A stretch of 33,702 nucleotides of DNA from NCBI GenBank assembly GCA_020072925.1, contig JAIQGA010000063.1, positions 1 through 33,702 of the forward strand, written 5' to 3'. The stretch is from Terriglobia bacterium (GTDB taxonomy: Bacteria; Acidobacteriota; Terriglobia; UBA7540). Positions 1-33,702 of the stretch are shown in pieces. Made by a program: the position numbers and the translations under genes. A model generated the notes under the pieces. That model was given only the letters and a program-made list of their open reading frames with translations. It did no database searches and was not told the DNA's origin. Numbering within the stretch: position 1 is the stretch's first letter; each line of letters begins with the position of its first letter.

Positions 1-309
1 GAAAAATCGTGACTGCCAGAGCTCACCCTCCGTGCCCCGCTGCTGGTTGAGGGCGCTCATCGAACTCTGCTTCACGGATTTTATGACCAGCGAAATCGTC
101 GTCGGGTACACCGGCGCGCAGATGGCGTGCCAATGGTCGGGAAGAAAAACCCAGGCGGTCAGATAAAACGGATGCATCGCCCGAACCCGGTTGAAGGCGC
201 GGGCCAGCAGGCGGAAGTCGGGATCGGTCAATTTCGCGCGCCGTTTGAGCAGGCGCACGGTGATAAAGAAATATCGGTCCGAAAGAAACGGACGACGGAG
301 CTTCGACAC
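1..309 (-). CDS. REP-associated tyrosine transposase (RAYT), partial at left edge
   Basis: This is the N-terminal ~103 codons of a Y1-type (HUH) transposase that runs off the left edge. The minus-strand translation carries FLSDRYFFITVRL near the start and the metal-binding motif in TAWVFLPDHWHAI, followed by a helix containing SVKQSSMSALNQQ, the same layout as the complete RAYT at 1565. RAYTs are single-strand nucleases thought to mobilise REP palindromes. The catalytic tyrosine region lies outside the window. I chose the GTG at 309 because the aligned start of the second RAYT (ATG 1565) sits at the same place, and both have a -10-like hexamer 6-7 bases upstream (here TATTCT), with no Shine-Dalgarno, which suggests leaderless translation. 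A REP-like hairpin lies 45 bases upstream. Family assignment is firm; the exact start is inferred. Confidence 0.85.
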   Translation of the reverse strand, partial: MSKLRRPFLSDRYFFITVRLLKRRAKLTDPDFRLLARAFNRVRAMHPFYLTAWVFLPDHWHAICAPVYPTTISLVIKSVKQSSMSALNQQRGTEGELWQSRFF

Positions 310-353
310 GGCGCTAGAATACGATGCGGCGACGAGGATTGCCAGAGAAGAGA

Positions 354-380
354 CGCGGACCGCAAGATCGGCGGTCCGCG
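354..380. repeat. REP-like perfect hairpin upstream of the first RAYT
   Basis: Arms CGCGGACCGC (354-363) and GCGGTCCGCG (371-380) pair perfectly around a 7-base loop. It lies just upstream of the minus-strand RAYT and before the first membrane-protein gene. The 7-base loop is also seen in the hairpins around the second RAYT, although the stem sequence differs. GCGCGGACC-type sequence recurs at 30107-30130 and 30217-30246. Confidence 0.75.
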
Positions 381-416
381 CTACCCGCTGCCCATGAATC
401 CACATGGAGGTGAGGC

Positions 417-896
417 TTGAAAATCCGTCACGATGCCGTGGCCATCTCCAGCATCCTTTTTACATTGGCCCTGCTAATTCCCGTGCCTTCCATGTTGGGC
501 AATGCCTGGACGATGCGCGAAATGCGATTAGTGATAGCAGGCGGACTGGAGATTGGGAACTATTTCGCGCCGATCGGCTTTGCTTCCTTGGCAATCATTG
601 TAGTCGGACTGATCGTAATCTGGAGAGGGTACATCAAAGGGGTCCGCTGGACTTGGTTCGTAATGTTCCTGATCGCCTGGGGATGGGCATGCCCGATTTT
701 AGTGCTACCGGAGTTCCACTGGAGGAACATGCTCCCGATTTCACAATGGCCACAATGGCCTCCACTAATACTAACGGGCGTCGGGCCCCAACTCGGATTT
801 ACAGAATCTGTCGTGGCGTTCCTACTCATGGTGCTCGCCCTCGCCCTTCCGGCCAAAACGTTTCTTCTGGGTAATCGGGGGACTCCTGGAGGGTGA
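417..896 (+). CDS. Four-helix membrane protein, first of a tandem paralogous pair
   Basis: This 159-residue protein of unknown function has hydrophobic segments at about residues 8-28, 48-70, 78-100 and 130-150. It is paralogous to the next gene: both begin MKIRxDAVAxSSILxT, share a central GYIKGxRWT motif and end with VAFLLMVLxLALPxKTFLLG. Translation probably starts at TTG 417, because the block GGAGGTGAGGCTTGAAAATCC is nearly repeated at the second gene, including the Shine-Dalgarno and the TTG. The pair sits between two RAYTs. I do not recognise a family. It could be a small inner-membrane protein of the DUF type; no catalytic motif is visible. Confidence 0.7.
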   Translation: MKIRHDAVAISSILFTLALLIPVPSMLGNAWTMREMRLVIAGGLEIGNYFAPIGFASLAIIVVGLIVIWRGYIKGVRWTWFVMFLIAWGWACPILVLPEFHWRNMLPISQWPQWPPLILTGVGPQLGFTESVVAFLLMVLALALPAKTFLLGNRGTPGG

Positions 897-975
897 TAGC
901 GCAGGTGCTGCGACCAACAGTCTCGGGATACTTGACCGGGGGAAGGCTCTCCCGTTCCTCAGAAGGGAGTGAGAC

Positions 976-1506
976 TTGAAAATCCGTCGCGATGCAGTGG
1001 CTCTCTCCAGCATCCTCTTGACGGTCGCGCTCCTGATGCTGGCGCCGCGGGCGTTCGACTTGGCCAGCACTACGCACCAATCGAGGTTCCGGGACATCGC
1101 AACCGGGGCAGACGCTTCGGCAGTAGGGGATCAAATCGCGATTCCGAACTATTACGCGCCTCTCGGCATTGCTTCCCTGACAATCATTGCAATCGGTCTG
1201 GTCGTTACGTGGACGGGGTACATTAAAGGCTCCCGCTGGACATATTTCGTCATGTTCGTGATCGTATGGTTGTGGGCATTCCCGGTCTTAATGCTACCCC
1301 TTCTACACGCCGTCATCCCTTCCTGGCGTACCCTGGAATGGACCCGACTGATCAAAGAGGCAATCAGTGAGAACAGCGTGGGGCGAGCTATTGTAGTACC
1401 TTTCGTGGCGTTTCTGCTCATGGTGCTCGGTCTCGCCCTTCCGGTCAAGACGTTTCTGTTAGGCCCGGGGTCGTCCACACGGGGTCGGGCGAACGAATTT
1501 AGCTGA
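976..1506 (+). CDS. Four-helix membrane protein, second of a tandem paralogous pair
   Basis: This 176-residue membrane protein is the paralogue of the gene at 417-896. The N-terminal helix, the GYIKGSRWTYFVMF segment and the C-terminal VAFLLMVLGLALPVKTFLLG stretch are conserved. The soluble loop between helices 1 and 2 is longer here, by roughly 15 residues, and the loop before helix 4 also differs (SWRTLEWTRLIKEA). The start is TTG 976, preceded by AAGGGAGTGAG, matching the first copy. The 79-base gap between the genes shows no clear promoter, so co-transcription is likely. It ends just before the REP hairpin upstream of the second RAYT. Function is unknown; tandem duplication followed by divergence is the simplest history. 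Confidence 0.7.
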   Translation: MKIRRDAVALSSILLTVALLMLAPRAFDLASTTHQSRFRDIATGADASAVGDQIAIPNYYAPLGIASLTIIAIGLVVTWTGYIKGSRWTYFVMFVIVWLWAFPVLMLPLLHAVIPSWRTLEWTRLIKEAISENSVGRAIVVPFVAFLLMVLGLALPVKTFLLGPGSSTRGRANEFS

Positions 1507-1507
1507 G

Positions 1508-1536
1508 CGCAGAGTTTCGCTTTTTGAAACTCTACG
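1508..1536. repeat. REP-like hairpin upstream of the second RAYT
   Basis: Arms CGCAGAGTTTC (1508-1518) and GAAACTCTACG (1526-1536) pair with a single G-T wobble around a 7-base loop. The same stem sequence, extended to 13 perfect base pairs, lies downstream of the RAYT at 2134-2166. Both copies are followed by GGTACC, giving a matched REP pair flanking the transposase. Confidence 0.85.
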
Positions 1537-1551
1537 GTACCTGTGTGGGAT

Positions 1552-1557
1552 TATAAT
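1552..1557 (+). promoter_or_regulatory. -10 box of the second RAYT
   Basis: A perfect TATAAT lies seven bases before ATG 1565. At this spacing transcription would begin at or next to the start codon, giving a leaderless mRNA. The upstream ATG at 1556 overlaps the -10 box and so cannot be the start. No convincing -35 box is seen. Confidence 0.5.
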
Positions 1558-1564
1558 GCGCGGC

Positions 1565-2086
1565 ATGTCGCGTTTGCGGCGCTTGGTTTTGTCCGACCGG
1601 GTCTTCTTCATCACCTGTCGAGTTCACCACCTGCGGCGAAGTCTGGGCGAACCCGAATTCGCGTGCCTGGGGGAGGTAATGCGGGAACGCCGCAAGGCGC
1701 ATGGGTTTCTGTTTACAGCCTGGGTGTTTCTTCCCGACCACTGGCACGCCATCATCTTCCCGCGCTTTCCGCTCACCATCTCAAGGGTCTTGGAATCTCT
1801 CAAGGTCAGCGCGACGCGACTCATCAACGCGGATCGCGGCGAACGCGGAGTGCTTTTCCAGGGTCGTTTCTTTGATCGAGCGCTGCGGACAGTGAAGGAA
1901 TACGACGAGAAGGTGGCGTACATTCATGGGAACCCGGTGAAGGCGGGCTTGGTCGAACGGCCGGAAAATTGGAAATGCTCCAGCGTCCACGATTACACGG
2001 GAGGCGTGGAGGCACCCTCGGGAAGCGGAAGCCCGATTCCCGTGGACCGGGTCCTGATGCCGACCGGCGAGCAGGGACGGATTTGA
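1565..2086 (+). CDS. REP-associated tyrosine transposase (RAYT)
   Basis: This complete Y1-type (HUH) transposase of about 173 residues contains the metal-binding HWH in FLPDHWHAI (near residue 60), the segment VLFQGRFFDRAL, and the C-terminal YDEKVAYIHGNPVKAGLV block that carries the likely catalytic tyrosine. RAYTs act on single-stranded REP hairpins, and matching hairpins flank this gene at 1508-1536 and 2134-2166, so the gene and its substrate form a REPtron-like unit. I chose ATG 1565 over ATG 1556 because the latter lies inside the TATAAT box and because the partial RAYT at 1-309 starts at the equivalent residue. Family call is firm; activity is not shown. Confidence 0.92.
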   Translation: MSRLRRLVLSDRVFFITCRVHHLRRSLGEPEFACLGEVMRERRKAHGFLFTAWVFLPDHWHAIIFPRFPLTISRVLESLKVSATRLINADRGERGVLFQGRFFDRALRTVKEYDEKVAYIHGNPVKAGLVERPENWKCSSVHDYTGGVEAPSGSGSPIPVDRVLMPTGEQGRI

Positions 2087-2133
2087 TGAAAAGCCTGCCC
2101 GCCATGGACGAACAGGAATACCCGTGCGTAAGA

Positions 2134-2166
2134 GCCGCAGAGTTTCAGAAACCGAAACTCTGCGGC
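2134..2166. repeat. REP-like perfect 13-bp hairpin downstream of the second RAYT
   Basis: Arms GCCGCAGAGTTTC (2134-2146) and GAAACTCTGCGGC (2154-2166) are perfectly complementary, with loop AGAAACC. The stem core matches the hairpin at 1508-1536, and GGTACC follows at 2173. It also separates the RAYT from the methyltransferase gene and could act as a transcription barrier, but no T-tract follows. Confidence 0.88.
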
Positions 2167-2212
2167 TGCTGTGGTACCATCGCGTCAGCCACCAGGAACC
2201 ACCGAGACCACG

Positions 2213-2968
2213 ATGCCTAACCAGCCCTACCGACTACTGGCAGTCTATTACGACCAATTCTTTGAGGCCCATCGCGCCTGGTTGGAAGGGGCACGCCGGA
2301 AAATCCTGGGCCATATCTTGCCGCGCACGTCCATCGCCTGCGATTTGGCGTGCGGCACAGGCACCACGGCACTGGTGTTGGCGCGGCGCGGTATCAAGAT
2401 GTCCGGCGTGGATGCTTCAACCTCCATGTGCCGAATCGCGCGAAAGAAAGCTCGGCGAGCGGGCGTCAACGTGCAGGTTCTGCACGCCGATATGCGCAAT
2501 TTCCGTTTACCCGAACCCGTCGACCTGGTGACGTGCGAGTTCGACGCGCTCAACCACGTGCCGCGCAAGCAGGACCTGGACCGCGTGGCGCAGGCGGTGG
2601 CAAGAGCTCTCCGCCCCGGCGGCCACTTCTTTTTCGACGTCAATACCCGGCGGGCGTTCAAGAAGTTCTGGCCGTCCACGTGGTGGGGGGAAAGACCGGG
2701 GGTCGCGGTGTGCATGCACGGAGGATACGATCGGCATCGCGACAAGGGCTGGAGTGACGTCGAATTGTTTATCCGCAAGGGCAAACTTTGGCAGCGCGCC
2801 CGCGAGCGCGTGGAGGAAGTGGCCTGGACCGGCGCGGAAATCCGCCGCAGCCTGCGCTCGGCAGGCTTCGACAAAATCCGCGCGTGGGACGAAGCACCCT
2901 TTGTGCGCGGCGAATGGAAACTCCCCGCCGGCTGCCGAACCATCTACCTCGCCAGGAAAGCCACCTGA
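2213..2968 (+). CDS. Class I SAM-dependent methyltransferase
   Basis: The predicted 251-residue cytoplasmic methyltransferase shows motif I in CDLACGTGTTAL (about residues 43-54), the acidic end of strand 2 in SGVDASTSM, an HADMRNF segment that binds the adenine, and a post-motif LRPGGHFFFDVNT. This is the Methyltransf_25/11 fold. The C-terminal half has the extended insert (GGYDRHRDKGWSDVELFI) seen in small-molecule methyltransferases; the substrate cannot be inferred. The start at ATG 2213 gives a normal N-terminus (MPNQPYRLLAVYYDQFF); an upstream in-frame GTG at 2171 would start inside the REP-associated GGTACC sequence and adds 14 uncharacteristic residues. It converges with the acyltransferase gene downstream. 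Confidence 0.88.
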   Translation: MPNQPYRLLAVYYDQFFEAHRAWLEGARRKILGHILPRTSIACDLACGTGTTALVLARRGIKMSGVDASTSMCRIARKKARRAGVNVQVLHADMRNFRLPEPVDLVTCEFDALNHVPRKQDLDRVAQAVARALRPGGHFFFDVNTRRAFKKFWPSTWWGERPGVAVCMHGGYDRHRDKGWSDVELFIRKGKLWQRARERVEEVAWTGAEIRRSLRSAGFDKIRAWDEAPFVRGEWKLPAGCRTIYLARKAT

Positions 2969-2995
2969 GGATTCCCCTCTCCACTCACGCGAGGT

Positions 2996-3012
2996 GGCGA
3001 TGTGAAATCGCC
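2996..3012. repeat. Short REP-like hairpin at a convergent gene end
   Basis: GGCGAT (2996-3001) and ATCGCC (3007-3012) pair around GTGAA. The surrounding GGTGGCGATGTGAAATCGCC resembles the three copies at 6081-6190. It lies between the 3' ends of the methyltransferase and the acyltransferase. Confidence 0.55.
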
Positions 3013-3092
3013 GCGACTGACAGCGCAAGGGACAACTCGACTCGACTTGAGCAAGTATCCGCAGGCAAAGCCGGGGGAACTACTCTGGCGAA

Positions 3093-4250
3093 TTATATCT
3101 TTATAAATTCCTTCTTACAATACATCCAATAGAGTATTGACCAGACAACGATAAATGCCGCGGTCGCCTCCACCAGGCTGTCCCAGGGGCCGATGCGTGG
3201 CAAGAGGTGTCCGACGAAAAGGTCGCCCACCTGGCGGAAGTCGAACACTTCGGTGGCAAAATAGACGGCGACGGAGTTCATACCGATGACGGTGAATCCG
3301 AAGGCCCACCTCTTGTATCCAAGCACGTCGATGATCCAGTAGAAAAGCGCGAGCACAAAAAAGCTGAGGCCACCGGAGATCAGCACGTACGAGCTAGTCC
3401 ACATGAGCTTGATGAACGGGAACGCCAGACTCCAGACGAGCCCCGCCCCGAGGCTCAGCGCGCCCGCCACGAGCAGACGAACAATCTTCTTCTGCGGCGT
3501 CCGGTCGCCCATCAGCATTTGCCCAGCCAGCACGCCCAGCAGCACCGAGGAACCAAAGCCCAGGTAACTCAGGAACCAGGTGTTCTCGCCATAGTGCAGG
3601 TGGCCGAGAATCAGTTGGTCCACGTAAGTCGGCAGGTTGACGCGGGGAGTCAAGATCCCCGCGCCGACTCCCGGCACCGGGATCAACATGACCATGCCCC
3701 AATAGGCGAGAAGAAAGGCGGCGATCGTGGCGACATGCCATTTCGCCTTCACTTTGACGGCGACGAGAGTCGCGATCAGGTAACCCGCGGCCAGTCCATG
3801 CAGCACGCTGTAACAAGGACGGAACTTGGACCAATCGAACAAAAGCAGATTCCCTTGCGTAATCGTTCCCAGGAGAAACATGACCAGCGCCCGCCAGGCA
3901 GCATGGAGCAGGAGCGCGCGATCACTCTCACCCTTCGCCCGCCGCTTGGCCACCGACAGCGGAATCGCCGCGCCCATAATGAACATGAACAGAGGCCAGA
4001 TCAGATCATAGAAATGCAATCCTCGCCATGGCACGTGGTTGAACTGTTCCAGGAACTTGTCGAAGAGTGGGCGGTGGGTGACCTTCCCCAGGCCCATCAG
4101 AATGGCCGTGCCACCGATAATCCAGAACATATCGAAGCCGCGCAGGGCGTCGAGCGATCCCAACCGTTCCGCGCGCACCGGCGTAACTTCGGTCGAGCGT
4201 CGGGGGGACGCGCACCGGCGTAACTTCGGTCGAGCGTCGGGGGGACTCAT
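3093..4250 (-). CDS. DUF5009/HGSNAT-like membrane acyltransferase (NagX/YeiB type)
   Basis: This multi-pass membrane protein of ~385 residues begins its conserved part with RLGSLDALRGFDMFWII and includes FYDLIWPLFMFIMGAAIPLS and the C-terminal GMNSVAVYFA helix, typical of COG4299 (heparan-alpha-glucosaminide N-acetyltransferase-like, NagX). These proteins are thought to transfer acyl groups to sugars across the membrane; the substrate here is unknown. The N-terminus is disturbed. A perfect 37-bp tandem repeat (4172-4245) puts the conserved body out of frame with ATG 4281, which has the good Shine-Dalgarno AGGAAGG. Removing one copy would restore a reading MKVMELDSKHDESPRR...VRAERLGSLDALRG. 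As it stands, only ATG 4250, with no visible ribosome site, is in frame. Expression may therefore be reduced or off. Confidence 0.85.
   Translation of the reverse strand: MSPPDARPKLRRCASPRRSTEVTPVRAERLGSLDALRGFDMFWIIGGTAILMGLGKVTHRPLFDKFLEQFNHVPWRGLHFYDLIWPLFMFIMGAAIPLSVAKRRAKGESDRALLLHAAWRALVMFLLGTITQGNLLLFDWSKFRPCYSVLHGLAAGYLIATLVAVKVKAKWHVATIAAFLLAYWGMVMLIPVPGVGAGILTPRVNLPTYVDQLILGHLHYGENTWFLSYLGFGSSVLLGVLAGQMLMGDRTPQKKIVRLLVAGALSLGAGLVWSLAFPFIKLMWTSSYVLISGGLSFFVLALFYWIIDVLGYKRWAFGFTVIGMNSVAVYFATEVFDFRQVGDLFVGHLLPRIGPWDSLVEATAAFIVVWSILYWMYCKKEFIKI
4172..4245. repeat. Perfect 37-bp tandem duplication in the start of the acyltransferase gene
   Basis: Copies at 4172-4208 and 4209-4245 are identical, beginning CGCGCACCGGCG. 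Because 37 is not a multiple of three, one extra copy shifts the frame between the Shine-Dalgarno-bearing start (ATG 4281) and the conserved protein body. The same peptide RRSTEVTPVR is encoded in two frames as a result. Confidence 0.95.
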
Positions 4251-4281
4251 CGTGCTTTGAATCCAACTCCATGACCTTCAT

Positions 4282-4847
4282 GCTTCCTTCCTACCCGGCG
4301 CTGAGCCGGTAGTGCCGAATATCGCTCCCCAATATATCAGCGGCATTCGGACGCTGCAGGTTTGAGCTCGCCCATTAGGCGGTGCGTCGGGGCTCGCTCG
4401 CCCAGCCTCGCCAAGGTCGAAGGTAACCAATCGCTTAGGGCGCGACGCGCCGGGAATTATACCCGTTCCCTCAGCGCCACAAAAAGGCGCGGCGTCTCCG
4501 CACTTAGTCGAGCGGCGCTTGATTAATCGGGAGCCGTGTTCCTTCCCACAAAGTGGCCAGCGCGAGAAAGAAGTTTCCCGGCGCTGGCTTGAATCATGGT
4601 GTTCGGGGTAACGCCGCAGGGCTGGCAGGGTTGGTGAATATCCAACTCCGGACTCGCACGGGCTGGCCTTGGAGGTGCAGATTCGCGGTCAGGGGCCAAG
4701 ATAGTAGGACTTAAAGAATTTCGCTGTTTTCAAGCCGGAACCAGGTACCAAACGTGGCTGCCACTTTTTCTGCAACAATGCTTGCCACGAAGCACCCGAG
4801 TTGACCTATAATAGGACTACACGTTCCCGCAAGGAGGACAGTAACTC
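4282..4847. other. Intergenic region between divergent genes
   Basis: This 566-base stretch has no convincing coding sequence, tRNA or known riboswitch. One hairpin is visible: GCCAGCGC (4556-4563) with GCGCTGGC (4581-4588), a 17-base loop and no T-tract. The right end holds the promoter of the small secreted protein gene, with TATAAT at 4807. Confidence 0.6.
4807..4812 (+). promoter_or_regulatory. -10 box and ribosome site of the small secreted protein
   Basis: TATAAT at 4807-4812 is followed by AAGGAGG at 4831-4837 and ATG at 4848. Spacing fits a conventional leader of about 30 bases. The -35 element is unclear. Confidence 0.55.
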
Positions 4848-5306
4848 ATGGGGGTGGCCCGCTCTACCAGCGCTCGCCGCAAAGCATTTTTTTGGATTCT
4901 TTATGACCTTCCGAAGGGTGCGGTGCTGGCCGGGTTGGCGATCCTGTTCCTCTTCGGCGCCACAAGCACATCTTGGATCACCGCCCAAACCGCGGAAGTT
5001 CCTGTCATCAACGGCAACCTGGGACCTTGCACGGCCGATTTTACAGTTACGGATAACGCCAACAAACCCATCTACGACGCCAAGGTTCACGTCACCATTC
5101 GTTATGGCTTTATGAGTAAGCGCAAAACAGACCTGGAGGTCGGCACCAACGGAGACGGCAAGGCACGCATCGAAGGCCTCCCTAACAAAATCAAGAATCC
5201 GCCGTTGGAATTTAGGGTGTCGAACGGTGACCAATCAAAAACCGTAACCGCAGACCCCGCGGTGGATTGCCATCCCAGCTTCACCGTCGCTCTGGGGACA
5301 CCCTGA
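4848..5306 (+). CDS. Small exported protein with Ig/transthyretin-like domain
   Basis: This 152-residue protein has an N-terminal membrane or signal segment at about residues 25-45 (VLAGLAILFLFGATSTSWI) preceded by basic residues. After it comes a beta-rich domain of ~100 residues with the pattern FTVTDNANKPIYDAKVHVTI, NGDGKARIEGLPN and FTVALG. That pattern resembles the carboxypeptidase-regulatory or prealbumin-like beta-sandwich. A possible disulphide pair (NLGPC and VDC) flanks the domain. The start is set by a strong Shine-Dalgarno AAGGAGG 10 bases upstream. Role is unknown; probably periplasmic or anchored outside the inner membrane. It appears to be a single-gene unit. Confidence 0.75.
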   Translation: MGVARSTSARRKAFFWILYDLPKGAVLAGLAILFLFGATSTSWITAQTAEVPVINGNLGPCTADFTVTDNANKPIYDAKVHVTIRYGFMSKRKTDLEVGTNGDGKARIEGLPNKIKNPPLEFRVSNGDQSKTVTADPAVDCHPSFTVALGTP

Positions 5307-5418
5307 GGAACAGGGCGAAGATGAGGCGAAAGTCCTCCGAAACCCGACCGGACAGTTTGGCCGGGGTATAGTAAGTCCGGTTGACACAGTGGTGAGAATT
5401 CGTCGAAGATGAAAATAT

Positions 5419-5973
5419 ATGGGTGCAGAATTCGCCAGTCATGCGAGCCTCGCGGCCGCTGAAGCTGTATGTCGTCTGATCGTTCGGAAAGAAAAAGGCC
5501 TTTCTGAAATCCTGCAATTCGTGACGAGCGGTTTGGAAATCGGGCAACAGGTGGTGGTCATGGCTGGGGCGGCTTGCCTGAAGGATATCGCCCGTCACCT
5601 CGGCGAACAAGGGTTGCGCCCTGACGCGCTTCTCCACAGCGGACGGTTGGTGTTTCTGACCGCACCCGCCTGCTTTGGGGAACTGTTCAAGCGAGGTGAC
5701 CTTCTTCAGCGTGGTCCGCTGCGCCGCCATAGCACGGTCATCCGCTGGATTTCAGACTGGTCCTGGGCGTTCGGCAATGGTGACGACCCTGCCGTGATCC
5801 GCGAGTACCAGCGGCAGATTCATGAGTTCGTACGCCCCCTCAACGCCCTCTCCGTTTGCACGGTGCATTGCGACAAGCTGGAGCGGACTTCCCTGCTGGC
5901 GATGCTCGTCGACCATCGCCGGGGGGCCCGCGCGGTGACGGCTGTATCCCGCAGCGCCGCCGCGCAAGCTTAG
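5419..5973 (+). CDS. MEDS (DcmR-like sensory) domain protein
   Basis: This 184-residue cytoplasmic protein fits the MEDS/DcmR sensory domain (PF14417), a RecA-like fold. It shows FVTSGLEIGQQVVVMAG, the position of the usual GLxxGE element, then ALLHSGRLVFLTAP, IRWISDWSWAF and the C-terminal LNALSVCTVHCDKL, equivalent to the family's 'CxYdr' strand. In other bacteria MEDS domains are attached to histidine kinases or to anti-sigma antagonists; here the domain stands alone with no output module. The usual N-terminal HxCxFY segment is not clear, so the start may be diverged or shortened. The start at ATG 5419 lacks a strong ribosome site. It is convergent with the matrixin operon. Confidence 0.65.
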   Translation: MGAEFASHASLAAAEAVCRLIVRKEKGLSEILQFVTSGLEIGQQVVVMAGAACLKDIARHLGEQGLRPDALLHSGRLVFLTAPACFGELFKRGDLLQRGPLRRHSTVIRWISDWSWAFGNGDDPAVIREYQRQIHEFVRPLNALSVCTVHCDKLERTSLLAMLVDHRRGARAVTAVSRSAAAQA

Positions 5974-6080
5974 ATCTGGTTCCTTCCCCCAAGTTACCGC
6001 ACCGTTGCAGGGCGACGGTGTCTTCTCGTCTTTCCGGTCCGCGGCGATTAACAGCTTGCTCCAAAACCCCGTGATAATCC

Positions 6081-6190
6081 GGTAGCGGCGATCTTAAATC
6101 GCCATGACCCCAGCAGATTCAATCTTGCCGTGGCGACGTAAAGTCGCCGCTGCAGGTTTCTTGGTGGCGAGGTAAAGTCGCTGCTGCAGG
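6081..6190. repeat. Cluster of three REP-like hairpins between convergent genes
   Basis: Three related units are present. The first is GGCGAT/ATCGCC (6087-6092 and 6098-6103); the second GGCGAC/GTCGCC (6132-6137 and 6143-6148); the third is a degenerate GTGGCGAGGTAAAGTCGCTG (6165-6184). Units two and three share GTGGCGA-GTAAAGTCGC-GCTGCAGG. They fill the gap between the MEDS gene and the matrixin gene and may serve as transcription or mRNA-end barriers. Confidence 0.75.
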
Positions 6191-6205
6191 TATTTCAGCG
6201 ACCTG

Positions 6206-7315
6206 TCAGAAGAACTTCCCCGTGTAATTGGTGGGATTGCTGAGCGTGCCGGTGCAATTAGAAAAACCCGGCTGGCAGCAGGGCGCCGAGTTCTCGCTAT
6301 AGCCGCACGCCCAACCGCCGAAGTCGCTTAGCACGTACACACCGGAATTGAAGTCCGGCGCCAGGGGCAGCACCATCACGTGGTAATTCCCCGGGAGAAC
6401 ACCCTGGATGTTGTACGATCCGTCCTGGTTGGTGAGGCCATCCACGACCACATTACCGGTAGTGGCGTCGATGACCACAACGTGGGCGGCAAAAGCCCCC
6501 GTTCCGTTCAGCGTGACGGCCCCAGCGATGCTGCCGGTGGAGGTACCGAAGGTCGCGGAAGGATAAAGGAAGGCAAGGCCAGCCGCATCATCCACGGCCA
6601 GGTTGCGCTGCTCGCTCTGGCCCGTATCACCAAAGGGGAACATGACGACGTGGGTGATGCCGCTGTGGTCGAGTCCGAGCATGTGGCCGATCTCGTGCGT
6701 GGCGACGGATTGCAGGTCGAAGTCACTGGCGAGCGCTGGCGTCGTAACCGAAAAATCCTGGCTGGGATTAAAAGCGATATCCGTGTCAATCAGGCATGAA
6801 GGAAGCGGACACGAGTGGGTCGTTGTGTTGTTCCCTACGGTGCAGGTGTAAGTGTTATTGGGAGGGGTCCCAAACGTCGTAACCACGTCGGTAAAGGCGA
6901 TCGTTCCGGTCGAGAAATCCACGGCCGACGACGGGGTGAAGGAGAACACATTCAAACAGTCGTTGACGTCCGGGTCGGTGAGTGTCGTTGTGGTGGGCCC
7001 CGTGACCGTCAGGGCGTTCAGAATTTGCCCGCCCAATGGCGTCATCGTCCAGGAATTGAAGGAGTTCTGGATCGCTGCCGTGACCTGTGCTCCGCTGGCC
7101 GGCATGCTTGGTGTCTGGAAGATATTATTCCCCACCGCGGGATTGATTTCCCAGGTAATGTTGCTGTTGGGCCACCGGGTGGGGACGGGTCCATTCACGT
7201 CGTCCTGTTCGGGGTTGTAGGCGAAGAGAAGCAACGCGTAGAGGGTCAACGCCAGGCCTGCGGTCACCAGGGCCATTACGCGCCTGCGTGCTTTGTGTAC
7301 TCGCTGCCGTCGCAT
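6206..7315 (-). CDS. Secreted matrixin-like zinc metalloprotease with CarboxypepD_reg-like domain
   Basis: This 369-residue protein has a signal or anchor segment (residues ~14-33), then a matrixin/M10-type catalytic domain. The zinc site is HEIGHMLGLDH at residues 207-217 (His207, His211, His217, Glu208), and Met225 in VVMFPF is the Met-turn. Residues ~255-330 (GSIAGAVTLNGTGAFAAHVVV to VLPGNYHVMVLP) form a CarboxypepD_reg-like beta-sandwich. The tail has several cysteines (ACGYSENSAPCCQPG). It is likely exported and degrades or processes extracellular protein. ATG 7315 has the ribosome site GAGGTAGGA, which overlaps the stop region of the preceding gene, so the two are translationally linked. 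An alternative start at Met14 would give a more typical signal peptide. Confidence 0.9.
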   Translation of the reverse strand: MRRQRVHKARRRVMALVTAGLALTLYALLLFAYNPEQDDVNGPVPTRWPNSNITWEINPAVGNNIFQTPSMPASGAQVTAAIQNSFNSWTMTPLGGQILNALTVTGPTTTTLTDPDVNDCLNVFSFTPSSAVDFSTGTIAFTDVVTTFGTPPNNTYTCTVGNNTTTHSCPLPSCLIDTDIAFNPSQDFSVTTPALASDFDLQSVATHEIGHMLGLDHSGITHVVMFPFGDTGQSEQRNLAVDDAAGLAFLYPSATFGTSTGSIAGAVTLNGTGAFAAHVVVIDATTGNVVVDGLTNQDGSYNIQGVLPGNYHVMVLPLAPDFNSGVYVLSDFGGWACGYSENSAPCCQPGFSNCTGTLSNPTNYTGKFF

Positions 7316-7319
7316 AGTC

Positions 7320-8171
7320 CTACCTCACTGTGACTACCAGCACTCGGCCGCGCAAGGACTCTTCCGCCGATTCCTCACTCACGGCCGAAATCGGGGCGCG
7401 CCCACCGCGAGTGGAGATTTCGGTCCAGTGGATTCGCCAATTATTCCCCACCCTCTCCGCTGCACCGTAAATGGCGCTGCCCGCCGGGATGACCACGCCT
7501 TGGTTGGGAAAAAGGTCGCGGGTGACGCGTCCTTCGATGTCCATGCGTCCGACGCCCTGAAACGCCGCGGAACGAATCTCCACAGGGATCGACAATCCCG
7601 AAGGAATCCTCAGCGGCGCGCCCACGCTTGAGGCAACGGTCTGCCGGAAAGCTTGGTAGGGCATGGTGGACCCGGCGACGCCCCCGGAGGTCTGCGCAGA
7701 TGCCGCTTGCCCCGAGAGCGTGAATCCCAAAGGCAGAATCACTCGTTCCTGACGGGTCGAAGCGTCTTGATATATGCGGAAGGCGCCTTGCGTCATCCCC
7801 ACCAGCAGATATCGGTTGGCGTGAATCGTGGAAGGTTGAAGGAAGAAGACGTACTCCGACTGTGGTCGCAGCAGCGCCGTGCCGGGCACCCACGATCGGA
7901 TGTGCCCCACCACGCCGCCCATTTGCTCGATGACGAGTGTCGGTCCGGCGTTCCCTTTGAGCGTCTGGCCGGACGCAATCGTCGTCAGTGTGACGATCTG
8001 AGTGTGTTGGGCGTTCCAGCGGCTTTCTTGATTGACCACACGCCCGCGCACGACGGTGCTGGAAGCCTGCGAAAGCTGGTCCAGGCTCATGCGCACCAGG
8101 GTTGTTGCGTGAACCGTGATGACGGCCCAGCCGGCCAGAAACGCGACGATAAGTAAGACTCGGATCTTCAT
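7320..8171 (-). CDS. Exported protein with VirB10/TrbI-like C-terminal segment
   Basis: This 283-residue protein begins with a clear signal peptide (MKIRVLLIVAFLAGWAVITVHA). The N-terminal half (SLDQLSQASSTVVRGRVVNQESRW and EYVFFLQPS) is a beta-rich domain commonly found beside bacterial matrixins. The C-terminal ~90 residues contain VIPAGSAIYGAAERVGNNWRIHWTEI. This resembles the beta-barrel of VirB10/TrbI proteins (IPAGT...G...), although no other type IV secretion gene is nearby. It sits between the lipoprotein gene (3 bases away) and the protease gene (4 bases away). An accessory, chaperone or inhibitor role toward the matrixin is plausible but not shown. Confidence 0.75.
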   Translation of the reverse strand: MKIRVLLIVAFLAGWAVITVHATTLVRMSLDQLSQASSTVVRGRVVNQESRWNAQHTQIVTLTTIASGQTLKGNAGPTLVIEQMGGVVGHIRSWVPGTALLRPQSEYVFFLQPSTIHANRYLLVGMTQGAFRIYQDASTRQERVILPLGFTLSGQAASAQTSGGVAGSTMPYQAFRQTVASSVGAPLRIPSGLSIPVEIRSAAFQGVGRMDIEGRVTRDLFPNQGVVIPAGSAIYGAAERVGNNWRIHWTEISTRGGRAPISAVSEESAEESLRGRVLVVTVR

Positions 8172-8174
8172 TGC

Positions 8175-8981
8175 TTATGGCCCCGTAATCAGCAACCCGC
8201 CGACGAAGGTAGCCAATTCGCCGCCAGAACTGGTTGCCATGATATTTCGCTGACCGGGCGTGGCGCTGGCGTTCACATTGATGTCGAAGGTCACGCAGGG
8301 TTGCGACGGTATCCCGGACTGCGCCTGAGTCATGCAGAATTGGGCCGACCCTGCGGAGATCGTTACATCCCCCGGATTGCCGCTGAACGAAAATGTATCG
8401 TTAGAACCGACGCCGTAGCCCACCAGAAAAAGCGTCAGCGTCCCGCCCGGCGCGGCCGATACACCCACAGCCCCACCCGAACAACTCCCGGAAGTGTCAC
8501 AAGTCCCCACGGCAACCAGTGAGAGCGGATTGATCGTGACTGTCGCCGAGGCTGATTTCGTCGAATCCGCCTGGCTGGTCGCGGTCACCGTCACCGAAGT
8601 CGATTGCGGCACGGTATCAACAGCAAAGTTGACGACCGGAGAGGGTCCCGGACCCGGTGTAACCGAAACTGTCTGTGGAGTAGTGGGAGCGGGAATTTGG
8701 GCAGAAGGCGCCGTGTACAAGCCGGAAGTGGAAATACCTCCATTACTCGAAGGGCTGATCGACCATGCCACGCCGGTGTTCGTGGTTCCCGAAACCGTCG
8801 CCGTAAACTGCTGTGTCGCGTCAAAACCCATAGACGCGGAGGACGGGGAAACAGTGATACTTACATTCGAAGGTGGAGGGTTATTACCGCCGCCACCTCC
8901 ACCACCACAACCGAGCGCCAGCCACGCCACACCTAGACCGGCTCCCAGCACCAGCGTCCTTAAGAGCTTCGCTCGCCGCAT
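8175..8981 (-). CDS. Ig-like (Big_2-type) lipoprotein
   Basis: This exported lipoprotein of ~268 residues has a basic N-terminus, a hydrophobic core and the lipobox LALGC followed by a run of glycines, which acts as a flexible tether. The Big_2/IPT-like beta domain follows, with VSITVSPSSASMGFDATQQF, GVAWSISPSSNGGIS, GLYTAPS and ATSQADSTKSASATVTI. A second beta domain occupies the C-terminal third (CTQ/CVTF cysteines). It is probably anchored in the outer membrane. I chose ATG 8981 rather than the upstream TTG 8999 because it gives a standard signal peptide. It is the first gene of a three-gene minus-strand operon with the secreted protein and the matrixin. Confidence 0.82.
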   Translation of the reverse strand: MRRAKLLRTLVLGAGLGVAWLALGCGGGGGGGNNPPPSNVSITVSPSSASMGFDATQQFTATVSGTTNTGVAWSISPSSNGGISTSGLYTAPSAQIPAPTTPQTVSVTPGPGPSPVVNFAVDTVPQSTSVTVTATSQADSTKSASATVTINPLSLVAVGTCDTSGSCSGGAVGVSAAPGGTLTLFLVGYGVGSNDTFSFSGNPGDVTISAGSAQFCMTQAQSGIPSQPCVTFDINVNASATPGQRNIMATSSGGELATFVGGLLITGP

Positions 8982-9217
8982 CGACCGGGCCTCACACAAT
9001 GGGTTTCCCGCCGTTCTCTCTCAACCTGGTAACTCAATCCTACTTACGTGCAGATCCGGCAGGCCGAAGGTGACCTGCTGAATCTTCCCGGCATTAATCT
9101 AAACGAAAATTCAATCCTCGGCAACTGCTGCGCATGACATTTTCGCAAAGTCCAGGACTTGACGGGAACTTTACGTCACAGCGCCTGAAAATCCACTCCT
9201 CCGCTTGTCCGCGACGA

Positions 9218-10267
9218 TCACTGCGGAGGATTGTCAGACGAAGAACCACTTGGACTGGAAGGCTGGCCAAACGTGTCACCCCCCTGAGAAGGTTGATTGG
9301 GTGGCGGCGTCGTCTGTCCCGACCCAAATCCGGACTGACCCTGACCTGTCCCGAATCCCGACTGTCCCTGGCCGGACGGATTCTGACTCGTGCCGAACCC
9401 GGGCTGACCCTGAGTCGGCGCAGCCTGAATTCCTGGGATTCCCGTGGGGAATCCCAGACCAATGAGATCAACTCCTATGAATTCCCACTCATCGTAGCGC
9501 GTGCGCTTGTTATAGACGCGGATGGATTGTTTGTGGCTGGTGGGCGCCACGCCCACGATGAACGCTCCCTGGATTTGATTCCCTGATCCGAAGAACGAGG
9601 AACTTCCCCCCGGCTGGCTGGACGAAGTCGTGCCTTGCGCATTGCTGGAATTCCCAAACGAGCTAGAAGTGCCCTCCTGGGTATCCGAAGTTGTCCCCGT
9701 GGTCGGCGTGGATCCTTGTGGCGATGTCGAGCCGCCCGACATGAAGGAAGTTCCTCCCGACGAGAATGAAGAACCTCCCGAAGAAAAGGACGACCCTCCT
9801 GACCCCATCGAAGATCCTCCAGGCATCATGGTCGAACCACCCGACCCCAGGGGAGAGGCTCCCGGCCGAAGAGGTTGCAGCTTGGAGTCCAGAAGAACGC
9901 CCATGGCGTTGGCGTGAATGAAGCGCCACTTCCCCTTCGGATCCAAGGGGTCGCGGTATTCCCTTCGCAAGAAGTGCATTCCGTTCGTCTCAAGCAATTC
10001 CTTTACGCTGGCCGGGTAGCGTTGAAATCGCCGGTGGAACAGGTAAATCGCCCACTGGTATTGGGTTCCCCGAAAGATGGTTTCTTCTTCTTTCTCGCGC
10101 TGGGCTTCCTGGTAGACGCTCGGCAACGCCGCCGTCAGGGAAACGAGCAGCAGGGTGACCATCATCATGATGATCAGGAGCGCGTAAGCTCGCTCGCCCC
10201 GGCGCTCCGCGCCCGCCTCACTGCGGAACGGGCAGTTGGACGGTCTGATGTGCTGCGGTATCCTCAA
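9218..10267 (-). CDS. Pseudopilin-like protein with Gly/Ser-rich low-complexity region
   Basis: This ~349-residue protein is the last gene of the secretion operon. Residues ~24-50 form a pilin-like hydrophobic helix (GERAYALLIIMMMVTLLLVSL), followed by an amphipathic stretch REKEEETIFRGTQYQWAIYLF and PASVKELLET, typical of minor pseudopilins. The canonical G/FTLxE cleavage motif with Glu at +5 is absent. After a globular part the protein becomes low-complexity: repeated GGSSFSSGG/GGS units and, near the C-terminus, GQGQSGFG repeats. TTG 10267 is the only sensible start; it overlaps the preceding gene by 50 bases. It may be a minor pseudopilin or an exposed tip/adhesive subunit; the function is inferred from context. 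Confidence 0.72.
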   Translation of the reverse strand: MRIPQHIRPSNCPFRSEAGAERRGERAYALLIIMMMVTLLLVSLTAALPSVYQEAQREKEEETIFRGTQYQWAIYLFHRRFQRYPASVKELLETNGMHFLRREYRDPLDPKGKWRFIHANAMGVLLDSKLQPLRPGASPLGSGGSTMMPGGSSMGSGGSSFSSGGSSFSSGGTSFMSGGSTSPQGSTPTTGTTSDTQEGTSSSFGNSSNAQGTTSSSQPGGSSSFFGSGNQIQGAFIVGVAPTSHKQSIRVYNKRTRYDEWEFIGVDLIGLGFPTGIPGIQAAPTQGQPGFGTSQNPSGQGQSGFGTGQGQSGFGSGQTTPPPNQPSQGGDTFGQPSSPSGSSSDNPPQ

Positions 10268-10787
10268 TCGTCACCACCGTGGGTGAAATCGAAAGCACTT
10301 TGTATTTCTGAGAGAACGATTCCCCTTCGTGCACGACGAACACGTTCTGCTGATCGTCCGAGATATAGGCTTCCTTGGTGCCGCTCGGGTTTTCGGAATA
10401 GCCCATGGCCTTCAGGGGCGGAGGCGGAGGTGGCGGTGGAGGGCCCGAGGGCTTTGTGGCATCAGCCGTGGCTTCCTTCGACTTGGGCGGAGGGGGTGGC
10501 TCGACAAATTCGAAGGGATTCCGTTTCAAATCGGGTGGGTCACGGTCGTCGAGCTTGGCTAACTCGTCGAGATGCACGACGGGGTCATAGCGCGCGAGCT
10601 CGTCCACGGCTGAGTTCTTCGACCTGCCGGAGGCGTCTCGCGCCGTGCTCGCGCGGCTTTGGGCGGGAGGGAGCACGGTCGCCGCGCGGGGGTGGTGAAA
10701 CTGCGAGATGAGGTTGATGATCAGGGCCAGGCACACCACTCCCAGCCCAATGCCTGCCCATTTCTGTGCTTGCCCGCTCAGCTTCAT
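10218..10787 (-). CDS. GspC/PilP-like inner-membrane protein
   Basis: This 189-residue protein has one membrane helix (residues ~10-30), a proline-rich periplasmic linker (residues ~96-125, with a long run of prolines), and a C-terminal domain at residues ~127-175 with AMGYSENPSGTKEAYI, VFVVHEGESFSQKYKVLSI and SPTVVTI. That layout matches GspC HR and PilP domains, which link the inner-membrane platform to the secretin. The same domain occurs four times in the protein at 18692-20740. The gene start overlaps the PilO-like stop by four bases (ATGA), so they are translationally coupled. Confidence 0.78.
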   Translation of the reverse strand: MKLSGQAQKWAGIGLGVVCLALIINLISQFHHPRAATVLPPAQSRASTARDASGRSKNSAVDELARYDPVVHLDELAKLDDRDPPDLKRNPFEFVEPPPPPKSKEATADATKPSGPPPPPPPPPLKAMGYSENPSGTKEAYISDDQQNVFVVHEGESFSQKYKVLSISPTVVTIEDTAAHQTVQLPVPQ

Positions 10788-11332
10788 GGTGTCAAATACA
10801 TCTCGGCCATGAGGTGCAGCCCCAAACTACCGCTGTCCCCCGGAACAAAACTGAATCCCCGGATGAGCACCAGATCATCTGCGGACTCGAGCGCATCCGC
10901 GAACTTCATCAACTCCGAGAACGAACCCTGCAGGCTCATTTCCATCCCCAGCCCGAGGAGTGGTCCCTTTTCGTCGGTGTTCAGCTTGAAACGCACGTTG
11001 GAGAGGTCCGCGCCGGAAGCCTGCGTCACATCCCGCAGCAGGTCCGCCGCCCTCGAGAAGCCCGAGCGGCGCGGCGGGATATGGTCATGGACGAAGGCAT
11101 CCACGTTCTGGTCAGCTTCCGGAAGCGCCGAGCGGAATTTTTCCAGCCGCGCCACCCTCGCTTGCTGGCGCAGCGCCGCATGCCGCTCGGCGGCGTAGCG
11201 TTCCTGCTCGCTGTCCACCAGGCCGCGGACGGGGCGGTACGCTGCAAAATAGAAAACGATATCGAGCAGGACGATCCCGAGACCGAACTTCTCGAAAAAG
11301 CGTACCAGAATTTGACGTCGCGTTCTTCGCAT
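10784..11332 (-). CDS. PilO/GspM-like assembly protein
   Basis: This 182-residue bitopic protein has a basic N-terminus, a membrane helix at about residues 17-33 (LGIVLLDIVFYFAAY), a coiled-coil-like segment (SEQERYAAERHAALRQQARVARLEKF), and a C-terminal ferredoxin-like domain. The line SFSELMKFADALESADDLVLI is typical of PilO, where it forms part of the PilN-PilO heterodimer. It follows the PilN-like gene with a 17-base gap and overlaps the PilP/GspC-like gene by ATGA. The order pilM-pilN-pilO-pilP is the type IV pilus alignment complex; here it serves a T2SS-like operon. Confidence 0.85.
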   Translation of the reverse strand: MRRTRRQILVRFFEKFGLGIVLLDIVFYFAAYRPVRGLVDSEQERYAAERHAALRQQARVARLEKFRSALPEADQNVDAFVHDHIPPRRSGFSRAADLLRDVTQASGADLSNVRFKLNTDEKGPLLGLGMEMSLQGSFSELMKFADALESADDLVLIRGFSFVPGDSGSLGLHLMAEMYLTP

Positions 11333-11349
11333 GCTTTCTCTCTCGGAAT

Positions 11350-11922
11350 TTACTCTCCACCTGTAAGGTACTGCGCCGTGCAGGCAACGTTCACAGGCGC
11401 GCTGCCCAGGCCGGCCTCGGCAAACCCCTGGTTGGTGAGTTCGATGTCCTTGAAATGGGGAGAGCTTTCCAGGTTGCTCAGAAACGCTTCGATGCCTTTC
11501 TCATCCTTGGCGCTCAGCACGATGCGCACGGCCAGCGTGCCCTGCCGGTCCTGAAGCGCCAAGCCATTCAACCGGACGTTATCCGGCAACATCCGTGTGA
11601 TCTGTGTGGCCAACTGGGTCAGGGAAACCTGCTTTTCGTCGATGAGCGAGTTCAGGAACTGCACTTCATTCAAGGTGACACGATACTTCGGCTGTTCCAG
11701 CTCCTTTCGCAGACTCGCCTCTTTGTCGCGCAGACTCTCTTCTCGGGCATGCTGCGCGACCAGCAGTGCATGCACGCCCCGGTAATCCCGGAACTGGCGC
11801 CACGTGGTGAGGGCCAGGAGGCCCAGGACGGCGAGACCCAGGACCGTCGCGGGCAAAGCCCAAGCCAGCGCGTAGCGGTCACGACGGCTGGGCGCCAAGG
11901 CCAGATTGAGCGAAACTCTCAT
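11350..11922 (-). CDS. PilN/GspL C-terminal-like assembly protein
   Basis: This 190-residue protein begins MRVSLNLALAPSRRDRYAL, a PilN-type N-terminus that in type IV pili binds PilM. It then has one membrane helix (LPATVLGLAVLGLLAL), a heptad-rich segment (AQHAREESLRDKEASLRKEL) and the characteristic NEVQFLNSLIDEKQVSLTQL and LPDNVRLNGLALQDRQGTL motifs. The ATG at 11922 overlaps the PilM-like stop by four bases (ATGA). A longer in-frame extension to 12105 is only overlap with the PilM gene. If PilM is really broken, this protein lacks its cytoplasmic partner. Confidence 0.87.
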   Translation of the reverse strand: MRVSLNLALAPSRRDRYALAWALPATVLGLAVLGLLALTTWRQFRDYRGVHALLVAQHAREESLRDKEASLRKELEQPKYRVTLNEVQFLNSLIDEKQVSLTQLATQITRMLPDNVRLNGLALQDRQGTLAVRIVLSAKDEKGIEAFLSNLESSPHFKDIELTNQGFAEAGLGSAPVNVACTAQYLTGGE

Positions 11923-12904
11923 GCGTTCTGCCTCGCATTGGCCAGTAGCCCCGCGAAGGTCAACCCGAATCGCTTCACCAGGTCCTGTTCTCCCGGTGAG
12001 AGGGCGGCCGCGTGGACAGGACCGCTGGAGAGGGTCCGCACGTCCCGACCGAGTTCGCGGGCGATGTCCCCGGCCAAGTCTGGCGAGCCCAGGGGCCGCG
12101 AGCAAAGCCAGATGTCAGCCAAGTCCAGCATCATATGATCGCGACACGTTGCCACCACGCGTCCCGCTTCCCGCGCTACTTCCGCGCGCTGGGCTTCCGG
12201 AGTTCCCTCCGTCAGCACGCGGCTCCTCCAGAAATGCAGGCGGTCGTCGGCGACCACGGCCGTCGTCACGGACCCGCCGCAGACGTGAATGAGGAGCTGG
12301 CCTGAGCGGCGGTCGCCGGCCAGCAGGGGCAGCAGCGCCAAAGTCGCGGGAAGAATCAGGGCCGCTCCGCCATTGATGCCTTGCAGCAACCCCTCGTACT
12401 CAGCCAGGACGGCCGTCGATGCCGCCAGCGTCAAAACTTCCACCGCCGATTTAGCGCGCGACAGAACTTCGTAAGAGACCCGAACGTGCTCCGGCTCCAA
12501 GGGTAATACCTCGCGCATGCGCCAGCGGGATCGGGAAGGGTTTCGAACTGGAGGAGCGCCACGCGCACCGCGGCGTCAGGGAGCAACAACCCCAAGCGCC
12601 CGCCGCCGTTACCGACCGCCTCCGCCACCTGGTTGACCGCCCGCCGGACTCCGGCAACGTCAACGACATTCGCGTGATTCACGACAGCGGAGAGCCAACC
12701 CGGCTGCAACTCCCGCACACTGATGGAGCGCACCTGATGCCCCGAGCCGTCCAGTCGGGCGCCAGCGACAAATTCTTGTTGAAGCTCCAGCGCCACCGAT
12801 GGCAACACAAAGTTCGCCGAGCGGCTTGCGCCTCCTCCGCCCAACCGTTTTTTCAAGGCTGCCCAATCCATAGTGATTGTATGACGCTGCCCACTCAGAT
12901 TCAT
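11919..12904 (-). pseudogene. PilM-like actin-fold protein, split by a frameshift
   Basis: Two overlapping reading frames together make one PilM-like (ATPase, actin-fold) protein of ~330 residues. The N-terminal frame (12904 to about 12530) contains GLLLPDAAVRVALLQFETLPDP; the C-terminal frame (about 12525 to 11919) continues WRMREVLPLEPEHVRVSYEVL, INGGAALILPATLALLPLL and GQLLIHVCGGSVTTAVV. In intact relatives these parts are separated by about eight residues in one frame, so a small deletion plus frame change near 12521-12530 is likely. The start overlaps the GspE stop (ATGA at 12904); ATG 12871 (MDWAALKKRL) is an alternative. It could be a real lesion or a sequencing or assembly error. Confidence 0.8.
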
Positions 12905-14508
12905 TCCACGAAAGTGACTTTATTGATCTCGCGCAGGGTGCTCACGCCTTGCCGCACTTTCTCGATCGCCGACTCGCGAAGCGTCACCATGCCCTCCTTG
13001 CGAGCTACGCGGCGGATTTCTGAAGAGGGACGCTTCTCCAGAATCAGCTCGCGAATCTGGTCGGAGAGCGCGAGCAGTTCGCCAATAGCGGTTCGCCCGC
13101 GAAAGCCCGTCTGGTTGCAGGCCTGGCATCCGGCGCCTTCGTAGAAGGTCACGTCGTGCCATGCCGCAGGGTCCAGGCCGGACTCTTCCAGCAATTCTCG
13201 GGACACTTGGGTCGGGCGTTTGCACGCCTCGCAGATCATCCGCAGCAGGCGCTGCGCGAGGATGCAATTCAGCGAAGAAACGAAGTTATAAGGCTCCACG
13301 CCCATGTTCAGGAAGCGGCCCAGGACATCGACAACGTTATTGGCGTGCACGGTAGTGAACACCAGGTGGCCGGTCAGCGCCGATTGGATGGCGATCTGCG
13401 CCGTTTCCTCGTCGCGGATTTCACCCACCATGATCTTGTCGGGGTCGTGGCGCAGGATGGAGCGCAGCCCGCGCGCAAATGTTAGCCCGCGCTTCTCGTT
13501 GACGGGAATCTGCAGAATGCCCCGGAGCTGGTATTCCACCGGGTCTTCGATGGTAATGATTTTGTCTTCTTCCGTTTTGATTTCCGAAAGCGCCGCGTAG
13601 AGCGTAGTGGTCTTGCCGCTGCCGGTCGGCCCGGTTACCAGCACCATGCCGTACGGCTCGCGAATGAAGCGTCGCAGGCGCTTGATTTCGTGCTCGGAAA
13701 AGCCCAGCACGTCGAGGCGCAACTGGCGGAACTTTTCGTGCAGCGATTCTTTGTCCAGGATGCGCAACACCGCATCTTCGCCGTGGATGGAGGGCATGAT
13801 CGAAACGCGAAAATCAATCGGGCGGCCGCGGTAGCGCACCCGGAAGCGGCCGTCCTGCGGCACGCGGCGCTCCGCGATGTCCAGCTCCGCCATGACTTTG
13901 ATGCGCGTGATGAGGTTGGATTGAAATTCGCGCGCCAGCGGCGCCATGGCCTGCTGGAGCATGCCGTCAATCCGATACTTCACCACCACGGAATTGTCCC
14001 GGCTCTCGATGTGGATATCGCTGGCCCGCCGCTCGAGGCCGGCGAAAATGATCGAATCCACCAGCCGGATCATCGGGCTGACGTCGCGCTCTTCCACCAG
14101 GTGATCGAGCGATAGGCCCTCGCCCGCCGATTCCTCGTCGCGGATAACGTCCAGGCGAAATTCCTCCGTCGCCTCATCCAGCACGCGCTGCGAGGGCTCG
14201 GTCTTCTTAAGGAACTCGCGCACCTGGGAAGGCGCTGCCACGCGCACGACCAGTTGGCGGTCCAGCTTGGTCTCCAGCTCGTCCAGCTTCCGCAGGTCGG
14301 TGGGATCTCCCAGCACCACCACCAATTGGTGGTCGCGCGCTTCGAGGGGCAGGAATTCGTAATGCAGCATCAGCTCGAGCGGAATCGTGCGGAGGAGGTC
14401 GGTGTCCGGGTGGATGTCGCGCAGATCCACGAATTCAAAGTGATAGCGGTCCGCGAGCTGCCGCGCGCTATCCATCTCCGCTTTGACCTGAGGGCTCAGT
14501 TCGTCCAA
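12901..14508 (-). CDS. gspE: GspE/PilB-type assembly ATPase
   Basis: This 535-residue cytoplasmic hexameric ATPase powers pseudopilus or pilus assembly. Visible elements: an N-terminal MshEN/GspE_N domain (LMLHYEFLPLEARDHQLVVV), Walker A GPTGSGKTT at 293-301, Asp box IEDPVEY around 320, Walker B KIMVGEIRDEE at 358-368, His box TTVHAN at 385-390, and a zinc site of four cysteines at 426, 429, 461 and 464. All catalytic positions look intact. The start is TTG 14508, preceded by AGGAAGTTGAGG; the gap to gspF is only 20 bases. T2SS and type IV pilus ATPases are hard to separate by eye; the GspD/GspG neighbours favour T2SS-like. Confidence 0.95.
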   Translation of the reverse strand: MDELSPQVKAEMDSARQLADRYHFEFVDLRDIHPDTDLLRTIPLELMLHYEFLPLEARDHQLVVVLGDPTDLRKLDELETKLDRQLVVRVAAPSQVREFLKKTEPSQRVLDEATEEFRLDVIRDEESAGEGLSLDHLVEERDVSPMIRLVDSIIFAGLERRASDIHIESRDNSVVVKYRIDGMLQQAMAPLAREFQSNLITRIKVMAELDIAERRVPQDGRFRVRYRGRPIDFRVSIMPSIHGEDAVLRILDKESLHEKFRQLRLDVLGFSEHEIKRLRRFIREPYGMVLVTGPTGSGKTTTLYAALSEIKTEEDKIITIEDPVEYQLRGILQIPVNEKRGLTFARGLRSILRHDPDKIMVGEIRDEETAQIAIQSALTGHLVFTTVHANNVVDVLGRFLNMGVEPYNFVSSLNCILAQRLLRMICEACKRPTQVSRELLEESGLDPAAWHDVTFYEGAGCQACNQTGFRGRTAIGELLALSDQIRELILEKRPSSEIRRVARKEGMVTLRESAIEKVRQGVSTLREINKVTFVE

Positions 14509-14528
14509 TGTCCCAACCTCAACTTCCT

Positions 14529-15734
14529 TTAATGCACTTGCCCCGCCAATGAGAAAAGCGGCAAATAAAATGCGATCAGTACAAAGGCCACAACCAACGC
14601 GATGGACGCGATCATGACGGGGTCCACCAGCGCTACCAGCGTGGCGAGGTCAATATTCACGTCCTCTTCGAAAAACTCCGCCAGGGCTTCGAGCATGCTC
14701 GCCATGGCGCCGGTGGACTCCCCAACTTCCATCATCTCCAGGGCGAGCGTAGGGAAAAAGCCGCTGGTCCGCAGGCTGGCGCTCAGGGCGCGTCCGGCGG
14801 TGACTTCCTCCTGCGCATGCGAAATCGCCTGCGCCAGAAGCGGGCTGGATACCGAGTCCTTCGCTGTCTCGAGCGCCGCGACGATGGGGATGCCACCCTG
14901 CAGGAGCGTGGACAGCGTGCGCGCGAACTCCGCCACAGAGAACTTCAGCAGGAGTTTACCCGCAAGTGGCGAATGGAACTTCAGCCGCTCCCACGCGAGG
15001 CGCGTTCCGGGCGAGCGAAAAGCCATGCGCCCAAGCAACACCAGCACCACGATTCCCGCCAGAATAAACGCCGCGTACCGCTTCGCGGTCAGCGAAAACG
15101 AAATGACAAACAGCGTGAGGGGCGGCAACGCAACGTCCAGGTCGCGGTAGAGTTCCGCAAAGCGCGGGACGATGAACGTCGCGACGAAGACAATCAGCCC
15201 GCAGAGGAAGACCATGAGGAAGGCGGGATAAACCATCGCCGAGAGAAACTTCTTTCTGAACCCGCGGCCCGCCTTTTGATACGACAGATACTGCGCCAGG
15301 ACGCGGTCCAGGTTGCCGCTGCGTTCGCCGGCGCGGAGCGTGGCGCAGTAAATCTTCGGGAATTGCCCTACGGATTCAAACGCCTCGGAGAGCAGGGCGC
15401 CAGCTCGTACCTTGTCCCGAACCTCGTCCACCGCTACGCGCAACGCTTCGCTCTGCGTCTGCTTCGAAAGCAGGTCCAGGGACTTTTGCAGCGGCAGGCC
15501 GGACTTGGAAAGCGTCAAGAATTGCTGATTGAAGACCAGGAAATCGTCCGCGCGAATCCGCGCTTGGCGGCGACCGGTCAGGCGAATCGACAGCGCTTCC
15601 TTGGGGCGGACGGAGAACACAAAATAGCCTTGCGCTCCCAGCCGCTGGCGCAGCTCCTGCTCGGAGGCCGCCTGTTCGGTCTGCGTCACCACGCGCCCGC
15701 TGTCCGTACCGAGTTTGCAGACGAATTCAGCCAT
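14529..15734 (-). CDS. gspF: GspF/PilC-type inner-membrane platform protein
   Basis: This 401-residue protein has two T2SSF domains. Signatures include FLVFNQQFLTLSKSGLPL and the repeat-domain counterpart FARTLSTLLQGGIPIVAALE, plus MMEVGESTGAMASMLEALAEFFEEDV. Membrane helices lie near residues 168-192, 215-240 and 368-393. It binds GspE and moves pseudopilins out of the membrane. It lies 20 bases upstream of gspE and is separated from the pseudopilin gene by the inverted heptamer-repeat element at 15745-15852. Length is normal for the family. Confidence 0.95.
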   Translation of the reverse strand: MAEFVCKLGTDSGRVVTQTEQAASEQELRQRLGAQGYFVFSVRPKEALSIRLTGRRQARIRADDFLVFNQQFLTLSKSGLPLQKSLDLLSKQTQSEALRVAVDEVRDKVRAGALLSEAFESVGQFPKIYCATLRAGERSGNLDRVLAQYLSYQKAGRGFRKKFLSAMVYPAFLMVFLCGLIVFVATFIVPRFAELYRDLDVALPPLTLFVISFSLTAKRYAAFILAGIVVLVLLGRMAFRSPGTRLAWERLKFHSPLAGKLLLKFSVAEFARTLSTLLQGGIPIVAALETAKDSVSSPLLAQAISHAQEEVTAGRALSASLRTSGFFPTLALEMMEVGESTGAMASMLEALAEFFEEDVNIDLATLVALVDPVMIASIALVVAFVLIAFYLPLFSLAGQVH

Positions 15735-15744
15735 GAAAGAAGTT

Positions 15745-15852
15745 AACAGTCGACAGTCAACAGTTGACAGTTCCAGAAAACAAACGGGCGGCCCGCGCCT
15801 TATCCGACCTGGGTTTTGACTGTCGACTGTTGACTGTCAACTGTCGACTGTT
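15745..15852. repeat. Inverted array of heptamer repeats between gspF and the pseudopilin genes
   Basis: The right arm reads as five consecutive heptamers, GACTGTC-GACTGTT and so on (15818-15852). The left arm (15745-15772) is four heptamers of the complementary type (AACAGTC, GACAGTC, AACAGTT, GACAGTT). The arms are complementary over about 28 bases with a few wobble positions, separated by ~45 bases, and could form a long hairpin in the polycistronic transcript. It resembles cyanobacterial heptanucleotide STRR repeats in size only. Confidence 0.8.
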
Positions 15853-15856
15853 CCCC

Positions 15857-16372
15857 TCACCACGTGCTGTACTGCGTGCCATCAAAAGCCTGTTCCTCGG
15901 ACCCGCTGTGAACATCCACGACGCCCGGCTCGCTCTGGTCCGCGCCCATTGGCACGTCTTCAATGTCCTCGTGCCAGGTTGTATTCGAGCCCGTAAACGG
16001 GTCCACGGGAATTCCCCCGCGCAGATAACCGGCATCCACTAAATCCTGCAGCGAAGAGGGTGGTTTCTGTTTGTCGAGCGTGTACTCATCGATGAGCTTG
16101 CGCATTGTGAACAGGTCATCGCGGAGCACCGCCTCGCGGGCTCGAACCACCGCGACGTGGTACGTAGGAGCGGCCATGGATGCCATAATGAGAATCAAGG
16201 TGAGAACGATCATCAACTCCAGGAGGGTGAAGCCCATCGAGCGCCATCCACGGGCACGCACCCCGGGCCGGTCGCGGCTCGCGACCGGCCACGGAAAACT
16301 GGACGGTCCCTGGGCGGGCAGGACTCCCCGCGCGCCAGGCATTCCTTTACCAATCGGCGTACGAAGAGCCAT
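15857..16372 (-). CDS. GspG-like pseudopilin with long leader
   Basis: This is a type II pseudopilin with cleavage motif MGFTLLELMIVLTL; cleavage would fall after Gly47, leaving Phe+1 and Glu+5. The body has the usual long helix, RKLIDEYTLDKQKPPSSLQDLV and the GspG-type end with DPFTGSNTTWHEDIEDV and GTQYSTW. The 46-residue leader is unusually long, and its codons contain a perfect 11-bp hairpin (16266-16290). The true start may therefore be ATG 16237, or GTG 16261, rather than ATG 16372. The ATG 16372 frame overlaps the upstream pseudopilin gene by 26 bases. It would polymerise into the pseudopilus. Confidence 0.88.
   Translation of the reverse strand: MALRTPIGKGMPGARGVLPAQGPSSFPWPVASRDRPGVRARGWRSMGFTLLELMIVLTLILIMASMAAPTYHVAVVRAREAVLRDDLFTMRKLIDEYTLDKQKPPSSLQDLVDAGYLRGGIPVDPFTGSNTTWHEDIEDVPMGADQSEPGVVDVHSGSEEQAFDGTQYSTW
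16266..16290. repeat. Perfect 11-bp hairpin inside the pseudopilin leader
   Basis: GGCCGGTCGCG (16266-16276) and CGCGACCGGCC (16280-16290) pair perfectly around GCT. It resembles a REP-type palindrome and falls in the doubtful leader of the second pseudopilin, close to its likely translation start. Confidence 0.85.
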
Positions 16373-16838
16373 CTAAAGCAGTCCCCTGGGATTTAGTGTA
16401 AACGTCGAATACATTCTCGCCGCCCCACGAACGCGAATCGGCATCGTCTTGCATGGAGCGCAGACCCCAATCCGTCTGGCCGGTCATCGGATCCACAGGA
16501 ATTTTCCGCAGGAATTTGTATTTGGCCGTCGCAGCGCCCTTTACGGGCACACCCTTCACCAGTGTGTCGAGGTCGGGCGGATAGCCAAAAGACTCGACCT
16601 TCACCGGAATCAGTCCCATATCCGAGAAATACTTATACCGATCGATGGCCGTGCGCATTTCGCGCAGATCGCGGCGCAACTCCACTTCCCGCTCGCGCTG
16701 AATTTGCACGCGCGCCAACGGTAACGCAATACTGGTGAGCAACAAGAGGATGGTAATGGCGGCGATCATCTCCACGAGCGTAAATCCGCTCTCCACGCCT
16801 GACCGGGAAGCCGTCCTTCCAGTTCTCATGGCCTTCAT
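16347..16838 (-). CDS. gspG: GspG-like pseudopilin
   Basis: This 163-residue prepilin has a short basic leader and the motif GVESGFTLVEMIAAITIL. The prepilin peptidase would cut after Gly18, with Phe+1 and Glu23 at +5. The helix continues into REREVELRRDLREMRTAIDRYK, then the GspG-like C-terminal part with KIPVDPMTGQTDWGLRS and DVYTKSQGTALDGSSYADW. It is the likely major pseudopilin, although the neighbouring gene is very similar in type and either may be the major subunit. ATG 16838 overlaps the end of the secretin gene by four bases. No prepilin peptidase gene is in the window. Confidence 0.92.
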   Translation of the reverse strand: MKAMRTGRTASRSGVESGFTLVEMIAAITILLLLTSIALPLARVQIQREREVELRRDLREMRTAIDRYKYFSDMGLIPVKVESFGYPPDLDTLVKGVPVKGAATAKYKFLRKIPVDPMTGQTDWGLRSMQDDADSRSWGGENVFDVYTKSQGTALDGSSYADW

Positions 16839-18670
16839 GGACGTTGTTCCCCTGGAGGCGGTGACGGTTCCTCAGGGGTACCGACCGGCACTCCCGGGGC
16901 AGCCTCGGGAATCTGTGGAAGCGGCGCGCTCGGCCCACCGCCAACGGCTACATTCGCACCGGCACTACCCGACTCCGGCAGACGGATGACCCGTGGGGTC
17001 AGCATGACCAGGACTTCGGTATCAATTCGTTCATGGTGTTCTTCGGAGAAGAGATAGCGCAGCAGGGGAATCTGGGAGAGTCCCGGCAACCCGGACTTTG
17101 ACGTGCTGTCTTGGCTCTGAATCAGTCCGCCCAGCAAATTCACTTCACCTTCCTTCAGTCGGATGTCGTGCTCGATGCGGCGCTGACCGAAGGAAGGCTC
17201 GCTGAAGCCGCCAACATTGATGGGCGCACCCAGCGAGGAAATTTCGATAGCCGCGTGCAGGGCCACTTCCCCGTTCGAGAGCAGATGCGGCGTCAGATCC
17301 AAAATCACGCCCACATCCTGAAATTGGAATTGCGTGCTCGCCAGCAAACCGAACCCACCGCTGCCGCTCACGCTTCCCCCAAACGAGGGCAGAAAACTAC
17401 CCGTGGCATAAGGAATTCGCTGCCCGATTCGCAACTTGGCTGTCTCGCCATCCGTCACGCGGACCTGAGGATTCTGGAGGATGTGGGTGTGTGAGTCACC
17501 GAGCAAGGCTGAGGCCGTCGCGCCCGGCAGGACCACGCTGAAATCACTGGTACTTATCTTACCCAAACGGTTCAGCGGGAGGAAGGGGATGGAGGTTCCG
17601 CCCGTGGTGGTTGCAGAAGTCGTTGGATTGAAGCCTATAGCTCCCACGAGGCCCGTTGTGTTGGCCCCAGAGACTGAAACCGGCTGGGGAGTTAACCCCA
17701 AATCCTGGACGCGGTCTCGATCAGCCTCGACTACTGCGACGTCTATCAAGATTTCCGCCTTTCCGCGGTCCAAATCACGGATGAGCTGCTCTGCCGCCTG
17801 AACCTTGGCGGGGGTATCACGAATAATGATGGCGTTGGCATCTGGATTGTCGATAATCCGTTGCACTCCCAAGACCTGCTTGATGGCCGTGGTAATCGCG
17901 GTACGGTTCTGAGCCGTCAAAGGGTTCATCAGGTAAATGGTCCTGACAACTTCCTGGTCGTAATCGCGATGGTTGGTAGGGGTATCGGGAACCACTAAAA
18001 AGGTATTGGGCGTGAGCGGCCGGTAGAAACTCTTCGTCTGCATGCAGAGGACGTTAAGGACATCTTCTATCTTGATGTCAGAAAGATCCAGCGACACCTG
18101 CTTGGGGGCGAAATCCGCGGTGAAGGCAACATTCATCCCTGCCAGCTTGGCGACGGTTTCAAATGCTTTCCTGCTATCGATGGGGCCAAGATGCACGCGT
18201 GTTATCGGCCCCTGCGGGAATGGATTTAGCTTTACAGGTCCTGGAGCGGCCTCCGCCTCGGAGGCCTTAAGCGCTTGTTTGAGCTTCGATTCGCGAGCTT
18301 TCTTTGCCTCCGCTTGCACGGCCAAGACCCTTGCCAACTCCTGGGCGGCCGCCTCATTGCTGGGATCGATGCTCGCGGCTTTCTGGAACTCTCCCGACGC
18401 CTCCTCCAAGCGGTTCAGTTTCAGTAACTCGCGTCCGCGCTTAAGATGAGCAAGTGAGGCTTGGGTTCGAACGAGTCTCTCATGGAGCTGAATGGCGGCG
18501 TTTCCCGGCTGGTATTGAAGAGCCTTTTGGTAATCCACCAATGCCGTGTCCCAGTCCTTGCGCAACTCCGCTTTGCGACCTTGCTGGTAGGCGATGTTGC
18601 CCCCCGCGCAACCCCAACAGAAAACAAGGGCCACCAGGACCACCAGCGAACGGATCTGTCTTCTGAGCAT
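16835..18670 (-). CDS. gspD: GspD/PilQ-type secretin, TPR-containing lipoprotein
   Basis: This 611-residue outer-membrane secretin has a signal peptide and lipobox-like FCWGC (Cys21). TPR repeats follow at residues ~25-130 (DWDTALVDYQKALQYQPGN, LEEASGEFQKAASIDPSN). N0/STN (FETVAKLAGMNVAFTADF) and N1 domains come next, then the secretin domain with VAVVEADRDRVQDLGL and the end motif LVMLTPRVIR. The tail is proline-rich. N-terminal TPRs on the secretin itself are not part of classical GspD and could replace a separate pilotin/PilF function. The start overlaps nothing; 21 bases separate it from the four-repeat protein upstream. It overlaps the pseudopilin gene by four bases. Confidence 0.95.
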   Translation of the reverse strand: MLRRQIRSLVVLVALVFCWGCAGGNIAYQQGRKAELRKDWDTALVDYQKALQYQPGNAAIQLHERLVRTQASLAHLKRGRELLKLNRLEEASGEFQKAASIDPSNEAAAQELARVLAVQAEAKKARESKLKQALKASEAEAAPGPVKLNPFPQGPITRVHLGPIDSRKAFETVAKLAGMNVAFTADFAPKQVSLDLSDIKIEDVLNVLCMQTKSFYRPLTPNTFLVVPDTPTNHRDYDQEVVRTIYLMNPLTAQNRTAITTAIKQVLGVQRIIDNPDANAIIIRDTPAKVQAAEQLIRDLDRGKAEILIDVAVVEADRDRVQDLGLTPQPVSVSGANTTGLVGAIGFNPTTSATTTGGTSIPFLPLNRLGKISTSDFSVVLPGATASALLGDSHTHILQNPQVRVTDGETAKLRIGQRIPYATGSFLPSFGGSVSGSGGFGLLASTQFQFQDVGVILDLTPHLLSNGEVALHAAIEISSLGAPINVGGFSEPSFGQRRIEHDIRLKEGEVNLLGGLIQSQDSTSKSGLPGLSQIPLLRYLFSEEHHERIDTEVLVMLTPRVIRLPESGSAGANVAVGGGPSAPLPQIPEAAPGVPVGTPEEPSPPPGEQRP

Positions 18671-18691
18671 GTGTCTCCTTCGCGGGCCCTC

Positions 18692-20740
18692 TCAGCGGGG
18701 CGCAGCACCATTATCCGGCATCGGCGAAGACAAGTTCAAGCCGCGCTTCCCTAACCTGCGTTCGTCCAACAACTCCGTACTCCTTTGGGGCATACAGCCT
18801 CCCCCTCCCATCATGCGAGGGGATTCTTGCGCCATCTCAGTCCCATCTAGAGACGGATATCTTGTTATGATGCAGTTTTGGAGCGGGCCGCGTTGCTCAG
18901 TCCGAGCCCAGTTTGATTCCTGGTCGACTTGCGGAATCAACTGGTCGGGAGATACTTCTACGACTTCGACCACCGACGCAGACATATCAATTACCTTGAA
19001 CCTCTCCGCGAAAACTTCACCTTTGTGAACGAGATAAACGCTGTCTCCATTCGCAACGACTGCTTCGTACTCCCCGTTGGGCTTCTGAACGTAGCCAAGG
19101 GGCTTCCACAATTGCACGGCTGGGGTCGGCGGTGCGCTTCTCACCGGATTCGAGGCAGTAACTCTGGTCAGAGGCTCCGGAGACCCACGAGCCACGGAAC
19201 CGCGTAGGCCTTTGGGAGGCGCCCGTTTCGCGAGGCGTGATTGTTTGGCATCTTCACGATGGGCCGGGAGATCTGTGCCTCTCATCCGACCTTCGCGCAA
19301 TGAGGCAACGAGTCCCTTAACTAATCGATCCGGAGGACGCTGAGAACCGTTGGCAGTCCCCAGGCTGGGTTGCTCGTCTGCCATAGCCGCAAGCTCCGGA
19401 GTTCCGGAGCTTTCGGGCGGCTGAGGAGAAAGGTCTTCCGCAATGACGGCAAACGGGGAGACCCTTAGTGCCTTAAACTTATCAGCAAAGACCTCGCCCT
19501 CGTGAACAACGTAAACCTCATCGTTATGGTCAAGGATGGCTTCTACCTGGCCATTTGGTCGTTGCACGTAGCCAATTGCCGTTAACATGACCGGCTTGGT
19601 GTCGATACGTGTTGTCTGGTCCGAGGCATTGCGCACCGGAGGGCTTGAGTTGATTAATTTTGGCACTATTACTGCGCCGGGTCCGTTCAAGTGCGCAATC
19701 AGTGAGGCGGGAACATAGGCGTTTGGCTCAGGCCTGGCTACCCTGGGGCTCACCAGGCCGGAAACCCTCCGAAATATGTCAGATCGAACTTGGGCAGCAA
19801 CGAAGGTCGGAGTGTCCGGCAGGGCGTTCAGAGCAAGGACCTGCCTCGGCAGGACATCTCCCTGTGAATTGGCCTGGAGCCGGTCGAGGGCACGAGGATT
19901 CGCTCTTGCGGCACTAAGTTGTTGGGATGCCTTTGAATTGCCAGCCATGATCGGCTCACGCCTCACGAGTTGGATGCTTTCACCATCGGCAATTACGGCC
20001 ACGACTTCCCCGTTCTCCTTCTCCACGTAACCCAATGGTTGTGACAGGGGTGGAGGCAATTCCCCGCGGGGTGGCAATGGGGTCTTGGTTGAACCCTTAG
20101 TCGACTGAAGAGCTTGCCGGCCGGCGCTTCCTTCTTGAGCCTCCGCCACTTGGATAGCCTGCCTCGTCCGCCTCACCTCGTGGGGCAGACCATTTCCTGC
20201 CGCTGGCACCTCGACCACTTCCACGCTCGATGGCGATATCTTCAAAACCTTGTACTTATCCGCGAAGATCTCGCCTTCGTGTAGCACCTGGACTTGTTCC
20301 CCTTCCCCAAGGACTGCTTCCACGGTCCCATCGGGTTTCCGCACGTAGCCAAGTGGTGTCAAAGTGAGGGTTGTCGGTGAAGGGTCATGGGCCGGTGGAG
20401 GTGGGGGACATGCTTGAGAAACCGTTGTGGAAGCGGGGGACGGCCCTTTCGAGCCGGCGATCGCAACTGCTAGCAATGGAGCTCTGGCACGAGCTGTGCG
20501 TGCTGCCCGAGCACCTCGATTGATACTCACACCAAGTGATTCGCGCCGCCCGGCTTCTCGTCTTGCGATAGGGAAAAGTCCCGACCACCCGCGCGAACCC
20601 GAAGGAGCGGATTCTTCAACCTCAAGGAGCGTGATTTGTCGCGGCAAACTCGCGTCCCCGGTAAGATTAGGGAAGCCTAAGAGGCAGGCGGCGGCAGTTA
20701 CCCCTCCCGCAAACTTCGCGAAATGTCTCACGGCTTTCAT
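18692..20740 (-). CDS. Protein with four GspC/PilP-like repeat domains
   Basis: This 682-residue protein opens the secretion operon. Residues ~10-28 are a signal or membrane segment. Four copies of one domain can be seen: 129-178, 236-264 (shortened), 388-437 and 547-597. Each follows the pattern LGYVxKPxGxxEAV...VxxVHEGExFADKFKVxxISPxxV. The same domain is single in the GspC/PilP-like protein at 10218-10787. Between repeats are proline- and glutamine-rich linkers without predicted structure. In GspC and PilP this domain docks on the secretin N-domains. A protein with several copies could crosslink secretin subunits or span the periplasm. I know no named family with this architecture. The last ~85 residues are unlike the rest. 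Confidence 0.72.
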   Translation of the reverse strand: MKAVRHFAKFAGGVTAAACLLGFPNLTGDASLPRQITLLEVEESAPSGSRGWSGLFPIARREAGRRESLGVSINRGARAARTARARAPLLAVAIAGSKGPSPASTTVSQACPPPPPAHDPSPTTLTLTPLGYVRKPDGTVEAVLGEGEQVQVLHEGEIFADKYKVLKISPSSVEVVEVPAAGNGLPHEVRRTRQAIQVAEAQEGSAGRQALQSTKGSTKTPLPPRGELPPPLSQPLGYVEKENGEVVAVIADGESIQLVRREPIMAGNSKASQQLSAARANPRALDRLQANSQGDVLPRQVLALNALPDTPTFVAAQVRSDIFRRVSGLVSPRVARPEPNAYVPASLIAHLNGPGAVIVPKLINSSPPVRNASDQTTRIDTKPVMLTAIGYVQRPNGQVEAILDHNDEVYVVHEGEVFADKFKALRVSPFAVIAEDLSPQPPESSGTPELAAMADEQPSLGTANGSQRPPDRLVKGLVASLREGRMRGTDLPAHREDAKQSRLAKRAPPKGLRGSVARGSPEPLTRVTASNPVRSAPPTPAVQLWKPLGYVQKPNGEYEAVVANGDSVYLVHKGEVFAERFKVIDMSASVVEVVEVSPDQLIPQVDQESNWARTEQRGPLQNCIITRYPSLDGTEMAQESPRMMGGGGCMPQRSTELLDERRLGKRGLNLSSPMPDNGAAPR

Positions 20741-21005
20741 CGCGTCACGTCAAGTTTGCGTCGCCCGGTGAGCATGAAACCAGAAGAGTTATTATCTCTT
20801 TTTCCGGGGCGCAGCGGTAGTGCTATTTGAAGGCGAGCGGCTGCGAGGGATGGTCCGGTATCATCGCACGTAGGAATTATACTCGGGTGTGGGGCGGAGG
20901 TTCAAAAGAAATTTCTCCGACCGAGGTGAGGAAATGAAGGTCCTCGGCGGTAAGAAGGTCGCGCTGAATCGCGGAGAGTCCGGACTCCCGGGCCAGGAGG
21001 CGGGG
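20741..21005 (-). promoter_or_regulatory. Likely promoter region of the secretion operon
   Basis: This 265-base gap separates the LuxR regulator's stop from the start of the secretion operon on the same strand. An AT-rich ATAATA sits near 20790-20795 on the minus strand and could be a -10 element. There is no strong Shine-Dalgarno before ATG 20740. No operator repeat could be identified. Confidence 0.3.
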
Positions 21006-21680
21006 CTAGTTATTTTCGGCGAGTCGGTGATTGACGGCGAAGAGCGCCAACTCCAGGCGGTTGGAGACGCCCAGCTTATCGAAGATGTTAGTGAGGTGGT
21101 GCTTAACAGTTTGCTCGCTGATGTGGAATTTCTCGGAAATATCCTTGTTCGTATACCCGGCCACGATCGCCGATACAATTTCAAGTTCCCGGGGCGTGAG
21201 TCCGAACCTTTTCTTCCCCGATTCTTCATCCGGGAGCGATCTCAGGTCGCGCAGCGTCATGACCAGATCTGAAACGGCGGCGTTGCCGACCCAGTACTGA
21301 CCGGCCCTCACGGCGCGGATGCTCTTGAGCAGCAGGCTGGTGGCGGACTCTTTCAGGACCACACCGCGGGCGCCAAGCTGCAGCGCCTCCAGGGTTTGCC
21401 GGGGCTCGACCACGGCTGCCAGCACAATAGTGCGAGTATGGGGTGCGGCCCTGGCCACGTCGCGCAAAGCCTGCATGCCCGGGACCCGTGGCATCGCCAG
21501 GTCGAGCAGCAGGATATCCGGCTTGAGCTGAGCGGCGAGACGGAGAGCCTCACCGCCGTCCGCAGCTTCGCCCACGACCTGGAAACCCGACTCGGCCTCC
21601 AGGAGCTTGCGGAGGCCGTCTCGGAAGATCGCATGATCGTCCGCGATGAGAATGCGAATAGTCTCGTCTTTCTTATCCAT
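21006..21680 (-). CDS. NarL/FixJ-family response regulator
   Basis: This 224-residue regulator has a receiver domain with acidic pocket DD at 14-15, phosphoacceptor Asp60 (LLLDLAMP) and Lys110 (VVLKES). A LuxR-type HTH follows at residues ~158-215 (LTPRELEIVSAIVAGYTNKDISEKF, EQTVKHHLTNIFDKLG). It is the partner of the histidine kinase upstream, whose gene it overlaps by eight bases. Being directly upstream of the secretion operon, it may regulate it, but no binding site can be shown. Key residues are intact. Confidence 0.93.
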   Translation of the reverse strand: MDKKDETIRILIADDHAIFRDGLRKLLEAESGFQVVGEAADGGEALRLAAQLKPDILLLDLAMPRVPGMQALRDVARAAPHTRTIVLAAVVEPRQTLEALQLGARGVVLKESATSLLLKSIRAVRAGQYWVGNAAVSDLVMTLRDLRSLPDEESGKKRFGLTPRELEIVSAIVAGYTNKDISEKFHISEQTVKHHLTNIFDKLGVSNRLELALFAVNHRLAENN

Positions 21681-23514
21681 GATTCTTCTGCGGAACGAGA
21701 ATTTCCAGCCGCGCGCCCCGGCCAGGAAGCGACTCGATGCTCAAGGCCCCGCCCAGCGCGCGAACCCGCTCCTTGATCACCACCGGTCCCTTGCGCGCAG
21801 TATCCAGTTCCCCCTGGCCAAGACGCCCGGAAAAATCGAACCCGCGGCCGTCATCGTCAATCACCAGCTTCCAGAACCCATCCTGCACCTCAAAGCGTAC
21901 CACGACATTGCGCGCGCCGCTGTGCCGCCGGACGTTGGTGAGTCCTTCCTGGAGGATCCGCGCCAGTTCCCCGCAGAAGTGGGGCGGAAGCCGAACATCC
22001 TCGAGAGGGGAGACAAAGCGCGCCGCAATGCCGGTGTCGCGCCCGAACTTGTCCACAGTTGAGGCAAGATATTCCAGGAGTTGTCGGGGGCCCAGTTCCA
22101 TCGCCTTCATCTGCTGAATTAACTCGCGCAAGCTCAAAACCTCGTGGTGCAGAAGCTGCTGAATGCGGGACAACTCCTCAGGCAGCAAGGTTGCGTCCGG
22201 GGGATGCTGCCGCAAGACGGACACCTCCATCTCCAGAGCAATCAACGACTGGATCACGCCGTCATGAAGTTCGCGGGCTACCCGGGCGCGTTCGGCGGCG
22301 CCGGCGTGTGAGCGCAGCCGGTCAGAAAGAAGGACGCTGTTGAGAACTGGAGAAAGCTGTCGCACAAATGCCTGGAGGAAGCGCGCCGCGGTCACGCGGC
22401 TGCACCCGGGCGAGGGCTCCAGCAAGAACAATCGGCCCGCCCACTCCGTCCCGAAAACAACCGAGGCGGCCAACAGTTGATTGGACTTCAGCGCATTCAG
22501 GAAATCCTGTGGCGGGACCCAGGCATTGTTATCGACGCGCTTGCCCGCCGCGTCCAAAATCAGGTTCTGGTTTGGCGCGCCATCGCCGGGTGCCAATCCT
22601 CGCCGCGTAAACCACACCTCACCTGGGGCCTCGAAAAGGTAAGCAGAGCGCTGGTCCGTATCCAGTTCCGCCCCCTCGAGACTGGCTTCGGAATCCGTTT
22701 CCCCTTGCACAACTTCCCATAACGAAGTCTGCCTCGTGCTCGTCTCCTGCAAGACAAACAGAGCCCGAAGCGCACCGAAGAGCGAGCGAGTCTCTTCCAG
22801 GGCGGCCCGAAGGGCGGCGCGCATTCCAATTTCCCTTTGGATCCTCCCGATAATGGCGGCGATCCCGGTCGCCTCCGCGCGCCAGCGTTTTTCCTGCTCG
22901 GCCAGGAATCCCAGCAGATATCCTGTCATCAGAAGATACACGCCACGCATCAGGATGCGGTTAAACGTAAAATCGCCCAGAACAGCCCGGACGGAAGGCG
23001 GCAGAAACACTTCCACCGCCGCCTCGATGATGAAAAGCATCAATGCCAACCCCGCGGTCATCAGGGTTTCCTGCAATCCCCAGCGGTACGCCGCGGCGAG
23101 TAGGACGAATACGTTGAAAATAAAGAAGGGGCTATTGGGACCCGCGGTGAAAAGGGAGATGATTGCCGGCCAGATGATGTCCACAAGGTGCAAGCCCAGA
23201 CACAACGCGGGGGTCACGCGCTGGCGATCGTGCAACCACGCAAGGACGGTCACGCTGTGCAGCGCGTAAAGCGCCAGCAGAGTGTAAGTCAGGGCGGGGT
23301 GGCGTGCGGGTTCGGTGGGGTCGAGCCAAATGGCGATGAGCGCCGACACCCCCAGAAAGGCGCGCGCGCTGGCCAGGACCTGCTCGACACGAAATCCCTC
23401 ATTGGGGTCTACGGTCGCCCGTAGCCGCTCGAAGAGCCGGGGAGTGACGCCCCACCTGAAGAACAAGTCCGCGTCCTTAATCCGGCGAGCTATACTCCTG
23501 GCAATATCACCCAT
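21673..23514 (-). CDS. Membrane sensor histidine kinase (HisKA_3 type)
   Basis: This 613-residue kinase has an N-terminal membrane region of about five to six helices between residues 50 and 205. A GAF-like region follows (~225-395), then a HisKA_3 domain with His417 in ARVARELHDGVIQSLIAL. The HATPase domain has the N-box LTNVRRHSGA and the G-box DDDGRGFDF, ending with GGALSIESLPGRGARLEI. HisKA_3 kinases pair with NarL/LuxR-type regulators, as here with the overlapping downstream gene. The membrane domain suggests sensing in or at the membrane; the ligand is unknown. ATG 23514 has no good Shine-Dalgarno. Confidence 0.93.
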   Translation of the reverse strand: MGDIARSIARRIKDADLFFRWGVTPRLFERLRATVDPNEGFRVEQVLASARAFLGVSALIAIWLDPTEPARHPALTYTLLALYALHSVTVLAWLHDRQRVTPALCLGLHLVDIIWPAIISLFTAGPNSPFFIFNVFVLLAAAYRWGLQETLMTAGLALMLFIIEAAVEVFLPPSVRAVLGDFTFNRILMRGVYLLMTGYLLGFLAEQEKRWRAEATGIAAIIGRIQREIGMRAALRAALEETRSLFGALRALFVLQETSTRQTSLWEVVQGETDSEASLEGAELDTDQRSAYLFEAPGEVWFTRRGLAPGDGAPNQNLILDAAGKRVDNNAWVPPQDFLNALKSNQLLAASVVFGTEWAGRLFLLEPSPGCSRVTAARFLQAFVRQLSPVLNSVLLSDRLRSHAGAAERARVARELHDGVIQSLIALEMEVSVLRQHPPDATLLPEELSRIQQLLHHEVLSLRELIQQMKAMELGPRQLLEYLASTVDKFGRDTGIAARFVSPLEDVRLPPHFCGELARILQEGLTNVRRHSGARNVVVRFEVQDGFWKLVIDDDGRGFDFSGRLGQGELDTARKGPVVIKERVRALGGALSIESLPGRGARLEILVPQKNHG

Positions 23515-23699
23515 TTACACAATAAATGCAATCCGAGCCTTTTCGCCCATCCGGCTCCCCCGGGTGAGGGGTCATGCCTGACCCATCCTCCACCAGGGCC
23601 GGTCTGTGTCCTTCGGATATTATAGCTTCCCGCAGCGCAAGGCTCACCACCGCGTTGAAAGTTCGACTGGAGCGGGTTCCGCGCAGACACCGGGGAATA

Positions 23700-24044
23700 T
23701 CAGGAGGCCGCGGATTTTCCGGCACTCAGCCGCTTTTCGAAGAATTCCGTAATGCGCTCCTGGTTGTAGAGTGAAATTTCGGTGAAGGCCACCCCTGTTC
23801 CCCGGTCGGCAATGGTGTATACGGCTTCCCCCTTGCAGTTGATGTACGGTTCGTCGGGGTTGAGGCGAAAGGAAATTCGCAAACTGGTATCGGGAACGGG
23901 AGGAAGCGGAGGAAAGATGAGACAGCCACCCCGGCTGAGGCTGACAATTCGAACTTGCAGCGGCGTCGGAGAGAGGTAGATGATCGCGTCGACCTCCGCA
24001 GCGTAGCGGGGATGACGCCGCCGCGAGGCACCCTCGTATGTCAT
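23700..24044 (-). CDS. PilZ-domain protein (candidate c-di-GMP binder)
   Basis: This 114-residue single-domain protein matches PilZ: the N-terminal RRRHPRYAAEV supplies the RxxxR motif, VSLSRGGCLI stands at the (D/N)xSxxG position, and the fold closes with GVAFTEI. The usual Asp/Asn of the second motif is Ser here, which may weaken c-di-GMP binding. It lies near the two-component pair and secretion operon, and PilZ proteins often control pili or secretion, but a link is only contextual. The start at ATG 24044 lies 8 bases after a TATGAT box, pointing to a leaderless or near-leaderless mRNA. Confidence 0.87.
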   Translation of the reverse strand: MTYEGASRRRHPRYAAEVDAIIYLSPTPLQVRIVSLSRGGCLIFPPLPPVPDTSLRISFRLNPDEPYINCKGEAVYTIADRGTGVAFTEISLYNQERITEFFEKRLSAGKSAAS

Positions 24045-24052
24045 GGCCCTGT

Positions 24053-24080
24053 ATCATACCCTCGGAACCGGGAAAGTCAA
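24053..24080 (-). promoter_or_regulatory. Sigma70-like promoter of the PilZ gene
   Basis: On the minus strand TTGACT (24075-24080) and TATGAT (24053-24058) are separated by 16 bases. The -10 box is 8 bases from ATG 24044, so the leader would be one or two bases at most. Confidence 0.6.
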
Positions 24081-24164
24081 TCAGCCTCGCCCGAGGCCAA
24101 ATCGCCTGCACCTCAATGTGGTAAAATACGCCGGGGCTTGGATCGAAACCTCGAGGAGGCATAT

Positions 24165-24347
24165 ATGACCATGGTTTTGCGCTGTCGCGATCTGGGTATG
24201 AACTGCCCTAAAGAGATCCGCGCCGAAAGCGAAGACGAGTTGTTGAAGCTCGCCGCCGAGCACGCCGAAAAAGACCACGGCCTCCCGGCAACCACCATTC
24301 CGCCCGCGATCATGGCCATGGTCAAAGCAGCCATCAAGAATGAATAA
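24165..24347 (+). CDS. DUF1059 small protein
   Basis: This 60-residue cytoplasmic protein belongs to DUF1059: CRDLGMNCPKEI (Cys7, Cys14), the EDELLKLAAEHA helix and EKDHG (His33, His38). The conserved Cys and His residues suggest metal binding, but no function is established. The start ATG 24165 has a strong Shine-Dalgarno (GAGGAGG at 24152-24158), and TAAAAT at 24122-24127 may be its -10 box. It is divergent from the PilZ gene. A weak hairpin at 24349-24361 follows the stop. Confidence 0.88.
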   Translation: MTMVLRCRDLGMNCPKEIRAESEDELLKLAAEHAEKDHGLPATTIPPAIMAMVKAAIKNE

Positions 24348-24622
24348 AGCTCCCTGGGAGCGCCTTTGCTCGATGGCCCGTAACGATACGGCCCGCCTGG
24401 CGCGGCACGTCAGCGGGACGCTTTCCAGCGGGCCGCTCCAAATGCCTTAAGGGCCGCCGAATCCACAGGTTTCCCCTCCCCTCCGCCGCTCGCCAGACTC
24501 CCCACGAGAAAAAACTACTTCCGGGAAGAAATAAGCTAGAATACGCCGCAAGCTTCAGGTAGGAAGATCAGAAGCCAAGCAGCGGTTCGTTGGTCCATTG
24601 CGTTGAAGAAGGCAGACCTGGC

Positions 24623-27600
24623 GTGGCGGCATCGCTTCTAAAGCGCTGGCTGAGTCGCCTGGCTCCGGTTTATCCGGGCGAGGGCGCGGTCGTGATTCTG
24701 TGCCTGGCAGTGAACTTTCTCGTTGTGGCCGGCATCATGTTCGGCCGCAACGCCCGCGATTCCCTCTTCCTGGTTTATTTCGGCGTGCAATACCTGCCCC
24801 ACATGTATTTCGCGAACGCGGTGTTTCTTGTCTTGACGTCGCTGATCTACACCACGCTGGTGGACCGCATTGAGCGCGGCAAATTCCTGGGCGGCCTCTC
24901 CGTGCTTTTCGTCGCCAGCTTGCTGATCAGTTGGGTGTTTCTGCGGACGCATCTTCGGCACGGCTCGTGGTTCTTCCCGATTTTCTATATCGAATCGCAA
25001 ACGCTCTGGTATTTCTCCCTGATGCAATTCTGGACGTTCGTGGGGGACTTATTTGACACCCGCCAGGCCAAACGGCTCTACCCCCTGCTCGCCGTGGGCT
25101 CGCTCCTGGGCATGATCGGCGTGGGCCTGGGCAGCAAATCCATCGTGCTAGCGCTGGGCACGGGAAACCTGCTGGTGGTTTGGGCAGGGATCATCATGGC
25201 CGCAACCATTTTCGGGGGCATCGCCTTCCGCCGCTACCGCATCGTGAAGGACGCGCCGAAATTGGAAGAGGCCGTCGCCCACGCCAAGGCCAAAGCCTCC
25301 GAGTGGCACAAAATCAAATCAGGACTGGAAGAAGTGGGGCGCGAGCCGCTCTTGCGCTCCATGGCCGGATACACCCTGCTGTTGTGGACACTCTTCTCGG
25401 TCGTCGATTTCTGCTTCAAGAACACGATGAAGGACATTTACCCCAATGCTGATGACCTCACCCGATTTTTCGGGAACTTCATTGGCGCGCAAGGGGTCAT
25501 CTGCCTCGTCGTGCAGGTTTTCTTTACGCGCGCCGTGATCGCCCGCCTGGGTGTGGGAACGACGATCAACTTTCACCCTGCGTTCCTGCTTGCCGGCACC
25601 GCCTGGATGGGCTTGCGTTACGGATATGCTTCGGTGCTCACCACCAAGCTCGGCGACGCCTCCATGCTCTACACTTTTTCCGACTCCTCCTACCAGTTGC
25701 TCTACAACCCCGTGCCCCCCGAACGGCGCGCGCAGGTAAGGGGGTTCATTGAAGGATATATCCGGCCCCTTTCGCTGGCCGCCGCCGGCGCTTTTATCCT
25801 GGTGGCCAACAATTATCTGAAGCCCTTGTACGCTTGGGGCCACACGATCGTGACCGGGCAGCAGCTTTCCTGGGGCGCGCTGGCTGCGGCCGTGGTCTGG
25901 CTGGGTTTCGCATCGACAGCCAAGAAGGGGTACATCCGGGCGTTGCTGCGGAATTTGCAGGGCGATCACCTCGCCCTGCGCCAGGCCGCCGCCACGGCGC
26001 TCGGCAGCATGAAGGAACCGGCAAACTTGCTTCTTCTTTCCCAGACACTTCAAAGTGAGGATCCGGCGAGGGTGGTGACGGCTGTAGCCTTTCTGGGTGA
26101 TTTCGGCCAAGTCGATGCCGCCGCCGCGATCGCGGGGCTACTCTCCCACCCTGACTCGCACGTGCGCGCCACTGCCGCTTCCGCGCTAGGGAAGCTGGCG
26201 CCAACGAAGTATGTGGACGCGCTTCTACCCCTGGTGGCCGATGCCGACCCCCGCGTCCGCGCTAATGCCGTGGAGGCGCTGGCCGCAAGTCACGATCCAT
26301 CCCTGCCGGAACGATTGCGCCCGCTTCTTCACGACCCGGCGACGCGCGTTCGCGTTAACACCTTGCTTTGCCTGGCCTCCCTTGAAGAAGGGCCCGTCCC
26401 GGCGGAATGCCTGCCCTTGCTCAGTGAACTGGCGCAGGGAGACGCCACCGCGCGAGCCACCGCCACCTACGCGCTGGGCGGCTTGACCATGGATGCCTCC
26501 GTGGATCTGCTCACGGAACTGCTCCGCGATCCCGAACTCTCCATTCGGTGTGATGCCGCCAAGGCTCTGGGGCGCGTCGGTTCTACCCGCGCGATCGGTC
26601 CGCTGGTCGAGGCGCTGGCCGGACATTCGGAATTGCGGCGCGCCGCGCGCCGAAGCCTCGCCGCCATACTGGAACGGTGCGGGAACGTCTGCATTCAGGA
26701 AATATCACAGACCGCGCTCAGTTCGCCGCGCCCCGAAATCCGCAGCGAACTGGCCGACGTGCTGGGCCGCATCAAGGATTCCCAGGTCAACGCTCCACTC
26801 GTCGCCCTGCTCAAAGACCCGGAATGGCGCGTGCGCTGGAAGGTGCTCAAGTCCTTCGACCGTCGCGCGCACGTGGGCCCGTTGCCCGAAAACGTTCGCG
26901 CGGCTCTGTTCCAGTATGCGAGCGATGAGTTGACCGCATTCCGGCAAAACCTCCTGAACGCGCAGGCTCTGGTCCCGAAACCTGCGAGCGAATCTGAGCG
27001 ACTCCTGGCGCTGGCGCTCTCCGAGGACCGGGTCAAGATCGAAGAACGAGTCTTCCATATGCTGGGCATCCTGTGCGGGCGAGAACGGATGCTGGTCATC
27101 TTCGAGAAACTCAACTCCGGTGATGCCCGGCAACGCGCCGACGCGCTCGAAGCCTTGGACACCCTGGCGCCGAAGGCCATCGGGCGGCAAGTTCTGGGAT
27201 TGCTCGAGCCGGCGCCCCTGCCCGCCACAGGGCCGTCGCAATCTGCCGCGCCGGCGATCGGGGCGTTGGCGCACCACACCAAGCCCTGGCTGCGCGCCTG
27301 CGCCGCCTTTTACCTGGGCAGGCATGCGAACGGCAATGCCGTTTCACTGCTCCAAACGCTCCTCGCCGACCGCGACGAAATCGTACGGGAGACAGCCCTG
27401 TTTGCGGGCTGGCAGGCTCTGCAGAGCGCCTGGCGCCCGCAAGTGAAAGCGGCGGCCGAATCCTCCGATCCCGCGCTCCAGCGCATCGCGCAACGCATTC
27501 TGAGTCTGACTTCGCCCACATCGGACCGGACATCGCCTCCGCCCGCAGAAGGGAGTACGCCCATGTTTCTCACCGTAGAGAAAGTGCTGCTGCTGAAATC

Positions 27601-28033
27601 CGCGCCGTTGTTTGCCGGGCTCGACAGCGAAGAATTGGCGGCGCTCGCCACGATCGCGCTCGAGAAGGAGTTCGCATCCGGCGAAGTCATTTTCGAGCAG
27701 GATCAGCCCGCCCACCATTTGTATGTCCTGATCCGAGGCAAGGTGGAAGTCCTTCACCACGCGGAGTCCACCGACTATCCCATCGCCACGCTGGGCGAAA
27801 AGGAATGCTTCGGAGAAATGGCCATCCTCGACGACCAGCCCCGCTCCGCGACCATCAAGTCGCTTGAACCCTCCACCGTGCTCAAAATCGACCGCGACAG
27901 TTTTCGCGAGCTCATCTACGAACGCCCCCAGATCGCTTTTGCCATCTTCAAAATCCTCAGCAACCGCCTGCGCGTGAGAAACCTCGAAGTTGAACACGTC
28001 GCCAGCCTCGACAGCTCGCGCCATTACGTGTGA
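24623..28033 (+). CDS. ADP/ATP-carrier-like transporter fused to HEAT repeats and a cyclic-nucleotide-binding domain
   Basis: This 1136-residue fusion has three parts. Residues ~20-445 hold about twelve membrane helices of the nucleotide:nucleotide antiporter/MFS type (NFLVVAGIMFGRNARDSLF, DSSYQLLYNPVPPERRAQVRGFIEG). Residues ~450-950 are HEAT/PBS-type helical repeats (HPDSHVRATAASALGKL, DPRVRANAVEAL, DPELSIRCDAAKALGRV). Residues ~985-1110 are a CAP-type cNMP-binding domain with the phosphate cassette FGEMAILDDQPRSATI. Similar proteins occur in several bacterial phyla but transport is untested. GTG 24623 has ribosome site GAAGG; TTG 24590 is an alternative. The gene is monocistronic and converges on fur, with a hairpin (28045-28069) between. 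Confidence 0.88.
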   Translation: MAASLLKRWLSRLAPVYPGEGAVVILCLAVNFLVVAGIMFGRNARDSLFLVYFGVQYLPHMYFANAVFLVLTSLIYTTLVDRIERGKFLGGLSVLFVASLLISWVFLRTHLRHGSWFFPIFYIESQTLWYFSLMQFWTFVGDLFDTRQAKRLYPLLAVGSLLGMIGVGLGSKSIVLALGTGNLLVVWAGIIMAATIFGGIAFRRYRIVKDAPKLEEAVAHAKAKASEWHKIKSGLEEVGREPLLRSMAGYTLLLWTLFSVVDFCFKNTMKDIYPNADDLTRFFGNFIGAQGVICLVVQVFFTRAVIARLGVGTTINFHPAFLLAGTAWMGLRYGYASVLTTKLGDASMLYTFSDSSYQLLYNPVPPERRAQVRGFIEGYIRPLSLAAAGAFILVANNYLKPLYAWGHTIVTGQQLSWGALAAAVVWLGFASTAKKGYIRALLRNLQGDHLALRQAAATALGSMKEPANLLLLSQTLQSEDPARVVTAVAFLGDFGQVDAAAAIAGLLSHPDSHVRATAASALGKLAPTKYVDALLPLVADADPRVRANAVEALAASHDPSLPERLRPLLHDPATRVRVNTLLCLASLEEGPVPAECLPLLSELAQGDATARATATYALGGLTMDASVDLLTELLRDPELSIRCDAAKALGRVGSTRAIGPLVEALAGHSELRRAARRSLAAILERCGNVCIQEISQTALSSPRPEIRSELADVLGRIKDSQVNAPLVALLKDPEWRVRWKVLKSFDRRAHVGPLPENVRAALFQYASDELTAFRQNLLNAQALVPKPASESERLLALALSEDRVKIEERVFHMLGILCGRERMLVIFEKLNSGDARQRADALEALDTLAPKAIGRQVLGLLEPAPLPATGPSQSAAPAIGALAHHTKPWLRACAAFYLGRHANGNAVSLLQTLLADRDEIVRETALFAGWQALQSAWRPQVKAAAESSDPALQRIAQRILSLTSPTSDRTSPPPAEGSTPMFLTVEKVLLLKSAPLFAGLDSEELAALATIALEKEFASGEVIFEQDQPAHHLYVLIRGKVEVLHHAESTDYPIATLGEKECFGEMAILDDQPRSATIKSLEPSTVLKIDRDSFRELIYERPQIAFAIFKILSNRLRVRNLEVEHVASLDSSRHYV

Positions 28034-28044
28034 AAGAGAGAACG

Positions 28045-28069
28045 GAACGCGGCTGGCGGCAACGCGTTC
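28045..28069. terminator. Hairpin between convergent transporter and Fur genes
   Basis: GAACGCG (28045-28051) and CGCGTTC (28063-28069) pair around an 11-base loop, 12 bases after the transporter stop. There is no T-tract on either strand, so intrinsic termination is uncertain. Confidence 0.35.
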
Positions 28070-28126
28070 TGCGTCAGAGGCGGGGATTCTCTGGGTGTTC
28101 GAGCAATGCGGGAGCCGAAAACGCAG

Positions 28127-28576
28127 TTATGGCTTGCAGCGGTCGCAAAAACCGCCCGCTTCCACACGGACGACCTTGATGCTGAAACGCCGCTCGCGTT
28201 CGATCTGGCCTTTGAGCTTTTCGAAAAGCGAACTTTCGAATTCCTGAATGCGGCCGCACTTGATGCAAGCCAGGTGAATGTGGTCGCGCGTCGTGCGCGC
28301 TTCGTAATAATGCCTGCCGCCCTCAAGATGCATCAGGTCGAGTTCATCCACCAGGCCGTACTTCTTCAGCATGGCCAGGGTTCGGTAGACCGTAACTTTG
28401 TTGAGGGTGGGATCCTGCCGGCGAGCGCGCTGCCACAGGGCGAGAGCGTCCAGGTGGCTGTCCGCGCCCTGGATGATCTGGATCAGCAGGCGCCGTTGAT
28501 GCGTCATGCGTACGCCCCGCGAAATGAGTTCCTGCTCCAGCGGACGACGCAAATCGCGCGATTCAGGCACGCTCAT
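28127..28576 (-). CDS. Fur-family metalloregulator
   Basis: This 149-residue regulator has the winged-helix DNA-binding domain (RMTHQRRLLIQIIQ, TLNKVTVYRTLAMLKKYGLV) and the dimerisation domain with DHIHLACIKCGRIQEF. Structural zinc would be held by Cys104/Cys107 and Cys144/Cys147 (CDRC). The residues fit the Fur/Zur/PerR superfamily, and the metal specificity cannot be assigned from sequence. A GAGGTC ribosome site precedes ATG 28576. No Fur box could be located with confidence nearby. It is convergent with the large transporter fusion. Confidence 0.92.
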   Translation of the reverse strand: MSVPESRDLRRPLEQELISRGVRMTHQRRLLIQIIQGADSHLDALALWQRARRQDPTLNKVTVYRTLAMLKKYGLVDELDLMHLEGGRHYYEARTTRDHIHLACIKCGRIQEFESSLFEKLKGQIERERRFSIKVVRVEAGGFCDRCKP

Positions 28577-28742
28577 GACCTCGATGGGCGAAACGGCTGA
28601 AATGACTCACTCCGATAGTTTCGCTTCGGGCCTTCCAACTGTCAACCCGTTTTCCCGAATAGGGGGCTCGGTGGGTACGCGGAAAGGGGGTGCCAGGAGT
28701 CGGAGGGTAGAGCCAGTCGCACGCGGGGAGCAAGCAAAAAGG

Positions 28743-28773
28743 AAAGCCCCCGCGGAACTTCGACGGGGGCTTT
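28743..28773 (-). terminator. Rho-independent terminator after the small lysine-rich protein
   Basis: AAAGCCCCCG (28743-28752) pairs with CGGGGGCTTT (28764-28773). Read on the minus strand it is followed by CCTTTTTGC, a T-rich tail. It lies 57 bases after the stop of the gene at 28830-29042. Confidence 0.75.
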
Positions 28774-28829
28774 GCACGATACAGATGGCCCGGAAGAAAG
28801 ATCCGAGTCAAAGGAACTAAAGAAGGTGC

Positions 28830-29042
28830 CTACGCCTGAGGCGGTGGAGCCTCGGGGGCCTTTTCCTTCTCTTCGCCCTTCTTCTTCTTCTCCTTTGGCG
28901 CCTTCTTCTTCTTCTTCTTCTCGGCCTTCTCAGTCTTCGGAGCGGCTTCCTGGCCACCCGCCGCCGGTTCCTGCGCGAAGGCCGGCATGGTCAGCGAGAA
29001 GGCAACTGCGAGGGCAAACAGCAACGTGAGCAATTTCTTCAT
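28830..29042 (-). CDS. Small exported lysine/proline-rich protein
   Basis: This 70-residue protein has a clear signal peptide (MKKLLTLLFALAVAFSLTMPAFA) and a mature part of ~47 residues dominated by lysine, glutamate, alanine and proline (EKKKKKKAPKEKKKK). It is unlikely to fold; it may be a basic surface or periplasmic peptide, comparable in composition to PsiF/histone-like tails, but I do not recognise a family. A strong ribosome site AGGAGG sits 11 bases before ATG 29042, and a good intrinsic terminator follows. These signals support it as real despite its low complexity. Confidence 0.78.
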   Translation of the reverse strand: MKKLLTLLFALAVAFSLTMPAFAQEPAAGGQEAAPKTEKAEKKKKKKAPKEKKKKGEEKEKAPEAPPPQA

Positions 29043-29504
29043 TTGGGTCTAGACCTCCTGATAAGATCACTTACGAGCCATTAAGGGAGCAAGCCTCCGG
29101 CCAAATCCACCCATTTTCCTTGGTCAGTCCAGGTTTGTCTTTTCCTTCCTATCGGTTACGCCGAAAGCATCAACGTGAGGTTGAATTCCCGGCGGAGAAC
29201 TTTGTGATTTTTTTACACGAACTCGTATGCCAGAGACACCAAATGGGGCAATCGTCCGAATCTGCGTTAGGCCAGAAGGTCTCCGGGATGGACTTATCGT
29301 CCGGCCGGGAGCGCATGTGTTTTCATCAATGCGCGTTCTGTGCTGCGCCCTCGCCTTCGCCAGTTCATCCCGTCATCGGATTGCCGGGCAATCTGCGCTG
29401 CGTGCCCGGACTCGCAATGGCCACCGAGTAGGCCGATGATCCTGCGCACGGGAGGCATGGACGCGTGCCACGGCCGAGTCAGGTTCCGAGAGCCGGGAAC
29501 TTCC
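29043..29504. other. Intergenic region, 462 bases, no gene seen
   Basis: The flanking genes are both on the minus strand. Open frames here are short and lack ribosome sites or family motifs. The right side must contain the end of the DinB-like gene's transcript and the left side the promoter of the small secreted protein gene. Confidence 0.5.
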
Positions 29505-29993
29505 CTAACCCCCGTACAACGTGCTGGTGTCAACGGGAAGATCGAGCAGCTTGAGGTAAGTGAAGAGCTGCATCTTGTGATTGGTGAAATGTTCGCGGAA
29601 GGAGATGCTCATGCGCTCCAGCTTGGCCTGCCATCCCCACGGAACCGAAACCACCTTCTCCGCGAAGTCCTGCTCGCTGATCCCGTCCAGAAACGCTCGC
29701 AGTCGGGTCTTGTCATTCTGCAATTTCTCCAGCGCTTCCGCGACTCCGCAGGAAGGCATCTTCTCCAGTTTCATCATGTCCATCATCTGCTCGGGCGTGA
29801 ACGGCCATTTCCCGGTGATGAGGCAATTCATATCGCCTCCCATTCCCTCACCCAGGTGGCAAATGACTTGTCCCAGACTCATGAATTTCGGCCCCGGCCG
29901 CCAGTCCAGTTTGTCGGCGGGCACCATCTTGATGAGAACTTCCGCGGGCTTGTAGGCCTCCATCACGCAGTCGTAAAACTCATGCTTCGTCAT
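29505..29993 (-). CDS. DinB-like four-helix-bundle protein
   Basis: This 162-residue protein fits the DinB_2 / YfiT-like four-helix bundle: an N-terminal helix with AEVLIKMVPADKLDWRPGP, the SLGQVICHLGEGMGGDMN helix with a candidate metal-binding His, and the C-terminal FREHFTNHKMQLFTYLKLL with two further His residues. Such proteins bind a divalent metal and include bacillithiol- or mycothiol-dependent transferases; the substrate here is unknown. GAGGAGGTGAG precedes ATG 29993, a strong ribosome site. It appears monocistronic. Confidence 0.88.
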   Translation of the reverse strand: MTKHEFYDCVMEAYKPAEVLIKMVPADKLDWRPGPKFMSLGQVICHLGEGMGGDMNCLITGKWPFTPEQMMDMMKLEKMPSCGVAEALEKLQNDKTRLRAFLDGISEQDFAEKVVSVPWGWQAKLERMSISFREHFTNHKMQLFTYLKLLDLPVDTSTLYGG

Positions 29994-30408
29994 GGCTCAC
30001 CTCCTCAGCTTCAAGCGCAGAACTCGGGTGGCGCGAGTATAGCGGAATAGGGCGGAAAAGCAAGAAGACGGTAAACAGCATACGGTAGACGGGACAATGG
30101 CCGGCTGGCGCGGACCTTCAGGTGTGCGCGTTGGGCCGTGCGGCTTCATCACTGCCATAGGTCTGTGCCGAAGCAGCCACGGCAGGGTTTGAATGCCGTG
30201 GGCTTTTCGATAGGGGGGCTGGCGCGGACCGTTGATTCTTGCGGTCGGCGTGGTTCCGAAGGGACTGGGTGGCAGGCGGTACACCAGAAAAGTCCCGCTT
30301 CGCGGGATCGCAGACGCGACAATACAAGGGTCTGCGCGAGCCGGCCTGATCCCCAATTTTGATTCGCTATGCTTCGACGCCGACATGCACTTTGCGTCAT
30401 TCAGTGGC
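29994..30408. other. Intergenic region with REP-like sequences
   Basis: This 415-base region separates the DinB-like gene from the lipoprotein gene. It contains GGCTGGCGCGGACC at 30104 and again at 30217, each followed by a short complementary stretch, similar in type to the REP hairpin at 354-380. No coding frame with a ribosome site or motif is convincing. Confidence 0.5.
30104..30246. repeat. Two REP-like units sharing GGCTGGCGCGGACC
   Basis: GGCTGGCGCGGACC occurs at about 30104-30117 and 30217-30230. In the second, the sequence is followed by GCGGTC, able to pair with GACCG. In the first, GACC pairs with GGT after four bases. The GCGCGGACC core matches the minus-strand reading of the hairpin at 354-380. 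Confidence 0.5.
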
Positions 30409-31134
30409 TCACTCGGATGGCAACGAGTACGTACCGATAACGAGACTGTCGCAGCCACGCGACTTCCTCGAAAAGTGAGCTACCCAGGCCGCTTCGCCTG
30501 AGTCTGCAACGATCCTATCCAAGATGTCCCGCACCGGCTCAAACAGGAATGTGGCCCGAATTGGTCTGCCATCAGGAGGCCTCGCGCCGGGCAGGACTCC
30601 CGCGCAACCCGCGCGCAGCGGATCGAATACGATGTCGAAGCGACTCTTGGAGACGGTTTGGATCTGGCATCGAAGGCTGGCAATCGCCGCTGTCGACGGG
30701 TAATTCACGTGCAGGATAGGAATCGTCATATTGAGGCAGTCGCTCGAATCCTTGGCTGCTCCCACTGGAAGTACTTCGATGACCCCCAGCCGTTCACGGA
30801 AGGTGTAGCGTGGGTCCTGCTTAACCATATCCTGCAGAAGCGTGGCGACTGGCGCATTCTCGGCCGCGAGTTCGATAGGGGCTACGTCGCCGTCTCCGGC
30901 CTCAGCCGGCTCCAGGCATATCGGCACCCTCGCCTGTCGGGCCAACTTAACGGCTGCCTCGCTAATCCCTCCCGTATCCTGGTGCTTGATCCCGCCTCGT
31001 GCCAGGTCCGAGCCGCGAAATTCGAACTTCTGGACACGAACCTCACCAAGCTTTTCAGAGGGTGAGCGGCACCCGGGTCCTCCGAACGGAATCAGGAGGA
31101 GCGCAACGAACCAATAGCCGTGAACCTGCTGCAT
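30409..31134 (-). CDS. Lipoprotein with secretin N0/STN-like domain
   Basis: This protein of ~241 residues has a signal peptide ending in a lipobox-like GGPGC. The region GISEAAVKLARQARVPICLE plus VATLLQDMVKQDPRYTFRERL and VIEVLP has the pattern of the STN / secretin N0 fold (short helix, strand, helix, strand). The C-terminal half has no recognisable motif but contains several Cys. The ATG at 31134 is preferred over TTG 31143 because AGGAG lies 10 bases upstream. It follows the small gene at 31148 by 13 bases and lies in the same run as the PIN and TIR genes. Possible roles: a periplasmic secretin-binding or signalling protein; unproven. Confidence 0.68.
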   Translation of the reverse strand: MQQVHGYWFVALLLIPFGGPGCRSPSEKLGEVRVQKFEFRGSDLARGGIKHQDTGGISEAAVKLARQARVPICLEPAEAGDGDVAPIELAAENAPVATLLQDMVKQDPRYTFRERLGVIEVLPVGAAKDSSDCLNMTIPILHVNYPSTAAIASLRCQIQTVSKSRFDIVFDPLRAGCAGVLPGARPPDGRPIRATFLFEPVRDILDRIVADSGEAAWVAHFSRKSRGCDSLVIGTYSLPSE

Positions 31135-31147
31135 AGCCCACAAACTC

Positions 31148-31414
31148 CTACGGTGGCGTATTCGTCCCCACTACGGTTACGTTCGAACTGATGGCGTCTA
31201 CCGACCAACCCTGGTAGATGGTGCCGGTGCGACTTTCCCTCACCGGCAGGCGCTGACCGTTCACTTTAAAGTACTGACGGGACTGGAAGGTGCACCCGTC
31301 TTGGCAGTTGCGGATCACATCCGGGAACGTGTTCGACGCCGGGAGAGTGCCACCTGTCAACACGCCACAGGGACCGGAAACAACTACCTCCTCGAGAATC
31401 CAACTAAACAGCAA
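31148..31414 (-). CDS. Small hypothetical protein
   Basis: This open frame of up to 88 codons, starting at TTG 31414, lies between the PIN gene and the lipoprotein gene. It shows three Cys residues (SGPCGVL and NCQDGC) and a threonine/valine-rich C-terminus (SSNVTVVGTNTPP). There is no ATG in frame, and the GAGGAGG at 31387-31393 lies within the frame, so an internal start near GTG 31364 is also possible. Close spacing to the next gene supports a translated gene, but start and function are unknown. It may also be the remnant of a longer gene. Confidence 0.4.
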   Translation of the reverse strand: MLFSWILEEVVVSGPCGVLTGGTLPASNTFPDVIRNCQDGCTFQSRQYFKVNGQRLPVRESRTGTIYQGWSVDAISSNVTVVGTNTPP

Positions 31415-31452
31415 CGGGAGGGGGATCTGACCCGCGGCGTCGAAAACGCGTG

Positions 31453-31947
31453 TTAGATTGGTTCGGGTGCCATGGCAATCGCCTCCTCAACAACCCTTTC
31501 AGAGACCCGGAAGCGGAGGTCGTGCCGAAGTTTGTGCACTAAAGCCCGGGGCTCGTCGGCCCGACCCTCGAGGTGCAGGCGGGCCAGGAGCCGCACTGTG
31601 CCCACAGACTTGAAGCCCTTCTTCTCGCCGATCTCGCGAGCGCGTTTTTCATCGCCAATGAAGAACATGGCGGCTTTTTCCTCAGCTTGGATGAGAGCTT
31701 CGGCTTCGCCTTTGTCGAGCTCGGCACTGAGTAAGCTCACATTCGTCTTATCGGCCGCCGTGCATCTTGCAAAGATTCTGGTCCGGTACAACTTTTTGAG
31801 GCGGTAACGGAACCTTCCTATTTTGTTGACCTCTTGTTGGACCGCCCGCGGTACGAACACCACATCAAAGAAGAGCGACAACTCGGCAGAGAGGCCAAGG
31901 TGTGTGAGGCTGATTAGTGAGGAGCTGTCAACGACGGCGATGCGCAC
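31453..31947 (-). CDS. PIN-domain-like (DUF3368 type) putative nuclease
   Basis: This 164-residue protein has PIN-type acidic positions: Asp7 in VVDSSSLISL, Asp78/Glu81 in LDKGEAEALI, and Asp99 in FIGDEKRAREIGEKKG. The latter block with SVGTVRLLARL is typical of DUF3368/PIN proteins related to VapC ribonucleases. No VapB-like or UPF0175 antitoxin is adjacent. Instead, its GTG start at 31947 shares a base with the TAG stop of the TIR gene (TAGTG), giving very tight coupling. That suggests the two proteins work together as an effector pair. RNA cleavage is the family expectation, not shown. Confidence 0.82.
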   Translation of the reverse strand: MRIAVVDSSSLISLTHLGLSAELSLFFDVVFVPRAVQQEVNKIGRFRYRLKKLYRTRIFARCTAADKTNVSLLSAELDKGEAEALIQAEEKAAMFFIGDEKRAREIGEKKGFKSVGTVRLLARLHLEGRADEPRALVHKLRHDLRFRVSERVVEEAIAMAPEPI

Positions 31948-32432
31948 TATTTTTTGCTCAGTGAGAACAGCAAGAGTAGTCCAACCCCGAGTGCCACCAG
32001 GCCGCCGATGGCCTGCGTCTTCTCCTTACTGAGTTGTTGCTCCCTCAGGAATTGGACAATATCGGTTTCTAACTTCCCCGGGTTGCCCCATGGCGAGAAA
32101 GTAAAGACGCGTGGAAATTGGGCAAGCAAGGGATGAGCTTCAAGCGCTGAATGCACGATCGGAATCACCAGCTTGTTCTTTGCCAGGGCGTACCTAAGCT
32201 CCGCCTGGACGGCGGGATGAGCTTGGTTGGTGATAATGGCTAGGACGCAGTCCGAACGGTCCATCGCGCTCCGAACTTCCTCGGGCACGTTCCCTGCCCG
32301 AGGCGGGAGGGGAGAGTCGCGGCGGGGGACATACATCTCGACTCCGTGCGCAGCCGCCAGGGTTTGCAGGCGCCACGCAAGGGCCTGCTCGGCCGGCTCG
32401 AGACTGTAACTCAAGAATACTCTGAAGGCCAT
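31947..32432 (-). CDS. TIR-domain protein with C-terminal membrane anchor
   Basis: This 161-residue protein begins FRVFLSYSLEPAEQALAWRL, a TIR beta-A/alpha-A signature. It continues with DCVLAIITNQAHPAVQAELRYALAKNKLVIPIV; Glu78 in QAELRYA is the likely catalytic NADase residue. After the domain, residues ~141-157 form one hydrophobic helix (AIGGLVALGVGLLLLFSL) ending in Lys-Lys, a tail anchor. TIR proteins of bacteria often act in defence by hydrolysing NAD or making cyclic ADP-ribose signals. It is 35 bases downstream of the methylase stop and overlaps the PIN gene by one base. A TACAAT lies 9 bases upstream of the ATG, so an own near-leaderless promoter is possible. Confidence 0.85.
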   Translation of the reverse strand: MAFRVFLSYSLEPAEQALAWRLQTLAAAHGVEMYVPRRDSPLPPRAGNVPEEVRSAMDRSDCVLAIITNQAHPAVQAELRYALAKNKLVIPIVHSALEAHPLLAQFPRVFTFSPWGNPGKLETDIVQFLREQQLSKEKTQAIGGLVALGVGLLLLFSLSKK

Positions 32433-32467
32433 TCCACAGGTATTGTACGCTTCGATTGCCCGCGCTT

Positions 32468-33625
32468 CTAGTGTTGTTCTTCGATGATTTTCCGCTCTTC
32501 GTCCGTGATGCCGTAAAGCTCGTAAACCAGGTCGTCGATTTCGCGGTCGGTGGAGGTGATGTCGCGGTCCAGGCGCTCGATCTCCGAGGGCGCCAGCTTG
32601 CCGGAGTTCTTTTTCCTGTTCAACTCCAGCATGCGCTCCACCAGCGTCACCATCTTGTCGTGCCGCGCTTTATCTCCGAGATCGGATATGTTGATGGGGT
32701 GGATGGGGAGGCTGCGAGTTTCCTTGAGAACGATTTTTGGAAAGTCGTCGCGCTGCGCGATATTTGATCGGTGAAGAAAATACCAAGACATAAGCTGGCT
32801 GTTGAGGCAACCCAGCAGATATCTCAAGTCCGGCCCGCCTTCCATCCCTAAGATGCTCTGCATCGATTTGTTCGTGACGAAATCCTCGGTTGTCTTAACG
32901 GCCTGTAACCGAAATTGCCGACTTATGAGTTCACGCAGGAGAAGCCGGGGGCCTTTGAAATACCGCTCAGGTTTCGGCTCAGCGAGACTTTCGTCAAATC
33001 TTATGTATTTTATCGGCCCAGGATCTAGTGAGTATCTGCGCACTGTCCCGTCGAACGCTCGAAGACTGTGTGGATGGGCTGCCTTTTCGGTGAGACCGAA
33101 CGGAGTTACGCCCCTCTGAACGTCCGCGAAATCTTTCAGGGGTTTCCCCGCGCTTTGTATTTTTGTGATGAGTGCTGCAGAGAAGGTATCCGCATAGGTC
33201 AAAAACTGATCAGACCCGCCCGCAAACCAGGAGGTGAACTCCGCAGCGTTGGTTTCTTGTTCAAACTCTTTGATGTCGGCGATTTTGTATCGTTTTGGAA
33301 AGGTCTTCAATCTCACGGGACACGCGCTCTGGCGGGGCCAATCTAGCGGCTTCAAACGCTTTACCACAACAAAAATCGTCGTGTCGACCCAAGCTTCAAA
33401 CACGTCGTAAGGCAGGTTCACAAATACCTGTGGGTCAGCGCAACGTGCCAGGTGTCTTCGGAGGGAGCCAAACCGGGCCCCGCTGTACCAACCAGTCGGC
33501 ACAATCAATGAAATGCGGCCTGGCGGCTTGCATAGTCTGATTGTCTTTTCTATGAAAAGTCCGTAAGGGGTTAAGCCACAATAAAGTTTACCTTTGATTG
33601 AAATAATGTGGCATGATGGCCTCAT
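32468..33625 (-). CDS. N6-adenine DNA methylase / type IIG-like enzyme, N-terminally truncated
   Basis: The 385-residue frame is the C-terminal part of an Eco57I/TaqI-type methylase. It begins near KGKLYCGLTPYGLFIEKTI, which in complete enzymes lies after the NPPY motif, continues with GRISLIVPTGWYSGARFGSLR, and has a TaqI_C-like target-recognition region (VQRGVTPFGLTEKA, RYFKGPRLLLREL, YLLGCLNSQLMSWYF) plus a C-terminal helix ending in GITDEERKIIEEQ. The SAM-binding and NPPY motifs are missing. An in-frame stop lies just upstream of ATG 33625, and an opposite-strand transposase start overlaps there. Likely an inactive remnant cut by an insertion. Confidence 0.82.
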   Translation of the reverse strand: MRPSCHIISIKGKLYCGLTPYGLFIEKTIRLCKPPGRISLIVPTGWYSGARFGSLRRHLARCADPQVFVNLPYDVFEAWVDTTIFVVVKRLKPLDWPRQSACPVRLKTFPKRYKIADIKEFEQETNAAEFTSWFAGGSDQFLTYADTFSAALITKIQSAGKPLKDFADVQRGVTPFGLTEKAAHPHSLRAFDGTVRRYSLDPGPIKYIRFDESLAEPKPERYFKGPRLLLRELISRQFRLQAVKTTEDFVTNKSMQSILGMEGGPDLRYLLGCLNSQLMSWYFLHRSNIAQRDDFPKIVLKETRSLPIHPINISDLGDKARHDKMVTLVERMLELNRKKNSGKLAPSEIERLDRDITSTDREIDDLVYELYGITDEERKIIEEQH

Positions 33626-33702
33626 GGAGATTGCTCATCGCGCCCTCATGCTAAAGGTGCTTCAAGCGTTGAACGAAGCACAGGCCCGGTGGTATGTGGC
33701 GA
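33624..33702 (+). CDS. ISAzo13-like transposase, start only, partial at right edge
   Basis: The last 79 bases open a plus-strand frame beginning MEIAHRALMLKVLQALNEAQ and RWYVA before the edge. This resembles the N-terminal ALNEAQARW(F/Y)VA helix of ISAzo13-family (Rhodopirellula-type, PF07592) transposases, recalled from the family, not searched. An upstream in-frame ATG lies at 33606. The frame overlaps the start of the truncated methylase on the other strand, consistent with an insertion sequence having landed in that gene. Only ~26 codons are visible, so the assignment needs the neighbouring sequence. Confidence 0.5.
   Translation, partial: MEIAHRALMLKVLQALNEAQARWYVA

Follow-up and report, generated by a model that had tools for sequence, protein, structure and literature searches.

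Three and a half GspC/PilP-like domains in a putative inner-membrane tether for an acidobacterial secretin

A soil acidobacterium encodes, at the head of a secretion operon, a protein hereafter called REP4, with orthologues in close relatives, whose three and a half repeats are, by sequence and model, HR domains, with the secretin-docking fold of GspC and PilP. From sequence, structural models and analogy with known docking proteins, I put at roughly 60% the probability that REP4 is an auxiliary inner-membrane tether of a PilMNOP/GspEF-type system, within the type IV filament superfamily, and that its HRs bind the secretin by its N0 domains.

REP4 and its repeats

In the window, by which I mean the whole 33,702-nucleotide stretch of DNA that was analysed, the list of open reading frames and their translations give REP4 as an intact frame of 682 amino acids (18692..20740, minus strand). 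Together with the AlphaFold2 model, they delineate an N-terminal anchor, long disordered linkers, HR1, a half-HR2, HR3, HR4 and a C-terminal tail. The transmembrane anchor (aa 7-23, FAKFAGGVTAAACLLGF; 20672..20722, minus strand) was placed by Kyte-Doolittle hydropathy, by a helix spanning residues 2-21 in the model and by alignment with the anchor of PilP. Its hydropathy peaks at 1.52 in the window protein, against 2.0-2.6 in relatives, and this weak helix could be a cleaved signal peptide instead. In the full-length model confidence is confined to the anchor helix and the repeats, the latter mostly at pLDDT 85-95, while 435 residues, linkers included, lie below 50.

HR1 (aa 125-177; 20210..20368), HR3 (aa 383-437; 19430..19594) and HR4 (aa 546-595; 18956..19105), all on the minus strand, are predicted to be full domains of the GspC-HR/PilP type, HR3 and HR4 being modelled at a pLDDT of about 93. 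HR2 (aa 230-262; 19955..20053, minus strand), which reads LGYVEKENGEVVAVIADGESIQLVRRE, comprises strands 1-3 only, and these three strands are modelled at pLDDT 69-78; it ends after the third strand, without the VHEGE...K half, and it is truncated in every relative that carries this repeat. The repeat count of REP4 is therefore 3.5, not four. The repeats were scored with an independent HMM built from 50 HR domains of relatives, from which the window and all multi-repeat proteins of the family had been left out. It gave 54.4 bits for HR1, 13.3 for the half-HR2, 61.4 for HR3 and 54.3 for HR4, and the best domain in 2000 shuffles of REP4 reached 3.8 bits; the repeats are real and not chance matches. 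An earlier note on this DNA had counted four repeats, each with the pattern LGYV...VHEGE...K. It was right that the repeats exist and that three of them are whole, but its second repeat is a low-scoring half domain that lacks the latter part of the pattern. The note had also seen the same domain once in a protein of the same operon that it called GspC-like, and it is indeed there (189 aa; 10218..10787, minus strand), as a single HR (aa 127-176) in a PilP-like protein with an RNPF motif.

Comparison with known families by sequence placed the repeats near PilP. The HMM-HMM comparison with PilP that the earlier note had proposed, run with hhalign between the repeat profile and the PilPs that truly belong to type IV pili in this clade, gave an E-value of 5e-5 and a probability of 67%. 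Those PilPs carry an RDPF motif, most have a long PilQ-sized frame directly after them, and they match the Myxococcus PilP structure 3jc8 at 2.6e-6 in a comparison with the PDB. The Pfam models PilP (PF04351) and T2SSC (PF11356) matched no protein above cut-off in the 41 genomes searched, the best T2SSC match, at an E-value of 0.005 and below cut-off, being HR1 of the orthologue in genome G018. Since the operon PilP and the clade's true type IV pilus PilPs likewise fall under the cut-off, these models are too narrow here, and the miss bears on them and not on the HR fold. The Pfam scan of REP4 itself returned only sub-cut-off matches (THAP4_heme-bd, DUF22), which were judged to be chance. No significant match was found between the repeat profile and PDB sequences, and the operon PilP profile gave low-complexity matches only. 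A REP4 query of genome contigs found no relative, and a plasmid search found none either; the matches to a secretin query of genome contigs were all Acidobacteria MAGs, including 'gp13 AA73'.

The fold was assessed on an AlphaFold2 model of HR1 made with a 77-row alignment of homologous domains (mean pLDDT 90.5, all beta). Foldseek alone ranked GspC (3oss) first, at an E-value of 0.2, and VIA-align then set the HR family clearly apart. The best structural alignment was to chain 3oss_C (Z 7.2, 2.1 Å over 54 residues), followed by the PilPs 3jc8, 2lc4, 2y4y, 2y4x, 2ivw and 4av2 (Z 7.1-6.0), the HR of PulC (6hcg, Z 6.3), one Dot/Icm chain (Z 6.1) and LspC (7oio, Z 6.0). After these ten best rows (Z 7.2-6.0) the next falls to 4.5; according to the tool's own caveat a Z below 8 can mean a common arrangement, and here the top block belongs almost wholly to one functional family. 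The repeat model is thus a two-sheet beta-sandwich that superposes on both GspC-HR and PilP. SPOR and SH3, the unrelated families that had been considered, gave no Pfam match in REP4 and are not among the structural matches listed. The GspC/PilP-like character of the repeats is accordingly upheld, as far as sequence profiles and models can tell.

Operon context and orthologues

On the minus strand the genes run in the order histidine kinase, response regulator (both named from their sequence), REP4, TPR-secretin, two pseudopilins, GspF, GspE, PilM, PilN, PilO, PilP and a last pseudopilin-like protein. REP4 stands at the head of the operon, as had been claimed: a promoter-like site (TTGAAC-18-TATAAT, a consensus match only) lies upstream of it at 20905-20876 on the minus strand, and the secretin gene starts 21 nt downstream of it. 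The secretin, the presumed docking partner (16835..18670, minus strand; Pfam Secretin 2e-36, TPR_2 6.7e-9), bears N-terminal TPRs, and its N0-like domain, the presumed HR-binding site (aa ~153-245; 17936..18214, minus strand), was located by a phmmer alignment to Myxococcus PilQ that begins at aa 153.

Several features of the neighbourhood may be recorded here. The kinase and its regulator, which is of the LuxR type, occupy 21006-23514 of the window. A similar pair precedes the secretin gene, without a multi-HR gene, in genome G004 (L087) and at L198, as if the multi-HR gene had been inserted or lost there. The PilM frame of the window (11919-12904) is broken by a frameshift near 12520, the N-terminal part lying in one frame and the rest in another; PilM is one intact frame in relatives, and the break is either a sequencing error or a real loss. 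Downstream of the operon, 6206-8999 encodes a 369-aa protein with a signal sequence that is probably a matrixin-like metalloprotease, a secreted protein with no role assigned and a lipoprotein with Ig-like repeats, which are candidate substrates of the secretion system.

REP4 orthologues occur in all 12 genomes of three genera from a single family of the Acidobacteriota: one genome of g1, nine of g3 and two of g4. The link to the secretin operon holds in these relatives: in each of the 11 readable junctions the gene adjoins the TPR-secretin gene on its upstream side, at a spacing of -4 to +27 nt. Upstream of the secretin no HR gene was present in the eight further genera of the family for which that region was read. 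Of the genomes sampled in other families of the class, nearly all give a single HR match and two give more than one, on separate contigs where listed; the only long frame checked among them (G089, 587 aa) has a single HR. In the survey of repeat number that the earlier note called for, HR2 is a half in every relative that has it, and HR3 is lost in the L041 orthologue. In L039 the repeats are spread over two frames, and in L204 two frames overlap, which may be a sequencing error. In G003 the gene consists of two frames, the second with its own N-terminal hydrophobic segment, which argues against a strict need for all HRs to be on one chain.

Other HR proteins of the family

No HR protein other than PilP was found in the REP4 carriers besides REP4 itself. 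In genera g5, g7, g10 and g13 HR-bearing proteins occur that are not linked to the operon on the contigs read. The four that were scanned (from g5, g10 and g13) have two AMIN domains before one HR, with Pfam E-values down to 1e-22; they are encoded at L044 8105-9592, L045 8102-9430, L048 8312-9727 and L072 359-1723, in sister genera without a multi-HR protein, and three of the four show an RN(P/L)F motif before the HR. In g11, g15 and g16 an N-terminal coiled coil or membrane segment precedes one HR. Single-HR proteins of this build, with a long low-complexity middle, lie elsewhere in the genome (L067 6943-7872, L076 9725-10762, L074 1-1389). In Myxococcus PilQ, AMIN domains precede N0 and bind peptidoglycan (PMC9239104); here the secretin has TPRs in their place, and it is an HR protein that carries the AMINs. 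Since single HRs in this family also occur on unlinked proteins of the AMIN-AMIN-HR and coiled-coil-HR kinds, the HR looks like a mobile module for docking. This wider pattern in the sister genera suggests that in Acidobacteriota it serves as a general plug joining various anchors to secretins.

One further protein (L049 3223-4527, genus g12, 434 aa) contains one HR-like repeat that is recognisable and two that are degenerate (LGYV, LGYV, LGFV) and has no adjoining secretin gene on its contig. It is possibly a diverged or relocated relative of REP4.

Proposed docking on the secretin

The HRs of REP4 would bind the neighbouring TPR-secretin at its N0 domains, as do those of GspC, PilP and GspB. 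With several docks on flexible leashes, one chain could grip several secretin subunits at once and so gain avidity, and REP4 would tether the secretin ring from the inner membrane and help to place it, much as GspB/OutB does with a single HR. GspB/OutB, an HR protein anchored in the membrane, binds N0 and both anchors and targets the secretin, and photo-cross-links suggest that one N0 can meet two HRs (PMC9239104). The HR of GspC binds the secretin N0 mainly by its first three strands, with strand augmentation (PMC3169554). Strands 1-3, which make up most of this contact, are exactly those retained in the half-HR2, which so fits a minimal docking module, on the assumption that a lone half-sandwich folds. 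A more specific version can be offered only tentatively: a single chain would sit on several adjacent subunits of one ring, the half-HR would be a minimal N0-binding module made of strands 1-3, and the fixed linker lengths would set the reach between docks. The N0 sites of the ring would have to be shared between REP4 and PilP.

The residue that follows GY or GF in the repeats is V or I in REP4 (26/26) but mostly S, N, T or A in the operon PilPs, and in REP4 it lies about where Ala133 of GspC sits, buried in the N0 contact. Given this difference near the contact, REP4 and PilP may not bind the same site alike, and the HRs might even bind something other than N0, such as another HR, the pseudopilus, a secreted substrate or the cell wall, in which case REP4 would be a periplasmic scaffold or substrate gatherer. 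The long disordered linkers and the conserved-length tail, to which no function is assigned, would suit such a role. I nevertheless regard it as unlikely, since the known HRs of GspC, PilP and GspB contact secretin N-domains (PMC3169554, PMC9239104) and the REP4 gene always stands directly before the secretin gene.

The first 180 residues of REP4, comprising the anchor and HR1, align with the whole of the operon PilP at an E-value of 4e-16, in one pairwise comparison made without a low-complexity filter, so that REP4 has the look of a paralogue of PilP to which more HRs have been added. In a phylogenetic tree the REP4 repeats fall outside the PilP clade (support 99/95). A recent duplication from the operon PilP was rejected, the PilPs forming one clade apart from all REP4 repeats. 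The repeats group by position in g3 and by gene in g4 (L040), which suggests homogenisation or separate rounds of duplication, though the tree is limited by its few columns. Every one of the 42 operon PilPs and of the 18 type IV pilus PilPs has the R[ND]xF motif, located between anchor and HR; none of the 11 REP4 rows has it. The alignment with PilP, anchor included, is what one would expect if REP4 were another PilP, added to the platform as a subunit linking PilN and PilO with the secretin, its further HRs being redundant copies; the missing motif, the position of the repeats in the tree and the retention of PilP in the same operon make this distinctly improbable. Lacking the motif of every PilP compared, REP4 is probably a platform-independent tether rather than a platform subunit.

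Linkers, tail and selection

The linkers before and between the repeats of the window protein are 128, 52, 125 and 110 residues long, and the same linkers measure 117-174, 56-74, 107-121 and 106-110 residues in the four-repeat relatives (the last being 48 in L038). The C-terminal tail has 87 residues in the window (18695..18955, minus strand), ending in MPDNGAAPR, and 85-87 in the four-repeat relatives measured (30 in L004, where it is cut by the contig end). Linker identity falls to 22-42% in most pairs: the linkers diverge in sequence, while their lengths are largely kept. The net charge of the linkers, considered as a wall-binding feature, is +20 in the window but varies from -17 to +17 in relatives, and was therefore rejected as a general property. 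The tail ends, in the window (18695-18730) and in relatives, with an (M/A)xDN- or GN-type motif, to which g3 adds a final aromatic residue.

In the two closest pairs omega is 0.04-0.38 for the HRs (0.12 and 0.26 for the half-HR2) against 0.36-0.57 for the linkers, so the HR domains are, by this estimate, under strong purifying selection; dS is saturated in the most distant pairs. That REP4 is a recent, decaying tandem duplication without function, its linkers junk, might be read from the fast-diverging linkers, the truncated HR2 and the loss of HR3 in L041, but is very hard to sustain, being largely refuted by these selection data and at odds with the conserved linker and tail lengths and with retention in every genome of three genera.

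Comparison with known systems

To my knowledge, docking proteins carry one HR each. No tandem or multi-HR protein was found described in the open literature searched, subscription papers lying outside its scope; the HR domain and an HR-bearing auxiliary anchor are already known, and it is the many-copy arrangement that was not found described. If the more specific, tentative reading is true, one chain of REP4 would tether a secretin multivalently, a kind of docking for which no description was found in the literature searched. The manner and the stoichiometry in which inner-membrane platforms hold secretins are unsettled. As a naturally occurring chain of 3.5 HRs whose leashes keep their lengths, REP4 offers a ready tool for studying multivalency, N0 occupancy and competition with PilP; its half-HR, being conserved, hints at the part of the domain that is enough for docking.

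The earlier view that REP4 is not a standard part of a type II secretion system or pilus holds. GspC shares with REP4 the HR fold (Z 7.2 to 3oss) and an inner-membrane anchor, but has one HR followed by a PDZ domain or a coiled coil, and no PDZ match was found in the Pfam scan of REP4. PilP, whether of type IV pili or of the same operon, shares the HR fold, the membrane anchor and homology over anchor and HR1, but has one HR, the R[ND]xF motif and a mostly polar residue after GY, where REP4 has 3.5 HRs, no such motif and V or I. The closest parallel in function would be GspB/OutB, a known HR-bearing secretin anchor of gammaproteobacteria and betaproteobacteria that is paired with GspA or GspS (PMC9239104). 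Like REP4 as modelled, it combines a single membrane anchor, a variable linker, an HR of the GspC/PilP fold and a C-terminal extension, and it is an auxiliary of the secretin, as REP4 probably is; it has one HR against 3.5 in REP4, and the likeness proposed here is one of working.

Follow-up and report, generated by a model that had tools for sequence, protein, structure and literature searches.

In this study, we observed that the gene of a predicted PIN-domain nuclease in a Terriglobia bacterium directly follows the gene of a TIR protein with a C-terminal hydrophobic helix, in the position where the sister PIN genes carry a UPF0175 antitoxin gene. We read the pair as a module of toxin-antitoxin-like type: a tail-anchored TIR would have replaced the UPF0175 antitoxin of a DUF3368-like PIN RNase, a reading to which we give a probability of about 0.5. 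The gene order, the overlap of the genes, the conservation of the active sites and of the tail, the shared inheritance of the two genes and the exclusion of UPF0175 can be read directly from the sequences. The window, by which we mean the whole stretch of DNA analysed, comprises 33,702 nucleotides (assembly GCA_020072925.1, contig JAIQGA010000063.1, positions 1 to 33,702).

The TIR and PIN genes

Both genes lie on the reverse strand. The TIR gene (31947..32432, 161 aa) starts with ATG and the PIN gene (31453..31947, 164 aa) with GTG, and they meet in the junction TAGTG (31945..31949, reverse strand), in which the TIR stop and the PIN start have one base in common, the coding strand reading ...AAAAAATA and then GTGCGC.... 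The one-base overlap that the initial annotation of this DNA had pointed out is right in both its coordinates and its junction sequence.

The TIR_2 domain (PF13676) covers residues 5-109 of the TIR protein with 43.2 bits, above the cut-off of 28. Structure prediction of both proteins, proposed as a check in the initial annotation, led to TIR folds for the one and to PIN/VapC folds for the other. The AlphaFold2 model of the TIR has a mean pLDDT of 83.4 and its top matches are TIR and DNPH1-type folds. Sequence searches of solved structures gave no match. Foldseek ranked nucleoside deoxyribosyltransferases first, whereas VIA-align ranked plant TIRs first (RPV1: Z 14.1, rmsd 2.6, 136 residues), with DNPH1 / deoxyribosyltransferase folds at Z about 12. 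An identity as nucleoside deoxyribosyltransferase was set aside because of this VIA-align ranking and because Pfam favours TIR_2, and the protein is retained as a predicted TIR.

The candidate catalytic Glu78 is situated in a helix (H73-84) after the third strand of the model, a helix-C position assigned by topology and not by residue-level superposition, which we take to be the site of the catalytic Glu in TIR NADases. When the window TIR was aligned with 10 relatives, 14 columns were invariant across the 11 proteins, Glu78 among them, and it is kept despite TIR identities down to 27-29%; this is the residue singled out in the initial annotation. Q16, R21, L22, Q23, V35 and P36 are also invariant in these 11 PIN-partnered TIRs. 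The BB-loop motif D-x-x-P-G occurs in three of the seven TIRs without a PIN (L062, L063 and L065), against none of the 11 with one, and the model has low confidence in this stretch (block mean pLDDT 64).

At the C-terminal end, hydropathy indicates a hydrophobic helix at residues 141-159, a 19-residue stretch with a Kyte-Doolittle (KD) mean of 2.25 that ends two residues short of the C-terminus, in agreement with the membrane helix described earlier. A tail of the same length, with a mean KD of 1.83-2.64 and 1-3 residues from the C-terminus, was found in 10 of the 11 partner TIRs, the remaining TIR (L060), whose 3' end is disrupted, being outside this survey. The tail could instead serve oligomerisation.

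The PIN protein matches the PADLOC family PDC-S70 at E=4e-24 and DUF3368 (PF11848) at 17.1 bits, which is under the cut-off of 27.3. Its model (pLDDT 94.6) has a PIN/VapC fold (best Z 13.1, rmsd 3.1, 117 residues), so that the profile match, the PIN fold and the acidic quartet that characterise PDC-S70 are all present. Acidic residues as expected of an RNase had been recognised from the single sequence. The quartet, D7, E39, E81 and D99, holds across the 11 aligned PINs: D7, E81 and D99 are invariant, and at the position of E39 ten proteins have Glu and one has Asp.

These features bear on the explanation that the TIR, as in Thoeris, converts NAD to a small molecule that activates the PIN. The TIR fold with its conserved helix-C Glu speaks for it, and Thoeris likewise joins a TIR and an effector in one operon, as described in the available part of PMC12847820. 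In the available literature, however, Thoeris effectors are SIR2-SLOG, TM-macro or caspase-like nucleotide-binding proteins, whereas the PIN is a single 164-aa domain in which no SLOG, macro or caspase-like domain was matched in PADLOC, NCBIfam or Pfam. Furthermore, ThsB profiles match the window TIR only weakly, at E=0.009 or weaker, and the BB-loop motif is missing from all 11 PIN-partnered TIRs. The lack of a recognisable ligand-binding domain in the PIN makes a Thoeris-type signal less likely, and we regard this explanation as decidedly unlikely. The earlier proposal, in which RNA cleavage would accompany a TIR signal or NAD depletion, is weakened by that same lack and by the divergent BB-loop region of the TIR. 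Direct contact between the two proteins is likelier than a diffusible signal, given that the PIN consists of one small domain with no recognisable ligand-binding part and that none of the PIN-partnered TIRs has the D-x-x-P-G loop. In the accessible text of PMC12847820, the activity of SpbK depends on its BB loop.

Distribution of the TIR-PIN pair

The initial annotation had suggested searching other genomes for the same adjacency, and the pair proved to recur, with 11 distinct pairs whose active sites look intact; the refuting outcome named there, that the genes would seldom be neighbours in other genomes, did not come about. An exact-pattern scan of 84,980 species, which also covers other phyla, gave four TIR relatives with 60-68% identity, all from acidobacterial MAGs, and all four have the PIN downstream with the same one-base overlap. 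Profile searches covered the acidobacterial class and phylum genomes. In 299 class genomes, with the best 12 candidates per genome scored, at least 16 TIR places in at least 15 genomes were found, the window included, and among the matches listed nine of the 16 places have a PIN directly downstream, including all six above 170 bits, which makes the adjacency more than chance. The nine places belong to G000, G441, G451 (one place), G524, G550, G613, G480, G436 and G521, genomes spanning three families (codes f1, f91 and f3); the seven places without a PIN belong to G265, G568, G408, G476, G451 (its second place), G429 and G644. Around TIRs lacking a PIN, none was matched at E<=0.1 in 1999 ORFs of 14 loci. 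As two of the four scan matches are contigs of G451 and G524, the distinct pairs number 11. Phylum searches returned the window and other TIRs with no PIN match in their loci, one of which (L073) ends at a contig edge. It is important to note that the survey is almost wholly one of Acidobacteriota and that most of its genomes are fragmented and probably MAGs.

The 11 pairs, intact or nearly so, comprise eight close ones (group 1) and three distant ones (group 2), and the group 2 TIRs are 27-29% identical to the window TIR; those of L057 and L058 had no Pfam match and were recruited by profile A1 at E about 1e-13. The TIR precedes the PIN in all 11. Ten of the junctions are readable and range from -1 to +14 nt: one base is shared in six pairs, the overlap is zero in two, a gap of 10 or 14 nt separates two, and in L060 the TIR end is disrupted. 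A twelfth pair of the group 2 type, in the single-contig genome G516 (L130/L181), is decayed, with a frame-disrupted TIR and a stop in the PIN.

Within group 1 (eight pairs), both genes show about twice as many differences at third codon positions as at first or second ones, indicating that TIR and PIN are under protein-level constraint. The pairwise distances of the TIRs and of the PINs agree (r=0.95, p=0.0003, 11 pairs), also within group 1 alone (r=0.73, p=0.027). Little flanking sequence is common to different pairs. In the 1.5-kb flanks, the sole protein similarity between pairs is that of the window and L007, at and around a restriction-gene remnant, and so no third conserved gene is visible.

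No TIR relatives were found in plasmids, phages or viral contigs. PIN relatives comprise one on a Helicobacter plasmid, with UPF0175, and one partial viral match, and none were found in phages. The viral match (L053) is 31% identical over about 62 residues and lies in a 164-kb viral contig.

The place of the UPF0175 antitoxin

In the available portions of the literature, COG2886 (UPF0175) is predicted to act as an HTH antitoxin for PIN genes (PMC2701414), and in Geobacillus a UPF0175 gene is the immediate upstream neighbour of a DUF3368 PIN (PMC6929052); the antitoxin role is itself a prediction in these sources. We compared 92 loci of the PIN family, drawn from the best 12 candidates per genome and consisting of 30 loci (L008-L037) and 62 further loci (L119-L180), which cover the other 63 listed places, since L138 has two and its best PIN was scored. 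UPF0175 stands directly upstream of the PIN in 73 loci and elsewhere in the locus in nine, a TIR is present in nine (the window and the decayed pair included), one locus has neither partner and none has both. The UPF0175 profile was grown from two seeds and applied unchanged, and L119-L180 formed no part of its training. In the first 24 loci (L014-L037), UPF0175 occurs in 22, and the two without it (L015 and L016) are TIR-PIN pairs. The single PIN with neither partner is that of L180 (G479:C153).

The absence of a UPF0175 antitoxin, noticed in the initial annotation, extends to all pairs: among the 905 ORFs lying up to 3 kb from the 11 pairs, no UPF0175 was matched at E<=10. The same threshold gave none in the TIR-bearing loci of the 92, decayed pair included, which contain 656 ORFs. 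The UPF0175 partner of the COG2886/UPF0175-PIN toxin-antitoxin is thus missing at the TIR-PIN pairs, and a TIR occupies its place. The other refuting outcome named in the initial annotation, that homologues of the PIN always have a separate antitoxin, is nearly true of the family at large, with UPF0175 in 82 of the 92 loci; in the present clade it does not hold, as the TIR takes that position.

A tree was made of 33 PINs, 11 TIR-partnered and 22 UPF0175-partnered. The TIR-partnered PINs form one clade (support 100/99), which under midpoint rooting is nested among the UPF0175-partnered ones at 82/81 and 89/83, branches that are not strongly supported and a root that is a drawing choice. The 11 partner TIRs are separated from the seven other TIRs of the searches at 99/99, with a long-branch warning. 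Judged from these trees, the membrane-anchored TIR apparently took the place of the antitoxin in a single swap. Within the PINs, C62 and Q87 are present in 11 of 11 TIR-partnered proteins versus none of 22 UPF0175-partnered ones, and H16 in 10 of 11 versus one of 22. These residues, together with the fixed residues of the TIRs, are candidate contact surfaces, as far as sequence comparison can suggest them.

RNA antitoxins serve some toxin-antitoxin modules, and the PIN might accordingly be an ordinary toxin with an unseen antitoxin, either an RNA or an undetected small ORF, and the TIR a co-inherited passenger. The 11 pairs are nevertheless all kept over deep divergence with matching distances, and the 1.5-kb flanks of different pairs reveal no third conserved gene, which makes this explanation quite improbable. 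Another possibility is an enzyme-type antitoxin, by which the TIR would modify the PIN, attaching for instance ADP-ribose or a nucleotide, in the way that MNT enzymes modify HEPN RNases. The antitoxin position of the TIR, its invariant catalytic-type Glu78 and the clade-specific invariant Cys62 and Gln87 of the PIN would suit such an enzyme, but the BB loop is divergent and searches of the open-licence literature, in the text available, did not return a TIR antitoxin; we consider this explanation the most improbable of those weighed.

Genomic surroundings

Upstream of the pair, 35 nt from the TIR start, lies the end of a type IIG restriction-methylation gene (32468..33566, reverse strand; Pfam TaqI_C and the end of Eco57I), coding for about 365 C-terminal residues. 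With a 948-aa gene of G408 it shares 67% identity over residues 582-947 of the latter. Another contig (C311) of the window's genome carries residues 1-587 of the type IIG protein at its edge, in two pieces. For the ORF in the window, the ORF finder gives 33625 as the start, and its first codons fall in insertion-like sequence. The end of an insertion-like element (33567..33702, forward strand) follows, with an inverted-repeat-like sequence at 33567-33591 and the start of a short ORF, and the contig end cuts the element. The 25-base inverted-repeat-like sequence is also present at the left end of C311 (positions 111-135; L100), with 23 of 25 bases equal, and because both contig ends carry these matching bases, an insertion element probably splits the type IIG gene. 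The DNA methylase remnant of the initial annotation is accordingly the C-terminal part of this gene, with the N-terminal part on C311. The transposase named beside it fared less well: the ORF at the right end has 25 codons and no Pfam match, though the repeat-like ends fit an insertion element.

The initial annotation had also placed the pair in a defence-island setting, for which the support is weak, as restriction genes or remnants were seen beside only two of the 11 pairs, the window and L007, the latter having an upstream fragment of a similar gene. None was seen beside the other nine, of which L006 and L004 have one side visible, L006 beginning at a contig edge and L004 ending just past the pair. 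A scan against PADLOC of 75 hand-chosen neighbour ORFs within 6 kb of the 11 pairs, excluding ORFs with masked bases such as L004:3994-5775, gave 24 families at E<=1e-6, and the only clear defence gene traced among these ORFs is the restriction gene of the window.

Further matches were traced as follows. Those to Pycsar/TIR-effector, PycC and HEAT families come from a 1147-aa protein of the window (24590-28030), in stretches that are not a TIR; its C-terminal part matches Pycsar TIR-effector profiles and its middle a HEAT-repeat profile, and the C-terminal match is probably a cyclic-nucleotide-binding domain, misleading as a defence match. The mad3, mad8, AriA and HEC-01A matches were traced to two ABC-ATPase-like proteins (L057 and L058), the mad2 matches to two methyltransferase-like proteins (L058 and L060) and a LolE-type match to a transporter-like protein. 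PDC-M37B, DolB, TRIP13 and a third mad8 match fall on one ORF beside a group 2 pair (L058:10423-13551), a 1042-aa ATPase-like protein that may be an ordinary Clp-type ATPase, and the PDC-S02 profile matches one neighbour ORF. Reading of the sequences assigned other flanking genes as glycosyltransferase-, ABC-transporter- and formate-dehydrogenase-like. A RES-Xre toxin-antitoxin pair (L057:7362-8086) adjoins a group 2 TIR-PIN pair.

Relatives of the type IIG gene were found in 14 of 298 class genomes at E<=1e-60. The 15 regions around these relatives, several of which stop at a contig end, contain no TIR or PIN, and the restriction gene was rejected as an obligate third part. Only in the window, L007, L063 and L065 does a TIR adjoin a type IIG gene or fragments of one. 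In L063 (5160-9494), a TIR without a PIN, with a hydrophobic tail, stands directly after an intact type IIG gene and is followed by Shedu SduA; in L065 (7456-8876), a TIR without a PIN, with a longer ORF and no hydrophobic tail seen, stands between two type IIG fragments; and in L062 (3316-5441), a TIR without a PIN, with a hydrophobic tail, overlaps the end of a methylase-Mrr fusion. These three placements indicate a clustering of some such TIRs at restriction genes.

Such placements, in which PIN-less TIRs overlap or abut restriction or methylase genes, agree with the explanation that a PIN idle on its own is recruited or switched on through contact with the TIR, which would sense infection and assemble on the membrane; the two genes would then be an anti-phage effector and no toxin-antitoxin pair. 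The standing of PDC-S70 as a defence candidate, the retention of Glu78 and the fixed residues peculiar to this PIN clade point in the same direction. Against it, the TIR sits exactly at the antitoxin position of the sister PINs, and no restriction gene was seen beside nine of the 11 pairs, so that activation by the TIR seems to us possible, yet rather unlikely.

Possible mode of action

The gene order alone fits inhibition and activation of the PIN by the TIR alike. In the toxin-antitoxin-like reading, the TIR would be made first and its tail would insert in the inner membrane; it would then bind the PIN via the clade-specific surfaces and hold it inactive. A cue sensed by the TIR, which might be a phage, the membrane or the NAD/nucleotide state, would alter the assembly of the TIR or the chemistry of Glu78, by which the PIN would be freed or switched on, and the freed PIN would cut RNA and arrest the cell. 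The module may be anti-phage. It is important to note that a plain antitoxin would need no conserved catalytic-type Glu, and this counts against the antitoxin-like reading; the invariant Glu78 might contribute to the trigger or to an enzymatic neutralisation of the PIN by the TIR. We tentatively propose that the TIR may be an antitoxin of the PIN, a membrane-tethered and perhaps catalytic neutraliser. A single replacement of UPF0175 would then have made a stress toxin into a switch that senses infection or the membrane.

The gene of this probable RNA-cutting PIN toxin normally stands 3' of its antidote gene, and in these soil bacteria it stands 3' of the gene of a membrane-anchored TIR. This suggests an undescribed mode of holding and releasing a self-harming nuclease, in which TIR and PIN toxin families, usually studied separately, are joined. 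TIRs have so far had the roles of sensor, signal maker and NAD-depleting effector, and an antitoxin role, if true, would be new; if the TIR regulates the PIN toxin, TIRs for which no effector is evident might act as antitoxins or switches. The swap of partners is also a natural experiment, as one toxin family has two unrelated partners in the same position. With UPF0175 in 82 and a TIR in nine of 92 loci, PDC-S70 is better read in this class as half of two-gene modules.

Comparison with known systems

Among the open-licence papers searched, in the text they offered, no TIR-PIN two-gene module was found; in these sources the partners of PIN toxins are UPF0175, MerR and others, and TIRs occur with SIR2, macro or caspase-like effectors. 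TPR-GreA/B-C-PIN systems, described in the available part of PMC8195603, have a PIN in a conflict system with TIR among the variable effectors, and their PIN profile matches the window PIN weakly (17.8 bits, cut-off 27.8). These systems combine TPR, GreA/B-C and PIN parts, whereas Pfam finds no TPR or GreA/B-C in the window pair. Thoeris is likewise a two-gene unit with a single-domain TIR bearing a helix-C Glu. It differs in its effector, which is SLOG, macro or caspase-like in the literature accessible to us, while the PIN has no recognised nucleotide-binding domain; the TIR here has a hydrophobic tail, and its match to ThsB is weak. PDC-S70, a single-gene defence candidate of PADLOC, has its profile match in common with the window PIN, which is here paired with a TIR; five UPF0175-partnered PINs, when tested, gave stronger matches to its profiles (best E 7e-47 to 6e-42). 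The COG2886/UPF0175-PIN (VapBC-like) modules have the same PIN family, the same acidic residues and a partner gene just upstream; the partner is there a small UPF0175 protein and here a TIR with a C-terminal hydrophobic helix.
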